From: Rhodospirillales bacterium
Lineage (GTDB): Bacteria; Pseudomonadota; Alphaproteobacteria; Acetobacterales; Acetobacteraceae
NCBI GenBank assembly: GCA_025352665.1
Contig: JANXSM010000064.1
Span: 1 to 64,000 of the forward strand
DNA: 64,000 nt
Direction: 5' to 3'
Shown: positions 1 to 64,000 of the stretch, one piece after another
How the letters are laid out: every line of letters starts with the position of its first letter
Position numbering within the stretch: the first letter of the stretch is position 1
The notes under the pieces: model-generated
Database searches by the model: none
The model's input: the letters and a program-made list of their open reading frames with translations, nothing else
Told to the model about the DNA's origin: nothing
Translations under genes and position numbers: made by a program

Positions 1-1010
1 CTTTCGCGCGTGGGACGTTGACCAGGGTTGGGTGCTTCCTCCGTCGCTGCACGACGATGCGCCGGCGGGGCACCTGGCGCATTTCGTGCGGGACACGGTG
101 CGCGAGGCGTTGGATCTGTCGGCGATCATGGGCACTTATGAGGAGAACCGCGGGCAGCCGCCCTATCACCCGGCGATGCTGATGGCGCTTCTTCTGTATG
201 ACTACAGCCGAGGCATCTATTCCAGCCGCCAACTGGCCTGCGCCTGCGAGGAGCGGGTGGACATGATGGCGGTGACCGGGCTGAACCGGCCCGACTTCCG
301 CACCATCAGCGACTTCCGCAAGCGGCATTTGCGGGCCAACGCCAGCAAGCACAAAGCAATGAGCTACCAGCGGATGCAGCAGAAGGAGCCGAGGCTTGCG
401 GGCGAGGTCCGGTCGTGGATGGAGCAGGCCGAGGCCGCCGACGCCACTGAAGATGGCCAGCACGGCCCGGACCGCCGCGGCGATGAGACGCCGGATTGGA
501 TGGCCGACAAGCAGCGCCGGCTTGCTCGCATCCGCGCCGCGATGGCCCAGCTCGAGGCCGAAGCCCGCGCCGGTCATGGCGCCCGCGACCCCGACGGCCT
601 CAGCCCGTCGTCGGGCATGCAAGAGCGCGGCAAGCGCAAGAAGCCCCGCACTCCGGTGGCGGGCGACCAGACACTGTCCACTCCCGTGCCGCCCGACCCC
701 ATTCCGCCAGATCGGGCGCAACGCAACTTCACCGACGGCGACAGCCGAATCATGCCGGGCCAGGGCGGCTTCGTGGCCGGCTACAACGGCCAGATCGCAG
801 TCGATGCCGAGAAGCCAGGTCATCGTCGCGCTGGGCGAGGCAGCGGAGGAAGTGTCGGGCGATACCGGTTTTGCCAGCGAGGCCAATCTGCACGCAATGG
901 ATGCGCGCGGGATCGAGCCCTATCTGTGCCCCAGCCGGATGCCCCACGGCTCAACCGACCCCGAAGCCGGGCGAGTCCTCAAACGCGCACCGCGCATGCA
1001 CTTGCAATGA
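1..1010 (+). pseudogene. Degraded IS1182-like transposase
   Basis: This is a broken transposase of the IS1182 type. The N-terminal part reads from 32 and carries the family hallmarks YHPAMLMALLLYDYSRGIYSSR and FRTISDFRKRH. It then jumps straight to ANASKHKAMSYQRM, so the stretch that normally lies between these motifs has been deleted in frame. The reading frame is lost near 815: GYNGQIAVDAE is in one frame, while QVIVALGEAAEEVSGDTGFASEANL continues in another, again with an internal deletion. The C-terminal catalytic half is missing after about 1010. The element begins at or before the window edge, so its left terminal repeat cannot be judged. It cannot encode an active enzyme. Confidence 0.85.
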
Positions 1011-1126
1011 TGCGCGACCGAGAGGCCGCTCTGCAATCAGCAGCAACGTCTCAAACGGAGCCCTTACCCATTCTGGGACAGGCCTAGGGCCTGATCGCTT
1101 CTGGTAGGCGAAGCAGTCAAGCCCTA

Positions 1127-1303
1127 GTATTCTGTTTTAACAAGCAGTTTTATCGCACGGTTGGTTCAACCTCAGGCGATATTGCTCTAGCCGGCTACAA
1201 CGTGTTCACCGAGGAGAAGCTCGATGGCAGCAAAAGCCTCGGCATTGCCCTGAACATGGACTACCTGCGCCACAACATCATCGACGGCTTCGGCGAACCG
1301 TGA
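1127..1303 (+). pseudogene. Unrecognised C-terminal gene remnant
   Basis: An open frame without a start codon runs to a TGA at 1301-1303. Its last part reads AGYNVFTEEKLDGSKS followed by a segment ending NIIDGFGEP. Composition and codon use look like coding sequence, but there is no start or upstream domain, and it sits directly behind the transposase debris. I read it as the tail of a gene cut by the insertion or a later deletion. I do not recognise the family. Confidence 0.4.
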
Positions 1304-1325
1304 CCCGAAGCCGTGGTGGCCGAAC

Positions 1326-2498
1326 CTACCGTTCCAGGCACATGGCAACGCCCATGCCACCGCCGATGCAAAGAGTGGCCAGGCCCTTATGGGCGTTCTG
1401 GCGTTTCATCTCGTAAAGCAGCGTGGTCAGCACACGTGCCCCTGAGGCGCCGATCGGGTGCCCGATGGCGATGGCGCCACCATTGACATTGACCTTGCCG
1501 GTATCCCAGGCGAGATCCTTGTTCACCGCGCAGGCCTGGGCGGCGAAAGCTTCGTTGGCCTCGATCAGATCAAGATCATGGGCCTTCCATCCCGCGCGCT
1601 CCATGGCTTTGCGGCTGGAGGGAATCGGCCCTGTGCCCATAACGGCGGGGTCGACGCCGGCGGTGGCAAAGCTTGCGATACGCGCCAGCGGGGTCAGGCC
1701 ACGTTTGCTTGCTTCCGCCGCGGACATCACGATCAACGCCGCCGCACCGTCGTTGAGGCCCGAGGCATTGCCGGCGGTGACGGTGCCGTCCTTGCTGAAG
1801 GCCGGGCGCAGCTTGCCCATCACTTCCATGGTGCTGTCATGGCGGATGTATTCGTCGGCATCGACGGTGATGTCGCCTTTGCGGCCTTTGATCGTGACGG
1901 GTGCGATCTCATCGGCAAATTTGCCGGCCTTCTGCGCCGCTGAGGCCTTATGCTGCGAGGCCACCGCGAATTCGTCCTGCTGCTCACGGGTAATTTGGAA
2001 GGCCTTGGCCACGTTCTCGGCGGTGGCACCCATGTGGTAGCCGAAGAAGGCGTCCCACAGTCCGTCCTTGATCATGGTGTCGATGAAATCGAGGTTGCCC
2101 ATCTTGGTGCCGGTCCGCAGGTGGGCGGCATGCATGGACATGCTCATGCTCTCCTGGCCACCGGCCAGCACGATGCTGCTCTCGCCGGTGCGGATCTGCT
2201 GGGCGGCGAGGGCAACGGCACGCAGGCCCGAGCCGCACACTTGGTTAATGCCGAAGGCGGTCCTGCCGTCGGGAATGCCCGCGATCCGCGCCGCCTGGCG
2301 CGCGGGGTTCTGGCCCTGCCCCGCGGTGAGCACCTGGCCGAGGATCACCTCGTCGATATCTCCGGGCTCCAGCCCGGCACGGGTAATGGCGGCCCGGATG
2401 GCAGTGGCGCCGAGTATATGGGCTGGCACAGAAGCGAACGCCCCGTTGAAGCTGCCGACCGGCGTACGGGCCGCGGATACGATAACGATGTCGTCCAT
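1326..2498 (-). CDS. phaA: Acetyl-CoA C-acetyltransferase (biosynthetic thiolase)
   Basis: Condenses two acetyl-CoA to acetoacetyl-CoA, the first step of polyhydroxybutyrate synthesis; it can also run in the thiolytic direction. The 390-residue protein has the full thiolase fold, with the acylated cysteine at residue 88 (NQVCGSG), the GHPIG histidine motif and the C-terminal CIGGGMG cysteine. The length is normal for the family. The symbol phaA is inferred from other PHA genes nearby (synthase-like gene at 5.3 kb, phaR at 6.8 kb, phaB at 21.8 kb). An atoB-type catabolic role is possible. It is monocistronic as far as can be seen, with a REP-like palindrome just upstream. Confidence 0.93.
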
Positions 2499-2559
2499 TC
2501 TGGCTCTCCCTGCGGATCACGTTCCGCTTACCAACACACTAGGCTTTCAGGGCATGCGG

Positions 2560-2600
2560 GGTCTAGAGCGTGATCACCGAAAGGTCTGAATCACGCGATA
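2560..2600. repeat. REP-like palindrome (AGCGTGAT ... ATCACGC)
   Basis: AGCGTGAT at 2567-2574 pairs with ATCACGC at 2590-2596 around a 15-base loop, and the unit is preceded by CTAG. The same AGCGTGAT core recurs in the longer hairpin at 35405-35454, so it is probably a dispersed intergenic palindrome of this genome. It lies between the divergently separated phaA and anti-sigma genes. Confidence 0.5.
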
Positions 2601-2650
2601 AAACAATGAGCTAGACCGGAATGACGGCTGACAGGCGACGTAATTCCGCT

Positions 2651-3379
2651 CTAGCGCGCCGCGTTCCATGCTGCCTGAAAGCCTCTCAGATCTGCCGTGG
2701 TGACATCGCTGACGGCGATCAGCGTCATGTCGCCCTTCGTCCAGGCGAGGGTGTTGTAACCGTCGAGGGTCATAGTACCGGCGAGGCTACCGCCGGTTTT
2801 GGGAACCACGAACAGGTCGATCATATGACGGTCGCGACCGTACACGAGTACGGCCGCTGGCCGGCGGCCGAGATAGTCGAGGCGGCCACCGAGAAGGGGA
2901 AAGCCTTGCTGGGCCAGGTCAACCACCGGCGGCGCGAAGTCGATGCGTCCGTCGAACCAGGGCTTCACGACATGCTGGTTGGAGGTGGCGACATCGAGCA
3001 GATGGCCCGGCTGCAGGGCGCGGATGTGCAACGCCACCGCCTGGTCGAGCAGCGGGTCGGGCGTGGCGCGGGGCAATATCAGCAGCAGAATGGCGGCGAT
3101 GGCGAGGCCGCCGGCCATCGCATATGCGGGTCGCCGCCAGGGCCGGGGTTTCGGCTTCAAGCGCGACATCAGGAACTGGCGCAAGGCGTCCGGCGCCTGT
3201 TCGGGCGTGATCTCGCCGCGCAGCTGCACACGCAGGTTCAACAGGTCGCGACGCAGCGCGGCGCAGCTTGGGCAGGTCTGCAGATGGGCGGTCAGCGCAG
3301 CGGTGGCGGCCACGTCGAGCTCACCGTCGAGCTCGGCCTGGATCAGCAGATGGCGGCCTTGGCAGTCGGCCAGAGTCAT
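2651..3379 (-). CDS. Membrane-anchored anti-sigma factor (zinc-finger type)
   Basis: The 242-residue protein starts with a zinc-binding anti-sigma motif (H32, C36, C39 in AHLQTCPSC), which normally grips the partner ECF sigma factor. A single hydrophobic helix follows at about residues 80-103, then a periplasmic domain of about 135 residues. The chosen ATG overlaps the stop of the sigma gene (ATGA), so the two are translationally coupled. A longer frame upstream would run inside the sigma gene and has no support. The signal sensed by the periplasmic part is unknown; the cupredoxin and phosphoesterase genes of the same operon hint at an oxidative or metal stress. Confidence 0.85.
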   Translation of the reverse strand: MTLADCQGRHLLIQAELDGELDVAATAALTAHLQTCPSCAALRRDLLNLRVQLRGEITPEQAPDALRQFLMSRLKPKPRPWRRPAYAMAGGLAIAAILLLILPRATPDPLLDQAVALHIRALQPGHLLDVATSNQHVVKPWFDGRIDFAPPVVDLAQQGFPLLGGRLDYLGRRPAAVLVYGRDRHMIDLFVVPKTGGSLAGTMTLDGYNTLAWTKGDMTLIAVSDVTTADLRGFQAAWNAAR

Positions 3380-3921
3380 GCGGTCTTGTCCTTTGCGGTC
3401 TTGCCCCCAGCCGGGGGCGCCGGTCTCTCCAGCAGAATCTGGCGGGCCTGCCACAGCCGCGACATCACCGTGCCCATGGGAACGCCGGTGATTGCGGCGA
3501 TGTCGCGGTACGACATCTCCTCGAACTCACGCAGCACGATGGCCTCGCGCAGTCCCGTGGGCAGGGCTGCGACGCGCTCGGCCAGCGTGGCATGGGCCTC
3601 GGTCTGCTGCAGCACCGCCTCGGGCGAGGCGGCGAGGTCCACGAGATTGGCGTGGGCCCCGCTCTCGGTGGTGTCGAGCTGGTCTTCGGCCCGCCGCGCC
3701 AGGCTGCTGCTTCGGTTGACCGCCGTGTTGCGCACGATCCGCAGCAGCCAGGCCCGCCCATCGCCGCCGCGGAACGAGGCGAAGTAGGTGAGGGCGCGCA
3801 CCAACGAGTCCTGCACGACATCCTCGGCGGCGGCCGGCTCGCGCACCAGCCAGCGGGCCAACCGCCAGGCGGCGTCGAGATGCGGGAGCACGGTGCGCGC
3901 GAAGCCATCGTCATCCGACAT
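3376..3921 (-). CDS. ECF-type RNA polymerase sigma factor
   Basis: The 181-residue protein has sigma region 2 in the first half (AEDVVQDSLVRAL, WLLRIVRNTAVN) and region 4 helix-turn-helix near residues 120-165 (LREAIVLREFEEMSYRDIA, then GTVMSRLWQAR). It is the usual size for an extracytoplasmic function sigma factor. The stop codon overlaps the anti-sigma start. Upstream in the same direction lie a cupredoxin and a metallophosphoesterase, which are probably part of its regulon or sensing circuit. No sequence motif identifies its promoter targets. Confidence 0.92.
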   Translation of the reverse strand: MSDDDGFARTVLPHLDAAWRLARWLVREPAAAEDVVQDSLVRALTYFASFRGGDGRAWLLRIVRNTAVNRSSSLARRAEDQLDTTESGAHANLVDLAASPEAVLQQTEAHATLAERVAALPTGLREAIVLREFEEMSYRDIAAITGVPMGTVMSRLWQARQILLERPAPPAGGKTAKDKTA

Positions 3922-3944
3922 GCACGGCCACGGTCAGCATGGAG

Positions 3945-4277
3945 TCACTGGACCTCGATCTCGCCCCGCATGTGCGGATGCAGCGAGCAGAAATAGGCGA
4001 AGGTGCCAGCCGTGTCGAACATGCGGGTGAAGCTTTCGTCGGAATCAAGCACCGGAGAGCGAAATGAATCAGCACCGCCGGCATAGACGATGGTGTGGGG
4101 GATATCGTCATGGTTGGTGAGGCGGACGGTGGTGCCAACGGGCACCACCAGGCGCTGCGGAACGAAGGCGAAGTTTTCGATATACACCCCGGCCGTTGCG
4201 GCTGCTGCAGCACGAAGCCGCAACAATGCTACGGCAGCGGAGGCGGCGAGGCCTGCGATCTGACGACGTTGCAACAT
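3945..4277 (-). CDS. Exported cupredoxin (plastocyanin-like copper protein)
   Basis: A 110-residue protein with an N-terminal export signal (about residues 1-28, positively charged start then Ala-rich core) and one cupredoxin domain. Type I copper ligands are visible: H61 in IPHTI and C97, H100 and M103 in the CSLHPHM motif. It probably acts as a small periplasmic electron carrier or copper binder. The start lies 3 bases after the phosphoesterase stop, and the sigma gene follows 23 bases on, so all four genes look like one operon. Confidence 0.85.
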   Translation of the reverse strand: MLQRRQIAGLAASAAVALLRLRAAAAATAGVYIENFAFVPQRLVVPVGTTVRLTNHDDIPHTIVYAGGADSFRSPVLDSDESFTRMFDTAGTFAYFCSLHPHMRGEIEVQ

Positions 4278-4280
4278 GGA

Positions 4281-5207
4281 TCAGGCTCCGAGCGGCGTGT
4301 CGATGATGGCGAGGCTGGATTGGCCGGGCACGAGGCTGACACTGGCAACTCCAAGCACGGAGCGCAGTTGGCCGGCCGGCACCTTCATCGGCCCCGGACT
4401 GGGTGCGGTGCCCGGCGCGGGCTGTGGGAAGGCGGTGGAACGAGCGGTGTGGAAGGCAACGTGCCCCTCGACCTTCTGAATAACCTGGTGAATATGGCCG
4501 TTCAGCACGGTGACTGAGCCGAAACGGGCCAGTGCCGTCAGCGCACGGGCGGCGTCCGCGGTGCCCCAGCCCCATTCAGGCGCCACCGTCCACAGCGGAA
4601 TGTGGGCGAACACCACAACCGGCTGGCTGGCCGCGCGAGACTTCAGGTCGGCTTCGAACCAAGCGAGCTGGGTGTCACCCAGCGCGCCCATGCCGCCGGC
4701 GCTGAGCTGGCCGACGTTGTTGAGCCCGATGAAATGCACACCCTCCTGGTCGAAACTGAAATAGCCGCCATCAGGCTGGCCCTTCTGAAAACGCTGGGCA
4801 AACCCGTACGCGTTCTCGTCGAGGATGTCGTGCTCGCCGGGAACGGTAAAGGCCTGCAGCCCTGTGGAGCCCATGATCTGGGAGGCGGCGTCGAACTCGG
4901 CGGATTTGGAGAGATGGCTGACGTCGCCGGTATGGATCATGAAGCGCGGCTTCTGCGGCATGGCCCGCACCTCGTCGCAGGCAAGTTGGAAGGTGCCAGA
5001 TGTGTCCATGTTGGGATCGCGGGCAAAACCGAGATGGCTGTCGCTGACCTGCGCGAAGGTGAAGGCGGTGGTGTCGGCGGCGGCGGCGGAGATCAGGCTG
5101 CCGCGCGGAATGCCGCCGATGACGGACCAGAGCACGCCGCCTCCGGCCCAGCGCATGCACTCAAGTGCTGCCTCGCGACGTGTTACGTTATCGGCTTGAT
5201 CGGTCAT
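4281..5207 (-). CDS. Calcineurin-like metallophosphoesterase, probably exported
   Basis: A 308-residue protein with the metal-binding motifs of calcineurin-like phosphoesterases in order: DSHLG, GDVSH, GEHD, and GHIHQ near the C-terminus. An N-terminal TRREAAL stretch followed by a hydrophobic segment looks like a twin-arginine export signal. The ATG at 5207 is preceded by AGGAG at good spacing; an upstream in-frame start would add an unlikely 39 residues. It is first in the apparent operon with the cupredoxin, sigma and anti-sigma genes. The substrate is unknown. Confidence 0.85.
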   Translation of the reverse strand: MTDQADNVTRREAALECMRWAGGGVLWSVIGGIPRGSLISAAAADTTAFTFAQVSDSHLGFARDPNMDTSGTFQLACDEVRAMPQKPRFMIHTGDVSHLSKSAEFDAASQIMGSTGLQAFTVPGEHDILDENAYGFAQRFQKGQPDGGYFSFDQEGVHFIGLNNVGQLSAGGMGALGDTQLAWFEADLKSRAASQPVVVFAHIPLWTVAPEWGWGTADAARALTALARFGSVTVLNGHIHQVIQKVEGHVAFHTARSTAFPQPAPGTAPSPGPMKVPAGQLRSVLGVASVSLVPGQSSLAIIDTPLGA

Positions 5208-5259
5208 GGATCGGCTCCTGGTTCGAGGGACTGTCCTCAAGACCGGGGCGGGCGACGGT

Positions 5260-6438
5260 TTATTCGCGACCGCCGACAGATTTCGCCCACTCCGCCAATG
5301 GCTGCCACAGCACCGCCTCGGCATTGCCGCCGGCGACCATGCCGATATGCCCTGCCGCCGGGTGGATCACCGTGGCGTCGGGTAACGCGGCGGCCAGCGG
5401 CAGGGCGCTTTCGGGCGGCACGATACGGTCGCGGCCGGGCACGGCCACGAAGCTCGGCATGCACACCAAGGTTGGATCGACCGCAGCTCCGCCGACCATC
5501 CATTCGCCGTGCGCCGGCGTGTTGCGGCCATACCAGCCGCCCAGGCAGTCGCGCGCAACCGGGGCTGCCAGAGGCACGCCGTCGTTCAGCCAGTCCTCGA
5601 TCAGCACGAACTGGCGGGCCCGGCCGCTTGTCTGGTCGGCGGTGGCGAAGCCGCGGTATTTGTTGCCGACACCCTGCGGATCGCCGACCGAGAACAAGGC
5701 CTGCAGCGTGTCGATCGGCAGGCTGCCGGACATTGCCATCACCGGCTCCATCGCCTCCAGCACCTGCTTGCAGGCATCTGCCAGGGAGGGATCGCCGGCC
5801 TGAAAATTCCACGGCGTCGCCAGTAGCGCCAATGCCTTGACGTCCTCCGCCTGGCGCTGTGCCGCGGCCATGGCGAGCAGACCGCCCATGCAATAGCCGG
5901 CGAGCACCAGCCGGCTCCGCAGCCGCCCTCGCAGAAAGCCGATGGCGCGCGCCAGTCGGCCAGTGATCAGCGCGTCGAGGTCGAGTTGCCGTTCGATCTC
6001 ACCTGGCCAGCCCCAGTCCAGCAACACCACACGCAGGCCGGAGCGGGCGAGGAAGCGCACCATCGAACGATCGCTCGAAAGGTCCAGCACGTAACCGCGG
6101 TTGATCAGGCTGGGCACCAGCAGCAGCACCGGTCCGGTGCCGCCGTAGTCAAGCAGCCGCGAACCGCCTTCGCACCAGATTGCCGGAGGGTCCGTCACAT
6201 CGCGGATTGCGGGGTGTCTGCGGTAGGCGGCGATCCCAGAGAGCAACGCGGCGTCGATCGGCGGCGGTTCAAACGGATTTGCGAGGCTTCCGCTTTGGCA
6301 CAGCCGGGCGATCCAATGCGTCCAGTCGTCGTTCAAGCGCGGCCACGTGTTGGGCGAGCCGTTGGATTTCAAGGTCGCGAGCATCAGGTGCAGCAGCAGC
6401 GGCCGCGGTCCCCTGCGCAGCCCCGGCCTGGGCTGCAT
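5260..6438 (-). CDS. phaC: Poly(3-hydroxyalkanoate) synthase-like alpha/beta hydrolase
   Basis: A 392-residue protein with the PHA synthase version of the lipase box, GYCMGG, so the nucleophile is a cysteine (C183). A downstream Asp (GRDRIVPP) and His (AAGHIG) complete the triad. Length and the preceding small PhaE-like gene resemble two-subunit class III synthases. It would polymerise 3-hydroxyacyl-CoA on the granule surface. The start at 6438 keeps the N-terminal GLRRGPRPLLLHL segment, which I recognise from homologues, and has GAAGG upstream. This makes the gene overlap the upstream gene by about 170 bases in another frame. A PHA depolymerase or other hydrolase role is less likely given the cysteine. 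Confidence 0.72.
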   Translation of the reverse strand: MQPRPGLRRGPRPLLLHLMLATLKSNGSPNTWPRLNDDWTHWIARLCQSGSLANPFEPPPIDAALLSGIAAYRRHPAIRDVTDPPAIWCEGGSRLLDYGGTGPVLLLVPSLINRGYVLDLSSDRSMVRFLARSGLRVVLLDWGWPGEIERQLDLDALITGRLARAIGFLRGRLRSRLVLAGYCMGGLLAMAAAQRQAEDVKALALLATPWNFQAGDPSLADACKQVLEAMEPVMAMSGSLPIDTLQALFSVGDPQGVGNKYRGFATADQTSGRARQFVLIEDWLNDGVPLAAPVARDCLGGWYGRNTPAHGEWMVGGAAVDPTLVCMPSFVAVPGRDRIVPPESALPLAAALPDATVIHPAAGHIGMVAGGNAEAVLWQPLAEWAKSVGGRE

Positions 6439-6697
6439 GTCTGTCGGGCCTTCGTCCATCCATTTTCTCCTCCGGCGTGCCATTCAGCAGCGAGGTCGGC
6501 TGCCATGCGGCCGCGAGGGCACTGAACAGTTTTGCGCTTGCCGCGGTGCCCTCGGCCAGCTGTCGATCGACTGCCATGGCGGCCAGCTCGCTCTGCCAGA
6601 TCGTCGTCCAATCATGCCAGACCGACAGTATATCCTGGAGCGGCGCCTGGCCCCCCGGTGGTCCGCCCTTTGGTGGTTTACCGATATCCACACCCAT
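6269..6697 (-). CDS. Small PhaE/phasin-like PHA synthase partner
   Basis: A 142-residue protein, or 160 if the ATG at 6751 is used; 6697 is preferred because AAGAAGG precedes it. It has a Trp-rich helical segment (LSVWHDWTTIW) and, near the C-terminus, a heptad coiled coil (IQRLAQHVAALERRLDAL) followed by a basic tail. Class III PhaE subunits end in a similar coiled coil, and the gene is directly upstream of and overlapping the PHA synthase-like gene. Function as a synthase subunit or granule protein is inferred from position and shape, since sequence identity to PhaE cannot be tested here. It is divergent from phaR. Confidence 0.5.
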   Translation of the reverse strand: MGVDIGKPPKGGPPGGQAPLQDILSVWHDWTTIWQSELAAMAVDRQLAEGTAASAKLFSALAAAWQPTSLLNGTPEEKMDGRRPDRHAAQAGAAQGTAAAAAAPDARDLEIQRLAQHVAALERRLDALDRPAVPKRKPRKSV

Positions 6698-6774
6698 AAG
6701 CCTTCTTTGACTGAGCGAGAAAGATACGCCAGACGAGGAAGAATCTGCCATGATTGGCAGCTCGGTCGAGCATG

Positions 6775-6800
6775 CTATGCTTTACACCGCAATGCAGTGA
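6775..6800. promoter_or_regulatory. Possible PhaR autoregulatory site
   Basis: A TGC-rich stretch (GCAATGCAG at about 6790-6798) lies between the divergent phaE-like and phaR genes, just ahead of the phaR ribosome binding site. PhaR proteins of other bacteria bind TGC/GCA-rich dyads upstream of phaR and phasin genes. The assignment is an inference from place and composition only. Confidence 0.25.
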
Positions 6801-6807
6801 GGGTCCG

Positions 6808-7428
6808 ATGTCGCAGTCAGCACAGCCTGCCGCCACCGACGTCGACATGCAGCCGGTGGTCGTCAAGAAATACGCCAACCGAAGGCTCTACAACACGGAA
6901 AGCTCAAGCTACATCACGCTCGACACGCTCGCCGAAATGGTGCGCGTCGGGCGCGACTTCGTCGTCTATGACGCCAAGACCGGTGATGACATCACCCGCA
7001 GCGTGTTGACGCAGATCATCGTGGAGGAGGAAAGCAAGGGGCGCGCCCTGCTGCCGACCGGGTTCCTGCGCCAGCTCATTGGTTTCTACGGCAACAGCAT
7101 GCAGAGCATAGTGCCGAAGTACCTGGAGGAGGCGATGACCAACTTCGCCAGCCAGCAGGAACAGATGCGCCAGGCGATGCAGCAGACCGTGGGCACGTTC
7201 TTTCCGTTCCGGGTGGATGACGTCGGTCGCCAGAACATGGCGATGATGGAACGCGCGATGAGCCTGTTCTCGCCGTTCTACCCGCCCGACGGAAAAGACA
7301 CGCCGCGGCCGACCGCCAATCAGGCAGCCAGTCAAGCGGTCGAGGAAGAGATCACGGCGTTGCGCAGCGAGGTCGACTCTCTGCGTCTGCAACTTGCGGC
7401 GGCCAAGGCGGAGACGCACGGCGAATAG
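6808..7428 (+). CDS. phaR: Polyhydroxyalkanoate synthesis repressor PhaR
   Basis: A 206-residue protein with the PHB/PHA accumulation regulator DNA-binding domain at about residues 14-75 (VKKYANRRLYNTESS, then ITLDTLAEMV). A second PHB-accumulation domain follows (LLPTGFLRQLIGFYGNSMQ), with a C-terminal coiled coil (EEEITALRSEVDSLRLQL). PhaR binds both DNA and PHA granules and de-represses phasin and pha genes as granules form. The ATG at 6808 follows GTGAGGG; an upstream in-frame ATG would add 18 poor residues. It faces the phaE/phaC-like pair head to head, which supports their link to PHA. Confidence 0.95.
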   Translation: MSQSAQPAATDVDMQPVVVKKYANRRLYNTESSSYITLDTLAEMVRVGRDFVVYDAKTGDDITRSVLTQIIVEEESKGRALLPTGFLRQLIGFYGNSMQSIVPKYLEEAMTNFASQQEQMRQAMQQTVGTFFPFRVDDVGRQNMAMMERAMSLFSPFYPPDGKDTPRPTANQAASQAVEEEITALRSEVDSLRLQLAAAKAETHGE

Positions 7429-7440
7429 AGAGGCGTTCGC

Positions 7441-7965
7441 TCAGCTGCCAGATTGGGCGCGCAGCTCGCGGGCACGGGCGAGCACCTTGTTCTCGACTTC
7501 GCTGGTGGTGGTCTGGCTGACCGGTGCGTCGACCCATTGGCCGTTCTGCTGAACCTGACGAAACAGCGCGACCCGAACGCCATCGGCGCGCAACTGGCGG
7601 CCGAGGATATAGGCGGTTGCCTTGAAGCGCTCACCGTTTGCGGACGGCGGCTGGTACCAGTCGGTGATGATGACGCCGCCGAACGGATCGGCCGAGGACA
7701 GCGGCATGAAGGAGAGCGTGTCGAGCGCGCCGCGCCACAGATAGGCGTTCACGCCCAGGCCGGTCGCACCTGTGTCCTGAGCCGCTTTGCCGCCACCGAA
7801 ATTCAGCAACGATCCCGAACGGTCGCCTGAAACTGACGTCTCGCGCGACTGGTTGTACGAGGGATCGTTGTATTCGGTCATCGCCACCTCGCGACTCTTG
7901 CTGCAAGCGGCCAACGCCAGGGGCACCAGGGCGAAACATGAGACGATCCGCAGACGATACAGCAT
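7441..7965 (-). CDS. DUF3576 family lipoprotein
   Basis: A 174-residue protein that begins with a lipoprotein signal (hydrophobic core VSCFALVPLALAAC with the lipid-attachment Cys at about residue 20). It continues with the DUF3576 domain (GLGVNAYLWRGALDTLSFMPL, then DPFGGVIITDWY). Members are conserved in Alphaproteobacteria and are thought to be envelope lipoproteins; the molecular role is not established. The start at 7965 gives a clean signal peptide; upstream residues in the same frame run into repeated hairpins and are unlikely to be translated. It converges with phaR. Confidence 0.85.
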   Translation of the reverse strand: MLYRLRIVSCFALVPLALAACSKSREVAMTEYNDPSYNQSRETSVSGDRSGSLLNFGGGKAAQDTGATGLGVNAYLWRGALDTLSFMPLSSADPFGGVIITDWYQPPSANGERFKATAYILGRQLRADGVRVALFRQVQQNGQWVDAPVSQTTTSEVENKVLARARELRAQSGS

Positions 7966-7981
7966 GCTTGGCCCGTTCAAC

Positions 7982-8048
7982 AAAAAAGCGTCAACGCGCA
8001 GGTACGTTGTCCGTTTGGCAAAAAACGTCAACGCGCAGGCGCGTTGTC
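7982..8048 (-). repeat. Two tandem hairpin plus T-tract units
   Basis: CGTCAACGCGCAGG followed by TACGTTGTC or GCGCGTTGTC occurs at 7989-8011 and 8026-8048, a 37-base period. Read on the minus strand, each copy forms a hairpin (perfect in the second: CAACGCG, loop, CGCGTTG) followed by six T residues. They sit between the porin terminator and the start codon of the DUF3576 gene, so they may be back-up terminators or an attenuator in its leader. Confidence 0.55.
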
Positions 8049-8107
8049 AGGCGTGGCACCGGTCGTAGCGCAATCTCCCGGCGTCGCCAAGCAGGGGGTT
8101 TTTCACA

Positions 8108-8140
8108 ACAAAAAAAAGGGCGGTGGAAAACCACCGCCCC
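8108..8140 (-). terminator. Rho-independent terminator of porin 1
   Basis: On the minus strand a perfect 9-base-pair stem (GGGCGGTGG / CCACCGCCC) with a TTTT loop is followed by eight or more T residues. It lies 24 bases after the porin stop. Confidence 0.9.
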
Positions 8141-8163
8141 CTCTCGTAGCAACTGGCAGAAAC

Positions 8164-9468
8164 TTACCAGCGGAAGACGTTGCCCACCACGACGAAGCGC
8201 GCCTGAGTGTTGTTGTTGAAAGCGCCGGCGCCGCCGTTCAGCAGGTCGATGCCGACCTGATGGCGGGCCATGTAGACAGCAGAGACATACGCCGTCGAAC
8301 CGGGCGCCCAATCCCAGGCGCCGCCCGTGCCAATGGCGATTTCATGCAGCGCGTTCTGGTTGGTGGCGACGTTGTATGTACCAGCCGAGTAGCTGTTCTC
8401 GTAGTTGGCGCCGACCGTGACGGTCGAGAAGGCATACTGCCCGCCGACCAGGAAGGCTTGCAGCTGCTTCTGGCCACGGCGGAGCAGGCCGTAGTTGGAG
8501 TTCATCTGACCGCCGATGAAGTGACCGCCAGCGGTAAAGCCGAAGGCCGTCAGGGTCGCGCCGGCGTCATATACGCTGATGCCCTTGTAGGGGACGGTCG
8601 TCGCAACCTGCGCCGAGTCGTTCACTTTGCCCGAACCGACATAGCCGATCTCGAAGTTCGCGGCCACGGGGCCAAACGAGCCCTTGTAGCGAGCGGCGAG
8701 TTCGACGGTGTTGCGACGAATGTTGCCACCGCCGGGGATCGAGGTCTGCGTCGGGCATCCGGTTGCGGAGGCCTGGCCGCAGTTGGTGTCGTTGGTGGTC
8801 TGGGTCGGCTCATACGACACGCCGGCATCGAAGCCTGCGAAGCTTGGGCTCAGGTAGACGAACTTGTTGTTGATGTAAGCACCGCCGTTTTCCCAAAAGG
8901 GCCAGTTGATGGCGGTGTTCGAGTTCACCATCACCGTCGAACCGTTGGATGCGCCGGTGTAGTCGAAACCTTCAATCGGGCCGATGTTGTAAAGCTGGCT
9001 CAGCGCGCCGTCGATCTGGCCGACGATCACCTTGCCGGCGGCCGGCGACGACACATACAGCGATGCGCGACGGACATACGGGGTGTTGGTGGAGGAGCCG
9101 CCGGTGCCGCCGCCGGCCACGCGCAGCTCAATGGCGCCGCCGTATTTCAGGCCGTTGGCCAGAGTACCGTCAACGCCCGGATACATACGAACGGAGGTGC
9201 CGAGATACTGGCCACCGTCCTTCGAGCCGTTGGGCTTGCCATTGGTGCCCTTGCCGATGGCGCCGCTGTCGCTGCCATAACCGTATTCAACGAGCACACG
9301 TGCGCGGAAGCGAACAACAACAGTGCCGGGAGCCGGAAAGGCGCCACCGGCGCCGTTGAGGCCGAACGAGTCGGACACGATCGGCTGGTTGGGCATCTGA
9401 GCGTTGGCGCCGGCGGTCAAGCCGGTCAAACCAACGAGGGCCGTAGCGGCCAACATGATCTTACGCAT
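8164..9468 (-). CDS. Outer-membrane porin (copy 1)
   Basis: A 434-residue beta-barrel protein with a signal peptide (MRKIMLAATALVGLTGLTAGANA) and a C-terminal aromatic (VFRW), as expected for outer-membrane insertion. The body is rich in alternating Gly, Tyr and Val strands (VVVRFRARVLVEYGYGSDSG, GGAIELRVAGGG). It probably forms a general diffusion channel. A paralogue of nearly the same length lies just upstream and aligns along its whole length. One conserved Cys pair (CGQASATGC) is present. A strong GAGGAGG site precedes the ATG and a strong terminator follows, so it is a single-gene, highly expressed unit. Confidence 0.88.
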   Translation of the reverse strand: MRKIMLAATALVGLTGLTAGANAQMPNQPIVSDSFGLNGAGGAFPAPGTVVVRFRARVLVEYGYGSDSGAIGKGTNGKPNGSKDGGQYLGTSVRMYPGVDGTLANGLKYGGAIELRVAGGGTGGSSTNTPYVRRASLYVSSPAAGKVIVGQIDGALSQLYNIGPIEGFDYTGASNGSTVMVNSNTAINWPFWENGGAYINNKFVYLSPSFAGFDAGVSYEPTQTTNDTNCGQASATGCPTQTSIPGGGNIRRNTVELAARYKGSFGPVAANFEIGYVGSGKVNDSAQVATTVPYKGISVYDAGATLTAFGFTAGGHFIGGQMNSNYGLLRRGQKQLQAFLVGGQYAFSTVTVGANYENSYSAGTYNVATNQNALHEIAIGTGGAWDWAPGSTAYVSAVYMARHQVGIDLLNGGAGAFNNNTQARFVVVGNVFRW

Positions 9469-9723
9469 TCAATCCTCCTCGTGACGCCGGGCATCCCCGG
9501 CGGATTAGCAGGCCCCGCCCCGTTTCCCACGGTGCCAGCGCTTCGGAGGATCTCCGTGAAACGCCGACAACATCCGCAACGGGCGGGGGCAGCCAGACCT
9601 GAGGGTAGTATTGACGCACGGCTTACATTCTCGCAATCCGCACCCCAGCCAAAACATGGTAATTGCGAAACACTGTGGCCGGCTTGCCACAGGGCCATTC
9701 CGGCGCCGGCAGAACCCCGGGCA
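9469..9723. other. Porin 1 upstream region
   Basis: The gap between the two porins. It holds the Shine-Dalgarno AGGAGG of copy 1 (about 9473-9478) and must hold its promoter; no confident -35/-10 pair can be named. No other gene is seen. Confidence 0.5.
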
Positions 9724-9756
9724 AAGAAAAAGGCGATGGAATGCCCATCGCCTTTT
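9724..9756 (-). terminator. Rho-independent terminator of porin 2
   Basis: Minus-strand hairpin with a 10-base-pair stem (AAGGCGATGG / CCATCGCCTT), a 5-base loop and a trailing T-rich run, 22 bases after the stop of the second porin. Confidence 0.9.
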
Positions 9757-9777
9757 CAAACTAGCCGAAAGCCAAGC

Positions 9778-11085
9778 CTACCAGCGGAACACGTTGCCAA
9801 CCACGATGAAGCGCGCCTGGGTGTTGTTGTTATAGGCGCCTGTCACCCCGTTCAGCAGATCGGTCCCCACCTGATGGCGCGTCATATAGACGGCCGAGAC
9901 GTAGGCGGTGGAACCCGGCGCCCAATCCCAGGCGCCACCGGTGCCGATCGAGGTCTCATGCAACGGATGCTGCGCACCGGACACGTTGTAGACACCACCG
10001 GACAGGGCGTTGGTGTAGTTTGCACCGACCGTGAAGGTGGAGAAGGCATACTGGCCGCCGGCCAGGAATGCCTGCAGCTGTCGCTGCCCGCTGCGCAAAA
10101 GCCCGTAGTTGGAGTTCATCTGGCCGCCGATGTAATGGCCACCGACCGTGAAGCCGTAGGCGGTGACCGTGGCACCGGCATCGAACACGCTGAGACCATG
10201 ATAGAGCGCCGTGGCCGCGGTCGCCGCAGAATTGTTGACCTTGCCCGAGCCGATATAACCGACTTCGAGATTGGTCGCGGCCGGGCCGAACGAGCCCTTG
10301 TAGCGCGCCGCCACCTCCACCGTGTTGCGCCGGATGCTGCCGCCACCGGGGATCGAGGTCTGCGTCGGGCAACCGGTTGAAGCCGCCTGGGCGCAGTTGG
10401 TATCGTTGGTCGACTGGGTCGGCTCGAACGACACGCCGGCCTCAAGGCCTGCGAAGCTTGGGGACAGATAGACGAACTTGTTGTTGACGTAGGCGTTGCC
10501 GTTTTCCCAGAACGGCCAGTTGATCACCGTGCTGGAGTTGGCGAAGGTCACTGAGCCGTTACCGCTGCAGGTGAAGTCGAAGCATTCGATCGGCGCGATG
10601 TTGTAGTACTGGCCAAGGGCGCCATCGATCTGGCCGACGATGAGTTTGCCCATCGTGGGCGAAGACACATACAGCGAGGCGCGGCGCACGTAAGGCGTGT
10701 TGGTCGCGGAACCAGCGGTGCCGCCGCCGGCCACACGCAGCTCAATGGCGCCGCCGTATTTCAGACCGTTGGCCAGCGTGCCGTCCACACCCGGATACAT
10801 GCGCACCGCGGTGCCCAAATACTGGCCGCCATCCTTGGAGCCGTTCGGCTTGCCGTTGGTGCCCTTGCCGACCATGCCGGAATCGCTGTCGTAGCCGTAT
10901 TCCGTGACCACCCGTGCGCGGAATCGCACCACCACCGTGCCAGGTGCCGGATAGGCACCGCCGGCGCCGTTGAGGCCGAACGAGTCGGAAACGATCGGCT
11001 GGTTGGGCATCTGGGCCTGGGCAAGGCCTGCGGTAAGGCCGGTCAACCCGGCGGCGGCCGTTGCGGCCAATAGGATCTTGCGCAT
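9778..11085 (-). CDS. Outer-membrane porin (copy 2)
   Basis: A 435-residue paralogue of the preceding porin, with the same signal peptide start (MRKILLAATAAAGLTGLTAG), the same QMPNQPIVSDSFGLNGAGGA mature start and the same VFRW end. It differs in having two extra cysteines close together (ECFDFTCSG) where copy 1 has GFDYTGAS, besides the shared Cys pair (CAQAASTGC). These may form a loop disulfide that alters the pore mouth. It has its own AGGAGG site and terminator, so the two copies are transcribed separately although tandem. It probably arose by gene duplication. Confidence 0.88.
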   Translation of the reverse strand: MRKILLAATAAAGLTGLTAGLAQAQMPNQPIVSDSFGLNGAGGAYPAPGTVVVRFRARVVTEYGYDSDSGMVGKGTNGKPNGSKDGGQYLGTAVRMYPGVDGTLANGLKYGGAIELRVAGGGTAGSATNTPYVRRASLYVSSPTMGKLIVGQIDGALGQYYNIAPIECFDFTCSGNGSVTFANSSTVINWPFWENGNAYVNNKFVYLSPSFAGLEAGVSFEPTQSTNDTNCAQAASTGCPTQTSIPGGGSIRRNTVEVAARYKGSFGPAATNLEVGYIGSGKVNNSAATAATALYHGLSVFDAGATVTAYGFTVGGHYIGGQMNSNYGLLRSGQRQLQAFLAGGQYAFSTFTVGANYTNALSGGVYNVSGAQHPLHETSIGTGGAWDWAPGSTAYVSAVYMTRHQVGTDLLNGVTGAYNNNTQARFIVVGNVFRW

Positions 11086-11380
11086 TCAGTCCTCCTCAAA
11101 ACGCCATGAAACCCGGCAAAAGGGGCCGGCGCCGCGTCGTCGCACCGCTTTTAGGCGGGCGGAAGACATCCCCGGCCCGTCGAAACGCACCGTAAGCGAC
11201 ACAGGTCCGCCATTCCTTGACAGAGTAATGCCGCACCGCTCATCTATCTGCAATCAGTCAGGATGACAAAAACAAGGGCATTACAAAGCACTCACCTTCC
11301 GTCAATAAATGGAGGGAAATTCATATTTACTCTGCGGGGTGTTTCTCACGGTGACATTATTTTGGGTATATGTCCGGGAT
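11086..11380. other. Intergenic region upstream of porin 2
   Basis: About 295 bases between the second porin and the end of the thiamine-phosphate-synthase-like gene. It contains the porin ribosome site and, toward 11270-11380, an AT-rich stretch unlike the neighbouring genes, which may hold the porin promoter. A short hydrophobic frame starts at 11309 but has no ribosome site and runs antisense into a real gene. No gene is called. Confidence 0.5.
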
Positions 11381-11989
11381 TTAACAGCCAGCCAGATTGA
11401 CAGAAAAAGCTCCAATAGCGCCGGCCGCGCGGCACTGGCCCAGCGGCAGCCTGCGCACGCTCGCCCCGGTGATGCCGCCAAGCGCTGCAACAATTCCTCC
11501 CCCCTGCCGGGCAAGCTTCGCCCACACCACAGGCCCCATTGCGGCGGCCCCCATGTGGCTCGCAGTGGCAAAGACCGGCGACAGGAAGACCAGCCGCGCT
11601 CCCGCCCGCCCCGCGCGCCGCAGTTGGACCACGTCATGCGCGGAACTGGTCAGCGCCAGGCCCTGAGGGCAGCCCAGCGGTCGCAGCCCCGCACGCAGAT
11701 GCAGCCCCACGCCCAATCGCCACGCCAGCCGCCAGTCTCCAGCCACCACGAGGTGCTGCCGCCGCGCGCGGCACAGGTGTCTCAGATCTCGACCCAGCAA
11801 CGCGCGGTCGGGGTCCGCGTCATGGCGCAGCACAACGCCGCACAGGCCGCGCGGCAGCAAGGCGACCATCGCCCGCGGGTCTGCCAGCCGGGCCGCGTCG
11901 GTGAACAGCCATAGAACCGGCAATCCACCTAGCTCATGGCGATGACGCGACTTGACCGATCGTGCCCAGGAGACAAGCTTCGCATCCAT
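11381..11989 (-). CDS. Thiamine-phosphate synthase / TenI-like protein
   Basis: A 202-residue TIM-barrel protein of the ThiE/TenI family: LPVLWLFTDAARL near the start, then VGLHLR, LALTSSAHDV, LVFLSPVFATASH and VAALGGIT in the family order. ThiE joins the thiazole and pyrimidine halves of thiamine; TenI-type relatives have other roles, so the exact reaction is open. The ATG at 11989 overlaps the divergent yggS start codon. A TTG about 22 codons downstream, preceded by AGGTGGA, is a credible alternative start that would remove the conflict. No other thi genes are near. Confidence 0.75.
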   Translation of the reverse strand: MDAKLVSWARSVKSRHRHELGGLPVLWLFTDAARLADPRAMVALLPRGLCGVVLRHDADPDRALLGRDLRHLCRARRQHLVVAGDWRLAWRLGVGLHLRAGLRPLGCPQGLALTSSAHDVVQLRRAGRAGARLVFLSPVFATASHMGAAAMGPVVWAKLARQGGGIVAALGGITGASVRRLPLGQCRAAGAIGAFSVNLAGC

Positions 11990-12689
11990 GATCGTCCCCG
12001 CCACCGCCGACACCGACCTTACCGCAATCACAGAAAACCTGTCGCGTGTGCGCGAGCGGGTGGCCGCGGCTACCCAGCGGGCCGGACGGCCCGTTGGCAG
12101 CGTCACCCTGGTGGCCGTCTCCAAAACCCATCCCGCCGCCGCCATCGCAGGTGCCCTCGGCTGTGGCCAGATGCAGTTCGGCGAAAACCGTGTGCAGGAG
12201 GCAGCGGCCAAGTTCCCCGCCCTGCGCGAGAGGCACCCCAGTCTCGTGCTGCACATCATCGGCGGCCTGCAAACCAACAAGGCGCGCGACGCGGTACGCC
12301 TGGCCGATGTCATCGAAACGCTGGACCGGCCCCGCTTGGCCGCGGCCATCGCCGACGCCATGGTCAGCGAGAACCGCCGGCCGTCGCTGCTGGTCCAGGT
12401 GAACGTTGGCGATGAGCCGCAAAAATCTGGCATTCCCACCGACGAGGCCGACGATTTCATCCAGGCCTGCCAAGCCCGCTTCGGCACGTCCCTGGCCGGG
12501 CTGATGTGCATCCCCCCAGCCGTTGGCGACCCCGCGCCGCATTTCGCCTGGCTCGCCGAGCGCGCCGCACGACACCGGCTCGCCATCGTCTCCATGGGCA
12601 TGTCCGGCGATTTCGAGACCGCCATCGCCCAGGGCGCCACCCATGTCCGGGTCGGCTCGGCAATCTTCGGCCACCGTTCCCTGGCCTGA
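11988..12689 (+). CDS. yggS: PLP-binding YggS/PROSC-family protein
   Basis: A 233-residue alanine-racemase-like TIM barrel that carries pyridoxal phosphate on a lysine (K46 in LVAVSKTHP) but has no known catalytic activity. It buffers PLP and affects amino acid homeostasis. Family motifs FGENRVQEA, HIIGGLQTNK, VQVNVG, GLMCIPP and MGMSGDFE are all present. The chosen ATG follows AGGAGA; an ATG at 11952 would add 12 residues. It is divergent from the ThiE-like gene with overlapping start codons, and kup follows 109 bases downstream. Confidence 0.92.
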   Translation: MIVPATADTDLTAITENLSRVRERVAAATQRAGRPVGSVTLVAVSKTHPAAAIAGALGCGQMQFGENRVQEAAAKFPALRERHPSLVLHIIGGLQTNKARDAVRLADVIETLDRPRLAAAIADAMVSENRRPSLLVQVNVGDEPQKSGIPTDEADDFIQACQARFGTSLAGLMCIPPAVGDPAPHFAWLAERAARHRLAIVSMGMSGDFETAIAQGATHVRVGSAIFGHRSLA

Positions 12690-12798
12690 TTGCCTGGGTC
12701 ACAGTCGGCGCGCCGTTGCCGCCCAACCCGGCGTGCAATAGCTTGCGCCCCTCGCGGCCGCAGCGTAATGCCCGGACCCGGTGTGGTATGGGGCATAA

Positions 12799-14718
12799 AT
12801 GAGTACAGCTGCAGTCGGATCGGCCAGGCCCGGCGCCGGAAGCGACGGCGAGCGCCATCGCCCGGCCCTGCGCTTCAGCGCCATCATGGGCGTGCTCGGC
12901 ATCGTCTATGGCGATATCGGCACCAGCCCGCTGTACGCCTTCAAGGCCTCGCTCGAGCATTTCGGCCGTGACCGCATCTTCGCAGCCGATGTGCTGGGCA
13001 TCCTGTCGCTGATCTTCTGGTCGCTCATCGCGATCGTTACCGTGAAATACGTCATGCTTGTCATGAACGCAGACAACCGCGGCGAAGGCGGCATCCTGGC
13101 GCTGATGGCGCTCGCCCAGCGCAACTGCACCAGCCCCCGCATGCGCCAGTTCCTCGGCCTGATCGGCGTCGGCGGCGCCTGCTTGTTCTTCGGCGACGGC
13201 GTGATTACCCCCGCGATCTCCGTGCTGTCGGCCATCGAGGGCATCGACGTCGCAACCCCCGATTTGCATGAGTTCGTGCTGCCGATCGCCGTTGTCGTCA
13301 TCGTCGGTCTGTTCGCCGTGCAGTCGCGCGGCACCGGCCAGGTGGGGCGGGTGTTCGGCCCGATCATGGCGGTGTGGTTCCTCTCGATCGGCGCCATGGG
13401 GCTTTTCCAGGTGGTGCAGCATCCTTGGATCCTCGAGGCACTTTCCCCCAGTTTCGGCGTGCAGCTGTGCATCCGGCACGGCTGGCTGGCCTTCATCGCA
13501 CTCGGATCCGTCGTGCTCGCCGTCACCGGGGCGGAGGCGCTGTATGCCGACATGGGTCATTTCGGCGCGCGGCCGATCCGCGTCGCCTGGCTGTTCTTCG
13601 TGCTGCCCTGCCTGGTGCTGAACTATTTCGGCCAGGGCGCCCTAGTGCTGTCCACACCCGGCGCCAACAGCAACCCGTTCTACCTGATGGCGCCGCACTG
13701 GGCGCTGCTCCCGCTGGTGGCCCTCGCCACCGCGGCCACCGTCATCGCCAGCCAGGCGCTGATCTCGGGCGCCTATTCCATGACCCGCCAGTGCATGCAG
13801 CTGGGCTTCCTGCCGCGCATGAGTGTCAGCCACACCAGCGCCACCGAGGAAGGCCAAATCTATGTGCCGCAGATCAACACCGCGCTGATGGTGGGTGTGC
13901 TGGTGCTGGTGTTCGCCTTCCGCACCTCCGACAACCTCGCCGCCGCCTATGGCATCGCCGTCACCGGCACCTTCATCTGTACCTGCATCCTGGCAGCCGT
14001 CGTGTTCCGCCGCCAGTTCCACTGGTCCCGCGCCCGCGCACTCGGCGTGTTCGGCACGTTCTTCGTCATCGACGTCGTCTTCTTCGCCGCCAACGCGCTC
14101 AAAATTCCAGAAGGCGGCTGGGTGCCCCTGGTCCTCGGCGCAGCGCTGCTGGCGCTCATGACCAGCTGGAAACGCGGCCGCGAACTCCTGCTGGACCGGT
14201 GGAAGCACGACAGCCTGCCGCTGGCGAGCTTCCTGGCCCGCCTGCCGCACAGCCGCACCATCCGCGTCCCCGGCATGGCGATCTTCATGACGGGGAACCC
14301 CGACTATGTGCCCGGTGCCCTGCTGCACAACCTCAAGCACAACAAGGTGCTGCACGAGCGGGTGCTGTTCGTCACCGTCAGCAACCTCGACGTGCCGGAG
14401 GTGGGCCTGGCAGACCGTGCGGTCATCGCCGAGCTGGCGCCGGGCATCCACCGCGTCACCTTGCGCTACGGCTTCATGGAAAGCCCGAACCTTCCACGCG
14501 ATATCGGCCTGCTCAAGGACATGGGCATCCCGATCGAGCCGATGCAGGCCAGCTACTTCCTTGGCCGCGAAACCCTGGTCCCCGCGATGGCGCCGCGCAT
14601 GCCCGCCTGGCGCCGGTTCCTGTTCCTTCTGCTCGCGCGCAACGCCACCCCCGCCACCGAGTTCTTCCGCATCCCAAGCGACCGCGTGGTCGAACTCGGC
14701 GTCCGCGTGGCGATCTGA
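12799..14718 (+). CDS. kup: Low-affinity potassium uptake protein Kup
   Basis: A 639-residue membrane protein that takes up K+ with protons. The N-terminal family motif [16 protein letters not shown] (residues 34-49) is present, followed by about 12 hydrophobic segments to residue 460 and a soluble C-terminal domain. Length is typical. It is a constitutive route that complements the inducible Kdp system located at 45.8-53.8 kb. There is no obvious operon partner; a truncated GNAT fragment follows immediately. Confidence 0.96.
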
Positions 14719-14719
14719 T

Positions 14720-14830
14720 GTGCATCTGAGACCGTTCCGTCCCGGCGACCTCGGCTGGGTGATCTCCCAGCACGGATCCGTATACGCCACGGAATACGGG
14801 CTGGACGCCACGTTCGAAGTCGCCGTGGGT
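14720..14830 (+). pseudogene. Truncated GNAT N-acetyltransferase start
   Basis: Directly after kup a frame opening with GTG reads VHLRPFRPGDLGWVISQHGS and continues YATEYGLDATFE. This resembles the start of the GNAT acetyltransferase domain seen in MarR-GNAT fusion proteins. After about 36 residues the similarity ends and the frame drifts into unrelated sequence before the methyltransferase. The acetyl-CoA binding part is absent, so it is a remnant. Confidence 0.55.
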
Positions 14831-14927
14831 GCCGGTGCCCTTTGCACCGCGCCATCGCCCGCTCGCTCTTGCCTCCGCAATCAAGGTGCCAGCCGACGGA
14901 CCAGCCGAGAACAAAGGATCGACCTCA

Positions 14928-15692
14928 ATGAACGCGCCGCTTTCCAACCCGCCGGCCGCCGATACAACCATGGGGTTCCGCACCTGGATCGAGGCCGAAG
15001 TCGCCAAGGAGCCCTATTGGTTCCATCGCATCGAACTGGCGCCTGGCCTGGTCACGCCGGGTTGGTCGGATCCCTACAAGGAGAAGGTGCCGTACTACGG
15101 CCTGCCCGAGGACATGACCGGCATGCGGGTGCTCGATATCGGCTGCGCGGAAGGCTTCTTCTCCTTCGAGGCGGAACGGCGTGGTGCCAAGGAGGTCGTC
15201 GCAATCGATTCTTTTCCCGATTCGATCAGGCGCTTCAATATCTGCCGCGCCGCACTCGGCTCGAAGGTTACCGGATTTCTGACAAACGTTTATGACCTCA
15301 GCCCGCAGACCTTCGGCACGTTCGACCTCGTGCTGTTCTACGGCGTGCTCTATCACCTGCGCCATCCGATCCTGGCGCTGCAGAAGATCGCAAGCGTCAG
15401 CAGCGGCACCGTCCTGTTGCAGACGGCGAATTATGAAAGCGAGGCGATCGGCGATATCTCGGTGGCCAAGTTCCACCCGTTCGGCATCCAGAGCGGCCCG
15501 CCGAAAAACCCCATGTTCGACCCGACGGTGTTCTTCCTGCCGAACGCCAATTGCGTTCGTGACATGCTTCTGCATGTCGGTTTGAAAAGCGTGGAGTGCC
15601 TCTCGATGATTCCAGGCACCGTGTTTCGCGCCGAGGTCGAAACCAAATCTGTGGGAACACCCCCCGACCAGAGTAAGGCGCCTTGGTGCTGA
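14928..15692 (+). CDS. SAM-dependent methyltransferase, DUF1698/CmoB-like
   Basis: A 254-residue class I methyltransferase with the SAM-binding loop VLDIGCAEGFFSFEA at about residues 68-82, the acidic end of strand 2 in VVAIDSF, and the post-motif FYGVLYHLRHP. The last motif is typical of the group related to the tRNA wobble-uridine enzyme CmoB and to sugar or lipid methyltransferases encoded beside glycosyltransferases. It lies next to a large glycosyltransferase cluster, so a role in glycan modification is plausible. AAAGGA precedes the ATG; an upstream in-frame ATG at 14829 falls in the GNAT remnant. Confidence 0.8.
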   Translation: MNAPLSNPPAADTTMGFRTWIEAEVAKEPYWFHRIELAPGLVTPGWSDPYKEKVPYYGLPEDMTGMRVLDIGCAEGFFSFEAERRGAKEVVAIDSFPDSIRRFNICRAALGSKVTGFLTNVYDLSPQTFGTFDLVLFYGVLYHLRHPILALQKIASVSSGTVLLQTANYESEAIGDISVAKFHPFGIQSGPPKNPMFDPTVFFLPNANCVRDMLLHVGLKSVECLSMIPGTVFRAEVETKSVGTPPDQSKAPWC

Positions 15693-15789
15693 TCGCATTT
15701 GGGGCAGGCCATTTCAGCAGCAGTCGAGACACATCTCCTGGTATCGCGCGCTCGGTAGGCAGCGGCGGCGCACAAAATAGCAGCGCGTG

Positions 15790-18486
15790 TCATGATGCCG
15801 CCTCGAATCTCCGCCAGTCGCGCGCGTCGTCCCGGTACGACATCGCAACGCCGCGAATCACCTCGGCAAGTGCGTCGCGCGCATAGACCTTGAAGCCGAG
15901 TGATGCCTCGCTTCGCCGGTTGCGGCGATAGACGACGCGCGAAACCGCTCTGGTCAGGACACCCGGACCGGTCTTGAGCCAGATCGGCAGGTCCGGACGA
16001 AATAGATGATGATAGGGCATGATCCGCAGGCATTCCTCGAGAGCCTCCGACCTTGCGACCGAACCAAAGATTCCATTCTCCAGCGGACCGCTGTCGGAGA
16101 ATACAAATATCCCTTCGCATCCCTGTGCCAGGCGGAGCAGCGCATCGGCCGACATGATCTGTTCGTCGGTGTCCAGATAGAACCCACCAAGCACATTGAT
16201 AGCATGATAACGAAAGAAGTCGCTTTCCTGAGCCGGGTGTCGCGACAACAAGAACAATCTTGCACAGTCGGGACCAAAATGCTCAGTCAAAAAGTCGTGC
16301 GCCGTTTTTCTATTGAAAAACAATATATCGAATTCGTTAATATTCTGATGATATTCTAGATTCCGCATGACTTCTGGAGGAGGGTCATTGTCCCAGTAAA
16401 AGATAATCCGCTTGGGAATAAGGTCAGCCGTCGCATCACGTTTAGCGGCGGCCAGACTGAACGAGCTGCCGGGGACTGCAATCTGTAGATAGCGCCAATC
16501 GCCGGCGCCGTTTTCGAACAGCTCGAAGCCGCTGCCCATCGCGTCAATGAAATCCTGCGGCCCGTTCCGCGCGCCGCCAACACCTGCCATGGCTGACAGA
16601 TATCGGAACTGCGCTCCGTTGAGTGCCTTCAACTCGGCCAAATCCTGTGCATCCACGTCGATGCCGGCGTGAACCTGCGCCTGGATTGCCCCGAACAGAG
16701 CGTCTGCAGCACGGGTGTTGAGTCCGTAGGCGTGAAAGAAGAAATCCGCCGCTTCTCGGTGCAGCGATGCCGCCGCCAGCTCCTCGCCGAGGAGGATCGC
16801 GCTGTCGAAATCTAGCGACTTCAGCGCGGCAAAACGCCTGAGCCCCGGTTCGCAGCCCCGCAAAAGACGCGCGAAACCACCCGCCGCCTCGGTTGCGAAT
16901 TCTGCGTCCAGCTGGGTCCTGAGTGCGGCGAGCGTTGCGGATCCTAAGACGCCCTGCCGCTCCGCAATGTCCTCGGGGAACCGCACCAGCGGGGCCGATC
17001 CAATCAGATTTAGAATGCGCGCATTTGCAGAACGCGCCATGAGCCAGTTCGCCTGTCCCAGCGCACACCGATCAATGGTCCAGGTGGTCACCAAAAAGGG
17101 ATCGAACGTCTTGGCGATATAGCCAGCCACGAACCCAGCAAAGCGCCGCCCGATCGGCACGTTCGCGACATAGAGTGGCTGTGCGCCGATCGACCAGGGC
17201 GCACCGGCGATCTGCTTATCGTTCGCGTCGAAATTGTATTTCTGCAAAGCAGCATCGTGGCCGAAGCAGCTGCGAATATTAGCGAAAATCGCATCATCGA
17301 CAACGGCCTTGTCAGGCACCAGCAGAACGCCGCAGCCCCAGGTTTGCAGCAGCGTCGGCAGCAGCAGCAGGCGCAGGCAGCTGCCATAGATCTTGGATCG
17401 AAACGCCGGTCGTCCACAGCTGATAGCCACCCGGATGTTCCGAAACGACGCGCTCACCATCGCGTCCAGCCCAGCCAAGATAGCGATCTGGCCGTCGTCG
17501 GCACCTGCCACATGGCAATGGAACACCGTTGCCATCGGCGAAACGGCCATTTCTTGGGCATGGCAGATTGAGAGTAGCATTCGTAAGACCCCGTGCACGG
17601 AGCTGCGATCGCAACTGAAGCTGATCGTAAGCTCGGGCCAGTCCGTTGCGATGTCAGGCAGAATCCAGACAAGCCCACTGGGTGCGTGAGCCGCGCCATC
17701 GACGAACGCGCGGTCGAGCTTCTGCGCCGCTGCGGCTGGCAGCCATGTCAGGGCACCGATATTGTAGTGATAGGGCGTCAGGCCCTGCGAGATTGTCAGC
17801 AGGCGGCCATAGCAGTAGGCGATGTCCGCCCTTTCCCGATCGCCGGCAAGCCAATACTGGTGGCCAGCGTTGACTTGCGACCAGTAGGAGGCCTGGTTCA
17901 ACGTTTCATCGTGGTGTAGGATCGCAATGATCGCGTCTGGATGACCCTGTAGGAACGTAGAAAGGCGGTCCATGCAGAAGGCATAGCCCTGCGTCTCGGC
18001 GGCTGTAATGGGCCGGCATGCGACGGCAAAACAGAAATCATCCCCGAAATTATCGTAAAATACTTCAAAGACGCCGTACATATTGCCATCCTGTAGCGCT
18101 TGCGCGATCCGCCCGGCCTGCTGCTCACCCGCGGCGCCAGCAAAGACAAAGCCAGTGGCGACGCGAAACGCCGCGAGTGCCGCATCCGTCCGATCGTCGC
18201 CCAACAGCAGCAGACCCTTGGCGAACCAGGTTGAGCCGTCGTCGCCGGCGCACGACGTCGCGTGGTCGAGATACCGCAGCGCCGCCTCGATGTCGCCATC
18301 CACAGCAGCAGACCACGCGGCCCAGCGCAGCGCGGACAAATTGTCGGTCGCATCGGCGGCGGCGGCGGTCATGCGGGCGTAGTCGACGATCGCCTGCGGC
18401 AATACCGAGCGGAAAAATACCATTCGATCCCGGAACGGGATGCCCGCCGATACCGTAGCCTGTGCGGCACCTTCCTTTGAGGTCAC
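15790..18486 (-). CDS. Large GT32-type glycosyltransferase with long N-terminal region
   Basis: An 898-residue protein. The C-terminal part (about residues 690-800) is a DXD sugar-transferase domain of the GT32/capsular type: IPKRIIFYWDNDPP, then ESDFFRYHAINVLGG and the nucleotide-sugar/metal motif YLDTDEQ (D772 and D774). The first 690 residues are not recognised as a whole; the start has helical TPR-like repeats (alternating short Ala-rich helices) and the middle is mixed. The GTG start overlaps the stop of the preceding glycosyltransferase gene (GTGA), so the two are coupled. It probably adds a sugar to a surface glycan or protein. Less GC-rich patches occur near 16.2-16.4 kb. Confidence 0.75.
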   Translation of the reverse strand: MTSKEGAAQATVSAGIPFRDRMVFFRSVLPQAIVDYARMTAAAADATDNLSALRWAAWSAAVDGDIEAALRYLDHATSCAGDDGSTWFAKGLLLLGDDRTDAALAAFRVATGFVFAGAAGEQQAGRIAQALQDGNMYGVFEVFYDNFGDDFCFAVACRPITAAETQGYAFCMDRLSTFLQGHPDAIIAILHHDETLNQASYWSQVNAGHQYWLAGDRERADIAYCYGRLLTISQGLTPYHYNIGALTWLPAAAAQKLDRAFVDGAAHAPSGLVWILPDIATDWPELTISFSCDRSSVHGVLRMLLSICHAQEMAVSPMATVFHCHVAGADDGQIAILAGLDAMVSASFRNIRVAISCGRPAFRSKIYGSCLRLLLLPTLLQTWGCGVLLVPDKAVVDDAIFANIRSCFGHDAALQKYNFDANDKQIAGAPWSIGAQPLYVANVPIGRRFAGFVAGYIAKTFDPFLVTTWTIDRCALGQANWLMARSANARILNLIGSAPLVRFPEDIAERQGVLGSATLAALRTQLDAEFATEAAGGFARLLRGCEPGLRRFAALKSLDFDSAILLGEELAAASLHREAADFFFHAYGLNTRAADALFGAIQAQVHAGIDVDAQDLAELKALNGAQFRYLSAMAGVGGARNGPQDFIDAMGSGFELFENGAGDWRYLQIAVPGSSFSLAAAKRDATADLIPKRIIFYWDNDPPPEVMRNLEYHQNINEFDILFFNRKTAHDFLTEHFGPDCARLFLLSRHPAQESDFFRYHAINVLGGFYLDTDEQIMSADALLRLAQGCEGIFVFSDSGPLENGIFGSVARSEALEECLRIMPYHHLFRPDLPIWLKTGPGVLTRAVSRVVYRRNRRSEASLGFKVYARDALAEVIRGVAMSYRDDARDWRRFEAAS

Positions 18487-21482
18487 CCGAGCACGGTCCG
18501 CACCGTTTCTGTGAACATCTCCATGCTGCAGTCCTGCGCGATCTTGGCAAGAGCCGCCGCCCGCAGCGCGTTCCATTGCGCCGGATCGACGTAGCCCTCG
18601 ACGACCGCTGCCGCAAACCCCGCCGCATCGGCGGCCGACCGCGCCAACAGATCGTGCCCATCGCGCCAAGCGAGCTGTTCGGCCAACAGCGTGGTCGTCA
18701 CGACCGGCAGTCCGTGTGCTGCGGCCTCATGCACCTTATAGGGGATGCCAGCGGAGAACCGCGTCGGCGCCACGAACAGCCGCGCTTGATTGTACAGGCC
18801 GGCGGCGTCAGCCACGTAGCCCAAATGGTCCACGCCGTCGCCCGCCAGCAGACCGGCCACATCGAGCCCTTCCTTCACGAAGCCAGCCACCAGCAGGCGA
18901 ACTCCGGGCAGATGTGGGCGCACCAGCGGCCACACCTCGGCGATGAACCATTGCAGCCCGTCGAAATTCGGCGTGCCCACGGCATACAGCGAGCCAAGGG
19001 CCAGGATGTCGTGACGCGCGGCAAAACCAGCAGGAGTGGCCGCAGGTGTGATCGCATGGCCCAGCGTGTGCACATGGGGCAGGCCAAAATCCTGCATCTG
19101 TGCCGCCTCCGCCGGGTTCACGGCCACGACCGCATGGGCGAGATGGGCAAAGCCGAGCTCGCTGCGCAACAAGGTCGCGGCGTCCAGGCTGCGACCGTCG
19201 AGGGCGGCCGACGCCGCTGCCCGGTTGCACGCCAGCGCCTCCGTATCTAGCACCACGCGGGCATGGCGCAGCGGCCCCCAGTCGCCACCGAGAATGCCGG
19301 CCAGCCGGTGCAGATTATGCGCCCGGCACACCCACACGGCGTCGTACAGCGTCTCCCGTTCGGCGAACACCCGCGGCGCGTCGGTGATGTCGTGGTCCCA
19401 CAGCAGTTCCACCGTCTCGTCGAACCCGGCCCTGCGCCGCGCCGGCGGCGGCACCGGGTTCATCGGAAACACCGTCACCTGCCAGCCCAGCGAAACCAGC
19501 GCGTCCACCACATCGGCGCTGCGCACGAAACCGGAGCCGAGATGGCGATATGGGATCGTGTCCTCGATCACCAGCACCCGCCGCTGCCGCGCTTGGTCCC
19601 GCCCGTGCGCGATGCGGCCGTGCAGAGCAAGCCCCGCGTCTGGCGGCTGTTTGGTGGCAAGCCAGGCGCGGTTGCGGGCGACAAAGATCTCGCGGTTTCG
19701 CAGCATCTGCGCGCGCGGGGCGTCAGGGTTGCGGCTGCTGCCGTATTCCAGATGCACCAGTGTCACCGCCGGATCGTATACGACACGGCGGCCGGACTGC
19801 CAGATCCGCGCGCACAGATCGGTCTCCTCGTAATAGGCCGGCGCGAACACCGGATCGAGGCCGCCGAGCTCGCGCAGCAACGCCCGCGGCACCATCAGGA
19901 ACACGCCGGAGCAATAGTCGACATCGCGCAGGAAGTTGTATTCCGGCGCCCCGGGGTCGCCGTCCCGGCCATATCCAATGGCGCTGCCATCGCGGAACAC
20001 CAAGCTACCGGCCTCCTGCAGCAGCCCATGCGTGCGCACGATCTTGCCGCCGACCGCCCCGATCGCGGGGTCCGACGCAAGCCGGTCGTAAGCCATGCGC
20101 AGCGCGTTGGGCGCCACCGTCACGTCGTTGTTCAACATCAGCACGAAGCTGCCGCGCGCGGCAGCGATGCCCTGGTTAGTGGCAAACAGAAAGCCCACGT
20201 TCTCCGCGTTGCGCAGCACCGTCAGCCCCTCGACATGCGCCTCGATCCGACGCACCTCGTCGGTCGAGCCGTTGTCGATCAAAATCACCTCGAAGCTGAC
20301 ATCGCTGCTGCCGGACAGCGACAGCAGGGTCTGGATGGTCAGGTCGAACTGCCCGTAGGCGGCGATCACAACGCTCACCTCCGGGGTCTCGCCCACCGCT
20401 GGCGGATGGAACACGATGGCCCGCCTGCCGGCGGGAGCCGCCAGCACGGTGGCCGCCGTCACATGCGCCATGCGGGCGAAGGCCTCCTTGGCGGCAAGCT
20501 CGCTGGCGATGGGATCGATCAGCTGACGTGCATGCACCGGTGCCACCGGCGCCAGGCCCAGCGGCCGGCCGATCGCCAGGAAATGGTCGAACACGCTGGC
20601 CGCCCGCCCCTCGCGTATATCAGCGATCACCTTGGGATGCCTGCGGTAGAACACCGGGTCGAACCACGGGCTCGGCGCCCGATCGGCAAAGCGGCCATGG
20701 TCGAGGAAATGCAGATAGCCGCAGCGCACCCGCCCGCCCACCACGTTGGCAGCCACATCCGGGTTGCTTCTGAGGTAGAACGCCTCATCGAAATCCGCAC
20801 TGCCCTGGTAGCGTTCCGGCGCGGGGTTGGCGAGGTAGTGGTGCAGGGCGGAACTGTAGATCCCCCCCGCCACCTCATGCGCCACGTCCGGATACATGGC
20901 GTGATACCAGTCAGGCTCAAAATACGGCGACAGCCGCAGTGCCGCCAGTTCCGGCGTGCCGAGCAGGGCTGAGAACGGATGGTTGGTGATCCCCGTCGCC
21001 TCGGCGAACAGTGTCGCGTCGAAAAATGCGCTGCCGGATACGTTCTCGTTCTCGCCGGCGATCAAATAGTGATGATAGCCGTTGCGCAGGCCCAACCCGG
21101 GCAGCGCGGAATTCGGCAGGTCGCCCCGCCTTGCCCGATACAGCGCGTCGCTGAACAGCCAGTGCGGATCATGGGACAGGTAGCCCAAAGCGCAATAATG
21201 CGCGAAGCCGCTGGGAAACCCCGTGGCAAAGCTGCTGCGCGCGATCAACGTCGCCACGTCTGGGTAGCGGCTGCGATACCAGCCCTCGTCGAAATAGCGG
21301 TTGGGCGAAAGCCCGCGCCGTGCGCCGATCGCCTCGTAATGCGCCAATGGATCGGCTGGCTCCGTCAAATTCGGCCGCCGCAGATAGGTCGCCGTATACC
21401 AGGCCGCGTCGAACTGCTCCCAGGGGCAGAACTGCAGGGCAGGGTGCAACGCCACATCAGTGCCGATCTGATCCAAATTCAC
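18483..21482 (-). CDS. Bifunctional GT2-GT4 glycosyltransferase with N-terminal aromatic repeats
   Basis: A 999-residue protein in three parts. Residues 22-310 hold degenerate repeats built around FD..WY...YPDV and HYL..G. A GT2 domain spans about 368-610 (VSVVIAAYGQFDLTIQTLL, LIDNGSTDEV, the DXD-like LNNDV at 450-454, and YEETDLCARIWQ). A GT4-like domain spans about 635-995 (HILGSLYAVGTPNFDGLQW-type motif read as LALGSLYAVGTPNF, FVAPTRFSAGIPYKVHEAAAHGLP). Two transferase domains in one chain suggest sequential sugar additions. The same repeats occur in the 1245-residue protein at 30.5 kb. It is first in a two-gene operon with the GT32 gene. Confidence 0.85.
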   Translation of the reverse strand: MNLDQIGTDVALHPALQFCPWEQFDAAWYTATYLRRPNLTEPADPLAHYEAIGARRGLSPNRYFDEGWYRSRYPDVATLIARSSFATGFPSGFAHYCALGYLSHDPHWLFSDALYRARRGDLPNSALPGLGLRNGYHHYLIAGENENVSGSAFFDATLFAEATGITNHPFSALLGTPELAALRLSPYFEPDWYHAMYPDVAHEVAGGIYSSALHHYLANPAPERYQGSADFDEAFYLRSNPDVAANVVGGRVRCGYLHFLDHGRFADRAPSPWFDPVFYRRHPKVIADIREGRAASVFDHFLAIGRPLGLAPVAPVHARQLIDPIASELAAKEAFARMAHVTAATVLAAPAGRRAIVFHPPAVGETPEVSVVIAAYGQFDLTIQTLLSLSGSSDVSFEVILIDNGSTDEVRRIEAHVEGLTVLRNAENVGFLFATNQGIAAARGSFVLMLNNDVTVAPNALRMAYDRLASDPAIGAVGGKIVRTHGLLQEAGSLVFRDGSAIGYGRDGDPGAPEYNFLRDVDYCSGVFLMVPRALLRELGGLDPVFAPAYYEETDLCARIWQSGRRVVYDPAVTLVHLEYGSSRNPDAPRAQMLRNREIFVARNRAWLATKQPPDAGLALHGRIAHGRDQARQRRVLVIEDTIPYRHLGSGFVRSADVVDALVSLGWQVTVFPMNPVPPPARRRAGFDETVELLWDHDITDAPRVFAERETLYDAVWVCRAHNLHRLAGILGGDWGPLRHARVVLDTEALACNRAAASAALDGRSLDAATLLRSELGFAHLAHAVVAVNPAEAAQMQDFGLPHVHTLGHAITPAATPAGFAARHDILALGSLYAVGTPNFDGLQWFIAEVWPLVRPHLPGVRLLVAGFVKEGLDVAGLLAGDGVDHLGYVADAAGLYNQARLFVAPTRFSAGIPYKVHEAAAHGLPVVTTTLLAEQLAWRDGHDLLARSAADAAGFAAAVVEGYVDPAQWNALRAAALAKIAQDCSMEMFTETVRTVLG

Positions 21483-21558
21483 CTACCCGCACGGATCTCG
21501 CTCCGGTCAGACCAGAAGCCACACCCGGGTGCAACAAAAGAATCAATGCGCCATACCG

Positions 21559-21725
21559 TCAGGGCAGCGTGGTCGCGTCCTGGAACCAACACTGTGCCTG
21601 GGTATAGCCATGCACCACCCAAACCTGCACCGCATCGTCCACCACGATCTCGTGAATGCGCGTCAGCAGCCGGTCTTGCTCCGCCACATCGAAGCTGCTG
21701 GTCACTGCTATTTTGCTCTGAAAAA
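21559..21725 (-). pseudogene. C-terminal remnant of a peptide-binding ABC protein
   Basis: The minus strand reads SSFDVAEQDRLLTRIHEIVV, DDAVQVWVVH and then directly TQAQCWFQDATTLP and a stop. This matches the last 60-70 residues of family 5 (oligopeptide) solute-binding proteins, in which VVH is normally followed by about 15 residues before the QAQ.WFQD end. An internal deletion and loss of everything upstream make it a relic. It explains most of the 323-base gap between the glycosyltransferase and phaB; no start codon or signal peptide remains. Confidence 0.55.
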
Positions 21726-21805
21726 ATTGCAATATATGTGCCTGTCCCCTGGCGTTGGCGCCTAGTGATGATATGTTGCGTGGACTGCCCTTGGGAGGAA
21801 ACAAA

Positions 21806-22528
21806 ATGAGTCGAGTAGCCCTGGTCACCGGCGGCACCCGCGGCATCGGTGCGGAAATCAGCCGCCACCTCAAGGCCGCCGGTCGCACGGTCGTCGCCAG
21901 CTACGCCGGAAACGACACCGCAGCGAGTGCCTTCGCCGAGGAGACCGGCATTCTCGCCAAGAAGTTCGACGCCGGCGATTTCGAGGCCTGCACCCAGGCG
22001 GTGGCCGAAATCACCGAGGCGGTCGGCCCCATCGAGGTCCTGGTTAACAACGCCGGCATCACCCGTGACGGCACCATGGCCCGTATGACGCGGGACATGT
22101 GGGACGCGGTCATCGATACCAACCTCGGCAGCTGCTTCAACCTGTGCAAGCTCACGTTCGACGGCATGCGCTCGTCGAAATTCGGCCGGGTCGTCAACAT
22201 CGGCTCGATTAACGGCCAGGCCGGCCAGTACGGGCAGGTCAACTACGCTGCCGCGAAATCGGGCATTCACGGCTTCACCAAGGCGCTGGCGCAGGAAGGT
22301 GCCCGTTTCGGGATCACCGTGAACGCGATCGCCCCCGGCTATGTCGACACCGACATGGTGCGCGCCGTGCCGCCGGACGTGCTGCAAAAGATCATCGCCC
22401 GCATTCCCATGGGCAGGCTCGGCCACGCCGAGGACATCGCCCGCGGCGTGCTGTTCCTCACCGCCGATAACGCGGATTTCATCACCGGCTCCACCCTGTC
22501 GATCAATGGCGGGCAGCACATGTACTAG
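21806..22528 (+). CDS. phaB: Acetoacetyl-CoA reductase
   Basis: A 240-residue short-chain dehydrogenase that reduces acetoacetyl-CoA to (R)-3-hydroxybutyryl-CoA with NADPH, the second step of PHB synthesis. It has the cofactor glycine motif GGTRGIG (9-15), NNAGITRDG, the catalytic Ser/Tyr/Lys of NIGSINGQAGQYGQVNYAAAKSG in shortened form (S, Y, K visible), and the PhaB-type end ITGSTLSINGGQHMY. GGGAGGA precedes the ATG. The thiolase, synthase-like and PhaR genes lie 14-20 kb away. A DMT-type gene follows after 2 bases. Confidence 0.92.
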   Translation: MSRVALVTGGTRGIGAEISRHLKAAGRTVVASYAGNDTAASAFAEETGILAKKFDAGDFEACTQAVAEITEAVGPIEVLVNNAGITRDGTMARMTRDMWDAVIDTNLGSCFNLCKLTFDGMRSSKFGRVVNIGSINGQAGQYGQVNYAAAKSGIHGFTKALAQEGARFGITVNAIAPGYVDTDMVRAVPPDVLQKIIARIPMGRLGHAEDIARGVLFLTADNADFITGSTLSINGGQHMY

Positions 22529-22530
22529 GC

Positions 22531-23370
22531 GTGGCGGCCACCCTGGCCGGGTGCGGCGCCATCGCACTCTGGGCCGTGCTGGCCCTGCTGTCGCGCCTGG
22601 CTGCCGACATTCCGCCGTTGCAGCTGACCGCGATGGCCTTCGCGGTCTCGGCGGCCCTCGGCCTTGCGGTCGTGGCAGGGCAGGGGCGCCTTGGCGTGCT
22701 GCGCCAACCGCCCCTGGTCTGGCTACACGGCATCGGCGGCCTGGCCGGCTTCCACGCTCTATATTTCGCCTCCCTGCGACTGGCCCCGGCGGCGGAAGCC
22801 AATCTCATCAACTATCTCTGGCCGGTGCTGATCGTGGTGCTGGCAGCGCCGATGCTCGGCATGCGGCTGCGACCGCGTCATCTGTTGGGTGCCGCCATCG
22901 CAGCGCTCGGCTGCGGCGTGCTGCTCGGCCAACATCTGGGGCAAACCCAGTCCGCCACCGCGTGGCTCGGCTACGGGCTGGCCCTCGGATCGGCGGTGAC
23001 CTGGGCGGTCTATTCCATCCTCTCGCGACGCTTTGCCGCAGTACCGACGGCTGCCGTCGCCGGCTTCTGTCTCGGCTCGGCGGTGGTGGCCGTTGGATTG
23101 CACCTCGCTCTCGAAACCACCGTCTGGCCCAACCGGCTCGGTTGGCTCGCTGTGCTCGCACTCGGCGCAGGCCCGCTCGGCGGCGCCTTCTATCTATGGG
23201 ATATCGGTATGAAACGCGGCGATCCTCGCCTGCTCGGCACCCTCGCCTACGCAGCCCCGGTCTGTTCCACGGTGTTGCTCTGTGCCGCCGGTTTTGCCCC
23301 GTTCAGCCTAGCCGTGCTCGCCGCCGCCGCCCTGGTCGCCTGCGGCGGCCTGCTGGCGGCGCGCGCATGA
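22531..23370 (+). CDS. EamA/DMT-superfamily membrane transporter
   Basis: A 279-residue protein made almost wholly of hydrophobic segments, about 10 helices in two five-helix EamA repeats (first ending near residue 120, second near 279). The INYLWPVLIVV motif is typical. Members export amino acids or other metabolites; the substrate cannot be read from the sequence. Translation begins at GTG only 2 bases after phaB and ends overlapping the next ATG, so phaB, this gene and the flavoprotein gene look like one operon. A functional link with PHB is not obvious. Confidence 0.82.
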   Translation: MAATLAGCGAIALWAVLALLSRLAADIPPLQLTAMAFAVSAALGLAVVAGQGRLGVLRQPPLVWLHGIGGLAGFHALYFASLRLAPAAEANLINYLWPVLIVVLAAPMLGMRLRPRHLLGAAIAALGCGVLLGQHLGQTQSATAWLGYGLALGSAVTWAVYSILSRRFAAVPTAAVAGFCLGSAVVAVGLHLALETTVWPNRLGWLAVLALGAGPLGGAFYLWDIGMKRGDPRLLGTLAYAAPVCSTVLLCAAGFAPFSLAVLAAAALVACGGLLAARA

Positions 23371-24755
23371 GTATCTTGCTTCCCTCGCAGGACATGCGGG
23401 CCGAAATCACCGTGCCGGTCCTGGTGATCGGCGCCGGCGCCTGCGGCCTGGTGGCAGCGCTCTCTGCCCGCGCCGCCGGCCGCGAGGTGATCGTGCTGGA
23501 GCGCGACCACGCGCCGAGCGGCTCCACCTCGCTCTCCTCCGGCTTCATTCCCGCCGCCGCCACAATCTTCCAGTGCGCGATCGGCATCACCGACACGCCC
23601 GCCCAACTCGCCGCCGATGTGTTGGCCAAAAATCACCACCAGGGCGATGCCGCCGAGGCGCTGCTGGTTGCCACCGCGGTCGGCTCGGCACTGGAATTCC
23701 TGAGCGAAACCTACGCCATTCCGTTCGAGGTGCTGCAGGGCTTCCGCTATCCAGGCCACTCGGAGCTGCGGATGCACGCGGTGCCCGAACACACCGGCGC
23801 CGCCTTGCATGGCCGGCTGCTGCAGGCCGCCGCGGCGGCCGACATCGAAATCCTGACCGACGCCCAGGCCATCACCCTATTCGCCGATGCCGCTGGACGC
23901 ATCCACGGCGTGCGCGTGCGCAGACCCGACGGCGAGCAAGAGGACATCGGCTGCGACGCGCTGATCCTGGCCTGCAACGGCTACGGCGGCGCCGCCAAGC
24001 TGGTCGGGTGCTATATCCCCGAGATGGCGGACGCTTTGTATTTCGGCCATACCGGCAACCAAGGTGACGCCCTCGCCTGGGGCGAGGCGCTCGGTGCGGA
24101 TCCCTGCGACCTTAGCGCCTACCAAGGCCACGGCTCGGTGGCCCACCCGCACGGCGTGCTGATCACCTGGGCGGTGCTGATGGAAGGCGGTGTTCAGGTC
24201 AATGCAGACGGCCGTCGCTTCTGGAATGAACACGAGGGTTACTCGGAAGCCGCCGTCGCCGTCTTGGCCCAACCAGGTGGCATTGCGTGGAACATCTACG
24301 ACGAACGCCTGCATCAGTTGGGGCTCACCTTCGAAGACTACCGACAGGCGAACGACATGGGCGCCATCCGCACCGGGGCGGATATTGCGGCCTTGGTCAC
24401 CGCAACCGGCCTGCCCGCAGCGGAATTATCCGCAATGCTTGCCGAAACCGCAGCGCTTGCAGCCGAAGGCGGCACCGATCGTTTCGGCCGAACCTTCGAC
24501 AAACCGCCGCTGGTGCCGCCCTACCGCGCCGTACGGGTGACCGGCGCCCTGTTCCATACCCAGGGCGGCCTGCGGGTCGACGCCGACGCGCGGGTGCTGC
24601 GCCGCGACGGTAGCCGACTGCCCAACCTGTTCGCCGGCGGTGGGGCCGCACGGGGCGTGTCCGGACCTTCGGTCTGGGGTTACCTGTCAGGCAATGGAAT
24701 GCTGACGGCGTTCGCCTATGGCTGGCTCGCGGGCAACGCGGCCGCCCGCCTGTGA
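23367..24755 (+). CDS. FAD-dependent oxidoreductase, flavocytochrome c/fumarate reductase type
   Basis: A 462-residue flavoprotein with the N-terminal FAD-binding Rossmann motif (VLVIGAGACGLVAALSARAAG, ending in an acidic strand IVLERD) and the SGSTSLSSG segment. The substrate domain is of the succinate dehydrogenase/fumarate reductase flavoprotein and 3-ketosteroid dehydrogenase group, and the C-terminus has the FAD-contacting GVSGPSVWGYLSGNG. No heme motifs are present. It would oxidise or reduce a carbon-carbon double bond; the substrate is unknown. The ATG overlaps the transporter stop (ATGA). Its end overlaps the opposing GT9 gene by 69 bases. Confidence 0.83.
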   Translation: MSILLPSQDMRAEITVPVLVIGAGACGLVAALSARAAGREVIVLERDHAPSGSTSLSSGFIPAAATIFQCAIGITDTPAQLAADVLAKNHHQGDAAEALLVATAVGSALEFLSETYAIPFEVLQGFRYPGHSELRMHAVPEHTGAALHGRLLQAAAAADIEILTDAQAITLFADAAGRIHGVRVRRPDGEQEDIGCDALILACNGYGGAAKLVGCYIPEMADALYFGHTGNQGDALAWGEALGADPCDLSAYQGHGSVAHPHGVLITWAVLMEGGVQVNADGRRFWNEHEGYSEAAVAVLAQPGGIAWNIYDERLHQLGLTFEDYRQANDMGAIRTGADIAALVTATGLPAAELSAMLAETAALAAEGGTDRFGRTFDKPPLVPPYRAVRVTGALFHTQGGLRVDADARVLRRDGSRLPNLFAGGGAARGVSGPSVWGYLSGNGMLTAFAYGWLAGNAAARL

Positions 24756-26027
24756 GTCCTCATGCCCCAACAACATCCGGCAGGCGGCGACCACGTCCTC
24801 GGCGCGGATGATGTCAAGACAGGCCACCCCGTGCGGGCATTGGATCGCTTCCATCAGGTGGCATGGCGAACAATCGGTCCGTCCGCGCACCACCACCACA
24901 TGCTCGCCCAACGTGCGCCAGACATCGGCGTTGGGAATACCGGACATCACCGAAACAGTGGGTACTCCAAGAGCTGCCGCCATATGCGTCGGCCCGGTGT
25001 CATAGCCAAGATACAAGGCAGCGCCCTGCATCAGCAGAGGCAGATCCGCCAGCCGTGTGCCAATGGCGCTGCGTACGCGCCCCTCGGGGAATATCTCCAG
25101 GAACCGCTCCGCAGTCGCTCGTTCCGGATCGGTTCCGGTGACCACGAGGTCGAGGTCGTAGGATGTCAGAAGCCACGCCGCGACCGCCTCCAGCCGGTCC
25201 GCGTTCCACAGCCGGATGTCCCCACCCGCCCCGGGGGCCACGATCGCATAAGCGCGGTCGGAGCGCTGTGGCGCAGGCTCCGGCACCAGGCGGTGCGCAG
25301 GATGGGACTGGCGCGAGAACGACGTGGCGAAAACATTGGTCACCGCGCTGGCCAGCAGCATCAGCCGCTGCTCGGCCATCAGCGGTCTTCCCGAACCCTC
25401 GGCGACCGAGATGTGCTCGACATCGGGCAGCGAGATGTCCAGGCCCGCGCCGCCCTTGTCCATCGGCGCGCTGTAGCCGGCGTGGAAGGTCGCATCGACT
25501 CGGTCCAGCAGCAGGCGGGTGTCGGGATCGTGGCGCAGATCGATGGCAAGGTCGTAGCGGCCCAGCGCCAGCGCATCGAACGCCGCAACGAGGGCTGGGC
25601 TAAAGCCGCCCCAGACGGCGCTTGTCCGCTTCATGCCGTCATACGTCACGATCTCGTCGAACAGTCCGATGCGGCTCGCCCAATCCCGGCTCCAGCCACC
25701 GCACGCGAGGGTGATGTGCGCATCGGGGAAATGATCACGCAGGTGCTGCATGGCCTGCATGCTCACCACGAAATCGCCGATATGGTCGAGCTTGAGAATC
25801 AGGATGCGCGGCGCGGAAGGCAGGCGTTTGCCAGGCATTGCCTCACCCGGCAGGATCTCACACACCGCGTTCGGCTCCACCCGCGCAAGCGCGCGCCGTT
25901 TCAGTTTTAGCAGCAGCGGAACATAGATGCCCCGCAGCACACGCTCACGATACGACCCAGGGGGCGCCACCCGCTTGCGCAGGTTGCCAATGACGTGGAT
26001 GAGCTCCTCAGCAGGCGTCGTGGTCAT
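24687..26027 (-). CDS. GT9 (heptosyltransferase-like) glycosyltransferase
   Basis: A 446-residue GT-B fold transferase. The N-terminal domain starts at about residue 74 with RILILKLDHIGDFVVSM, and the C-terminal domain includes YAIVAPGAGGDIRLW, YDTGPTHMAAALGVPTVSV and a Cys-rich end (CSPCHLMEAIQCPHG). GT9 enzymes use ADP-heptose or related donors in LPS core or other surface glycans. About 70 residues precede the fold. The last 23 residues are encoded opposite the flavoprotein gene. It is divergent from the GT2 gene at 26.2 kb and resembles the split GT9 pair at 59.6-61.2 kb. Confidence 0.88.
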   Translation of the reverse strand: MTTTPAEELIHVIGNLRKRVAPPGSYRERVLRGIYVPLLLKLKRRALARVEPNAVCEILPGEAMPGKRLPSAPRILILKLDHIGDFVVSMQAMQHLRDHFPDAHITLACGGWSRDWASRIGLFDEIVTYDGMKRTSAVWGGFSPALVAAFDALALGRYDLAIDLRHDPDTRLLLDRVDATFHAGYSAPMDKGGAGLDISLPDVEHISVAEGSGRPLMAEQRLMLLASAVTNVFATSFSRQSHPAHRLVPEPAPQRSDRAYAIVAPGAGGDIRLWNADRLEAVAAWLLTSYDLDLVVTGTDPERATAERFLEIFPEGRVRSAIGTRLADLPLLMQGAALYLGYDTGPTHMAAALGVPTVSVMSGIPNADVWRTLGEHVVVVRGRTDCSPCHLMEAIQCPHGVACLDIIRAEDVVAACRMLLGHEDSQAGGRVAREPAIGERRQHSIA

Positions 26028-26176
26028 ACTGGTTCCGCATGTTTAATCTTTCGGCAATAAACCAAGGCTCCCGAGTCTGGCGGCTAGGCATCCCCAGGCG
26101 ATGTACAGCGTTGAATCCCTGGATCCATCCACGGCGGTTGTGGTTGTGTCACAATTAACGATGAAAGCGTGAATTT

Positions 26177-28084
26177 GTGCCATTGGACAGGCTGGAAACA
26201 TATCGTCATCGGACTGAAATGACCAGCGCAGCGAGGCGCGCGCAGGATCGCGCCGAATTTGGGCTGAGCTGGCAGATCGCCAACAACCGCGTGGTGTTCG
26301 ATGAGACCGACGGTCTCCCGGAGGAGCTGGCGGCAGCACGGAGCCAGATCGAAGCGCTGCAGGCGGCGATTGCGGGCATTCGCTGCAGCCGCGCGTGGCG
26401 GCTGCTCATTGCGATCCGAGGGTTGCGGCGAGGTGCATTCGACCTCGACGCCTCCTTGCGCAAGACGGTGCTCGAAACTGCGCAGCCGTTGCAACACCCG
26501 CCGCCGCGTCCGCTGCCGTTCCCGTCCGGCTACCCAATCTGGATCGAAACCGTGGAACCGCGCGTGCGGGCTGCATTGCTGGGCTGCCCGCGCAGCAGCC
26601 AGATCCACATCACCACCATCGTCACCGCCCAAGGGGTTGCGCGGAGCGTCTTCGAAGCTTGCCTCACGACCCTGCTGCCGCAGCTCGACGCCCGCTGCCA
26701 GCTCGTCGTGCCCCTGCCACCCGGGCAGCACCTGCCGCAATCCGCGATCGATGACCCCTATGTCACTGCCGTTCCGGTGGCGCCCGGCCTGCACCCCGCC
26801 GCCGCGATCGCAGCCGTGCTGCCGGGAGTAGATGGCAGCCACATCTGCCTGCTCGACCCCCACCTGCACCTCGCTGCGGACGCGCTACGGATCGCGGCCG
26901 GTGTCCTCGCGGCCGAGCCGATCGATGCGCTATACGCCGACGCTGATCGGCTTGACGCAAACGGCTGCCGCACTGAACCCGATTTCAAGCCCGACTGGGA
27001 CCCCGAGCTCCAGGCCGGCCGCAACCTCGTCGGCGGCTTCGCCGTCTACGCCGCCGAACTGCTGCGTACGGACGATGCAAGTGAATCGCTGGATGCCGCC
27101 GTTGGCGATCCCCATGACTGGCGTCACGGCCTCGCGAGCCGGCTGACCGCTGCCGCCAGTTCGATCCATCACGTCGCCGCTGTGCTCAGCCACGCAACCG
27201 GCCCTCAGTCGAACCCGTCCACCGGCCTTCACGCAAACCCCCGCATCACGGCCGCCGACAACACACTCGCCAGCATCATCATCCCCACGCGCGATCAGGC
27301 CAACCTGCTGCGTCAGTGCGTCGACGGCATCCTGCACGGCACGGAACATCGCGCCATTGAGGTCATCCTGCTCGACAATGGCACCACCGAACCGGAGGCG
27401 CTGGAGCTGCTGAATTTACTCACACGCGATCCGCGGGTGCAGGTGATCCGCGACGAACGCCCCTTCAACTGGTCGCGCCTCAACACGATAGGCGCCCACG
27501 CGGCGCGCGGCGAGGTGCTGGTGCTGATGAACAACGACACCGCAATCATCGACCGCCACTGGCTGGGAGAACTGGTCACCCAGGCCATGCGCCCAGAAAT
27601 CGGGGCGGTCGGCACCAAGCTGCTGTATCCTGACGGCCGTATCCAGCACGCGGGCATCGCGGTCGACGACGATGGCGTGACCAAGCACCTCTACCGTTTC
27701 CGCAATGCCGCGGATCCCGGGCCCGGCGGCGCCCTCGCGCTGCGCCGCAGCGCGGTCGCCGTCACCGGCGCCTGCCTCGCCGTGCGCCGAGAAACCTATC
27801 TCAAATCCGGTGGACCCGACGAAACGCTGGCCGTCGCCAGCAACGACGTCGACCTATGCCTGCGCCTGCAGGCTCTGGGCTACCGCAATATCTGGACACC
27901 CAACGCAGTGGTCGAACACCGCGAACTCGCCACCCGCGGTGCTGATGCCACCCCCGACATGGAGGCACGGGCCTGCCGAGAACTGCGCCAGTTGCGTCGC
28001 GACTGGGGTGGCGCATTGCGGCGCGACCCCACCCTAAACGCCAATCTGATGGTCAAGGACGAGGAGGTCTGGTTCAGAGGCTGA
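26177..28084 (+). CDS. Tandem GT2 glycosyltransferase (first domain degenerate)
   Basis: A 635-residue protein. After a coiled-coil-like N-terminus (residues 48-72) comes a weak GT2-like domain at about 140-340, including ALYADADRLDANGC and the DFKPDWDPELQAGRNLVGG motif. A well-preserved GT2 domain follows at about 364-600 (LASIIIPTRDQANLLRQCV, LLDNGTT, the MNNDTAI sugar-nucleotide site at 451-457, and ASNDVDLCLRLQALG). This layout is common in rhamnan and O-antigen-type transferases. Translation may start at this GTG or at ATG 26219, 14 codons on; neither has a clear ribosome site. Confidence 0.85.
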   Translation: MPLDRLETYRHRTEMTSAARRAQDRAEFGLSWQIANNRVVFDETDGLPEELAAARSQIEALQAAIAGIRCSRAWRLLIAIRGLRRGAFDLDASLRKTVLETAQPLQHPPPRPLPFPSGYPIWIETVEPRVRAALLGCPRSSQIHITTIVTAQGVARSVFEACLTTLLPQLDARCQLVVPLPPGQHLPQSAIDDPYVTAVPVAPGLHPAAAIAAVLPGVDGSHICLLDPHLHLAADALRIAAGVLAAEPIDALYADADRLDANGCRTEPDFKPDWDPELQAGRNLVGGFAVYAAELLRTDDASESLDAAVGDPHDWRHGLASRLTAAASSIHHVAAVLSHATGPQSNPSTGLHANPRITAADNTLASIIIPTRDQANLLRQCVDGILHGTEHRAIEVILLDNGTTEPEALELLNLLTRDPRVQVIRDERPFNWSRLNTIGAHAARGEVLVLMNNDTAIIDRHWLGELVTQAMRPEIGAVGTKLLYPDGRIQHAGIAVDDDGVTKHLYRFRNAADPGPGGALALRRSAVAVTGACLAVRRETYLKSGGPDETLAVASNDVDLCLRLQALGYRNIWTPNAVVEHRELATRGADATPDMEARACRELRQLRRDWGGALRRDPTLNANLMVKDEEVWFRG

Positions 28085-28109
28085 ACCGGCCCACCGTGTG
28101 ATACCACCC

Positions 28110-28427
28110 TCACCACAAGGCGCGATGTCCGGTTGGATCAATGCCGTTGAGCACCTCGCGACAGGTGAACACCATGAGCGTGAGCCCGAGGCCCAGGATG
28201 ATCAGGTTGCGCAGCCAAATCCTTGGTGCCCGCGAGAAACCACCGTGGGTCAGCCGGATCTCGGTCGCAGACACGCCATAAAGCGTCCGAGCCAGAACAA
28301 TCAGGAACACCCCATGGATCACCTGCGGCCAGGGTTGCGGCACGGTGGCTGCAAGATCCGGGCGGTCGATCAATAAGGCGACGAAGAATGTCCAGCCGAG
28401 GCCGATCAGGCAGGCGAACAGAAACAT
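28110..28427 (-). CDS. Small integral membrane protein, unknown
   Basis: A 105-residue protein with three hydrophobic stretches (about residues 2-20, 36-50 and 69-88), so probably a small inner-membrane protein. I do not recognise a family. The Trp/Pro-rich loop after helix 1 and the basic segment before helix 3 look like real protein, and there is no better frame on the other strand. It lies between a glycosyltransferase and a tiny lipoprotein gene on the same strand. Confidence 0.5.
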   Translation of the reverse strand: MFLFACLIGLGWTFFVALLIDRPDLAATVPQPWPQVIHGVFLIVLARTLYGVSATEIRLTHGGFSRAPRIWLRNLIILGLGLTLMVFTCREVLNGIDPTGHRALW

Positions 28428-28508
28428 TAGGCGGGAGCTGCCGTCAGGCGGTTACAACGATCGTCCAAAACATGCTCCCAATGCTCTCACCTCGGGATAT
28501 ACCACGCT

Positions 28509-28631
28509 TCAGCGATAGTAATAAACCGGTCGGTACGGGTGATAGCCGCGGCCGGGAACCACGACGCAACCGGCGAGCGACGCCGCTGCGAGCATCAGGC
28601 ATACGCCGCGGATGAACCAGTTCCTTCGCAT
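28509..28631 (-). CDS. 40-residue lipoprotein
   Basis: A very short gene with a strong ribosome site (AAGGAGA, 6 bases before ATG). The product is MRRNWFIRG, a hydrophobic core, a lipobox LAGC at residues 19-22, then a short mature tail VVVPGRGYHP ending in YRPVYYYR. It is a textbook small lipoprotein leader with only about 19 mature residues rich in Tyr and Arg. The function is unknown. It stands alone between a membrane protein gene and a peptide-binding protein gene. Confidence 0.65.
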   Translation of the reverse strand: MRRNWFIRGVCLMLAAASLAGCVVVPGRGYHPYRPVYYYR

Positions 28632-28733
28632 TGCAGTCTCCTTGGCAAGCATTTGTCGGTGAAACAACACCCAGCTGATTTGTATCAATGCAATCGCGGC
28701 GGCAATGTGGCGTTCCGTGTAGAACAGTAACGG

Positions 28734-30344
28734 TTAAGTTTTCGTTACGTTCCAGAACAACGGTAGCGGACCCTTCAGCTGCCCCGTCACGCCGCGGCCA
28801 AAGGCGGCGGACTGGAAATAGCGGCCAAGGGGCACGTACAATGCTTCCGCGAGCGTGATCTGTTGCATCTGTCGTGCCAGCTGCTTCTGTTCGGCGGGAT
28901 CGCTGCTGTCGATCCATGCATCGCGCAGCCGCTCTAGCTCCGCGTTGGTGGGCCAACCGTACCACGCCGCTGCCCCGTTGCCACGCATCGCAGGCGCAGT
29001 CAGCGGATCGGCATAGTCGAGCGCGCTGAACGAGGTCGAGAACAGCGACCAGCCGCCCTTGTCCAACGGCTCCTTGCTGGCGCGGCGCTGCACCACCGTC
29101 CCCCAGTCCATCGGCTGGTCGTCCACGTTGATGCCGATCTTCTTGAGTGTGGCCGAGGTCACCTGCGTCATCGCGTCATAGAATGGCTGGTCGGTCGGAT
29201 GCATCAGCACCACGCGCTCGCCCTTGTAGCCGCCCTCTGCCAGCATCGCCTTGATGCGGGCGATGTCGATCACGGGTCCGCCCAGCCGATCCATCGCCGC
29301 ATCGTTGGCAAGCGGAGTGCCGGGCGGGAAGCAGCCGACCGGGGCGTTCCAACTGGTCGGGTCATCGCCCATCACCGCCTGCATCACCTCGGCGGGGTTG
29401 ATGGCCGCCAGAATCGCCTGGCGCACCGCGCGATTGGTGGTCGGCCCCTGCAGATGGTTGAACCGCAGCACCGGCCACAAGCCGTAAGGGTCCAGCCTGG
29501 CGACCACCACCTGACGGTCCTTCGCAAGCTGCGGAATCAGGTCGGGCAGCGGGATCTCCCACCAGTCGACCTCGCCGGCGCGCAGTGCTGCGGCTGCCGT
29601 TGCCGGCTCGGGAATGACCTTCCATTCCACCCGGTCGATCAGCACCCGCTTGCCCCCGGCGGTCAGGCTGGCCGCCTCGCCCCGCGGCGCGTAGCCCGCG
29701 AAACGCTGATACACCGCAAGACTGCCGCTGACATATTCGTCCGCCACGAAGCGGAACGGCCCGGAGCCGACCATTTCGGTCACCTGCTTGAACGGGTCGG
29801 TGTTGGCCAGCCGTTCCGGCATCATCACCGGCGGGCTCGGCAGTAGCTTGGCCAACGTCGCCAGCAGGGCCGGGAACTTCCGTCTGAGGCGGAACACGAT
29901 GGTGCGGTCATCGGTGGCGGCAAGGCTGTCGACGCGGTCGGCCAGTGTCTGGCCCATCGAATCACGCGCCATCCAACGCTTCAGCGAAGCCACGCAGTCG
30001 CGCGCCAGCACCGGCGAGTTGTCGTGAAACGAAAGCCCCGGCCGCAGCGTGATGGTCCATCGCCTGCCGTCGTCCTCCACCACATGGCCCTGCGCCATCT
30101 GCGGCTGCGGCGTCAGCGCCTCGTCCAGCCCGTACAGCTGGTCGAACACCAGAAAGGCGTGGTTGCGGGTGACGGTCGCGGTGCCCCACACGGTATCAAG
30201 GCTGGTGAGGGCGGCCTGCGGTACGAAGCGCAATGTTCGCGCTGCCTCCGGCCTGATGATCGCGGGCTGGGCAAGTGCCGATGAAAGGATCGGCGGCGTC
30301 GCTGCGATCGCGAAGCCGGCAGCCAGCAGGTGGCGGCGCTGCAT
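28734..30344 (-). CDS. Family 5 (peptide/opine-type) ABC solute-binding protein
   Basis: A 536-residue periplasmic binding protein of the SBP_bac_5 family, with an RR-containing signal peptide (MQRRHLLAAGFAIAATPPIL, cleavage near ALA-Q). Characteristic segments are LVFDQLYGLDEALTPQPQMA, WTITLRPGLSFHDNSPV, FRFVADEYVSG and LRFNHLQGPTTNRAVRQAI. It would deliver a peptide or similar ligand to an ABC permease, but no permease or ATPase gene is near, so it is an orphan here. A relic of a related binding protein lies at 21.6 kb. Confidence 0.9.
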   Translation of the reverse strand: MQRRHLLAAGFAIAATPPILSSALAQPAIIRPEAARTLRFVPQAALTSLDTVWGTATVTRNHAFLVFDQLYGLDEALTPQPQMAQGHVVEDDGRRWTITLRPGLSFHDNSPVLARDCVASLKRWMARDSMGQTLADRVDSLAATDDRTIVFRLRRKFPALLATLAKLLPSPPVMMPERLANTDPFKQVTEMVGSGPFRFVADEYVSGSLAVYQRFAGYAPRGEAASLTAGGKRVLIDRVEWKVIPEPATAAAALRAGEVDWWEIPLPDLIPQLAKDRQVVVARLDPYGLWPVLRFNHLQGPTTNRAVRQAILAAINPAEVMQAVMGDDPTSWNAPVGCFPPGTPLANDAAMDRLGGPVIDIARIKAMLAEGGYKGERVVLMHPTDQPFYDAMTQVTSATLKKIGINVDDQPMDWGTVVQRRASKEPLDKGGWSLFSTSFSALDYADPLTAPAMRGNGAAAWYGWPTNAELERLRDAWIDSSDPAEQKQLARQMQQITLAEALYVPLGRYFQSAAFGRGVTGQLKGPLPLFWNVTKT

Positions 30345-30551
30345 ACGGGCTCTCCCCTAGGTATTTTTACTTGCACCAACTCTATACAAAACGCACTTTC
30401 TGCCCAACTCGGGACGCATCATCAAAAATCCGTGAACGAAATCGTGACGGAAGCGGTAATAAAAATTCTGACAACACTCTGAAATTGCAGAGTTTTCTGT
30501 AAAGCCTAGTGTTCGTCACCAGAGCTTACCGGCCAGCGGAGACGCCTTCGA
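30345..30551. other. AT-rich divergent intergenic region
   Basis: About 207 bases between two divergent genes, much more AT-rich than its surroundings (for example the run around 30420-30500). It must hold both promoters. A weak hairpin CTCTG...CAGAG followed by TTTT is at about 30477-30498. No gene seen. Confidence 0.45.
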
Positions 30552-33500
30552 ATGAACGACATCGCAGCCAACACGACCCTGCTCGTTGCGGAACTGATGT
30601 CCGCGCCGATCCCACAGGCGCTTGACGAGGGCGCCGCCGTGCTGGTCGAGTCGGGCCTGTTCGATGTCGATTGGTATCTGAAATGCAATTCGGACGTGGC
30701 CGCCGCCGGCCTCGATCCGGTCACCCATTTCCTCCACCAGGGCTGGCAGGAAGGCCGCCGTCCCAACCCGTATTTCGACGTCGAATATTACCTCGCCAAC
30801 AACCCCGAGGTTGCCGCCGCCGCGGTCAATCCGCTGCTGCACTACGTGCTGGCGGGCGAAGCCGACGGCCGCGCGCCCAGTCCCCTGTTCGACCCCACTT
30901 GGTACGGAAAACGCTACGTTGTGCCCCCCGGTACGCGCCTGCTGCGTCATTTCCTCGACCGTCGCTTCAGCGGCACCGTGAGCCCGATCGCGGATTTCGA
31001 TCCGGCCTACTACCAGGCGACCAATCCCGACATCGCCTCTGCTCATATTGACGCGTTCGACCATTACGTGACCTTCGGCTACCGCGAGGGCCGCGATCCC
31101 TCGGCCAGCTTCGACAGCAAGTTCTACATTCATCGCTATCTTGCCGGTGGGCTGGACCAGAACCCCCTGCTACACTGGCGACAGTGGCGCCACGCGCTGC
31201 ATCTGCACACGCGAGCGCCCGAGCACGAGAAAAGCGTGTTCGAGGAGGCGCGCCATTTCGGCCGTCCTGGGCCGCTGGCCGAACTGGTCCAGCCCCTGCC
31301 GCAAGGTGTTACGCGGCGCGCCAAGGTGCTGGCCTACTACCTGCCGCAGTTCCACGCGGTCGCCGAGAACGACAGCTGGTGGGGCCCGGGTTTCACCGAA
31401 TGGACCGCCATCGCCCGCGGCATGCCGCGCTACGCCGGCCACTACCAGCCGCGCATCCCCCGCGAGCTCGGCCATTATAGCCTCGACGACTCCGAAACGA
31501 TGCGCCGCCAGATCGCCATGGCCCAGGCCGCCGGCGTGTTCGGCTTCGTCCCTTATTTCTACTGGTTCAACGGCCGCCGCCTGCTCGAACGTCCGCTCGA
31601 GGCGTTCCTCGCCGACCGCAGCCTCGACTTTCCCTTCGCCCTGATGTGGGCAAACGAGAACTGGACCCGGCGCTGGGACGGGTCGGACCAGGAAGTGCTG
31701 ATCAGCCAGGACTATCGCGCCGAAGACGACGAGGCGCTGCTGGACTGTTTCGCCCGCCACTTCGCCGACCCCCGCTACATCCGCATCGGCGGCCGGCCCG
31801 TGCTGATGCTCTATCGTCCCAGCCTGGTGCCCGATTGCGCCAACACCGTCGCCCGCTGGCGCCAGATGTTCCAGGCCCGCTACAACGAAGACCCGATCAT
31901 GGTGATGTCGCAGAGCTTCGGCGCTGAGGACCCGACCGAGTTCGGCATGGACGGCGCCATCGAGTTCCCGCCGCACAAGCTGACCAACCATCTCCACTCG
32001 TGCCGCCAGCAGCTGCGCACGTTGGACCCGGCGGCGACCTTCCAGGTGTTCGACTACGATGACGTCGTCCGCGCATCGCTGGACGAGCCGCGGCCGGCCT
32101 ATCCGCTCATCAAGACCGTGGTGCCGGGCTGGGACAACGATGCCCGGCGCGAGGGCGCCGGCATGGTGCTGCACGGCTCGATCCCTGCGAAATACCAGGC
32201 CTGGCTCGAAGCCCTTGTCGACCGCACCGCCGTCCAAAATTTCTTCGGCGAGCGCATCGTCTGCGTCAACGCCTGGAACGAGTGGGCGGAGGGCGCCTAT
32301 CTTGAGCCGGACATTCATTACGGCGCCGCCTACCTCAACGCCACCGGCCGCGCCGTCGCACGGCTCTCTGGCCCGGAAGGCTCCGAAAAGATCCTGCTGG
32401 TGGGGCACGATGCGTTCCCCGCCGGCGCACAGATGCTGCTGCTTAACCTCGGCCGCGCGCTGGCTCGCACGCATGGCGTGGCCGTCGAATTCATGTTGCT
32501 CGGCGAAGGGCCCCTGCTCGCCGAATACCAGGCCACAGCCCCCACTACGGTGGCGCGCGACCGCAAGACCATCACCCAGGTCTTGGAGCAGGCGCATCGG
32601 CATGGCGCCACCCGTGCCCTCGTCAATACCACCGCCGCGGCACAGATCATCCCGCAGGCGCGGCGCATCGGCCTCGAAAGTGTACTGCTGGTGCATGAAA
32701 TGCCGCGGCTGATGGAAACCCACGGCCTGGTGCCCGGCGCCCGCGCCGGATCCGCGGCCGCCAGCCGCGTCGTATTCCCCGCCGCCTGCGTGCGCGCCGC
32801 CTTCGCATCGGTTGCCGCGATCAGCAATGCCCGCGCCTGCGTGATCCCCCAGGGCATCTACCGCGACATCCGCTTCGACGAACTGGAGCGCGCCAGCATC
32901 CGCAGCAGGCTTGGCGTCGCTCCCGGCCAGGCGCTCGTACTCGGCGCCGGCTACGGCGATATGCGGAAAGGCTTCGACCTGTTCTTACAAACCGCCCGCG
33001 CCGCCCGCCGCCGCCATGCCCCGGTGCATTTCTGCTGGCTAGGCCTGGTGGAAAAGACCCTCGCCGACCATCTCGCCCCCGAAATCACTGCAGCCGAGGC
33101 CACCGGCCAGTTCCACCTGCCGGGCTTCCAAAAAGACGTCAGCTCCTGGCTGAGTGCCGCCGACGCCTTCGCACTGACCTCACGCGAAGATCCGTTTCCA
33201 AGCGTGGCCCTCGAGGCGATGGCTTGCGGCCTGCCCATCGCTGCCTTCGCAGGCGCTGGCGGCATCGCCGAACTTTTGTCGGAGGGGGCTTGCGGCGCTG
33301 TCGTGGCGCTGTCGGAAACCGAACTCCTGTGTGACGCGCTGCTCGCCATGGCAGCGGCCCAGAACCCGGCCGATCGCGCCGCCCGGGCCGAAACAGCGGC
33401 GCTGCGGTTCAACTTCGCCGACTATGCCTCCGCCATCCTGGCCGAGCTGCGACCAGGCCTGCCTCGCATCTCGGTCGCCGTGCCAAGCCATAACTATGCC

Positions 33501-34289
33501 CGCTACCTGCCCGAGCGCCTCGGCTCGGTGTTCGCCCAGACCCATCCAGTCGAGGAAATTCTGGTGCTCGACGACGCCTCGCTCGACGACAGCGTGGCGG
33601 TGGCGATGGCCACGGCGGCCGACTGGAAGCGCGACATCCGTTTTGTGGTGAACGAAACCAACAGCGGCCATGTGTTCGCCCAATGGCAACGTGCGGCCGA
33701 CCTCGCCCGCGCACCTTATCTCTGGATCGCCGAGGCGGATGACAGTGCCGACCCCGAAATGCTGGCGCGCCTGTCGGCCCTGATGGCCGCCCACCCCGAC
33801 ATCGACCTCGCCTTCTGTGACAGCCGCGCGATCGACAGCGAAGGCGAGTCGGTGATGCCGAGTTACAAGGAGCATTACCACGCCAGCGGAGCCGGCGAAC
33901 TGCAGCACGACGGCCTGTTCAGTGCGCCCGATTTCGCCCGCCGCTTCCTCGCCGAGCGCAACCTGATCCTCAACGCCAGCGCCGTTGTGTTCCGCACCAA
34001 GGCACTGCGCGAAACGCTGCGCCGCTGTGCCGCCGACCTGCACAATCTGCACGTCGCCGGTGACTGGCGAATTTACGTCGACTTGCTTGCGCACAGCACC
34101 GGCCAGGTTGCCTACCTTGCCTCCCCTATGAACGTCCACCGCCGCCACGCCGCCAGCGTTTCCGTGACACAGCCCAAGGAAGATCTGGTAAACGAAGTGG
34201 CCGAGATACACGCAGCCATCAATGCCCTCCTCGCCCCCGATGCCGGCCGCCAGGACCGCCAAACCAGCTACCGCCACACCTTGTCGTAA
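30552..34289 (+). CDS. Giant multidomain glycosyltransferase (repeats, GH99-like, GT4, GT2)
   Basis: A 1245-residue chain with four parts. Residues 35-215 carry aromatic repeats (FDVDWYLKCNSDVAAAG, YFDVEYYLANNPEVA, then HY or HF and G..EGR.P). Residues 256-598 form a GH99-like/WbsX domain (VLAYYLPQFHAVAENDSWWG, FTEWTAIARG, MWANENWTRRWDG, WNEWAEGAYLEPD). About 611-965 is a GT4 domain (GYGDMRKGFDLFLQTARAA, SREDPFPSVALEAMACGLP). About 972-1200 is a GT2 domain (RISVAVPSHNYARYLPERL, LVLDDASLDDS, IAEADDSADPEML). It probably builds, and perhaps edits, a surface glycan. A long perfect hairpin follows the stop. Confidence 0.87.
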   Translation: MNDIAANTTLLVAELMSAPIPQALDEGAAVLVESGLFDVDWYLKCNSDVAAAGLDPVTHFLHQGWQEGRRPNPYFDVEYYLANNPEVAAAAVNPLLHYVLAGEADGRAPSPLFDPTWYGKRYVVPPGTRLLRHFLDRRFSGTVSPIADFDPAYYQATNPDIASAHIDAFDHYVTFGYREGRDPSASFDSKFYIHRYLAGGLDQNPLLHWRQWRHALHLHTRAPEHEKSVFEEARHFGRPGPLAELVQPLPQGVTRRAKVLAYYLPQFHAVAENDSWWGPGFTEWTAIARGMPRYAGHYQPRIPRELGHYSLDDSETMRRQIAMAQAAGVFGFVPYFYWFNGRRLLERPLEAFLADRSLDFPFALMWANENWTRRWDGSDQEVLISQDYRAEDDEALLDCFARHFADPRYIRIGGRPVLMLYRPSLVPDCANTVARWRQMFQARYNEDPIMVMSQSFGAEDPTEFGMDGAIEFPPHKLTNHLHSCRQQLRTLDPAATFQVFDYDDVVRASLDEPRPAYPLIKTVVPGWDNDARREGAGMVLHGSIPAKYQAWLEALVDRTAVQNFFGERIVCVNAWNEWAEGAYLEPDIHYGAAYLNATGRAVARLSGPEGSEKILLVGHDAFPAGAQMLLLNLGRALARTHGVAVEFMLLGEGPLLAEYQATAPTTVARDRKTITQVLEQAHRHGATRALVNTTAAAQIIPQARRIGLESVLLVHEMPRLMETHGLVPGARAGSAAASRVVFPAACVRAAFASVAAISNARACVIPQGIYRDIRFDELERASIRSRLGVAPGQALVLGAGYGDMRKGFDLFLQTARAARRRHAPVHFCWLGLVEKTLADHLAPEITAAEATGQFHLPGFQKDVSSWLSAADAFALTSREDPFPSVALEAMACGLPIAAFAGAGGIAELLSEGACGAVVALSETELLCDALLAMAAAQNPADRAARAETAALRFNFADYASAILAELRPGLPRISVAVPSHNYARYLPERLGSVFAQTHPVEEILVLDDASLDDSVAVAMATAADWKRDIRFVVNETNSGHVFAQWQRAADLARAPYLWIAEADDSADPEMLARLSALMAAHPDIDLAFCDSRAIDSEGESVMPSYKEHYHASGAGELQHDGLFSAPDFARRFLAERNLILNASAVVFRTKALRETLRRCAADLHNLHVAGDWRIYVDLLAHSTGQVAYLASPMNVHRRHAASVSVTQPKEDLVNEVAEIHAAINALLAPDAGRQDRQTSYRHTLS

Positions 34290-34300
34290 CTCGGGGGAAG

Positions 34301-34349
34301 CTGAAGGAAGCAAGGCGAAGGACTCTATCCCTCGCCTTGCTTCCTTCAG
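34301..34349. terminator. Long hairpin between convergent genes
   Basis: A perfect 18-base-pair inverted repeat (34301-34318 with 34332-34349, loop 13 bases) lies between the glycosyltransferase stop and the dehydrogenase stop, and covers the latter's stop codon. There is no T run, so termination or mRNA end protection is an inference. Confidence 0.6.
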
Positions 34350-35347
34350 TCCCTCCAAGTCGCGTTGCGGCCGAGAACTTCAGGGTTGACGGTGTAGCCG
34401 GGATCGATTGTGCCGTCGATCGTATCAAGCAGGTTGCGCGCGGCGCGCATGGACATCTTCCGATAGCATTCCCAGGCTGCCGCGGCGTTGTGGGGAGCGA
34501 GCACCACGTTGCCCATCTGGAATAGTGGATTATCCGGCGCTGGCGGCTCCTGCACCAGCACGTCCAAACCGGCGGCCTCGATCGTGCCGAGGGACAACGC
34601 CTGGATCAGGGCGGCCTCATCGACCAGGCCGCCGCGGGCGGTGTTGATGAGCCAGGCCGAGGGTTTCATCTTTGCCAGGAAATCAGCATTCACCATTTGG
34701 TGCGTTTCTGCGCTCATCGGGCAATGCAGGCTGATCACGTCGGCTTCGGGCACCGCTGCCATCAGGTCGGGTGCTGGAACATGCCCATCGGCTGCGATGC
34801 GGGGCGTGGGGAATGCGGGATCGTTTACCATCACCTGCATCCCGAAGGCGGCGCAGAGCTTGGCCACGCGGGTGCCGATGCGCCCGTAGCCCACCAGCAG
34901 AACCGATCGCCCCGCGAGTTCGCGCATGCGCCGGCCTTCTTGCTTCATCCAGGTGCCAGCGCGGACCGAGGCATCCATCTCGATCGTCCGCCGCGCCACC
35001 GCCAGCATCAGCATCATCGTGTGTTCGGCGACAGACTGGTCATTGGCGCCATTGACCACACCAACCAGCACGCGCCGTGCGGTGCAGGCGGGGATGTCGA
35101 TCAGATCGTAGCCGACGCCAAACCGGCTGATCACCCTTAGCTTCGCGGCGGTTTGTAGCAGCGCCGCGTCGATTTTCTCGAGCCCCACCATGATTCCGTC
35201 GGCATCGCCGATCGAAGCGGCCAATTCCTTCTGCATCGGCGGCCCACGGAAGGCGTCGGTAAGCACCGTGAGCGTGATATCGTCGCGGGCTGCAATCAAC
35301 GCCATCGCATCTGGGTGCAAAGCCCGGCAGAGGACCAGTTTGTGCAT
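34346..35347 (-). CDS. D-isomer-specific 2-hydroxyacid dehydrogenase
   Basis: A 333-residue NAD-dependent dehydrogenase related to D-3-phosphoglycerate dehydrogenase. The catalytic Arg (INTARGG), Glu (LVQEPPAPDNPLF) and His (LAPHNAAAAW) are all in place, with the NAD motif VGYGRIG. It lacks the C-terminal ACT regulatory domain of long SerA enzymes, so it is a short form that could act on glyoxylate, hydroxypyruvate or another 2-keto acid. The start at 35347 is the only plausible ATG. It is on the same strand as the DUF3297 gene but separated by a long hairpin. Confidence 0.88.
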   Translation of the reverse strand: MHKLVLCRALHPDAMALIAARDDITLTVLTDAFRGPPMQKELAASIGDADGIMVGLEKIDAALLQTAAKLRVISRFGVGYDLIDIPACTARRVLVGVVNGANDQSVAEHTMMLMLAVARRTIEMDASVRAGTWMKQEGRRMRELAGRSVLLVGYGRIGTRVAKLCAAFGMQVMVNDPAFPTPRIAADGHVPAPDLMAAVPEADVISLHCPMSAETHQMVNADFLAKMKPSAWLINTARGGLVDEAALIQALSLGTIEAAGLDVLVQEPPAPDNPLFQMGNVVLAPHNAAAAWECYRKMSMRAARNLLDTIDGTIDPGYTVNPEVLGRNATWRD

Positions 35348-35404
35348 CGGGTTTCCTCGTTTGTTATTGCCCCGATATTTGCACCCTTTGCGCCCGCCGG
35401 CCAG

Positions 35405-35454
35405 CAGCTAAAGCGTGATGACGTCTGATAGCCGACGTCATCACGCTTTAGCTG
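35405..35454. terminator. 21-base-pair perfect hairpin at the DUF3297 gene end
   Basis: Arms 35405-35425 and 35434-35454 are perfectly complementary with an 8-base loop; the core contains AGCGTGATGACGTC. The arm includes the stop codon of the DUF3297 gene. It shares AGCGTGAT with the palindrome at 2.57 kb, so it may be a REP-type element serving as transcript end. Confidence 0.65.
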
Positions 35455-35705
35455 CGCAGATACACTTCCACCGGGCCCTGCACCTTCATGGCCAGCGGCT
35501 GGCCCTTGCGATCGACGGTGGTGCCGACCGATAGGCGCACCCAGCCTTCGCTGATGCAGTATTCGACCACGTTGTTCTTCTCCACGCCCTTGAAGCGCAC
35601 ACCCACGCCGCGCTCGATCAGCGCCTCGTTGAACCAAGGGCTGCGCGGGTCGGTGGAGAGGCGGTCGGGCAGGGTTTCCTGCAGGGCAGGTGTCTCGTCG
35701 GTCAT
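35448..35705 (-). CDS. DUF3297 family small protein
   Basis: An 85-residue protein with the DUF3297 signature: TDPRSPWFNEALIERGVGVRF, then NNVVEYCISEGWVR and the end GPVEVYL. Members are small cytoplasmic proteins of unknown function common in Proteobacteria. The ATG at 35705 has AAGG about 10 bases upstream; a TTG three codons earlier is possible but less likely. It precedes no gene in an obvious operon; purD is upstream on the same strand with a 15-base gap, so co-transcription from purD is likely. Confidence 0.82.
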   Translation of the reverse strand: MTDETPALQETLPDRLSTDPRSPWFNEALIERGVGVRFKGVEKNNVVEYCISEGWVRLSVGTTVDRKGQPLAMKVQGPVEVYLRS

Positions 35706-35720
35706 TGTGTTCAACCTTGT

Positions 35721-36986
35721 CTACAGAGCGCGCCAGCCGATGTCGCGGCGGTAGAAGCCGTCCGGCCAGTCGATCTTGGCCACCGCGGTATAGGCGGTGC
35801 TGCGGGCGGAGGCCAGATCGGGCCCGGTGGCGCACACGGTCAGTACGCGGCCTCCGTTGGAGACCAGGGCGCCGTTCAAAATCTCGGTGCCGGCCTGGAA
35901 CACATGCACATCGGCCATCGCCTCGGCCGCGGCCAACGAGCCGATCGGCGTATGGCGGGCTGGGTTGGTGGGATACCCTTTGGCGGCCAGCACCACGGCG
36001 AGTGCGCTGCGGTCGTGCCAGCGGAGGTCGAAATGGGCGAGCTCACCATCGCAGGCAGCCACCAGGGCCGCGAGCAGGTCCGACTTCAGGCGCAGCAGCA
36101 GGCACTGGCACTCTGGATCCCCGAAACGGACGTTGAATTCGATCAGCCTGGCCCCGTCCGACGTCAGCATCAGCCCGGCATAGAGAATGCCGCGAAACGG
36201 CGTGCCGCGGCGGGCCATTTCGGCCAACGCGGGTCGGATGATGCGGTCCATTGCGTCCGTCTCGGCCGCGTGCGTGAACACGGGAGCGGGCGAATAGGCG
36301 CCCATTCCGCCGGTATTGGGGCCGATGTCGCCATCAAACGCGCGCTTGTGGTCCTGCGCCGAGCCCAGCGGCAGGGCGTCGATGCCGTCGCACAGGGCGA
36401 ACAGGCTGATCTCCTCGCCTTCCAGCATCTCCTCGATGACAACCGTGGCGCCGGCGGCGCCGAGCGTGCCGGTCTCCATGAAATCGCGCACCGCGGCCAG
36501 CGCCTCTGCCTCCGTGGTCGCGACCACCACGCCCTTGCCCGCCGCGAGACCATCCGCCTTCACCACCAGCGGCGCACCGCGACGTGTGATGAAGTCGCGC
36601 GCCGCGGCCGCATCGTCGAACCGCTCCCATTTGGCGGTAGGGATTCCAGCGGCATCGGCCAGCTCCTTGGTGAACACCTTGCTGCCCTCCATCGCCGCCG
36701 CCGCCATGCTCGGCCCGCAGCAGGCGATACCGGCCGCGGTCATCGCATCGGTGATCCCGGCCACCAGCGGCGCCTCCGGCCCAGGCACCACCAGGTCGAT
36801 CTGCTCAAGGGCTGCAAAATCCACGAGGGCCGTGATGTCGAGCTGGCCGATCGGCACCAGCGTGGCATGGGCTGAGATCCCTGGGTTGCCCGGAGCGCAA
36901 TACAGCTTCGTCAGCAGTGGTGAGGCTGCGATTGCCCAGCACAGCGCGTGTTCGCGCCCGCCGCCGCCAATGACCAGAACCCGCAT
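35721..36986 (-). CDS. purD: Phosphoribosylamine-glycine ligase
   Basis: A 421-residue ATP-grasp enzyme, the second step of purine biosynthesis (phosphoribosylamine + glycine + ATP to GAR). Visible family segments: MRVLVIGGGGREHAL at the start, LYCAPGNPGI, PGPEAPLVAG, APLVVKADGLAAGKGVVVA, the metal-binding EEMLEGEEIS, and GPNTGGMGAYSP. The length equals the family norm. The start is fixed by MRVLVIGG; longer upstream frames run through the xseA region. It is divergent from xseA with 51 bases between start codons. Confidence 0.97.
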   Translation of the reverse strand: MRVLVIGGGGREHALCWAIAASPLLTKLYCAPGNPGISAHATLVPIGQLDITALVDFAALEQIDLVVPGPEAPLVAGITDAMTAAGIACCGPSMAAAAMEGSKVFTKELADAAGIPTAKWERFDDAAAARDFITRRGAPLVVKADGLAAGKGVVVATTEAEALAAVRDFMETGTLGAAGATVVIEEMLEGEEISLFALCDGIDALPLGSAQDHKRAFDGDIGPNTGGMGAYSPAPVFTHAAETDAMDRIIRPALAEMARRGTPFRGILYAGLMLTSDGARLIEFNVRFGDPECQCLLLRLKSDLLAALVAACDGELAHFDLRWHDRSALAVVLAAKGYPTNPARHTPIGSLAAAEAMADVHVFQAGTEILNGALVSNGGRVLTVCATGPDLASARSTAYTAVAKIDWPDGFYRRDIGWRAL

Positions 36987-37037
36987 GCCTCCGCCTCCAC
37001 CTTCTCGTTCAACGCCGCACCGGATAGTGTGGATCCC

Positions 37038-38543
37038 ATGGACGATCCGCGCAGCAATATTCCTGAATTCAGCGTTTCGGAAATCTCCGGTGCAGTGAAG
37101 CGCACGCTCGAGGGCGCCTTCGGCCGTGTGAGAGTGCGCGGCGAGCTCACCGAGGTGAAGCGCTACCCCTCCGGTCACATCTATTTCTCGTTGAAGGACG
37201 AAGGCGGCAAGCTCTCGGCCGTGGTCTGGAAATCCGCCGTCTCCCGCCTCGGCATGCAGCCCGAGAACGGCGTGGAGGTGATCGCCCAGGGCAAGATCTC
37301 CTCCTACGGCGATCGTTCCAGCTATCAGCTCATCGTCGAGCGGATGGACTACGCCGGCGCCGGCGCACTGCTGGCGCGGATCGAGGCGCTGCGCGTGCGG
37401 CTCGCCGAGGAAGGCGTGTTCGACGCCGCCCGCAAGCGCCCGCTTCCGATGCTGCCCGTGGTGATCGGTGTGGTCACCAGCCCGCAAGGTGCTGTGATCC
37501 AGGACATCCGCACCACCATCATCCGCCGCTTCCCGCGCGCCCTGCTGATCTGGCCGGTACCGGTGCAGGGCGAGGGAGCCGCGGCTCTGATCGCGGCCGC
37601 CATCAACGGCTTTTCCGCCCTTCCAGCCGGCGGTTCCGTGCCGCGGCCCGACGTGATTATCGTCGCGCGCGGCGGTGGTTCGCTGGAGGATCTGATGGCG
37701 TTCAACGACGAGGCGGTAGTGCGCGCCGCCGCCGCCTGTTCCATCCCGCTGATCTCAGCCGTCGGCCATGAGACCGACACCACACTGATCGACTTCGCCT
37801 CCGACCGAAGGGCACCGACGCCGACGGCTGCTGCCGAAATGGCGATCCCCGCCCGCGCCGAACTGCTGGCCGATCTCCTGCAGAAGGCGGCGCGGCTGAA
37901 CGGCGCCCTCGGCCGCATCATCGGGGAACGCCGGCTCCGCCTGCAGCGTGCTGAGCGCGGTCTGCCGGATTTGCCCTCCCTCGCCGGCGCCGCGCGCCAG
38001 CGCCTGGAGGATCGCGCCGCCCGGCTCGACCTCGCCGTGCCGAACCTGCTCGCCGCCCGCCGTGCCGCACTGCACCGCGCCGAACGCGGCCTGCCCGACC
38101 TGCCGGCGCTGATCACAGCCGCCCGCGCCGCCCTGGCCGATCGCGGCCTGCGCCTGCGCCTCGGCCTGCCCAACGTCGTAACCGCCCGACGCGGCCGGCT
38201 GACGCTTGAAGCCGAACGCCTGCGCTCCGCGCTGCGCCACGCCACCGCCAGCCGCGCGGCGTTGGCTGCCCGCGTAATGCCGCGGCTGACCGAAGCCCCG
38301 ATGCGGGCGCGCCTGCGGGAGGCCCACGCCCATCTGGCCGGCCTGTCCGCCCGCCTCGAATCGGTGTCGCACAAGGCAGTGCTGGCGCGAGGCTATGCCA
38401 TGGTGTTCGACCCCCGGGGCACCCCGATCACCCGGGCTGAGATGGTGAAGCCGGGCGCGGCGCTGCGGATCGACTTTGCCGATGGCGAGGTTCGCGCCAC
38501 CGCTGCGGGTGGGGCCACAAGACAGGGCGCGCTTCCGCTGTAA
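37038..38543 (+). CDS. xseA: Exodeoxyribonuclease VII large subunit
   Basis: A 501-residue protein. The N-terminal OB fold (residues 10-105: FSVSEISGAVKRTLE, VRVRGELTEV, GHIYFSLKD) binds single-stranded DNA. The central nuclease core has VVTSPQGAVIQDI, ARGGGSLEDLMAFNDE and SAVGHETDTTLIDFASD. The C-terminal helical region here has a tandem duplication of about 43 residues (RAERGLPDLP at 304 and again at 347; PNLLAARR at 335 and PNVVTARR at 378). ExoVII degrades single-stranded DNA with the small subunit XseB, which is not in the window. Confidence 0.95.
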   Translation: MDDPRSNIPEFSVSEISGAVKRTLEGAFGRVRVRGELTEVKRYPSGHIYFSLKDEGGKLSAVVWKSAVSRLGMQPENGVEVIAQGKISSYGDRSSYQLIVERMDYAGAGALLARIEALRVRLAEEGVFDAARKRPLPMLPVVIGVVTSPQGAVIQDIRTTIIRRFPRALLIWPVPVQGEGAAALIAAAINGFSALPAGGSVPRPDVIIVARGGGSLEDLMAFNDEAVVRAAAACSIPLISAVGHETDTTLIDFASDRRAPTPTAAAEMAIPARAELLADLLQKAARLNGALGRIIGERRLRLQRAERGLPDLPSLAGAARQRLEDRAARLDLAVPNLLAARRAALHRAERGLPDLPALITAARAALADRGLRLRLGLPNVVTARRGRLTLEAERLRSALRHATASRAALAARVMPRLTEAPMRARLREAHAHLAGLSARLESVSHKAVLARGYAMVFDPRGTPITRAEMVKPGAALRIDFADGEVRATAAGGATRQGALPL

Positions 38544-38593
38544 TACCAGCCCACCTTGATGCTGACTCTTCCAGCATCAAGGTGGGCTGGTAT
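38543..38593. terminator. 22-base-pair perfect hairpin after xseA
   Basis: Perfectly complementary arms 38543-38564 and 38572-38593 with a 7-base loop; the first arm begins on the last base of the xseA stop codon. A similar half unit (CTCAAGGCGGGTTGGTATA) recurs at about 38674-38692, suggesting a dispersed repeat family. No T tract is present. Confidence 0.6.
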
Positions 38594-38649
38594 CGCGCGC
38601 CGGGCTGGTCGGCGGCGGCGCGCAAAATATGACTCATGCCAAATCGCCA

Positions 38650-38723
38650 TTGACACATCCTTCATGTGTCAACCTCAAGGCGGGTTGGTATAACTATGAA
38701 GCCAACCTTGGTAGTTAGGCTTC
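38650..38723. promoter_or_regulatory. Two palindromes upstream of the marR gene
   Basis: GACACAT CCTTC ATGTGTC (38652-38670) is a perfect 7-base dyad that overlaps a TTGACA-like -35 element. GAAGCCAAC ... GTTAGGCTTC (38698-38723) is an imperfect dyad 20 bases before the MarR start. Both fit operators for an autoregulating MarR protein. Confidence 0.4.
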
Positions 38724-38743
38724 CTACCTGCTAGACCGGCATC

Positions 38744-39196
38744 ATGAACGACAAACCCACCGATTCCGAGGCAGCCTGCGTGGCAGCTCTGGCAGGAGAG
38801 CTGCGGGTTCTCAACGGCAGGCTCAAGCGCCGCCTGCGGCAGGAGGCGCATCTCGGCGATGTGTCGCTGTCCCAGGCCTCCGTCATCGGCCTGCTGCTGC
38901 GAAACGGCCCCGCAACCGTCACGACCCTGGCTCGTGCGGAAGGGGTTCGCCCGCAATCGATGGGCGCCACCGTGGCCGCACTCGAAGCCGCCGGCTACCT
39001 GCGTGGCGCGCCAGACCCCGCCGATGGCCGACGGACCATCCTCGCCATCACCAACGCCGCCCGTGAGCAGATCGCCGCCAACCGGATGGCGCGCGAGGAC
39101 TGGCTGTTTCGCACCATCCGTGAACGGTTTTCGCCCGCGGAACAGGCGGAGCTATCCCGCGGCGTCGAACTGCTCAAACGGCTCGTCGACATCTGA
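38744..39196 (+). CDS. MarR family transcriptional regulator
   Basis: A 150-residue winged-helix regulator. The helix-turn-helix and wing are at about residues 42-105 (LSQASVIGLLLRNGPATVTTLARAEGVRPQSM, GYLRGAPDPADGRRTILAIT), the last being the MarR wing with DGRR. It probably represses the downstream genes and itself, with release by a small aromatic or antibiotic ligand. The following genes (an isochorismatase remnant and an MFS exporter) are its likely targets, a common arrangement. Palindromes in its upstream region are candidate operators. Confidence 0.9.
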   Translation: MNDKPTDSEAACVAALAGELRVLNGRLKRRLRQEAHLGDVSLSQASVIGLLLRNGPATVTTLARAEGVRPQSMGATVAALEAAGYLRGAPDPADGRRTILAITNAAREQIAANRMAREDWLFRTIRERFSPAEQAELSRGVELLKRLVDI

Positions 39197-39220
39197 ACCA
39201 CTGGCTAAAGGAAGACCACA

Positions 39221-39355
39221 ATGCCCGTCACCACTCTCGATCCGAGGACAGCTCTTGTGATCGTCGATCCGCAGAAGGGCATCGTCGCCAGGGTCTTCCC
39301 AAGCCCAGGTGGAACCGGCAAGGCGGCCGAGATCATCGCCCTGCTCGACCGGTGA
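39221..39355 (+). pseudogene. Truncated isochorismatase-family hydrolase
   Basis: A 44-residue frame with a start and a good AAAGGAAG ribosome site reads MPVTTLDPRTALVIVDPQKG, the first strand and catalytic Asp region of isochorismatase-like hydrolases. It then shows a short unrelated-looking tail to a TGA at 39353-39355. The Lys and Cys catalytic residues are missing, so the gene has lost its body by deletion. The stop overlaps the GTG start of the MFS gene, so translation of the stub could still couple to the exporter. Confidence 0.7.
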
Positions 39356-40650
39356 CCCGCCCGCTCGCCGGCATGTTCCGCTCCCTGTCCAACAGCAATT
39401 ATCGGATCTGGGCGGGCGGGGCGATCGTGTCGAACATCGGCACCTGGATGCAGCGCATCGCGCAGGATTGGCTGGTGCTGACACAGCTCAGCCACAACAA
39501 CGCAACCTCCGTTGGCATCGTCATGGCGCTGCAGTTCGGACCGCACATCCTGCTCCTGCCATGGACCGGCTTCGTCGCCGATCATTACGACAAGCGCAAG
39601 CTGATGATGGCGACGCAGGCTGGCCTTGGAACGCTCGCCCTCGGACTCGGCATTCTCACCGTAACCGGCCTGGTGCAGATCTGGCATGTCTGGGTGTTCG
39701 CGTTTTTGCTTGGCTGCGTATCAGCTTTTGACGCGCCGGCACGGCAAACCTTCGTCTCCGACCTGGTGGGGGAGGCGGATCTGTCGAATGCGGTGGCGCT
39801 GAATTCCACCTCGTTCAATGCAGCCCGCATGGTGGGCCCGGCGGTCGCCGGCATGCTGATTGCAGCCGTCGGTACCGGCTGGGTGTTCATGATCAACGCC
39901 GCCTCCTTCGGCGCGGTGCTGTGTTCGCTATGCCTGCTGCGCCTGTCGGAGTTGCAGCGCAGCACGCGCGCGGTGCGAACGCGCGGCAGTTTCGTCGAAG
40001 GCTTCCGCTACGTTGGCCGCCGCCCCGACCTGATCGCGATCCTGGCGATGCTGTTCGTGTTCGCGACCTTCGGATTGAACTTCCCGATCTTCATCTCCAC
40101 CATGTCGGTCAGCGTGTTCCATGCCGGCGCCGGCGAATACGGATTGCTGACCTCCACCATGGCTATTGGCACCATCGCAGGCGCCCTGCTGGCGGCCGGG
40201 CGAGACCGACCACGGATCGAGCTGTTGTTTACCGGTGCTGCAATCTTCGGACTCGGCTGCACTCTCGCAGCCTTTGCCCCCAACCTGTGGCTGTTTGGCG
40301 GCTCGCTTGTGATCATTGGCGTCTCGGCACTCACCTTCACCAACTCCACCAACAGCCTGGTGCAACTCTCGACGGCGCCGGCCATGCGCGGTCGGGTGAT
40401 GGCGATCCGCCTCGCCATCGCCCAGGGCGGTACGCCGATTGGGGCACCGATCGTAGGATGGGTCGCGGATCACTACGGGCCACGCTGGGCCATCGCGATC
40501 GGCGCCGCTGCGGGCTTTATTGCGGCTATGGTCGGCACCTTGTATCTACAGCGCTACCGAGGTCTGCGCTTGCAGATGAGCGGCTGGCGACCGCGTATCC
40601 TGCTCGATGACGAAAATTTGTCGGCCACCGGCCAACCGCATTACGGATAG
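39352..40650 (+). CDS. MFS exporter (EntS-like)
   Basis: A 432-residue transporter with about 12 hydrophobic segments. MFS signatures include GFVADHYDKRKLMM in the loop after helix 2 and DAPARQTFVSDLV after helix 4, typical of the EntS-like group that exports siderophores or drugs. Start is GTG overlapping the isochorismatase-stub stop; ATG at 39373 is an alternative. Control by the upstream MarR protein is likely. The end overlaps the opposing PPC-domain gene by 10 bases. Confidence 0.87.
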   Translation: MTRPLAGMFRSLSNSNYRIWAGGAIVSNIGTWMQRIAQDWLVLTQLSHNNATSVGIVMALQFGPHILLLPWTGFVADHYDKRKLMMATQAGLGTLALGLGILTVTGLVQIWHVWVFAFLLGCVSAFDAPARQTFVSDLVGEADLSNAVALNSTSFNAARMVGPAVAGMLIAAVGTGWVFMINAASFGAVLCSLCLLRLSELQRSTRAVRTRGSFVEGFRYVGRRPDLIAILAMLFVFATFGLNFPIFISTMSVSVFHAGAGEYGLLTSTMAIGTIAGALLAAGRDRPRIELLFTGAAIFGLGCTLAAFAPNLWLFGGSLVIIGVSALTFTNSTNSLVQLSTAPAMRGRVMAIRLAIAQGGTPIGAPIVGWVADHYGPRWAIAIGAAAGFIAAMVGTLYLQRYRGLRLQMSGWRPRILLDDENLSATGQPHYG

Positions 40651-41495
40651 GCGGCGAGCACCAACTCCACGGTCATCAGGACCGGATTGGCCCCGCGCCG
40701 CAGCCGTCCCTCGGACAGGCGTCCGGTGAAGTCGACCAGGGCGACCTCGATCACAGCACCCTCTTCGGTGATCTCGCCGGCGCGAACGAACATCTCTGTG
40801 GCGTAGTTCTCGACTGTCCTGCCATCGGCATAATCCGCCCCGATGATGGAGGCCACGCCGCCGTGGATACGCGCTCGGGTCATCCCAATAGCGGCGCAGA
40901 ACGTCTCAAGCGTCGCGCATAGATCCTGGTTGGGCCGCAGACGCAGCCCGAAACATACCTCGGTGCCGTGCCCGGTCTTGGGCATTTCCACCGGTGAGAA
41001 CAAGGTGAAATTGGTTTCAGGATCGTGGTGCTGCGCGAAGCCGAAACCGTCGACCAGCCAGGCCCGTGCGTGAATGGTTTCGGCGATCCGTGTCTCCTGC
41101 GGCAGAATGTGGCCACCATGCAGGCTTCCGTCCGCCTCCGTCCAGAACGCATGGCAATGCAGGAAGGGCTGGCCGTCCCGCGTGCCGAACGTCACCTGAC
41201 CGTCCCGCAGCAGGCTCTCGCCTTCCGGCTGGAAAACCTCGCTGTAATACGCGGCATGCCTCGCATCGGGCGGGAGGGCAGGAATGACATAGGCGAGCGA
41301 TGCGAACGCGCCGCCGCTGATTGCAAGGGTCGCGGAATGACTACCTGCCGCATGCACCGCACGGGCGACCTCGTCGAGAAAGATGCCTGGCTGGATCGCA
41401 AGTTCCACCAATCGACCGCGCCCTGCCACGGAAACGACCCTGGGGGCCAACGCGGGTCCGGGCTGTTGTATGCGGCGGTCGGGGGCCAGCGTCAC
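40641..41495 (-). CDS. PPC (DUF296)-domain protein
   Basis: A 284-residue protein with a PPC/DUF296 fold in the N-terminal half: FLDEVARAVHAAGSHSATLAISGGAFASL, then FLHCHAFWTEADGSLHGGHILPQET with the HCH metal-like motif and GGH. A second half (HHDPETNFTLFSP, FGLRLRPNQDLCATLETFC, ARIHGGVASIIGADY) looks like a second related domain. Bacterial PPC proteins are of uncertain function. The GTG start overlaps the lrp-gene stop, so it belongs to the putA operon and may act in proline or glutamate metabolism or its control. Confidence 0.7.
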   Translation of the reverse strand: MTLAPDRRIQQPGPALAPRVVSVAGRGRLVELAIQPGIFLDEVARAVHAAGSHSATLAISGGAFASLAYVIPALPPDARHAAYYSEVFQPEGESLLRDGQVTFGTRDGQPFLHCHAFWTEADGSLHGGHILPQETRIAETIHARAWLVDGFGFAQHHDPETNFTLFSPVEMPKTGHGTEVCFGLRLRPNQDLCATLETFCAAIGMTRARIHGGVASIIGADYADGRTVENYATEMFVRAGEITEEGAVIEVALVDFTGRLSEGRLRRGANPVLMTVELVLAAYP

Positions 41496-41980
41496 ATCGC
41501 AGCCTTTCGTGTCAGATGCTGCAGTCCAACAGCGCCTGGTAGACGGATCTGCTCCATCACCGGGTAGGAGTGAGTCTGGCGGATGCCCGGCACCTGCGCC
41601 AGCGCCTCGGCGAGAAACGCGCGATAGGCTTCCATATCCGGCACCCGGATCTTCAGCAGATAATCGAAACCACCCGCCACCATGTGGCACTCCTCGATTT
41701 CCGGAATGGCGGCGACAGCCCGACGAAACTCCTTGAACGCCTCCCCCGAAATGCGCTCGAGCGAGATTTCGACGAACACCAGCAGGCCAAGTCCGATCCG
41801 TGCCGCATCGATCGTGGCCGTGTAACCGGTGATCACACCGGACGCCTCCAGGCCCCGCACACGTTCGGTGCAGGCAGTGCCGCTGAGGCCGACCTGCTTG
41901 GCAAGCACTGACAGCGCCAGTCTTCCATCCGCCTGCAGCGCCTCGATGATGGCGATATCGATGGCATCCAGCGACTTCAT
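41492..41980 (-). CDS. Lrp/AsnC regulator, probable PutR
   Basis: A 162-residue protein with an N-terminal helix-turn-helix (LDAIDIAIIEALQADGRLALSVLAKQVGLSGTACTERVRGLEA) and a C-terminal RAM ligand-binding domain (FVEISLE, ECHMVAGGFDYLLKIRVPDMEAY). The start overlaps the putA stop (ATGA). In Alphaproteobacteria a coupled Lrp gene next to putA usually encodes a proline-responsive activator; here it is downstream in the same direction, not divergent. Confidence 0.9.
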   Translation of the reverse strand: MKSLDAIDIAIIEALQADGRLALSVLAKQVGLSGTACTERVRGLEASGVITGYTATIDAARIGLGLLVFVEISLERISGEAFKEFRRAVAAIPEIEECHMVAGGFDYLLKIRVPDMEAYRAFLAEALAQVPGIRQTHSYPVMEQIRLPGAVGLQHLTRKAAM

Positions 41981-44900
41981 GTTTCAACCAGGCTCAGCAA
42001 TCCTGCATTCCCGCCGGCGGCTGCCGTGTTGGTGCTCGTGCAACGCTCCACCAGCAAGCGCCAGGCCGGATAGCTGCCGTCTGGTAATGGCAAGACGACG
42101 GAAATGATTGGCCCGTCGCCTGCAGCAAGGCCCTGCCGCAGCGCTACCAATGCCGCACCCGTGGCGTCCGACAGCACGGCGTCCGCGACGCCAAGTTCGG
42201 CTATAGTGCAGCCGGCGGCGCGGATGGCGTTCTCCTGCGCCGCGCGCGCGCTGTCGTTGCGGGCGTCGACCGCAACGCGACCACGCGGATGATAGGAGAG
42301 TTCGTTGCGCTCCCCGGTCGGGCCCGGCAGCGTGACCGCACTGGGCTCCGGTCGCGTGCCGTGAACCAGCCGATGCAGGATCAGCGACCCACCCGCCTTG
42401 GGACCGGTGCCGGACAGGCCCTCGCCGCCGAACGGCTGAACACCGACTACCGCGCCGACGATATTGCGATTGACATAGACGTTGCCGGCACGAATGCGAT
42501 CGCTAATAGCCGCGATCGTCTGATCGATGCGGCTGTGAATGCCGTGCGTCAGCCCGTAGCCGGCGGCGTTCAGCCGATCGACCAGCGCGTTCAACTGGTC
42601 ACCCCGAAACCTGGTGACATGCAGAACCGGCCCAAAGATTTCGGTTTGCGGCAGATCGTCGAGCCCGACCTCGATCAACCTGGGGCGCACGAAGCAGCCA
42701 ACGTGCGGCACCGGGCCCTGTGCATACGGCGCCAGCGCCAGCTGCGCCTCGGCGTCGATGACGGGGCCGACATCGGTCGCCAGGCGCGCGGGGTCGCCCA
42801 ACCGCAGCTGCGCCATGGCGCCCTTCAGCATATGCAGCAGATGCGGGTAAATATCCTCCTGCAGGCATAGAATACGCAGCGCCGAACAGCGCTGTCCCGC
42901 TGAGTCGAAGGCGGAACTGAGCACGTCGGCCACCACCTGCTCCGGCTGGGCGGTGCTGTCGACGATCATGGCGTTCAGCCCACCGGTTTCGGCGATCAAC
43001 ACTGGATCGTCGGCGCGTGCCGCGAGCACGCGGTGGATCATCCGCGCGACCGCGGTGGAGCCGGTGAACATCACGCCCCCAATACGCGGATCGGCCACCA
43101 GAGCCGCGCCCACGGTCTCGCCGGGGCCAGGCAACACTTGGAGCGCCTGCAGGGGAATTCCGCAGGCACGGGCAATCGCGACCGCGCGCAGGGCCACCAG
43201 GGGGGTTTGCTCGGCGGGTTTGGCAACCACAGGGTTGCCCGCGGCGAGAGCTGCTGCGATCTGCCCGGTGAAAATGGCCAACGGGAAATTCCACGGGCTG
43301 ATGCAGACAATCGGCCCAACAGGACACGCACCCGCCAGTTCGGCCCGCGCGGTTGCTGCATAGAAGCGACAGAAATCCACCGCCTCGCGCAATTCGCTGA
43401 CCGCGTTGCCCAGGGTGCGCCCGGCTTCGCGCATCAACAGGGCCAGCAGCGCAGCGTGGTCCGCCTGCAGGCCATCTGCCCAAGCTTCCAGCAATAGACA
43501 GCGTGCTTCCAAAGATGCTGACCATGCAGCGCGGCCGATCGCAGCTGTTACATCGTCCGTGGTGGTGTTCTTCACATAACCAACGATCTCCGATGTCGCG
43601 GGATTGCGGATCTCCGCCTCGCCCTCACCGTAAACCGCCGGCGTGGCCTCGAAGGCCCGCCCAAGCTCCGTCAGCACCAGCTCGTCTGCAAGGTCGATCC
43701 CAGCGGCATTCACCCGCCCCGGGATCAGCTCCGGCGGCCGCGGAATTCCAGCATGCGGCCGTCCGCCATGCGCACGGGTCAATGTCACCGGGTCCGCCAC
43801 CAGCCGGTCGAGATCCACCGTGGGATCGACGATCTGATTGACGAACGACGTGTTGGCGCCATTCTCCAAAAGCCGTCGCACAAGATAGGCCAGCAGAGTC
43901 TCGTGCGGCCCCACCGGCGCATAGATACGACATGCCCGGCTCGGCCCGACGATGCCATCATACACCGCCTCGCCCATGCCGTGCAGACACTGAAACTCGA
44001 AATCATGATTGCCGGCAATCGCCTCGATCGTGGCAATGGTCAGTGCGTTGTGGGTGGCGAACTGCGGGTAGATCGCAGCAGGTGCCGCCAGCATGGCGCG
44101 GGCGCAGGCGATGTAGGACACATCGGTATGCGCCTTGCGCGTGAACACTGGATAATCGCTGTAGCCGCCGATCTGCGCCGCCTTAATCTCGCTGTCCCAG
44201 TAGGCACCTTTCACCAGCCGCACCATCAGTCGGTGGCCGCTGCGGTGGCCCAGATCGGCGATCCAGTCGATCACGGCCCGGGCGCGCTTCTGGTAGGCTT
44301 GCACCACGAAACCAATGCCGTCCCAGCCGACGAAGGCGGGGTCTGTTGCAAGTGCCTCCAGAATATCGAGCGACAGATCAAGGCGTTCGCTCTCCTCGGC
44401 ATCGATGTTGAACCCGATGTCATGCGCGCGGGCGAGTTCCAGCAACGCCCGCACCCGCGGCAGCAACTCGGCCACGACAGCGCCACGCTGGGCGCGACTG
44501 TAGCGAGCGTGCAGGGCCGAAAGCTTGACTGAAATCCCTGGCCCAGCGATCACCCCCCGCCTGGCGGAATGACGGCCGATGGCGCCGATCGCATCGGCAT
44601 AGGCGCGAAAATAGCGGTCGGCATCCTCGGCCGTGACAGCGGCTTCGCCGAGCATGTCGTAGGAAAACCGATAGCCGCGTGCCTCCCGTGCGCCGGCATG
44701 GCCGAGCGCATCGACAATGGTCTGGCCAGTAACGAACTGCCGCCCGAGCAACCGCACCGCAAGATCCGCCGCACGCCGCACCACCGGCGCCCCGCTGCGC
44801 CCAAGCAGGCCGCTCAGTGCCTGACCCAATCCGTCCGGATGCGCCGAGGGCAACAGCCGCCCGGTCAGCAGCAGCCCCCAGGCAGCGGCGTTGACGAACA

Positions 44901-45285
44901 TCGAAGGGCTGTGGCCGACGTGGGACGCCCAGTCGCCGCGGCCGATCTTGTCGGCAATCAGCCGGTCGCGGGTCGCTGCATCAGGCACCCGCAACAGCGC
45001 CTCGGCCAGGCACATCAGCGCCACGCCCTCGGCGCTGGACAGCGAGAACTCATGCATCAGCGCATCCACGCCTGAGGCATTGCGCCGCGCATGGCGCACG
45101 CCCGCGGCCAAGCTGCGCGCCCGCGCGGCGGCCACTTTACGCTGGGCGTCAGGCAGCGCGGCCTCGTTCGCAAGGTCGAGCACCATCGTCTCAGGCGCAC
45201 GGATGCACGCGGCAATTGCCTGGCGCAACGCCGGCCACGGCGTATTGTTAAGGCCAAGATCTGGGCCGGACCAACAGGCGCTCAT
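41977..45285 (-). CDS. putA: Bifunctional proline dehydrogenase / glutamate semialdehyde dehydrogenase
   Basis: A 1102-residue PutA that converts proline to glutamate by an FAD proline dehydrogenase domain (about 185-480: ISVKLSALHARY, NIDAEESERLDLSLDIL, RLVKGAYWDSEIK) and an NAD aldehyde dehydrogenase domain (about 550-990: ISPWNFPLAIFTGQIAAAL, FTGSTAVARMI, catalytic Cys in AFDSAGQRCSALR). It lacks the N-terminal ribbon-helix-helix DNA-binding domain of trifunctional PutA, so it is not self-repressing. ATG 45285 has GGAG upstream; GTG 45300 is alternative. An extra C-terminal region follows the aldehyde dehydrogenase. Confidence 0.96.
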   Translation of the reverse strand: MSACWSGPDLGLNNTPWPALRQAIAACIRAPETMVLDLANEAALPDAQRKVAAARARSLAAGVRHARRNASGVDALMHEFSLSSAEGVALMCLAEALLRVPDAATRDRLIADKIGRGDWASHVGHSPSMFVNAAAWGLLLTGRLLPSAHPDGLGQALSGLLGRSGAPVVRRAADLAVRLLGRQFVTGQTIVDALGHAGAREARGYRFSYDMLGEAAVTAEDADRYFRAYADAIGAIGRHSARRGVIAGPGISVKLSALHARYSRAQRGAVVAELLPRVRALLELARAHDIGFNIDAEESERLDLSLDILEALATDPAFVGWDGIGFVVQAYQKRARAVIDWIADLGHRSGHRLMVRLVKGAYWDSEIKAAQIGGYSDYPVFTRKAHTDVSYIACARAMLAAPAAIYPQFATHNALTIATIEAIAGNHDFEFQCLHGMGEAVYDGIVGPSRACRIYAPVGPHETLLAYLVRRLLENGANTSFVNQIVDPTVDLDRLVADPVTLTRAHGGRPHAGIPRPPELIPGRVNAAGIDLADELVLTELGRAFEATPAVYGEGEAEIRNPATSEIVGYVKNTTTDDVTAAIGRAAWSASLEARCLLLEAWADGLQADHAALLALLMREAGRTLGNAVSELREAVDFCRFYAATARAELAGACPVGPIVCISPWNFPLAIFTGQIAAALAAGNPVVAKPAEQTPLVALRAVAIARACGIPLQALQVLPGPGETVGAALVADPRIGGVMFTGSTAVARMIHRVLAARADDPVLIAETGGLNAMIVDSTAQPEQVVADVLSSAFDSAGQRCSALRILCLQEDIYPHLLHMLKGAMAQLRLGDPARLATDVGPVIDAEAQLALAPYAQGPVPHVGCFVRPRLIEVGLDDLPQTEIFGPVLHVTRFRGDQLNALVDRLNAAGYGLTHGIHSRIDQTIAAISDRIRAGNVYVNRNIVGAVVGVQPFGGEGLSGTGPKAGGSLILHRLVHGTRPEPSAVTLPGPTGERNELSYHPRGRVAVDARNDSARAAQENAIRAAGCTIAELGVADAVLSDATGAALVALRQGLAAGDGPIISVVLPLPDGSYPAWRLLVERCTSTNTAAAGGNAGLLSLVET

Positions 45286-45372
45286 AGCGATTTGCTCCAC
45301 GGGATCAGCCGTTGGATACCACTTATCGCCCGATAATTCCCTATGATTCGAGCAGAACGCTAGTGAAATCGC

Positions 45373-45816
45373 CTATCCATTATTCAGCAGGGCGCACACG
45401 GCCGCGGGGTCGTCCATCCCGCGGATCGCATCCGCCGTCTCGCTGTGACGGAGCAGCCGCGATACCTGGGCCAGGGCGGCAAGGTGGCCGCCGCCTTCAG
45501 GCGGGCTCAGCAACGTCACCACGAGATCGACCGGCTTGCCATCGATGGCATCGAACGCCAACGGCCGTTCGAGCCTGGCGAAGAAGCCCACGATTTCCGA
45601 TGGCCCCGCCAGCCGCGCATGCGGCACCGCGATCCCGCCGCCCACCCCAGTGCTGCCCAAAGCCTCGCGCGCCTGCAGGGTGGCCAGCACCACCGCCGGG
45701 TCCAGCCCGATCGCAAGCCCGGCCCGATTGGCGAGTTCCGCCAGCAGAGCGGCCTTGTTCGCAGCCCGCAGGCGTAGGAACGTGCGGCCTGGGATGAATA
45801 AAGGATAGACGATCAT
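45373..45816 (-). CDS. PTS EIIA-type (fructose/nitrogen) protein in the kdp operon
   Basis: A 147-residue EIIA domain of the mannitol/fructose/Ntr family. The phosphorylatable histidine is H66 in IAVPHARLA, preceded by LQAREALGSTGVGGG, and LVVTLLSPPEGGGHLAALAQVSRLLR follows. It starts 4 bases after the kdpE stop, on the same strand. EIIA-Ntr (PtsN) of other bacteria is known to bind or modulate KdpD/KdpE and K+ transporters according to its phosphorylation state, so placement here suggests a dedicated regulator of K+ uptake. That role is inferred. No EI or NPr gene is in the window. Confidence 0.83.
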   Translation of the reverse strand: MIVYPLFIPGRTFLRLRAANKAALLAELANRAGLAIGLDPAVVLATLQAREALGSTGVGGGIAVPHARLAGPSEIVGFFARLERPLAFDAIDGKPVDLVVTLLSPPEGGGHLAALAQVSRLLRHSETADAIRGMDDPAAVCALLNNG

Positions 45817-45820
45817 ACAG

Positions 45821-46501
45821 CTATTCCGGGGCAACCAGGCGGTAACCGATCCCGGTCTCGGTGAGGATGATGCGCGGGCGTTCCGGGTCCGCCTCCAGCT
45901 TCTGCCGGATCTGCCGGACATACACCCGAAGCTGCTGCACGTCACCACTGGCGCCCCATAGCTTGCCCATGATCATCCGATGGGTCAGCACCCGCCCGGC
46001 ATGCAGCACCAGCAGCTTGAGGATGTCGTATTCCCTGGGCGAGAGATGCACTTCAGACTCGTTCACCCGCACGATGCGGCGCACCAGGTCCACCTGCAGC
46101 GGCCCAGTCGTGAACACCGGCGTGGCTCCCTCCTGCGCCAGGCGATGACGCAGCGCCGCGCGCAACCGCGCCACAAGTTCAGGCATGCCGAAAGGCTTGG
46201 TAACGTAGTCATCCGCCCCAAGATCAAGTGCTGCCACCTTGCCGCGTTCATCGTCGCGCGCTGACAGCACCACGATCGGTATGGCGGAACTGGCCCGCAG
46301 TGTGCGCAGTACGTCCAGCCCGTCCAGGTCTGACAGGCCGAGATCCAGCAGCACCACATCAGGCGTGTCGGCGGTGACGCGACTGATCGCATCGGCCCCG
46401 GTCGCGGCCTCGATCACGCGATAGCCCTCCGCGGTCAGGCTGGTGCGAAGCAGGCGGCGGATGGCGGGCTCGTCGTCCACCACCAGAACCAAAGCGTTCA
46501 T
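45821..46501 (-). CDS. kdpE: Response regulator KdpE
   Basis: A 226-residue OmpR-type regulator. The receiver has the acidic pocket DDE (9-11), phospho-acceptor D53 (VVLLDLGLSDLDG), and switch residues (LSAR, TKPF). The winged helix C-terminal domain is typical (LSPREYDILKLLVLHAGRVLTHRMI, TETGIGYRL). It activates kdpFABC under K+ limitation. The ATG is 10 bases after kdpD, and an EIIA gene follows immediately. Confidence 0.96.
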   Translation of the reverse strand: MNALVLVVDDEPAIRRLLRTSLTAEGYRVIEAATGADAISRVTADTPDVVLLDLGLSDLDGLDVLRTLRASSAIPIVVLSARDDERGKVAALDLGADDYVTKPFGMPELVARLRAALRHRLAQEGATPVFTTGPLQVDLVRRIVRVNESEVHLSPREYDILKLLVLHAGRVLTHRMIMGKLWGASGDVQQLRVYVRQIRQKLEADPERPRIILTETGIGYRLVAPE

Positions 46502-46511
46502 GCGAACCCTC

Positions 46512-49175
46512 TCAAGCCGGCAGATTGATGGTGAAAACGGCGCCGCTGCGGTCGGACCGATTTCCGGCAGTGATCCGCCCGCCCATCGCCTCGATGAAAC
46601 CTCGGCATATGGCCAGACCCAACCCGGTCCCCGCGCGCCTGTGGTCGGCATGCAACTCGGCATGCGGGGCCCGATAGAATTTCTCGAAGATCCGCTCGAC
46701 CAGTTCTGGCGCGATGCCGTCGCCTTCGTCGATCACTTGAATGCGCACCTCCTGCCGGTCCTGCCACGCCCGCAGGGTGACGGTGCTGGCCGGTGGCGTG
46801 TAGCGGGCGGCATTGTCAAGCAGGTTGAACAGCACCTGCTCGAGCAGTACGGCATCGAGAGGCAACAACGGTAGGTTGGGTGCGATCTCGAGCCTTACAT
46901 CGTGATCTGCCAATACCTTGATGGCCCGGGTCAGCGTGCTGCCGATCACCTCGCTCAGATCGGTGGGCTCCCGCCGCAAAGCGATGGCGCCCGATTCAAG
47001 CCGTGTCATATCGAGCAGATTGGCGACGAAGCGGTTCAACCGCTCGGCCTCCTCGGCGATGGAACCAAGCAACTCGGAGCGGCTGTCCTGCGGCAGATCG
47101 GGATAGGACTGCAACGTTCCCGCGGCACCCAGGATGGTTGCTAACGGCGTGCGCAGATCATGTGAAATGGAGGTAAGCAGTGCTGCCCGCAATCTTTCCG
47201 TTTCGGTCTGCAGCCGCGCGCGATCGACCGCATCGGCCAGGCTGATCCGCTCGATGGAAACCGCCGCCTGGTCGCCCAGCGCATCGAGCAGGCGGCGCTG
47301 GTCGGGAGCCAGAAAATTGCTGGTGGCATCGGGCATATCGCGATCGATGCCGACCACGGCAACCGGTCCGCTGCTGGTGCGCAGCGGCAGGAACAGACGT
47401 TTTGCGCCTGGCAATGTATCTGCCCCACGGCCGGTTTCGCGGTTGGACTGCCAGCACCAGCGGGCGGCTGCCAGGTCGGCCTCTCCCATCTCGTCCTCCG
47501 GCGGATAGGCTCCGCGGACACCGATGGTTTCGCTGCCTGCATTTTCCGGCAGCAGTAGCACCACCCGCAACTTCAGCATTGCGGCCATCTGATACGCCGT
47601 CGCCCACAATAGGTCATCGAGGCTGGCGATGGCGGCGAGCTTGCGGCTGAACCGGTATAGCTCCTCCGTGGTGCGCGCGCGGGTGCGCGCGGTGACGGCT
47701 TGCGCCCGCACCCCGGCGGCGAGGTTGCTGGCGATGACAGCGGTGACAAGAAAAAAGAACAGCGTCACCACGTTCTCGGGATCGGCGATGGTAAAGGTGT
47801 ACAGTGGCGGCAGAAAGAAAAAGTTGTACGCCAGTACAGAGGCGATACAGGCGAACAGCGACGGACCCAGCCCGAAGCTGACGGCGGCCGCCAGCACACC
47901 GGTGAGAAAAACCAGGCTGATCGACGGCACGTTCAACACCTGCCGCAACGCCAGCCCAACGCCCACGGAAACCACGACCATGCCCGCGCTGAAAATATAC
48001 GGGCGCAGCCGGAACGGCGCCAGCCTGCGTGGCTCGCTCTTGCGCGCATCCGCCGGGCCGCCGATGACATGCACCGGAAGGTCGCCAGCCTGGCGCACCA
48101 CATCCTGCGCCACACTGCCCTGCCAGCGGTAGCGACGCGGCGCGGTGCCAATGACGAGATGGGAAAAGTTCTGTTCCCGCGCATAGGCGATCAGATCCGT
48201 CGCCACATCGCGCCCGGGGATGGTCACGGCCTCGGCTCCCAACGATTCCGCAAGGCGCAGGTTCGTGGCGATCCGGTCGCGTTGTGCCTCGGACAGACGG
48301 ATGTCCTGCGCGGTCTCCACGTGCACCACGCTCCACGCAACCCGCAGCCGCTCGGCCATCCGCCGCCCATAGCGCACCAGGCCGGCGCCGCCCTCGTGGT
48401 GATCGATACTGACCAGCACGCGGTCTCCGGCAGCCCACGGCCCGCGGATGGCATGCGCCTGCATATGATCCAGCAGCTGCGCATCTACCCGCTGCGCCGT
48501 ACGACGCAGTGCCAGTTCGCGCAGGGCCGTGAGATTGCCCGGGGAGAAATAATGACCCAGTGCCCGCGTTGCGGTCTTGGGCACATAGACCTTGCCTTCG
48601 CGCAGGCGCTGCATCAGGTCGTCGGGCGTCAGATCGATCAGCTCTATCTCGGACGCCTCATCAATCACCCCATCCGGCACCGTCTCGCGCACCCGGATGC
48701 GGGTGATCTGGGCGACCACGTCGTTGAGACTCTCGACATGCTGGATGTTGATGGTGGAATACACATCGATGCCGGCCGCGAGCAGTTCCAGCACGTCCAT
48801 GTAGCGCTTGGGATGACGGCTGCCCGACGCGTTGCTATGGGCGAGTTCGTCGACCAGGACGAGAGCCGGGCGACGCGCAAGAATGGCATCGAGATCCATT
48901 TCGTCGAGCAGACGGCCTTTGTATTCGATGCTGCGGCGGGCAATGGTCGGCAGGCCCGCCACCAGCGCCTCGGTCTCGGCGCGGCCGTGGGTTTCAACCA
49001 CGCCGATCACGACATCCACCCCCTCGCGTAGACGGGCGTGGCCGGCGGTGAGCATTTCGTAGGTCTTGCCAACTCCGGGAGCGGCGCCGAGAAAGATCTT
49101 GTGATGACCCCGGCCGCCCTGCCGGACCGACTTCAGCAACGCATCGGGGGAAGGGCGGCCGTCTCGATCGTTCAA
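46512..49175 (-). CDS. kdpD: Sensor histidine kinase KdpD
   Basis: An 887-residue sensor. The N-terminal KdpD domain has a Walker A motif (GAAPGVGKT, 30-38). A universal-stress-protein-like domain covers about 250-375 and four membrane helices about 390-490. A GAF-like region and the kinase core follow, with phospho-His H672 (SISHDLRTPLATIL) and ATP-binding N, G1, F and G2 boxes near the end (NLLDNAARYTP, DEGDGIAPEL, GTGLGLAICRGFIEA). The layout and length match the family. It reads K+ limitation or turgor and phosphorylates KdpE. Confidence 0.97.
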   Translation of the reverse strand: MNDRDGRPSPDALLKSVRQGGRGHHKIFLGAAPGVGKTYEMLTAGHARLREGVDVVIGVVETHGRAETEALVAGLPTIARRSIEYKGRLLDEMDLDAILARRPALVLVDELAHSNASGSRHPKRYMDVLELLAAGIDVYSTINIQHVESLNDVVAQITRIRVRETVPDGVIDEASEIELIDLTPDDLMQRLREGKVYVPKTATRALGHYFSPGNLTALRELALRRTAQRVDAQLLDHMQAHAIRGPWAAGDRVLVSIDHHEGGAGLVRYGRRMAERLRVAWSVVHVETAQDIRLSEAQRDRIATNLRLAESLGAEAVTIPGRDVATDLIAYAREQNFSHLVIGTAPRRYRWQGSVAQDVVRQAGDLPVHVIGGPADARKSEPRRLAPFRLRPYIFSAGMVVVSVGVGLALRQVLNVPSISLVFLTGVLAAAVSFGLGPSLFACIASVLAYNFFFLPPLYTFTIADPENVVTLFFFLVTAVIASNLAAGVRAQAVTARTRARTTEELYRFSRKLAAIASLDDLLWATAYQMAAMLKLRVVLLLPENAGSETIGVRGAYPPEDEMGEADLAAARWCWQSNRETGRGADTLPGAKRLFLPLRTSSGPVAVVGIDRDMPDATSNFLAPDQRRLLDALGDQAAVSIERISLADAVDRARLQTETERLRAALLTSISHDLRTPLATILGAAGTLQSYPDLPQDSRSELLGSIAEEAERLNRFVANLLDMTRLESGAIALRREPTDLSEVIGSTLTRAIKVLADHDVRLEIAPNLPLLPLDAVLLEQVLFNLLDNAARYTPPASTVTLRAWQDRQEVRIQVIDEGDGIAPELVERIFEKFYRAPHAELHADHRRAGTGLGLAICRGFIEAMGGRITAGNRSDRSGAVFTINLPA

Positions 49176-49186
49176 GGTTGGTTTAC

Positions 49187-49789
49187 CTATTTTCCAGCCT
49201 GGTCGAGCGCCAGGTTGAGTTGCAGCACATTGACGCGGGGCTCGCCGAGCAAGCCGAACAGCGGGGCTTCCGTGCGGCTGGCCACCAAGGCGGCCACTGT
49301 CACTGGGTCGAGCTTACGCGCGCGTGCGATGCGAGGCACCTGGAACTGTGCAGCTGCGGGCGAAATATCCGGATCAAGTCCGCTGCCCGAAGTGGTGACG
49401 AGGTCGCCCGGGATCGTAGCGCCCGGGTTCTCCGCCTTCAACTTAGCAACGTCCGCTGCCACACGATCGACCAGCGCCTTGGCTGAAGGGGCCAGGTTGG
49501 ACCCCCCGGAGGAGGCGGCGTTGTAGGGGCTCGGCACGGTCTTGGTGGCATCGGCCGGATCGGTATCCGTGGTGGCAGAGGGGCGAGGGTGGAAATAGGC
49601 ATCGGTTGTGAAGTTCTGGCCGATCAGTTCGGAACCCACGGTTTTGCCGTCACGGGTGATCAGGCTGCCTTCGGCCTGATGGGGGAAGATGACGCCGGCC
49701 ACGCCGGTCATGGCGAGCGGATAGGCGATGCCGGTGATGATCGTCATGAGCACGATCATCACGATGGCGGGGCGAAGAGAGGAAAGCAT
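49187..49789 (-). CDS. kdpC: Potassium-transporting ATPase subunit KdpC
   Basis: A 200-residue subunit with one N-terminal membrane helix ([21 protein letters not shown]) and a periplasmic domain with the family motifs [31 protein letters not shown] and [20 protein letters not shown]. It assists assembly and ATP affinity of the KdpFABC pump. Length is normal. It lies between kdpB (20-base gap) and kdpD (11-base gap). Confidence 0.97.
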
Positions 49790-49809
49790 GACAATATTTC
49801 CTTATATTC

Positions 49810-51867
49810 TCAAGCAAGACCGAGATGGCTGACCAGAAGGTCGATCACCTTGATGCCGATGAAGGGTGCTGCGATGCCACCCAGGCCGTAGACGAGCAAG
49901 TTACGGCCAAGCAGTGCGCTGGCGCCGATCGGGCGATAGGTGACGCCCTTCAACGAGAGCGGGATGAGGGCCACGATGATGAGCGCGTTGAAGATGATGG
50001 CCGACAGAATAGCGCTCTGCGGACTTGCCAGCCCCATGACGTTCAGTGACTGCAGCTGAGGATAGAAGGCGAGAAACATGGCGGGGATGATGGCGAAGTA
50101 TTTCGCCACGTCATTGGCGATGCTGAACGTGGTGAGAGCGCCACGTGTCATCAAAAGCTGTTTTCCGATTTCGACGATTTCGATCAGCTTGGTGGGATCG
50201 CTGTCCAGATCAACCATGTTGCCGGCCTCGCGGGCGGCCATGGTGCCAGTGTTCATGGCAACGCCAACATCGGCCTGGGCAAGTGCTGGTGCGTCGTTGG
50301 TGCCGTCGCCGCACATGGCGACCAGCTTGCCCAGGGCCTGCTCTGAACGGATCAGCGCCAGCTTGTCTTCGGGCGTGGCCTGGGCCAGGAAGTCGTCCAC
50401 CCCCGCCTCGGCGGCGATGGCTGCCGCGGTCAGCGGGTTGTCGCCGGTGATCATCACCGTGCGAATACCCATGCGGCGCAGTTCACCGAAACGCTCGGCG
50501 ATACCGCCTTTGACGATGTCCTTCAGGTGGATCACGCCGAGCAAGCGATTGCCATCGGCGACGGCGAGCGGAGTGCCGCCAGCCTTGGCGATGCGATCAG
50601 CGGCGGCCTGAAGTTCCCTGACGGATGCTTCGCTGACGGGCAAGCTACCCAGATTTGCCGCGCGGACATGCGACAAAACCGAGTCGACCGCACCCTTGCG
50701 AACCTGGCGTCCGTCTAGATCCACGCCGCTCATGCGCGATTGCGCGGTGAACGGAATGAACACGGCGTTGAGCGGCGCCATGTCGCGGCTGCGTAGACCG
50801 TATTTCTCTTTCGCCAGCACAACGATGGAGCGGCCTTCAGGCGTTTCGTCGGACAGCGAAGAAAGCTGTGCGGCGTCGGCCAGTTCGGCGTCGCTGACGC
50901 CCGAGACGGCCACGAACTCGCTGGCTTGGCGGTTGCCGAGCGTGATCGTTCCAGTTTTGTCGAGCAACAGCGTGTCCACGTCGCCAGCAGCTTCCACCGC
51001 ACGGCCGGACATGGCGAGCACGTTGAAGCGCACCAGGCGGTCCATGCCGGCGATGCCGATGGCTGACAGCAATGCCCCGATCGTGGTGGGGATCAGCGTC
51101 ACGAACAAGGCAACCAGGATCACCACCGGGATGGTGCCGCCAGCGTAGGTGGCAAAGCTCGGCAGCGTCGCCACGGCGAGCACGAAGATCAGCGTAAGGC
51201 CTGCGAGCAAGATGTTCAGCGCGATCTCGTTCGGTGTCTTCTGCCGGCTGGCACCTTCCACGAGCGCGATCATGCGATCGATAAAGGTCGAGCCCTGCGC
51301 TGCCGTGATGCGAACCTTGATGACATCGCTCATGACCGTGGTGCCGCCTGTGACGGCTGAACGATCACCACCGCTCTCACGGATCACTGGGGCCGATTCA
51401 CCGGTGATGGCGGCTTCGTTGACCGAGGCGACACCTTCGATGACTTCACCGTCGGACGGGATGATTTCACCCGCTTCGACCAGCACAACGTCGTTGAGTC
51501 GGAGTGCTGTGGCCGGGATGGTCTCAAGAGTGCCATCCGGGCGGAACCGGCGTGCCATGGCTTCGGTCTTGGCACGCCGCAGGCTGGCGGCCTGTGCCTT
51601 GCCGCGGCCTTCGGCGACGGCTTCGGCGAAGTTGGCGAACAACACGGTGAACCACAGCCAGATGTTGATCTGGATGGCAAAGCCGATACCGGGTGCCCCG
51701 GTCGCGATGTCGCGGATCAGCAGAATGGTGGTCATGGTGGAGACAACCTCCACCACGAACATCACCGGGTTGCGCCACATCAGGCGAGGATCGAGCTTGC
51801 GGAATGCCTGGCCTACGGCTGGGCGCAGGATGGCGGGGTCGAGAATGGAAGAGGCAGTGCGGGTCAT
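49810..51867 (-). CDS. kdpB: Potassium-transporting ATPase catalytic subunit KdpB
   Basis: A 685-residue P-type ATPase. The phosphorylated Asp is D303 ([13 protein letters not shown]); TGES (155-158) of the actuator domain includes the serine whose phosphorylation inhibits the E. coli pump. [12 protein letters not shown] marks the hinge. About seven membrane helices flank the cytosolic domains. It powers K+ uptake through KdpA. Confidence 0.98.
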
Positions 51868-51880
51868 TGTGTTTGCTCGC

Positions 51881-53590
51881 TCAATACGTGGTGCCGGCGG
51901 CGAGCGCGAAGTGCTCGACGATCGGGCCCAGAGCCAAGGCGGGGAAGAAGGTCAGGCCACCAACGATAAGGATGACGCCGAGGGCGAGGCCCACGAACAT
52001 TGGCCCATCGGTCGGGAAGGTGCCGGCCGAGGGTGGCACGGTCTTCTTGGCAGCCATGGAACCGGCAATGGCGAGTGCCGGAATGATGACGAAGAACCGG
52101 CCAATCATCATGCCGATACCCAGGCTGGTGTTCCAGAACTTGGTGTTCGCCGATAGTCCTGCGAACGCGCTGCCATTGTTGGCAGCCGCCGAAACATAAG
52201 CATACAGCGCCTCAGAGAAGCCATGTGGGCCGCTGGCGGAAATCCCGGTTGTCCCGGCCGTGACCACCACAGCCACCGCCGTGAAGCCGAGCATCACGAG
52301 CGGCAGACACAGGATAGCCAACATGGTCATCTTGATCTCGCGCGCCTCAATCTTTTTGCCGAGATACTCAGGGGTGCGCCCAACCATGAGCCCTGCGACG
52401 AACACCGCCACGATGGCAAACATCATGAAGCCGTAGAGACCCGAGCCCACGCCGCCGAAGATGATCTCGCCCAGCATCATGTTGACCATCGGCACCATAC
52501 CGCCGAGTGGCAGGAAGCTCTCGATCATGCTGTTAACGGCACCGCAGGAGGCAGCGGTGGTGATGGTCGAGAAAAGTGCCGACTGGGTGATGCCGAAGCG
52601 GATCTCCTTGCCTTCCATGTTGCCCATGGAGGGATCAACACCGAGTGCCGTGAGCAGCGGATTGCCGTGCGCCTCGGACCAGTAGAGCACGGAGACGCCG
52701 ACCAGGAACAAAATGCCCATGGCGGCGAAGACGGCCCAGCCTTGCTTCTCGCTGCCGACCATGCGGCCGAACATGTTGGTCAGTGCTGCGCCGATTGCAA
52801 AGATCGAGATCATCTGGAAAAAATCGACCAGTGCGGTCGGGTTCTCGAACGGATGCGCGGAGTTGGCGTTGAAGAACCCGCCACCGTTGGTGCCGAGCAT
52901 CTTGATCGCTTCCTGCGAGGCGACCGGCCCGATGGCGATGGTCTGCTTCGCACCTTCCAGCGTGGTGGCGTCGACAAAGCCGCCCAAGGTCTGCGGCACA
53001 CCCTGCCAGACCAACACGAGGGTGAAGATGATGCAGATCGGGATCAGGCCATACAGCGTGATGCGTGTGAGATCGACCCAGAAATTGCCGATTGTTTTCG
53101 CCGAACGCCGCGAGAAACCGCGCACGAAGGCAAAGGCAATCGCGATGCCGGCGGCGGCCGACATGAAGTTCTGCACCGTCAGCGCCACCATCTGCGAGGC
53201 GTTGCTCATGGTGCTCTCGCCGCCATAGGATTGCCAGTTGGTGTTGGTCAGGAACGAAACTGCCGTGTTGTACGCAAGATCTGGCGTGATCGCAGACTGG
53301 CCGGCAGGGTTCAGCGGCAGCACCGTCTGCAGGCGCAGAATGGCGTAGGCGAGCACGAAGCCGACCACTTTGAACATCAGCATGGCGACCGCATAGCCGA
53401 CCCAGCTTTGCTCATCGGTGGGCTTCACGCCGCACGCCGCGTAGATGCCGCGTTCGACCGGGCCGAGCACGGGCGACAGGAAGGAGCGCCCACCGGTGGC
53501 AAGCGTGGTGAGGAAACCGCCGAGCGGGCGGGTGATGGCGATGATGATGGCGCAATACAGCGCGATCTGAATCCAGCCGGAGATTGTCAT
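51881..53590 (-). CDS. kdpA: Potassium-transporting ATPase subunit KdpA
   Basis: A 569-residue channel-like subunit with about ten membrane helices. Selectivity loops include [48 protein letters not shown] and [12 protein letters not shown], the four pore-loop remnants of the superfamily of K+ transporters. Length is typical. Its start is 10 bases after kdpF. Confidence 0.98.
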
Positions 53591-53600
53591 TGTGATGCCC

Positions 53601-53690
53601 TCAGAACTTTTCGGGGCGGACGAGTGCGTAGACCAGGTAGATCAACAGGCCCACGGTCACGATGGCGCCAAGCGCAAGATCGAAGCTCAT
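53601..53690 (-). CDS. kdpF: Small subunit KdpF
   Basis: A 29-residue single-helix membrane peptide ([20 protein letters not shown] then YALVRPEKF), with the KdpF end ALVRPEKF. It stabilises the KdpABC complex and binds at the KdpA-KdpB interface. The ATG follows the stop of the upstream 27-residue gene by one base. Confidence 0.93.
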
Positions 53691-53691
53691 G

Positions 53692-53775
53692 TCAGAGCCT
53701 GTCGCACAGATGAACGAAGCCAAGGCACACGGCGAAGCCGCCGATCCCCAGCACCAGATAGATAACGTCGTACAT
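53692..53775 (-). CDS. 27-residue membrane peptide upstream of kdpF
   Basis: ATG, then a single hydrophobic helix (MYDVIYLVLGIGGFAVCLGF) and the polar end VHLCDRL and a TGA, one base ahead of the kdpF start. It is the first frame of the kdp transcript. I recall similar peptides ending in LCDRL ahead of kdpF in other Alphaproteobacteria, which argues that it is real. It could be a further small subunit or a leader peptide that couples translation to kdpF. There is no strong ribosome site. Confidence 0.65.
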   Translation of the reverse strand: MYDVIYLVLGIGGFAVCLGFVHLCDRL

Positions 53776-53871
53776 GACAAAAATCCTATGCAATCGTGCC
53801 GGGAAGATCGGCAGGACCGCATAGGAATGAAATTACGCCCGGAAGCCGCTCCTATAGGAAAAGCATAGGAA
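53776..53871 (-). promoter_or_regulatory. kdp promoter region with repeated TTCCTATGC motif
   Basis: On the minus strand, ATTCCTATGC occurs twice (about 53863-53872 and 53820-53829) and a related TTTCCTATAGG lies at about 53849-53859. An inverted copy (GCATAGGATT) lies immediately before the first gene of the operon. This is the only non-coding space upstream of the kdp genes, so these repeats are good candidates for KdpE sites or core promoter parts. Confidence 0.45.
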
Positions 53872-55260
53872 TCAGTCGTAGCGCCTACGCAGTTCCTTCG
53901 CGAGCTGTGCTTCGGGCAGGCTGCGCCCGCCGGCGATGCGCAGCTCCACAACCTTGCCGGCCTTGTTCCGCACGCGCCGCACCGGCTCGTTGTAGCTGGC
54001 AAAGGCGCCGGCCTGCGTCATGCGGGCCTCGTCGGCGCCGTCCACGGTGAGCTCGGGAACCTTTGCGAACGGGTTCAGCATTCCCGGCAGCGCCAGCAGC
54101 ACCTTGTCGCCCATTGGTACCAGGTCGTTGGCGCCCCACACGCTCCACCAGCGCCCGGTCCAGTCGGCGGTCCTGGCAGTGGGCGCCCCCTCGGCCTCGA
54201 AACGCTTGAGAATGCTCATGATCCCGGTAAGGAAACCATCGGCCATCCCGTCCGAGGCATTGGTGAGCACCGAGATGGCGAGCTCGTGCGTCGGCACCAC
54301 GCTGGTGCGGGTGATGTAGCCCTGAAAGCCGCCGCTGTGGCCGAACCAGTCCCAGCCGTCCAGCGTGCCGCCGATGATGCCCAGGCCGTAGCTGCGCGGC
54401 TCCGCGCTGAAGGCGTCCTTCCATTGCGGGCGGGTCATCTCCCGCCGGCTCGCGACCGACAGGATGCTCCGCTCGGCGTTGGGCGCGAGCTGTGCGAAGA
54501 ACTTCACCAGATCGGCTGCGGTCGAGACGAAGCCGGTGGCTGAAGCCAGCGCGTGGGTGGACTGGTCGCCCGGGAACACAAGGCGACGGCCAAGCAGCAC
54601 CTTGCTGCCATGGCCGCGGGCGAGCCTGGCCGAAGCCGGCAGCGGCACATCGGCGTCGGTTTCAACCAGGCCCGCGGGCTTGATGACCTCCCGCGCCATC
54701 CAGTCCCCATAAGGCTCGCCGGTGATGGCCTCGATCACCAGGCCAGCTAGGGCGAAACCATGATTGGAGTATTTCAGACGCGTGTTGGCGGCAATCGTCG
54801 GCGGCAGGGTAAGGTCTTCGCGGATACGCGTCTCGTCGGAGAACGGCGCCCGGCCGGCCCAGTAGCCGGTGTCGATGCCATCGCGAAAAATGCCTGCGGT
54901 GTGCGACAGCAGCTGCGCAATCGTGGCGGCGGCAATCTCCGGATGCAGGCCGTCGACATACTGCCCGGCGGTGTCATCAAGCCGGACCCTGCCCTGCTCT
55001 CGCAGTTTCATCACGGCGGTGGCGGTGAACGACTTCGAGTGGGATGCCACCCGGAAGCGGTGCCGTGGCGTCAGCTTCTGCCCGACCACCGCATCGGCGT
55101 AACCGTACGCGGCTTCCAACACCGGCTGGCCGCGCCAGGCGATGGCAACGGAGCAGCCAGGCTGCTCGGTCAGGCGCATCTGATACTCCAGCCATTGCGG
55201 AACATAGGCCAGGGCTGCGGCGAGCCATGCGGGGGTTTTTGGTGCGGATGCTTTTGCCAT
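53872..55260 (-). CDS. Serine hydrolase, beta-lactamase class C/esterase fold
   Basis: A 462-residue protein of the penicillin-binding-protein-like serine hydrolase family. The nucleophile motif SHSK (S73, K76), YSN (164-166) and HSGG (308-311) are present and correctly spaced. There is no signal peptide, so it is probably cytoplasmic, and a role as D-aminopeptidase or esterase is more likely than antibiotic resistance. A C-terminal domain of about 120 residues follows. It is the last gene of the ABC transporter/deacylase operon, 3 bases after the deacylase stop. Confidence 0.87.
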   Translation of the reverse strand: MAKASAPKTPAWLAAALAYVPQWLEYQMRLTEQPGCSVAIAWRGQPVLEAAYGYADAVVGQKLTPRHRFRVASHSKSFTATAVMKLREQGRVRLDDTAGQYVDGLHPEIAAATIAQLLSHTAGIFRDGIDTGYWAGRAPFSDETRIREDLTLPPTIAANTRLKYSNHGFALAGLVIEAITGEPYGDWMAREVIKPAGLVETDADVPLPASARLARGHGSKVLLGRRLVFPGDQSTHALASATGFVSTAADLVKFFAQLAPNAERSILSVASRREMTRPQWKDAFSAEPRSYGLGIIGGTLDGWDWFGHSGGFQGYITRTSVVPTHELAISVLTNASDGMADGFLTGIMSILKRFEAEGAPTARTADWTGRWWSVWGANDLVPMGDKVLLALPGMLNPFAKVPELTVDGADEARMTQAGAFASYNEPVRRVRNKAGKVVELRIAGGRSLPEAQLAKELRRRYD

Positions 55261-55263
55261 CGA

Positions 55264-56514
55264 TCAACTCCGGGTCAGATAGTCATACGCCGACAACAGA
55301 TGCACGCGCAGCACTGCCAGATACTCCCGCTCCGTCACGCGCTCGTCGATACGGCCCATGCTGACGGGCGACGGGCCGTAGAGATACGCGGGGATATTGG
55401 CCCAGCGCCAGTACCGGCTGTCGGAGCCACCGAGCGAGGACATCGGCACCGGCCGCGCGCCGGTGGCGGCTTCGGCGTTGTCCTGGATGATATGCATCAT
55501 CTCGCCGTCCGGGTCGGCCATGCTGCCGGGATAGGAGTGCGCCTCCACCAGTTCGAAGCCCGCATCATGCGCCCGGCAGATCGCGGCGACCTCGTCGTGC
55601 ACGCGATCGTAGTCGATGCCGACGGGAATGCGGATGTCGATCTCCATGACGCACGCATGCGGGATCTGGTTGACCTTCAGGCCGCCATGGATCACGCCGG
55701 GATTGAACGTCATCCGCCGAACCACTTCGGCAGCCCCCGGCCCCATACCGGCTTCCAGCGTCGCCACCGCCGCGGGGGTGGTGAGGTAGCCGGCCACGTT
55801 GCTCGGCAGGTTCGCCGGCCGCATATGCAGCTTTGCGTCGAGCTCTGCGGTAATGGCCGCCATGATCTTGTTGGGGTTTCGCGACAGATGCGGATAGCCG
55901 CCATGCCCGCCCGGCGCCAACACGGTGATGATGTAGCGGCGCGTGCCCTTCTCCATGAAACGCACGTTGTTGAGGCCTGAAGGTTCGCCGTTCAGGCAGC
56001 AATCGCCCAGCACCTCGTCACGATGCATGTCGAACAGGAACTTCGTGCCCCATTTGCCGCCGGTCTGCTCGTCCGAGACCGCGGTCAGCGTCAGCCGGCC
56101 AGCGAGCTGGTCGCGGATGGCGTGCAGCCAGGCGTAGGTGATGATCCCAGCCGCGGTGCCGGCCTTCATGTCCGAAGCGCCGCGGCCGAACAGCATGCCG
56201 TCGCGTCGCTCGCCCGACCAGCCAGTGTCGTCAATCGGCGGAAACACGTCGATATGCCCGTTCAACACAAGGTGCCGGCCAGGCCGGGATCCTTCGAAAC
56301 TGCCGAGGATGTTGGGCAGATGCGGGTGGGCCGCGGCAATCCGCCACGGCGCCCCGCTTTCGGTCAGGAAATCGGTGATATGATCGGCGGCCTGCGTGGT
56401 GTCGCCGGGTGGGTTGGCTGAGCGGGATTGCAGGAAACCCTGGAGGAAGGCGATCGCAGGCTCCGCATCGGTGTCCAGCTTCCGCAGCAATGCCGCGCGG
56501 ACAGGATCGCTCAA
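55264..56514 (-). CDS. M20 family deacylase (ArgE/DapE type)
   Basis: A 416-residue zinc hydrolase. Metal-site motifs are LVLNGHIDVFPP (H and D), FGRGASDMKAG (D), a Glu pair near VSDEQTGG, and the C-terminal His in the last third. The dimerisation domain is between. These enzymes remove acyl groups from amino acids or cleave dipeptides. Translation probably starts at TTG (LSDPVR), overlapping the stop of the preceding binding-protein gene (TTGA); the codon is unusual but removes a long poor extension. Its operon neighbours suggest it processes an imported acylated amino acid or peptide. Confidence 0.88.
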   Translation of the reverse strand: MSDPVRAALLRKLDTDAEPAIAFLQGFLQSRSANPPGDTTQAADHITDFLTESGAPWRIAAAHPHLPNILGSFEGSRPGRHLVLNGHIDVFPPIDDTGWSGERRDGMLFGRGASDMKAGTAAGIITYAWLHAIRDQLAGRLTLTAVSDEQTGGKWGTKFLFDMHRDEVLGDCCLNGEPSGLNNVRFMEKGTRRYIITVLAPGGHGGYPHLSRNPNKIMAAITAELDAKLHMRPANLPSNVAGYLTTPAAVATLEAGMGPGAAEVVRRMTFNPGVIHGGLKVNQIPHACVMEIDIRIPVGIDYDRVHDEVAAICRAHDAGFELVEAHSYPGSMADPDGEMMHIIQDNAEAATGARPVPMSSLGGSDSRYWRWANIPAYLYGPSPVSMGRIDERVTEREYLAVLRVHLLSAYDYLTRS

Positions 56515-57284
56515 GGCTTGGCTCCGTTGATGGTGGCGGTGGGAATGCCGTTGTCCTCGAGATGCCATTTGGCGAGTAGCGTCTTGTAGGCGCCATTGTC
56601 CATCATGGCCTGCACCGACGCGCGCACCTGCTCACGCAGTTTCGGGTCGGTCTTGGCCATGGGAATGCCGCCGATCACCTCTGTGAAGGCGGTGCCGATC
56701 GGCCGGAACACGCCGGGGTCGGTCTGCATCAGATACCCGATCGTCTCGCTGCCCTGCACACCCACGTCGATGCGACCGGTGCGCATCTGCGTGCGCGTGT
56801 CGATCGAGCCCTCAGTGCCCATCGCGTCCATCGGCTTGCCCGCGCAATGCGCGTTCGACCAAGCCTTGATGTCGGCAGGCCAACTGGTGCTGCGGCTGGC
56901 GCCGACCTTGAGGCCGCACAGATCAGCCTCGGTTTTTGCGGGGGTGTTGGACATCACGAAGAAAATTGCCCCAGTGCGAAAATAATCGACGAAGTCGACC
57001 ACCTCGCGGCGTGGCGGCAAATCGCCGATTCCGTCCACCGCCATGTCGATCCGCCCGGTCTGCAGCGCCGGAATGAACTGCACGAACGGCATCTCCTGCC
57101 AGTCCACGGTGGTCGCCAGCGACACCGCGATCGCCTCGGCCATGTCGACATCAAAGCCGAGCCGCTGGTTGGTAGCGGGGTCGCGATAGGTCATCGGCGG
57201 GTAATTGGGGTAGGTGGCCACACGCAACGGTTCCGCCATGGCGGGAACCGCGATCAGGCAGGCGAGAGCGGCTAAGATGCGCAT
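56511..57284 (-). CDS. Polar amino acid ABC transporter, solute-binding protein
   Basis: A 257-residue family 3 binding protein with a signal peptide ([17 protein letters not shown]). The mature part has [16 protein letters not shown], the [11 protein letters not shown] motif and [22 protein letters not shown]. It probably captures an amino acid or derivative and delivers it to the permease encoded upstream. AGGAA precedes the ATG; an upstream ATG 9 codons earlier is weak. The next gene (deacylase) overlaps it. Confidence 0.91.
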
Positions 57285-57336
57285 GGCAATTCCTGAGATC
57301 TGGTGGGACATTCTGCGTCCCGTTGGTCGGATGGCG

Positions 57337-58092
57337 TCAACCCATAACGGCCTGGATGAAGGCCTGGGTGCGCGGATGGGTCGGGTGGGTCAGCATGTCG
57401 GAGGCCGCTCCAGCCTCCACGATACGCCCGGCATCCATGAACACGGCACGGTGGGCGACCTCGCGTGCAAAGCCCAGCTCGTGCGTCACAACGACCATCG
57501 TCATGCCTGTGGCAGCGAGATCGCGCATGACGTGCAGCACTTCGGCGACCAACTCAGGGTCGAGTGCGGAGGTCGGCTCGTCGAACAGCAGCACATCGGG
57601 GTTCATCGCCAGCGCGCGGGCAATAGCCACGCGTTGTTGCTGGCCGCCGGAAAGCTGTGCCGGGCTCGCGCCCTCGCGCCCGGCCAGGCCGACACGGGCA
57701 AGCAGCGCGCGGGCCTCCCGCTCGGCTGTCTCGCGCGGTGTGGCGAGCACGCGGATCGGACCCTCGGTGATGTTCTGCAGCGCCGTCAGATGCGGCCATA
57801 GGTTGAAACGCTGGAACACCATGCCGCAGCGGCGACGCTGGCGGGCGATGCTGCGATCGTCGCGCTCCAGCAGCCGGTCGCCCTCCCGCGTGAAGCCTAT
57901 CAGGTCGCCATCGATCCAAACAGCACCGGCATCGGGCCGTTCGAGATGGTTGATGCAGCGAAGCAAGGTCGACTTGCCGGAGCCGGAGGGACCGAGGAGG
58001 CAGACGATCTCGCCGGCGGCGATGTCGAGATCGACCCCCTCAAGCGCCTGGATGCGGCCAAAGCGCTTGGACAGGCCACGAGCGACGATCAT
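57337..58092 (-). CDS. Polar amino acid ABC transporter, ATPase
   Basis: A 251-residue ABC ATPase of the polar amino acid (GlnQ/HisP) type: Walker [10 protein letters not shown] (34-42), Q-loop, signature [17 protein letters not shown], Walker [16 protein letters not shown], and switch His in [13 protein letters not shown]. It overlaps the permease stop/start by 4 bases (ATGA). Confidence 0.96.
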
Positions 58093-58961
58093 GCGGCCGG
58101 TCTCAGATGGCGTTCAAGCAGAGTTTGGCCGAGGGTCAGCAGCGTGACCACGGCGAGATACCAAATGGCGGCCACGATCAGCAGCTCGATGATCCTGGCG
58201 TTGGCGTAATAGATGTTCTGCACGCCGCGCAGCACTTCGGAGAACTGGATGACGCTCGCGACCGAGGTGAGCTTGACCATGCTGATCACCTCGTTGCCGA
58301 CCGGCGGGATGATCAGCCGCAGTGCCTGGGGCAATACGATGCGACGTAGTGCTGCGAACCGCGTCATCCCCACGGCCAGCGCCGCCTCCGCCTGGCCGCG
58401 GTCGATGGCGAGCAGACCGCCGCGCACCACTTCGGCAGTGTAGGCGGCCTGGTTGATGCCCAGCCCGAGCAAGGTTGCCACGAACGGCGTGATGACATCC
58501 ACGGTGCGAACCGAGCCCAGCAACGGCACACCAAGGCGGGGAAACACCAGTGCCAGGTTGAACCAGAGCAGCAACTGCAGCAGCAGAGGCGTGCCACGAA
58601 AGAACCAGATGTAGAGTCGGGCTGAGACACGCAGCACCGGGTTGGGCGACAGCATCATGACGGCAAACATCACGCCGAGCGAAAGGCCGAGCGCCATGGC
58701 GCAGATCGTCATCAGAACGGTGTTGACCAGGCCGGCAAGAATGGCGGGTGCCGTGAGGAAACGACCGACGATCGACCAGTCGATCTGACCGAGTGCAAAG
58801 CCACGGATGATGAAGCCCAGCGCCAGTAGAGCCAGGGCGGCACCGATCCACCGCCCAGGACGGCGGCGCGTGGCGATGCGCAGTCCGCTGACGGAGAGGC
58901 TGTCGCTGGGGTTCAATACCGGCTCCGCACCAAAGAGTCGCAGGATGGACGAGGGCGCCAC
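58089..58961 (-). CDS. Polar amino acid ABC transporter, permease
   Basis: A 290-residue membrane protein with about five helices starting near residue 38 and the permease EAA loop ([28 protein letters not shown]). The N-terminal 36 residues are polar. The start codon is GTG. The single permease gene implies a homodimer. First gene of the operon with the ATPase, binding protein, deacylase and hydrolase. Confidence 0.92.
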
Positions 58962-59071
58962 CGAGGTCCACCGGGGTCGACCACTCAGGGCTTGCCCTTA
59001 ATTGATCCGCGGCCGGCGATACTGGATTGTTCGCCCAACCGCGTGCTGCGGGACCACAACACCGGCGCCCC

Positions 59072-59572
59072 ATGAGATCTTTGTTCCGATGGATGGCTCG
59101 ACCGCTATGGCGGCGGGTCAATGGCCTGATCGAGGCACGCGTGCACCGTTTAGAGACGATGTGGGCGACCCGGGTCGATGACATCGCGCGGGGAGCGGCG
59201 ACCGAATTGGCGCAGCTGCGCTGCCTTACAGCCGTCTGGCAGGCGGAGGCGATGCAGGCGATGGCAGTACAACGCGCCCAGTCGGACGCGTTGGACGATG
59301 GGCTTGGGCTGGTGCGGGCCAGACTTGCGGCCCTTCAGGCCGAGCACGGGGCGTACGTATGCGCCCAGGCCGGAATGCAGGAGCAAGGCGAACGGCTGGA
59401 CCAGATGTGCGAACAGCATCGCAACGTCGCAAGCGACGTGGCTGCCCTGTCCACTGCCGCACGGCAATTGGGCGCGGTGGCGCGCGCCGACGTCACCGCC
59501 ATGCTGCACCGCATGGAGCAGCTTCGCTATGAGTTGCGCCATGACCTGGGCGCGGCGGCAGCGCATGGATGA
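59072..59572 (+). CDS. Coiled-coil protein of unknown function
   Basis: A 166-residue, almost entirely helical protein with a basic N-terminus (MRSLFRWMARPLWRRVN) and heptad-rich coiled coil over most of its length (LIEARVHRLETMW, EQGERLDQMCEQH, MLHRMEQLRYELRHDL). It ends by overlapping the next gene by 8 bases, the first half of a split GT9 transferase, so it is probably co-translated and may scaffold it. I do not recognise a family. Confidence 0.65.
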   Translation: MRSLFRWMARPLWRRVNGLIEARVHRLETMWATRVDDIARGAATELAQLRCLTAVWQAEAMQAMAVQRAQSDALDDGLGLVRARLAALQAEHGAYVCAQAGMQEQGERLDQMCEQHRNVASDVAALSTAARQLGAVARADVTAMLHRMEQLRYELRHDLGAAAAHG

Positions 59573-60518
59573 TCTAGCCGGCTGGCCGCCCGCGCCTCGC
59601 GATCCGCCCGGGCACACCCGTATCGAGCGGCGCCGTTCAGTGGCGGTGCACCGCGTTCTGGTGCTGAAGCTGGACCATCTCGGTGATTTCATCCTGGGCC
59701 TGCCGGCGTTGGAGCGGCTGCGCGTCCATTTCCCGCAGGCGCATATCACGTTGGTTTGTGGCAGCTGGAACGTGCCCGCGGCGGCAGGACTGCGGCTGTT
59801 CGACCAGGTGATCGCGTTCGATGCCTTTGCCGCCAACCCAGCCCAGGCGCCGCCGCCGGACCGCGACCGTCTGTTGCCGCAGTTGCGCGATCTGCTCGAC
59901 CAAAGCTACGATCTTGCGATCGACCTGCGGGTGGATGATGATACGCGCCCGTATCTGACCGCAGTTTTGGCCCGGGTTCGCTGCGGCATCGGCACACGTT
60001 CGCGGTTCGATTTCCTCGATGTGTTCTTGCCGATCGATGCCACCAGGGCGCAAACGCCGCCGCCCGCGGTGCTGCTGGCGCATCTGTTCCACTCAGCCAA
60101 CGGCTGTGTCGACCATGGTTACATGAAGCAGTGCACCGAGGCCCCGGCCGGCCCCGCGGTGCTGGTGTTCGGTCCCTACCTGCAGATCCCCACAGGTCGC
60201 TTTTGTTTCAGCCCCTATCTCGAGGTTTTGCAGGGCGGTGTGGCGTTTGAGGTGCTGGTGGACGATCAGCCGATATCGGCGGGTGTCGCGAGCGGCGGCG
60301 CGATCGACTTCGTCAACCTCACGCCGGGTGGCCATTTTCAATTCCGTCTGCTTGCCTCGGCCATGGCGGAGCCAACGACATTCCGTTTCTATGGTGGGTC
60401 TTTGCTGCGTGAACCGGTGAGCGATGTGCTGCACCAGTCGGAATATCTGATGTTGTTGGTGGAGCTTGTGGCGATGCGGGTGCGGTCGAGCGGACTTCTG
60501 GTGGAGATCGGGGCATGA
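59565..60518 (+). CDS. Split GT9 glycosyltransferase, N-terminal half with beta-rich tail
   Basis: A 317-residue protein. Residues about 30-190 are the N-terminal Rossmann domain of a GT9 transferase (VLVLKLDHLGDFILGLPALERL, HITLVCGSWNVPAA, YDLAIDLRVDDDTRPYL), very like the intact GT9 at 24.7 kb. From about 195 the sequence changes to an acyclic, beta-rich segment (LVFGPYLQIPTGRFCFSPYLEVLQ, FRLLASAMAEP, FRFYGGSLL) that looks like a carbohydrate- or lipid-binding sandwich. The C-terminal GT9 domain is in the next gene, whose ATG overlaps this stop (ATGA). Confidence 0.75.
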   Translation: MDDLAGWPPAPRDPPGHTRIERRRSVAVHRVLVLKLDHLGDFILGLPALERLRVHFPQAHITLVCGSWNVPAAAGLRLFDQVIAFDAFAANPAQAPPPDRDRLLPQLRDLLDQSYDLAIDLRVDDDTRPYLTAVLARVRCGIGTRSRFDFLDVFLPIDATRAQTPPPAVLLAHLFHSANGCVDHGYMKQCTEAPAGPAVLVFGPYLQIPTGRFCFSPYLEVLQGGVAFEVLVDDQPISAGVASGGAIDFVNLTPGGHFQFRLLASAMAEPTTFRFYGGSLLREPVSDVLHQSEYLMLLVELVAMRVRSSGLLVEIGA

Positions 60519-61237
60519 AGCGCCGGGTAATCGTCGCGCCGTTTTCCAACAACGATCTTCGCGACTGGCCACGAGGGCATTATCGCAGCCTGATCGCCCT
60601 GTTGCTGCAATCTACGGAGGTGATCGTCGAACTGGTGGGCACGGCCGCGCAACGGTCAGCGGTGGCGGCACTGGCCGAAGGCCTGGTGGCCGAGGATCTG
60701 GGGGCCCGTCGCATCATCAACAGCTGTGGGGCATACGAATGGGCCGAACTGGCGACGAAATGTCGCGATGCCGCCTGCGTTGTTGGCAACAATTCCGGCG
60801 TCGTGCATCTCGCAGGCTCGGTGGGGGCTGCAGTTGTGTGCGTTTTCGGCGGCGCCAATGATCGGGGGGAATGGGGGCCGCTCGGTGCGGGGGTGATCGT
60901 GGTCAGCCGCGAGGTTTTGTGCTCACCCTGCCATCTCGCCCGCGCCGCCGATTGCGCCCATGCGCTCGCCTGCCTGCACGATATCACGCCGGCCGAGGTG
61001 GCCCGCGTGGTGCTAACCGTCCTCGCGCGGCCAGCGGCGGTGCAGCCACAGCCATTCGCCCGGGCGCTCGCGGATCCAGCCTTCGAGGACGGCGTTGATT
61101 TCGGCGGTGAGGAGGGCGATGTCTTTCTGGCGGTCGAAGGTTTCGGGCAGGCGCATCGGTGGCTCGATGATGAGGCGCATCCGGGCAGGGCCGAGGCGCT
61201 GGGTATGGGCGGGCACCAACGGACAGCGAAAGCGTAG
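60515..61237 (+). CDS. Split GT9 glycosyltransferase, C-terminal half
   Basis: A 240-residue protein whose residues 1-165 are the C-terminal domain of a GT9 enzyme: VIVAPFSNNDLRDWPRGHY, GNNSGVVHLAGSVGAAVVCVFGG for nucleotide-sugar binding, and the Cys-rich end CSPCHLARAADCAHALACL as in the intact GT9 at 24.7 kb. Together with the preceding gene it makes one GT-B enzyme in two chains. The last 75 residues are encoded antisense to lpxL and look like noise; the functional protein likely ends near residue 170, though the first stop codon lies only at 61235. Confidence 0.75.
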   Translation: MKRRVIVAPFSNNDLRDWPRGHYRSLIALLLQSTEVIVELVGTAAQRSAVAALAEGLVAEDLGARRIINSCGAYEWAELATKCRDAACVVGNNSGVVHLAGSVGAAVVCVFGGANDRGEWGPLGAGVIVVSREVLCSPCHLARAADCAHALACLHDITPAEVARVVLTVLARPAAVQPQPFARALADPAFEDGVDFGGEEGDVFLAVEGFGQAHRWLDDEAHPGRAEALGMGGHQRTAKA

Positions 61238-61912
61238 CGCATATGCGGCCGCCGCCGGTGCCGTCATGGCCATGCGGCCAAAGAACGGCGCGGGGATGCC
61301 GTCGTTCATCTTTTGGTCGACGAGCATGCCGAGGTAGCCCTTGCGGCCAAGATGCAGCAGGGCCGCGCGGGCGCCCTGGGCCCCTTTCGGAAAGTTCGGA
61401 ACAGCGCCCGCCGCGCACATGCGCAGGTCGATGATCATGCGGTCCACCAGCGGGTTCTTGGCCGCGCGGTAGAAGTTGCTCATGGCAATGCCGTAGCGGG
61501 CGGCGATGGCGGGCAGGAACTCCCAATTGCCGATATGGGCGGAAACGAAGATCACCGGCCCACCCTGCGCCACAAGAGTGGCGAGAATCCCGCTGCCTTC
61601 GACGACCCATCCCGGCCCAGCATCGCTGGGGCCGAGATTTGCGATATGCGGCAGTTCGGCGGCCACGCGGCCGAGATTGTCCCAGACACTGCGCAGCGTG
61701 ACACGTCGGGTCGCCGCGTCCATGGCGGGGAGGGCACGCTGAAGGTTGGCGTCGCCGACGCGGGTGACCGGCAGGTGCATGCCGATGGTGCGTGCGATTG
61801 CGCCGCCAAGGTTGGAAGCACGCGTGGGGCCAAGCCTGCGCATCAGTCCGATCAGCAGTCCCGCGGCGGCGGCCTCGATGCTGAACTGTAGGTTTTGGAG
61901 CCAGCGTTTCAT
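61013..61912 (-). CDS. lpxL: Lipid A acyltransferase (LpxL/HtrB-like)
   Basis: A 299-residue acyltransferase of the lysophospholipid/lipid A late acyltransferase family. It has an N-terminal membrane anchor and the HX4E catalytic motif (VSAHIGNWEF, H126 and E131), followed by RAAKNPLVDRMI and the GMLVDQKMNDGIPAPFFGR motif. It adds a secondary acyl chain to Kdo2-lipid A precursors. The ATG overlaps the lpxK stop (ATGA). The 3' end overlaps the opposing GT9 half by 225 bases. Confidence 0.88.
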   Translation of the reverse strand: MKRWLQNLQFSIEAAAAGLLIGLMRRLGPTRASNLGGAIARTIGMHLPVTRVGDANLQRALPAMDAATRRVTLRSVWDNLGRVAAELPHIANLGPSDAGPGWVVEGSGILATLVAQGGPVIFVSAHIGNWEFLPAIAARYGIAMSNFYRAAKNPLVDRMIIDLRMCAAGAVPNFPKGAQGARAALLHLGRKGYLGMLVDQKMNDGIPAPFFGRMAMTAPAAAAYALRFRCPLVPAHTQRLGPARMRLIIEPPMRLPETFDRQKDIALLTAEINAVLEGWIRERPGEWLWLHRRWPREDG

Positions 61913-62874
61913 CGGCCCGCCATGAGGTCGGCGAGCAGGCGGTCGATTTCGCCGGGATGCTCCCACCGCAATCCCACGCGCAGCACACGGATATCGCCGC
62001 GCACTCGGCGTGGCAGCCGGACATGGTCTTTCTCGGTGGTGACCAGGGCGGCGTCCTGCTTGCGGGCCTCGGCGCGCAGGCGTTGCAGATCGGCCTCGGT
62101 GTAGAGGTGGTGATCGGGGAAGCTGAGCTTCGCGAGGGGCCTGTGGCCTGACTCTGTGAGCGTGTCGAAGAACTTCTGCGGCCGGCCGATGCCTGCGAAG
62201 GCGACGATGCGGCGCGGCAGGGCAGCGAGGTCGGCCGCATTCGGTACCAGGCGGGCACGCAGGATCGGCAGACCCGCAGGGAGATGCGTCACGGCATTCG
62301 CGGTGTCGTCGCCGATCAGCACCGCGGCGCTGCTGCGGGCGGCGGCGCGGGCGACGCTTTCGCGCAGCGGGCCCGCGGGCAGGATGCGGCCGTTGCCGAA
62401 GCCGGCGCCGCCATCGATCACCAGCAGGCTCGCAGTCTTGGTCAGCGTCGGGTTCTGCAGCCCGTCGTCCATGATCAGCACCTCGGCGCCCTCGGCGATG
62501 GCCAGACGGGCGGCGGCGGCGCGATCTGCACCGACATAGGTGGGGGCCTGGGACGCGAGCAGTTGAGGTTCGTCGCCGATGGTTGCGGCATTGGCCGGGA
62601 TGACACGGGTGGTATCTGTTGCTTCGCCGCCGTGGCCGCGGGTGAGATAGGCCACACGATGGCCAGCGGCCTGCAGGCGATGGCCGAGATCCAGCGCAAG
62701 CGGAGTTTTGCCAGCACCGCCGACGGTGGCATTGCCGCAGCAAATTACCGGAACCGGGGCCGTCCAGCCCGGCCGCCGCATGCGCCACGCCGTGGCCCAG
62801 GCGTAGACGGGCGGCAACGCGCGCATCGGCCACGGTGGCGTACGACCATGCGACCACCAGTCGGGCGGGATCAT
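61909..62874 (-). CDS. lpxK: Tetraacyldisaccharide 4'-kinase
   Basis: A 321-residue inner-membrane kinase that phosphorylates the 4' position of the lipid A disaccharide. Walker A is GNATVGGAGKTP (about 47-58) and Walker-B-like VLIMDDGLQNPTL follows. Family motifs AYLTRGHGG and FAGIGRPQKFFDTL are present. The ATG at 62874 overlaps the waaA stop; a GTG two codons earlier is possible. Its gene order waaA-lpxK-lpxL is a lipid A/Kdo operon. Confidence 0.95.
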   Translation of the reverse strand: MIPPDWWSHGRTPPWPMRALPPVYAWATAWRMRRPGWTAPVPVICCGNATVGGAGKTPLALDLGHRLQAAGHRVAYLTRGHGGEATDTTRVIPANAATIGDEPQLLASQAPTYVGADRAAAARLAIAEGAEVLIMDDGLQNPTLTKTASLLVIDGGAGFGNGRILPAGPLRESVARAAARSSAAVLIGDDTANAVTHLPAGLPILRARLVPNAADLAALPRRIVAFAGIGRPQKFFDTLTESGHRPLAKLSFPDHHLYTEADLQRLRAEARKQDAALVTTEKDHVRLPRRVRGDIRVLRVGLRWEHPGEIDRLLADLMAGR

Positions 62875-64000
62875 TGGCACAGCGCCGCCAGCGAGTGCGC
62901 CACCAGGCGGGGCAGGTCCGTGGCGGCCCGGGCGGTGGCGATGCCGGCCTGGCCCATGCGGTCGCGGGCATCGGGATTGCTCAGCAACCGGTCGATCGCG
63001 CGGTCGAGCGCTGGGGCATCGGGCAACACCTCCAGCGCCCCGGCCTGCTGTAGGGTGGCCACGATATCGCTGAAATTCCCGGTGCGTGGGCCGACCAGAA
63101 CGGAGCAGCCGAGCCGTGCCGGTTCCAGAGGGTTCTGGCCGCCGGAGACGGTGAGACTGCGGCCGACGAACACCAGCTGGATGGCGCGGTACAGCAGACC
63201 CAGGTCGCCCATCGTATCAGCGATCCAGATGCCGCCGGCCGGCGGGTCCTGCCCCAGGGAGCGTTGCGGCGCCCCCGCGCGTTCGGCAAGCGTGGCGCCA
63301 CGGTCGGGATGGCGAGGTGCTATGACGGTGAGCAGGCCTGGATGGCGATTGGCGAGGGCGTTGTGCGCGGCGATGACGATATCCTCCTCGCCCGGATGCG
63401 TCTGCGCCGCGAGCCATACCGGGCGGTCGCCGAGGAGGTGGCACAGACGGGCAAGCTCGACGGGGTCCGCCGGCAAAGGCTCGGCGGCGAACTTGAGGTT
63501 GCCGGGTGCGGTGACATGGCTGGCGCCGAGCGCCCGCAGGCGCAGGGCGTCCGCCTCGGCCTGGGCCTGGATGGCGGTGAAGCTGCCAAGCAGCGTGCGC
63601 GCGAGACCCGGCAACCGGCGCCAGCGGTCGAAGCTGCGTTGCGAGAGGCGCGCGTTGATCAGCAGCAACGGAATACGACGCTCACGACAGATAGTGAGCA
63701 GATTGGGCCAGATCTCGCTTTCGACCATCGCACCCGCATCAGGACGCCAATGATCAAGGAAGCGGGCGATCCACCGGGGCACGTCGAGCGGGATGAAACG
63801 ATGTAGCAGGCGCGCATGGGGAAGGCGCCGGGCGAGCTGATCGGCCGAGGTGACCGTGCCGGTGGTGACGAGCACGTGCAGCGCTGGATCGGCCAGCAGG
63901 CTTTCGATCACCGGCAGGATCGAGAGCGTTTCCCCAACGCTTGCCGCGTGCAGCCAGATCAGCCGTCCATCGGGGCGCGGCGTGGTGTCGATGCCGCGGC
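62871..64000 (-). CDS. waaA: 3-deoxy-D-manno-octulosonic acid transferase, 5' end outside window
   Basis: Kdo transferase that attaches Kdo to lipid A. At least 376 residues are within the window, and the frame continues beyond position 64000. Readable segments include LIWLHAASVGE (at the window edge), SEIWPNLL, RHPDRGATLAERAG, DTMGDLGLLYRAIQLVFVGRSL and GGQNPLEPARLG, the last two typical of the family. The end overlaps lpxK (ATGA). Confidence 0.95.
   Translation of the reverse strand, partial: RGIDTTPRPDGRLIWLHAASVGETLSILPVIESLLADPALHVLVTTGTVTSADQLARRLPHARLLHRFIPLDVPRWIARFLDHWRPDAGAMVESEIWPNLLTICRERRIPLLLINARLSQRSFDRWRRLPGLARTLLGSFTAIQAQAEADALRLRALGASHVTAPGNLKFAAEPLPADPVELARLCHLLGDRPVWLAAQTHPGEEDIVIAAHNALANRHPGLLTVIAPRHPDRGATLAERAGAPQRSLGQDPPAGGIWIADTMGDLGLLYRAIQLVFVGRSLTVSGGQNPLEPARLGCSVLVGPRTGNFSDIVATLQQAGALEVLPDAPALDRAIDRLLSNPDARDRMGQAGIATARAATDLPRLVAHSLAALCQ

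Follow-up and report, generated by a model that had tools for sequence, protein, structure and literature searches.

An alphaproteobacterial gene pair that probably encodes the two halves of one GT9-type glycosyltransferase

The GT9 heptosyltransferases WaaC and WaaF are single chains, and an intact GT9 protein is likewise encoded as one chain in the DNA studied here, a window of 64,000 nucleotides from contig JANXSM010000064.1 of a Rhodospirillales bacterium (GCA_025352665.1), which belongs to the Acetobacteraceae in the wide sense. Near the end of this window, however, two consecutive genes each resemble one half of such an enzyme, which raises the question of whether they are the remains of a broken gene, two proteins with separate roles, or the subunits of a single transferase. 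Naturally divided GT-B enzymes have been described in the MurG-related line, where Alg14/Alg13 and EpsE/EpsF carry their GT-B halves on separate genes after one gene split and have fused relatives (PMC8993221; PMC10937113); we found no split GT9 in the open-access literature searched. We consider it likely that each of the present genes supplies one half of a heterodimeric GT-B glycosyltransferase of GT9 type, a pair that would extend a known kind of split to another family. An independent split within GT9, for which fused sisters are available, offers a clean system in which to ask why glycosyltransferases split and how the halves find each other, and a sandwich domain of sugar-binding-like fold inside the acceptor half, together with altered donor contacts, adds to its interest.

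The N gene (59565–60518, forward strand; P0001, 317 residues) supplies the N-terminal half of a GT-B transferase of GT9 type and includes a predicted beta-sandwich insert; the C gene (60515–61237, forward strand; P0002, 240 residues) encodes the C-terminal, donor-binding half. The two share an ATGA start/stop overlap (60515–60518, forward strand), and a Shine-Dalgarno-like GGAG (60503–60506, forward strand) lies 8 nt upstream of the C-gene ATG. The original prediction, that two GT-B halves united in a single GT9 chain at 24.7 kb are here divided between ATGA-overlapping genes, is thus confirmed by the open reading frames, the intact GT9 (24687–26027, reverse strand), used for comparison only and outside the system, being one chain of 446 residues. 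This intact protein matches Pfam Glyco_transf_9 (PF01075) at E 3.9e-15 over profile positions 7–239 of 247, and residues 5–140 of P0002 match the same profile at E 2.5e-13 (50.4 bits; cut-off 22) over positions 108–237 only. A Pfam scan of P0001 at E≤1 returned no family, and its NCBIfam heptosyltransferase matches are weak, the best having E 0.0044 (residues 30–121) and all lying far under the cut-off; with its N chain invisible to Pfam, the pair can readily escape annotation. The N gene has a third-position GC of 0.76 and the C gene one of 0.74, values that are coding-like and slightly under those of six other window genes (0.78–0.83), and the invariant residues of both half-families are intact in the pair. 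The neighbouring genes for a lipid A acyltransferase, LpxK and a Kdo transferase are convergent to the pair. The C gene has no stop where the conserved region ends; the C-terminal tail of P0002 (61043–61237, forward strand) continues for about 64 residues and is antisense to the 3' end of the LpxL-type acyltransferase gene, which is convergent with the pair and has its end at 61013 (61013–61237).

Although it lacks a Pfam match, P0001 is best identified as a GT9 N half from profiles and from its predicted structure. The N-family profile finds the GT9 structure 3tov at 1e-5 and WaaC only at 0.046, and the C-half profile finds WaaF at 1.2e-16. A model of P0001 built from 26 aligned rows (mean pLDDT 86.3, pTM 0.65) fits WaaC, WaaF and 3tov at Z 14.0–15.7: predicted residues 29–308 align to WaaC 1–155 (Z 14.6–15.1, 137–144 residues) and residues 23–304 to 3tov (Z 15.7, 148 residues), although as a fold match this is unspecific, with unrelated Rossmann chains of NDH complexes at Z 12.9–14.1 in the same list. 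With respect to the GT9 sequence family, then, both Rossmann halves are related to GT9 structures, and a profile match above a curated cut-off is found for P0002 only.

About 120 residues of beta-rich sequence, absent from the intact GT9, had been predicted to lie between the halves. Such a segment does exist, as a predicted beta-sandwich of 121 residues (P0001 residues 164–284; 60054–60416, forward strand), but its location can be refined: according to the model it sits inside the N-terminal Rossmann domain, ahead of the last helix of the N half (residues 291–307; 60435–60485, forward strand), in and beside which H290, E293, L298, L301 and R305 are invariant in 26 rows. We assign this helix to the N-terminal domain because model residues 29–308 align to WaaC 1–155, and on the same model the gene junction falls within the interdomain linker. 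The insert has the predicted fold of a carbohydrate-binding module (CBM). It resembles CBM86 (6sgf; Z 11.9, 116 residues, 2.4 Å), the accessory Sec protein Gap1 (6oyc; Z 12.0) and CBM35 and CBM6 (about Z 10), and was also compared using Foldseek; across CBM86, CBM35, CBM6 and Gap1/Asp3 it aligns over 104–123 residues at 2.3–3.0 Å, a likeness of fold alone at 6–13% identity and an unspecific one, since Cry and Vip3 toxin sandwiches follow closely (Z about 9.5–10.2). When a fused relative was modelled (8 rows, pLDDT 74.5, pTM 0.61), its top nine matches were all to 3tov, WaaF or WaaC, over 506–525 alignment columns with gaps included and at a TM of only 0.39–0.45 of the query; structures of CBM4 and CBM6 came in at ranks 28 and 48.

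The insert is not confined to this family. Its profile recognises two copies in each of the GT4-type neighbours of Roseiarcus L034 and L037, as well as an ORF in L030 (E 2.9e-12). The GT4-type neighbours of Gluconacetobacter L042 (E 0.02) and Komagataeibacter L031 (E 0.001) give weak matches, and on these grounds the insert looks like a recurring accessory domain. In the GT4-type glycosyltransferases adjoining the Roseiarcus split pairs (L037:6462–8840, L034:4628–7036) the two copies of this GPY-type beta-sandwich stand at the C-terminal side. A different and far longer insertion, of more than 300 residues, separates the halves of a single-chain GT9-like protein at L019:1390–3444.

The search for orthologues sharing the split returned 18 distinct loci besides the window. 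In these 19 alphaproteobacterial loci, which include Sphingomonas, Acetobacteraceae and Roseiarcus, the split falls at one interdomain point, and the N and C genes adjoin in every case. The total of 20 split rows, window and Sphingomonadaceae additions included, comprises L054, whose proteins are those of L028 and which shares a single count with it, being excluded from alignments A3 and A5 and from the concatenated tree; L032, which has only the end of the N gene, is absent from the trees and A3. The C gene starts at an NTGA overlap in 17 rows (16/19 distinct loci), the other junctions being TGATG in L042 and short gaps in L014 and L052. At L052 the halves lie in one frame with a stop codon between them and the C-gene ATG ten bases on, as against overlapping genes elsewhere.

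The family is rare, a point against the heterodimer reading. Among 299 genomes of the window's family, its own included, 13 match P0001 at E≤1e-20, and in the corresponding count of 298 genomes ten reach at least 211 bits while the next best scores 147; the loci fetched from this family comprise three other genera with the split and six loci with one chain containing the insert. Scanning genome contigs with the C-half profile gave 20 named loci, 13 split and seven fused, and a search of the family of Sphingomonas natans (Sphingomonadaceae) matched 7/397 genomes, two of them already known carriers. When the best five or eight candidates per genome were scored, only the window's own genome rose above threshold, either in the class (N profile, 385 genomes) or in the phylum (C profile, 398 genomes). 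P0001 alone found no relative when searched against the genome contigs, and the plasmid search yielded nothing beyond an ordinary Agrobacterium GT9 extended at its N terminus.

In phylogenetic trees the split loci group together as sister to single-chain homologues with the same insert. With the N core and C half concatenated (40 rows), support is 100/98 for the insert family, 100/98 for the fused group and 95/92 for the split group; the C half alone (47 rows) gives 95/94 for split and 98/94 for fused, and the N core alone (47 rows) 98/96 for fused and only 45/54 for split. Six TPR-type GT9 rows of sphingomonads were included in the C-half and N-core trees and excluded from the concatenated one. 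Since the outgroup GT9s are single-chain, one fission is the simplest history and a single origin of the split is most likely. Concatenation places the window in a group with 10 sphingomonad-type rows (98/96), and the N core by itself in a group with 11 (95/93), a duplicate among them; in the C tree the window falls inside the split branch, at a weakly resolved place. A recent split private to the window is thereby ruled out, and the position of the pair among sphingomonad-type sequences, in a genome of the Acetobacteraceae, suggests transfer.

These comparisons bear directly on whether the genes are broken, read through or functionally separate. Continuous-chain relatives with the same insert do exist, which the original prediction had named, together with a sequencing or recent frameshift error at this site, as what would overturn it, and they are what might recommend a reading of the split as an artefact of sequencing or assembly, or as a decaying gene with a recent frameshift; but the error itself fails, because 18 other distinct loci are split at the same point, 15 with an NTGA overlap, and the family-invariant residues and coding-like third-position GC of the window pair speak against decay, so that we rule this reading out as having a negligible chance of being correct. 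The C frame is −1 with respect to the N frame and is open upstream of the overlap, which speaks for programmed −1 frameshifting into a single continuous chain. Against this, an X-XXY-YYZ heptamer occurs near the junction in 0/20 rows (L032 and L037 carry one some 100 nt further upstream), both frames are open together for just 15–27 nt in L031, L036, L042 and L053, and the window has the GGAG 8 nt before the C start; we dropped the frameshift, as very improbable, for want of a slippery heptamer near the junction. The products could also act apart, with the C chain partnering the N halves of other GT9 proteins or the N chain being a glycan-binding protein on its own (also a methyltransferase in relatives), and the N chain does look bifunctional in 17 other split loci, where it carries a methyltransferase-like domain. 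We give this arrangement a small chance only, given the adjacency of N and C genes in 19/19 distinct split loci and the placement of the window with sphingomonad-type split rows in the N-core and concatenated trees and inside the split branch in the C tree.

We located active-site positions by profile alignment to WaaC, using 28 C-half rows with the L054 duplicate included. An H-x-G-D motif (59676–59687, forward strand) places D41 of P0001 at the position of WaaC D13, the proposed catalytic base (PMC5713226), and H38, G40 and D41 are invariant in 26/26 rows; the H266 position is His in 28/28. The position of D261 is occupied by the second Asn of an NNSG motif (60788–60799, forward strand) and is Asn in 28/28 rows, and Gln and Arg replace E222 and K192 in 27/28 each. 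The 20 ordinary GT9 rows have Asp (18) or Asn (two) at 261 and D (eight), E (six) or Q (six) at 222, and nine of them have K at 192. The pair therefore resembles WaaC and WaaF in its two Rossmann halves, recognised by profile and fold, and in the D13 and H266 positions, and differs in having two chains, a beta-sandwich in the N domain and substitutions at D261, E222 and K192. Of the heptosyltransferase features, the catalytic base is present and K192 and E222 are not, and the signature D(T/S)(G/A)xxH, which spans D261 and H266 (PMC3559599), is broken by the Asn. We place the pair in the GT9 sequence family on this evidence, and refrain from calling it a heptosyltransferase, since it lacks the D261 signature and its activity is only inferred.

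The same substitutions feed the main rival, which we nevertheless think unlikely: a complex without sugar transfer, in which a glycan-binding or scaffolding pseudo-transferase, with D261N, E222Q and the insert, would serve as a lectin-like adaptor. The uniformity of the three changes and the CBM-like predicted fold of the insert favour it, as does the cost of mutation in WaaC, where D13A, D261A and K192A bring losses of about 4700-, 2000- and 900-fold in the cited account (PMC5713226). On the other side, the catalytic-base Asp and H266 are kept without exception, ordinary GT9 rows also show Gln222 (6/20) and Asn261 (2/20), and the cited source describes WahF, an experimentally identified heptosyltransferase, as having Ser at 261 and D,D-heptosyltransferases among which Arg at 192 occurs (PMC3559599). 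The retention of D13 and H266, taken with the WahF and Arg192 precedents, makes an active enzyme with an altered donor pocket the better reading. Changes at D261, E222 and K192 imply an altered sugar pocket, and so consistent a change in donor-sugar contacts predicts an unusual donor. The claim of a real two-subunit transferase with an extra substrate-binding domain thus gains partial support from the age and conservation of the split, the CBM-type predicted fold and the kept Asp and His positions; binding by the insert would be a further step.

By analogy, the best reading is that the pair works like Alg13/Alg14 or EpsE/EpsF, but in another family. All have GT-B halves encoded on separate chains; those systems are MurG relatives, however, whereas here Pfam (E≤1) recognises GT9 only in P0002 and nothing in P0001, with no sequence match to MurG/GT28, and the features described for them in the cited accounts include neither an insert nor a methyltransferase domain (PMC8993221; PMC10937113). 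The iron-containing heptosyltransferases of TibC type, in which iron is bound by four Cys (PMC4358343), share a GT9-like fold match, and the C half of the window has four Cys in a C-x-x-C...C...C pattern. Three of these are invariant in 27 rows and the third is missing in L026, L027 and L029; TibC-type enzymes also differ in their insert and in the two chains found here.

In other split loci a methyltransferase-like domain precedes the N half. We built a profile of this preceding region from seven split rows, and it matches each of the 18 split rows, the window aside, in which the region is included (17 distinct, 10 of these outside the model) at E≤1.2e-39, although several end at the locus edge and gene starts are visible in only part of them. 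One fused row, L040, matches (2e-6), and the window does not match. Pfam identifies the domain above cut-off as Methyltransf_11 in L024 and Methyltransf_23 in L031, below cut-off in L042, and not at all at E≤0.1 in L029 and L037. Since the HTRIER linker motif that follows the domain in sphingomonads is kept in the window, the methyltransferase-like domain was probably lost there.

Upstream of the pair, a coupled coiled-coil protein had been predicted. A helical ORF is present (P0003, 59072–59572, forward strand; 166 residues, low in Gly and Pro) and overlaps the N gene by 8 bases, but its heptad moment is equalled or passed by 73/1000 shuffles, a weak signal, and we retain it as a possible coiled coil and not a strong one. 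P0003 matches no Pfam family over its cut-off, and a search of 199 further family genomes returned nothing at E≤0.001. Eight distinct sphingomonad-type split loci carry a short, Gly/Pro-poor helical ORF after the C gene. Its start lies inside the C-gene end in six, by NTGA overlap in L027 (6537–6989), L028 (after 6570), L029 (6546–6929) and L030 (after 6546) and ten bases before the end in L057 and L058; in L053 it is one base past the C gene and in L026 133 bases past. The heptad moments of six of the eight proteins are reached by 1–22 of 300 shuffles, those of L026 and L058 by 187 and 114. Homology of P0003 to these ORFs is unsupported, its profile score ranking 14 among 1000 (P0003 and 999 shuffles). 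In L034, L037, L042 and L031 a GT4 gene stands downstream of the C gene in place of the helical ORF.

Such neighbours allow a more elaborate proposal, which we hold to be rather doubtful, in which the pair belongs to a modular glycan-finishing machine for a surface glycan, the window having a stripped version without the cap. One chain of the other split loci would combine the methyltransferase-like domain, sugar-binding sandwich and GT9 acceptor half, the second chain would be the donor half, and the helical protein would be encoded alongside in the eight sphingomonad-type loci; the glycan would be held, extended and then capped, at a length governed by the separate donor subunit together with a helical spacer. 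The WbdA/WbdD O-antigen system is a precedent for extension, capping and the setting of chain length. On the heterodimer reading, which we favour as likely, the ATGA overlap would couple translation so that both chains are made side by side, and these would assemble with the active site in the inter-chain cleft, rebuilding the GT9 cleft. The N chain would provide the acceptor side and the catalytic Asp, its CBM-like sandwich may hold the growing glycan, and the C chain would bind the nucleotide sugar, in a pocket that differs from the one in classical heptosyltransferases.

A cell-surface glycan, either LPS or another surface polysaccharide, is the likely product, and an ADP-heptose-type donor is plausible, if weakly supported. 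Near the pair in Gluconacetobacter L042 are genes for a GlcNAc-2-epimerase family protein, a ManC-type protein, a GT4, a HAD hydrolase and PfkB with cytidylyltransferase (HldE-like), and near that in Sphingomonas L025 are a PfkB gene (incomplete, at the locus edge), a GlcNAc-2-epimerase family gene and GT2 genes; unlike these glycan-gene settings, L024 has an amidase next downstream. In Sphingomonas L029 (6979–11208) and L030 (8405–12256) tandem GT9 proteins adjoin the split pair, both of those in L029 having TPR repeats by Pfam. The genome of the window contains HldE-like matches on two contigs, at 47% and 38% identity, plus one match, limited to the kinase, at 30%. Its contig C118 (L003 and L059) carries another GT9 gene followed by an ORF that, from its motif, resembles a sugar-nucleotide epimerase, and an HldE-like gene lies within about 5 kb.
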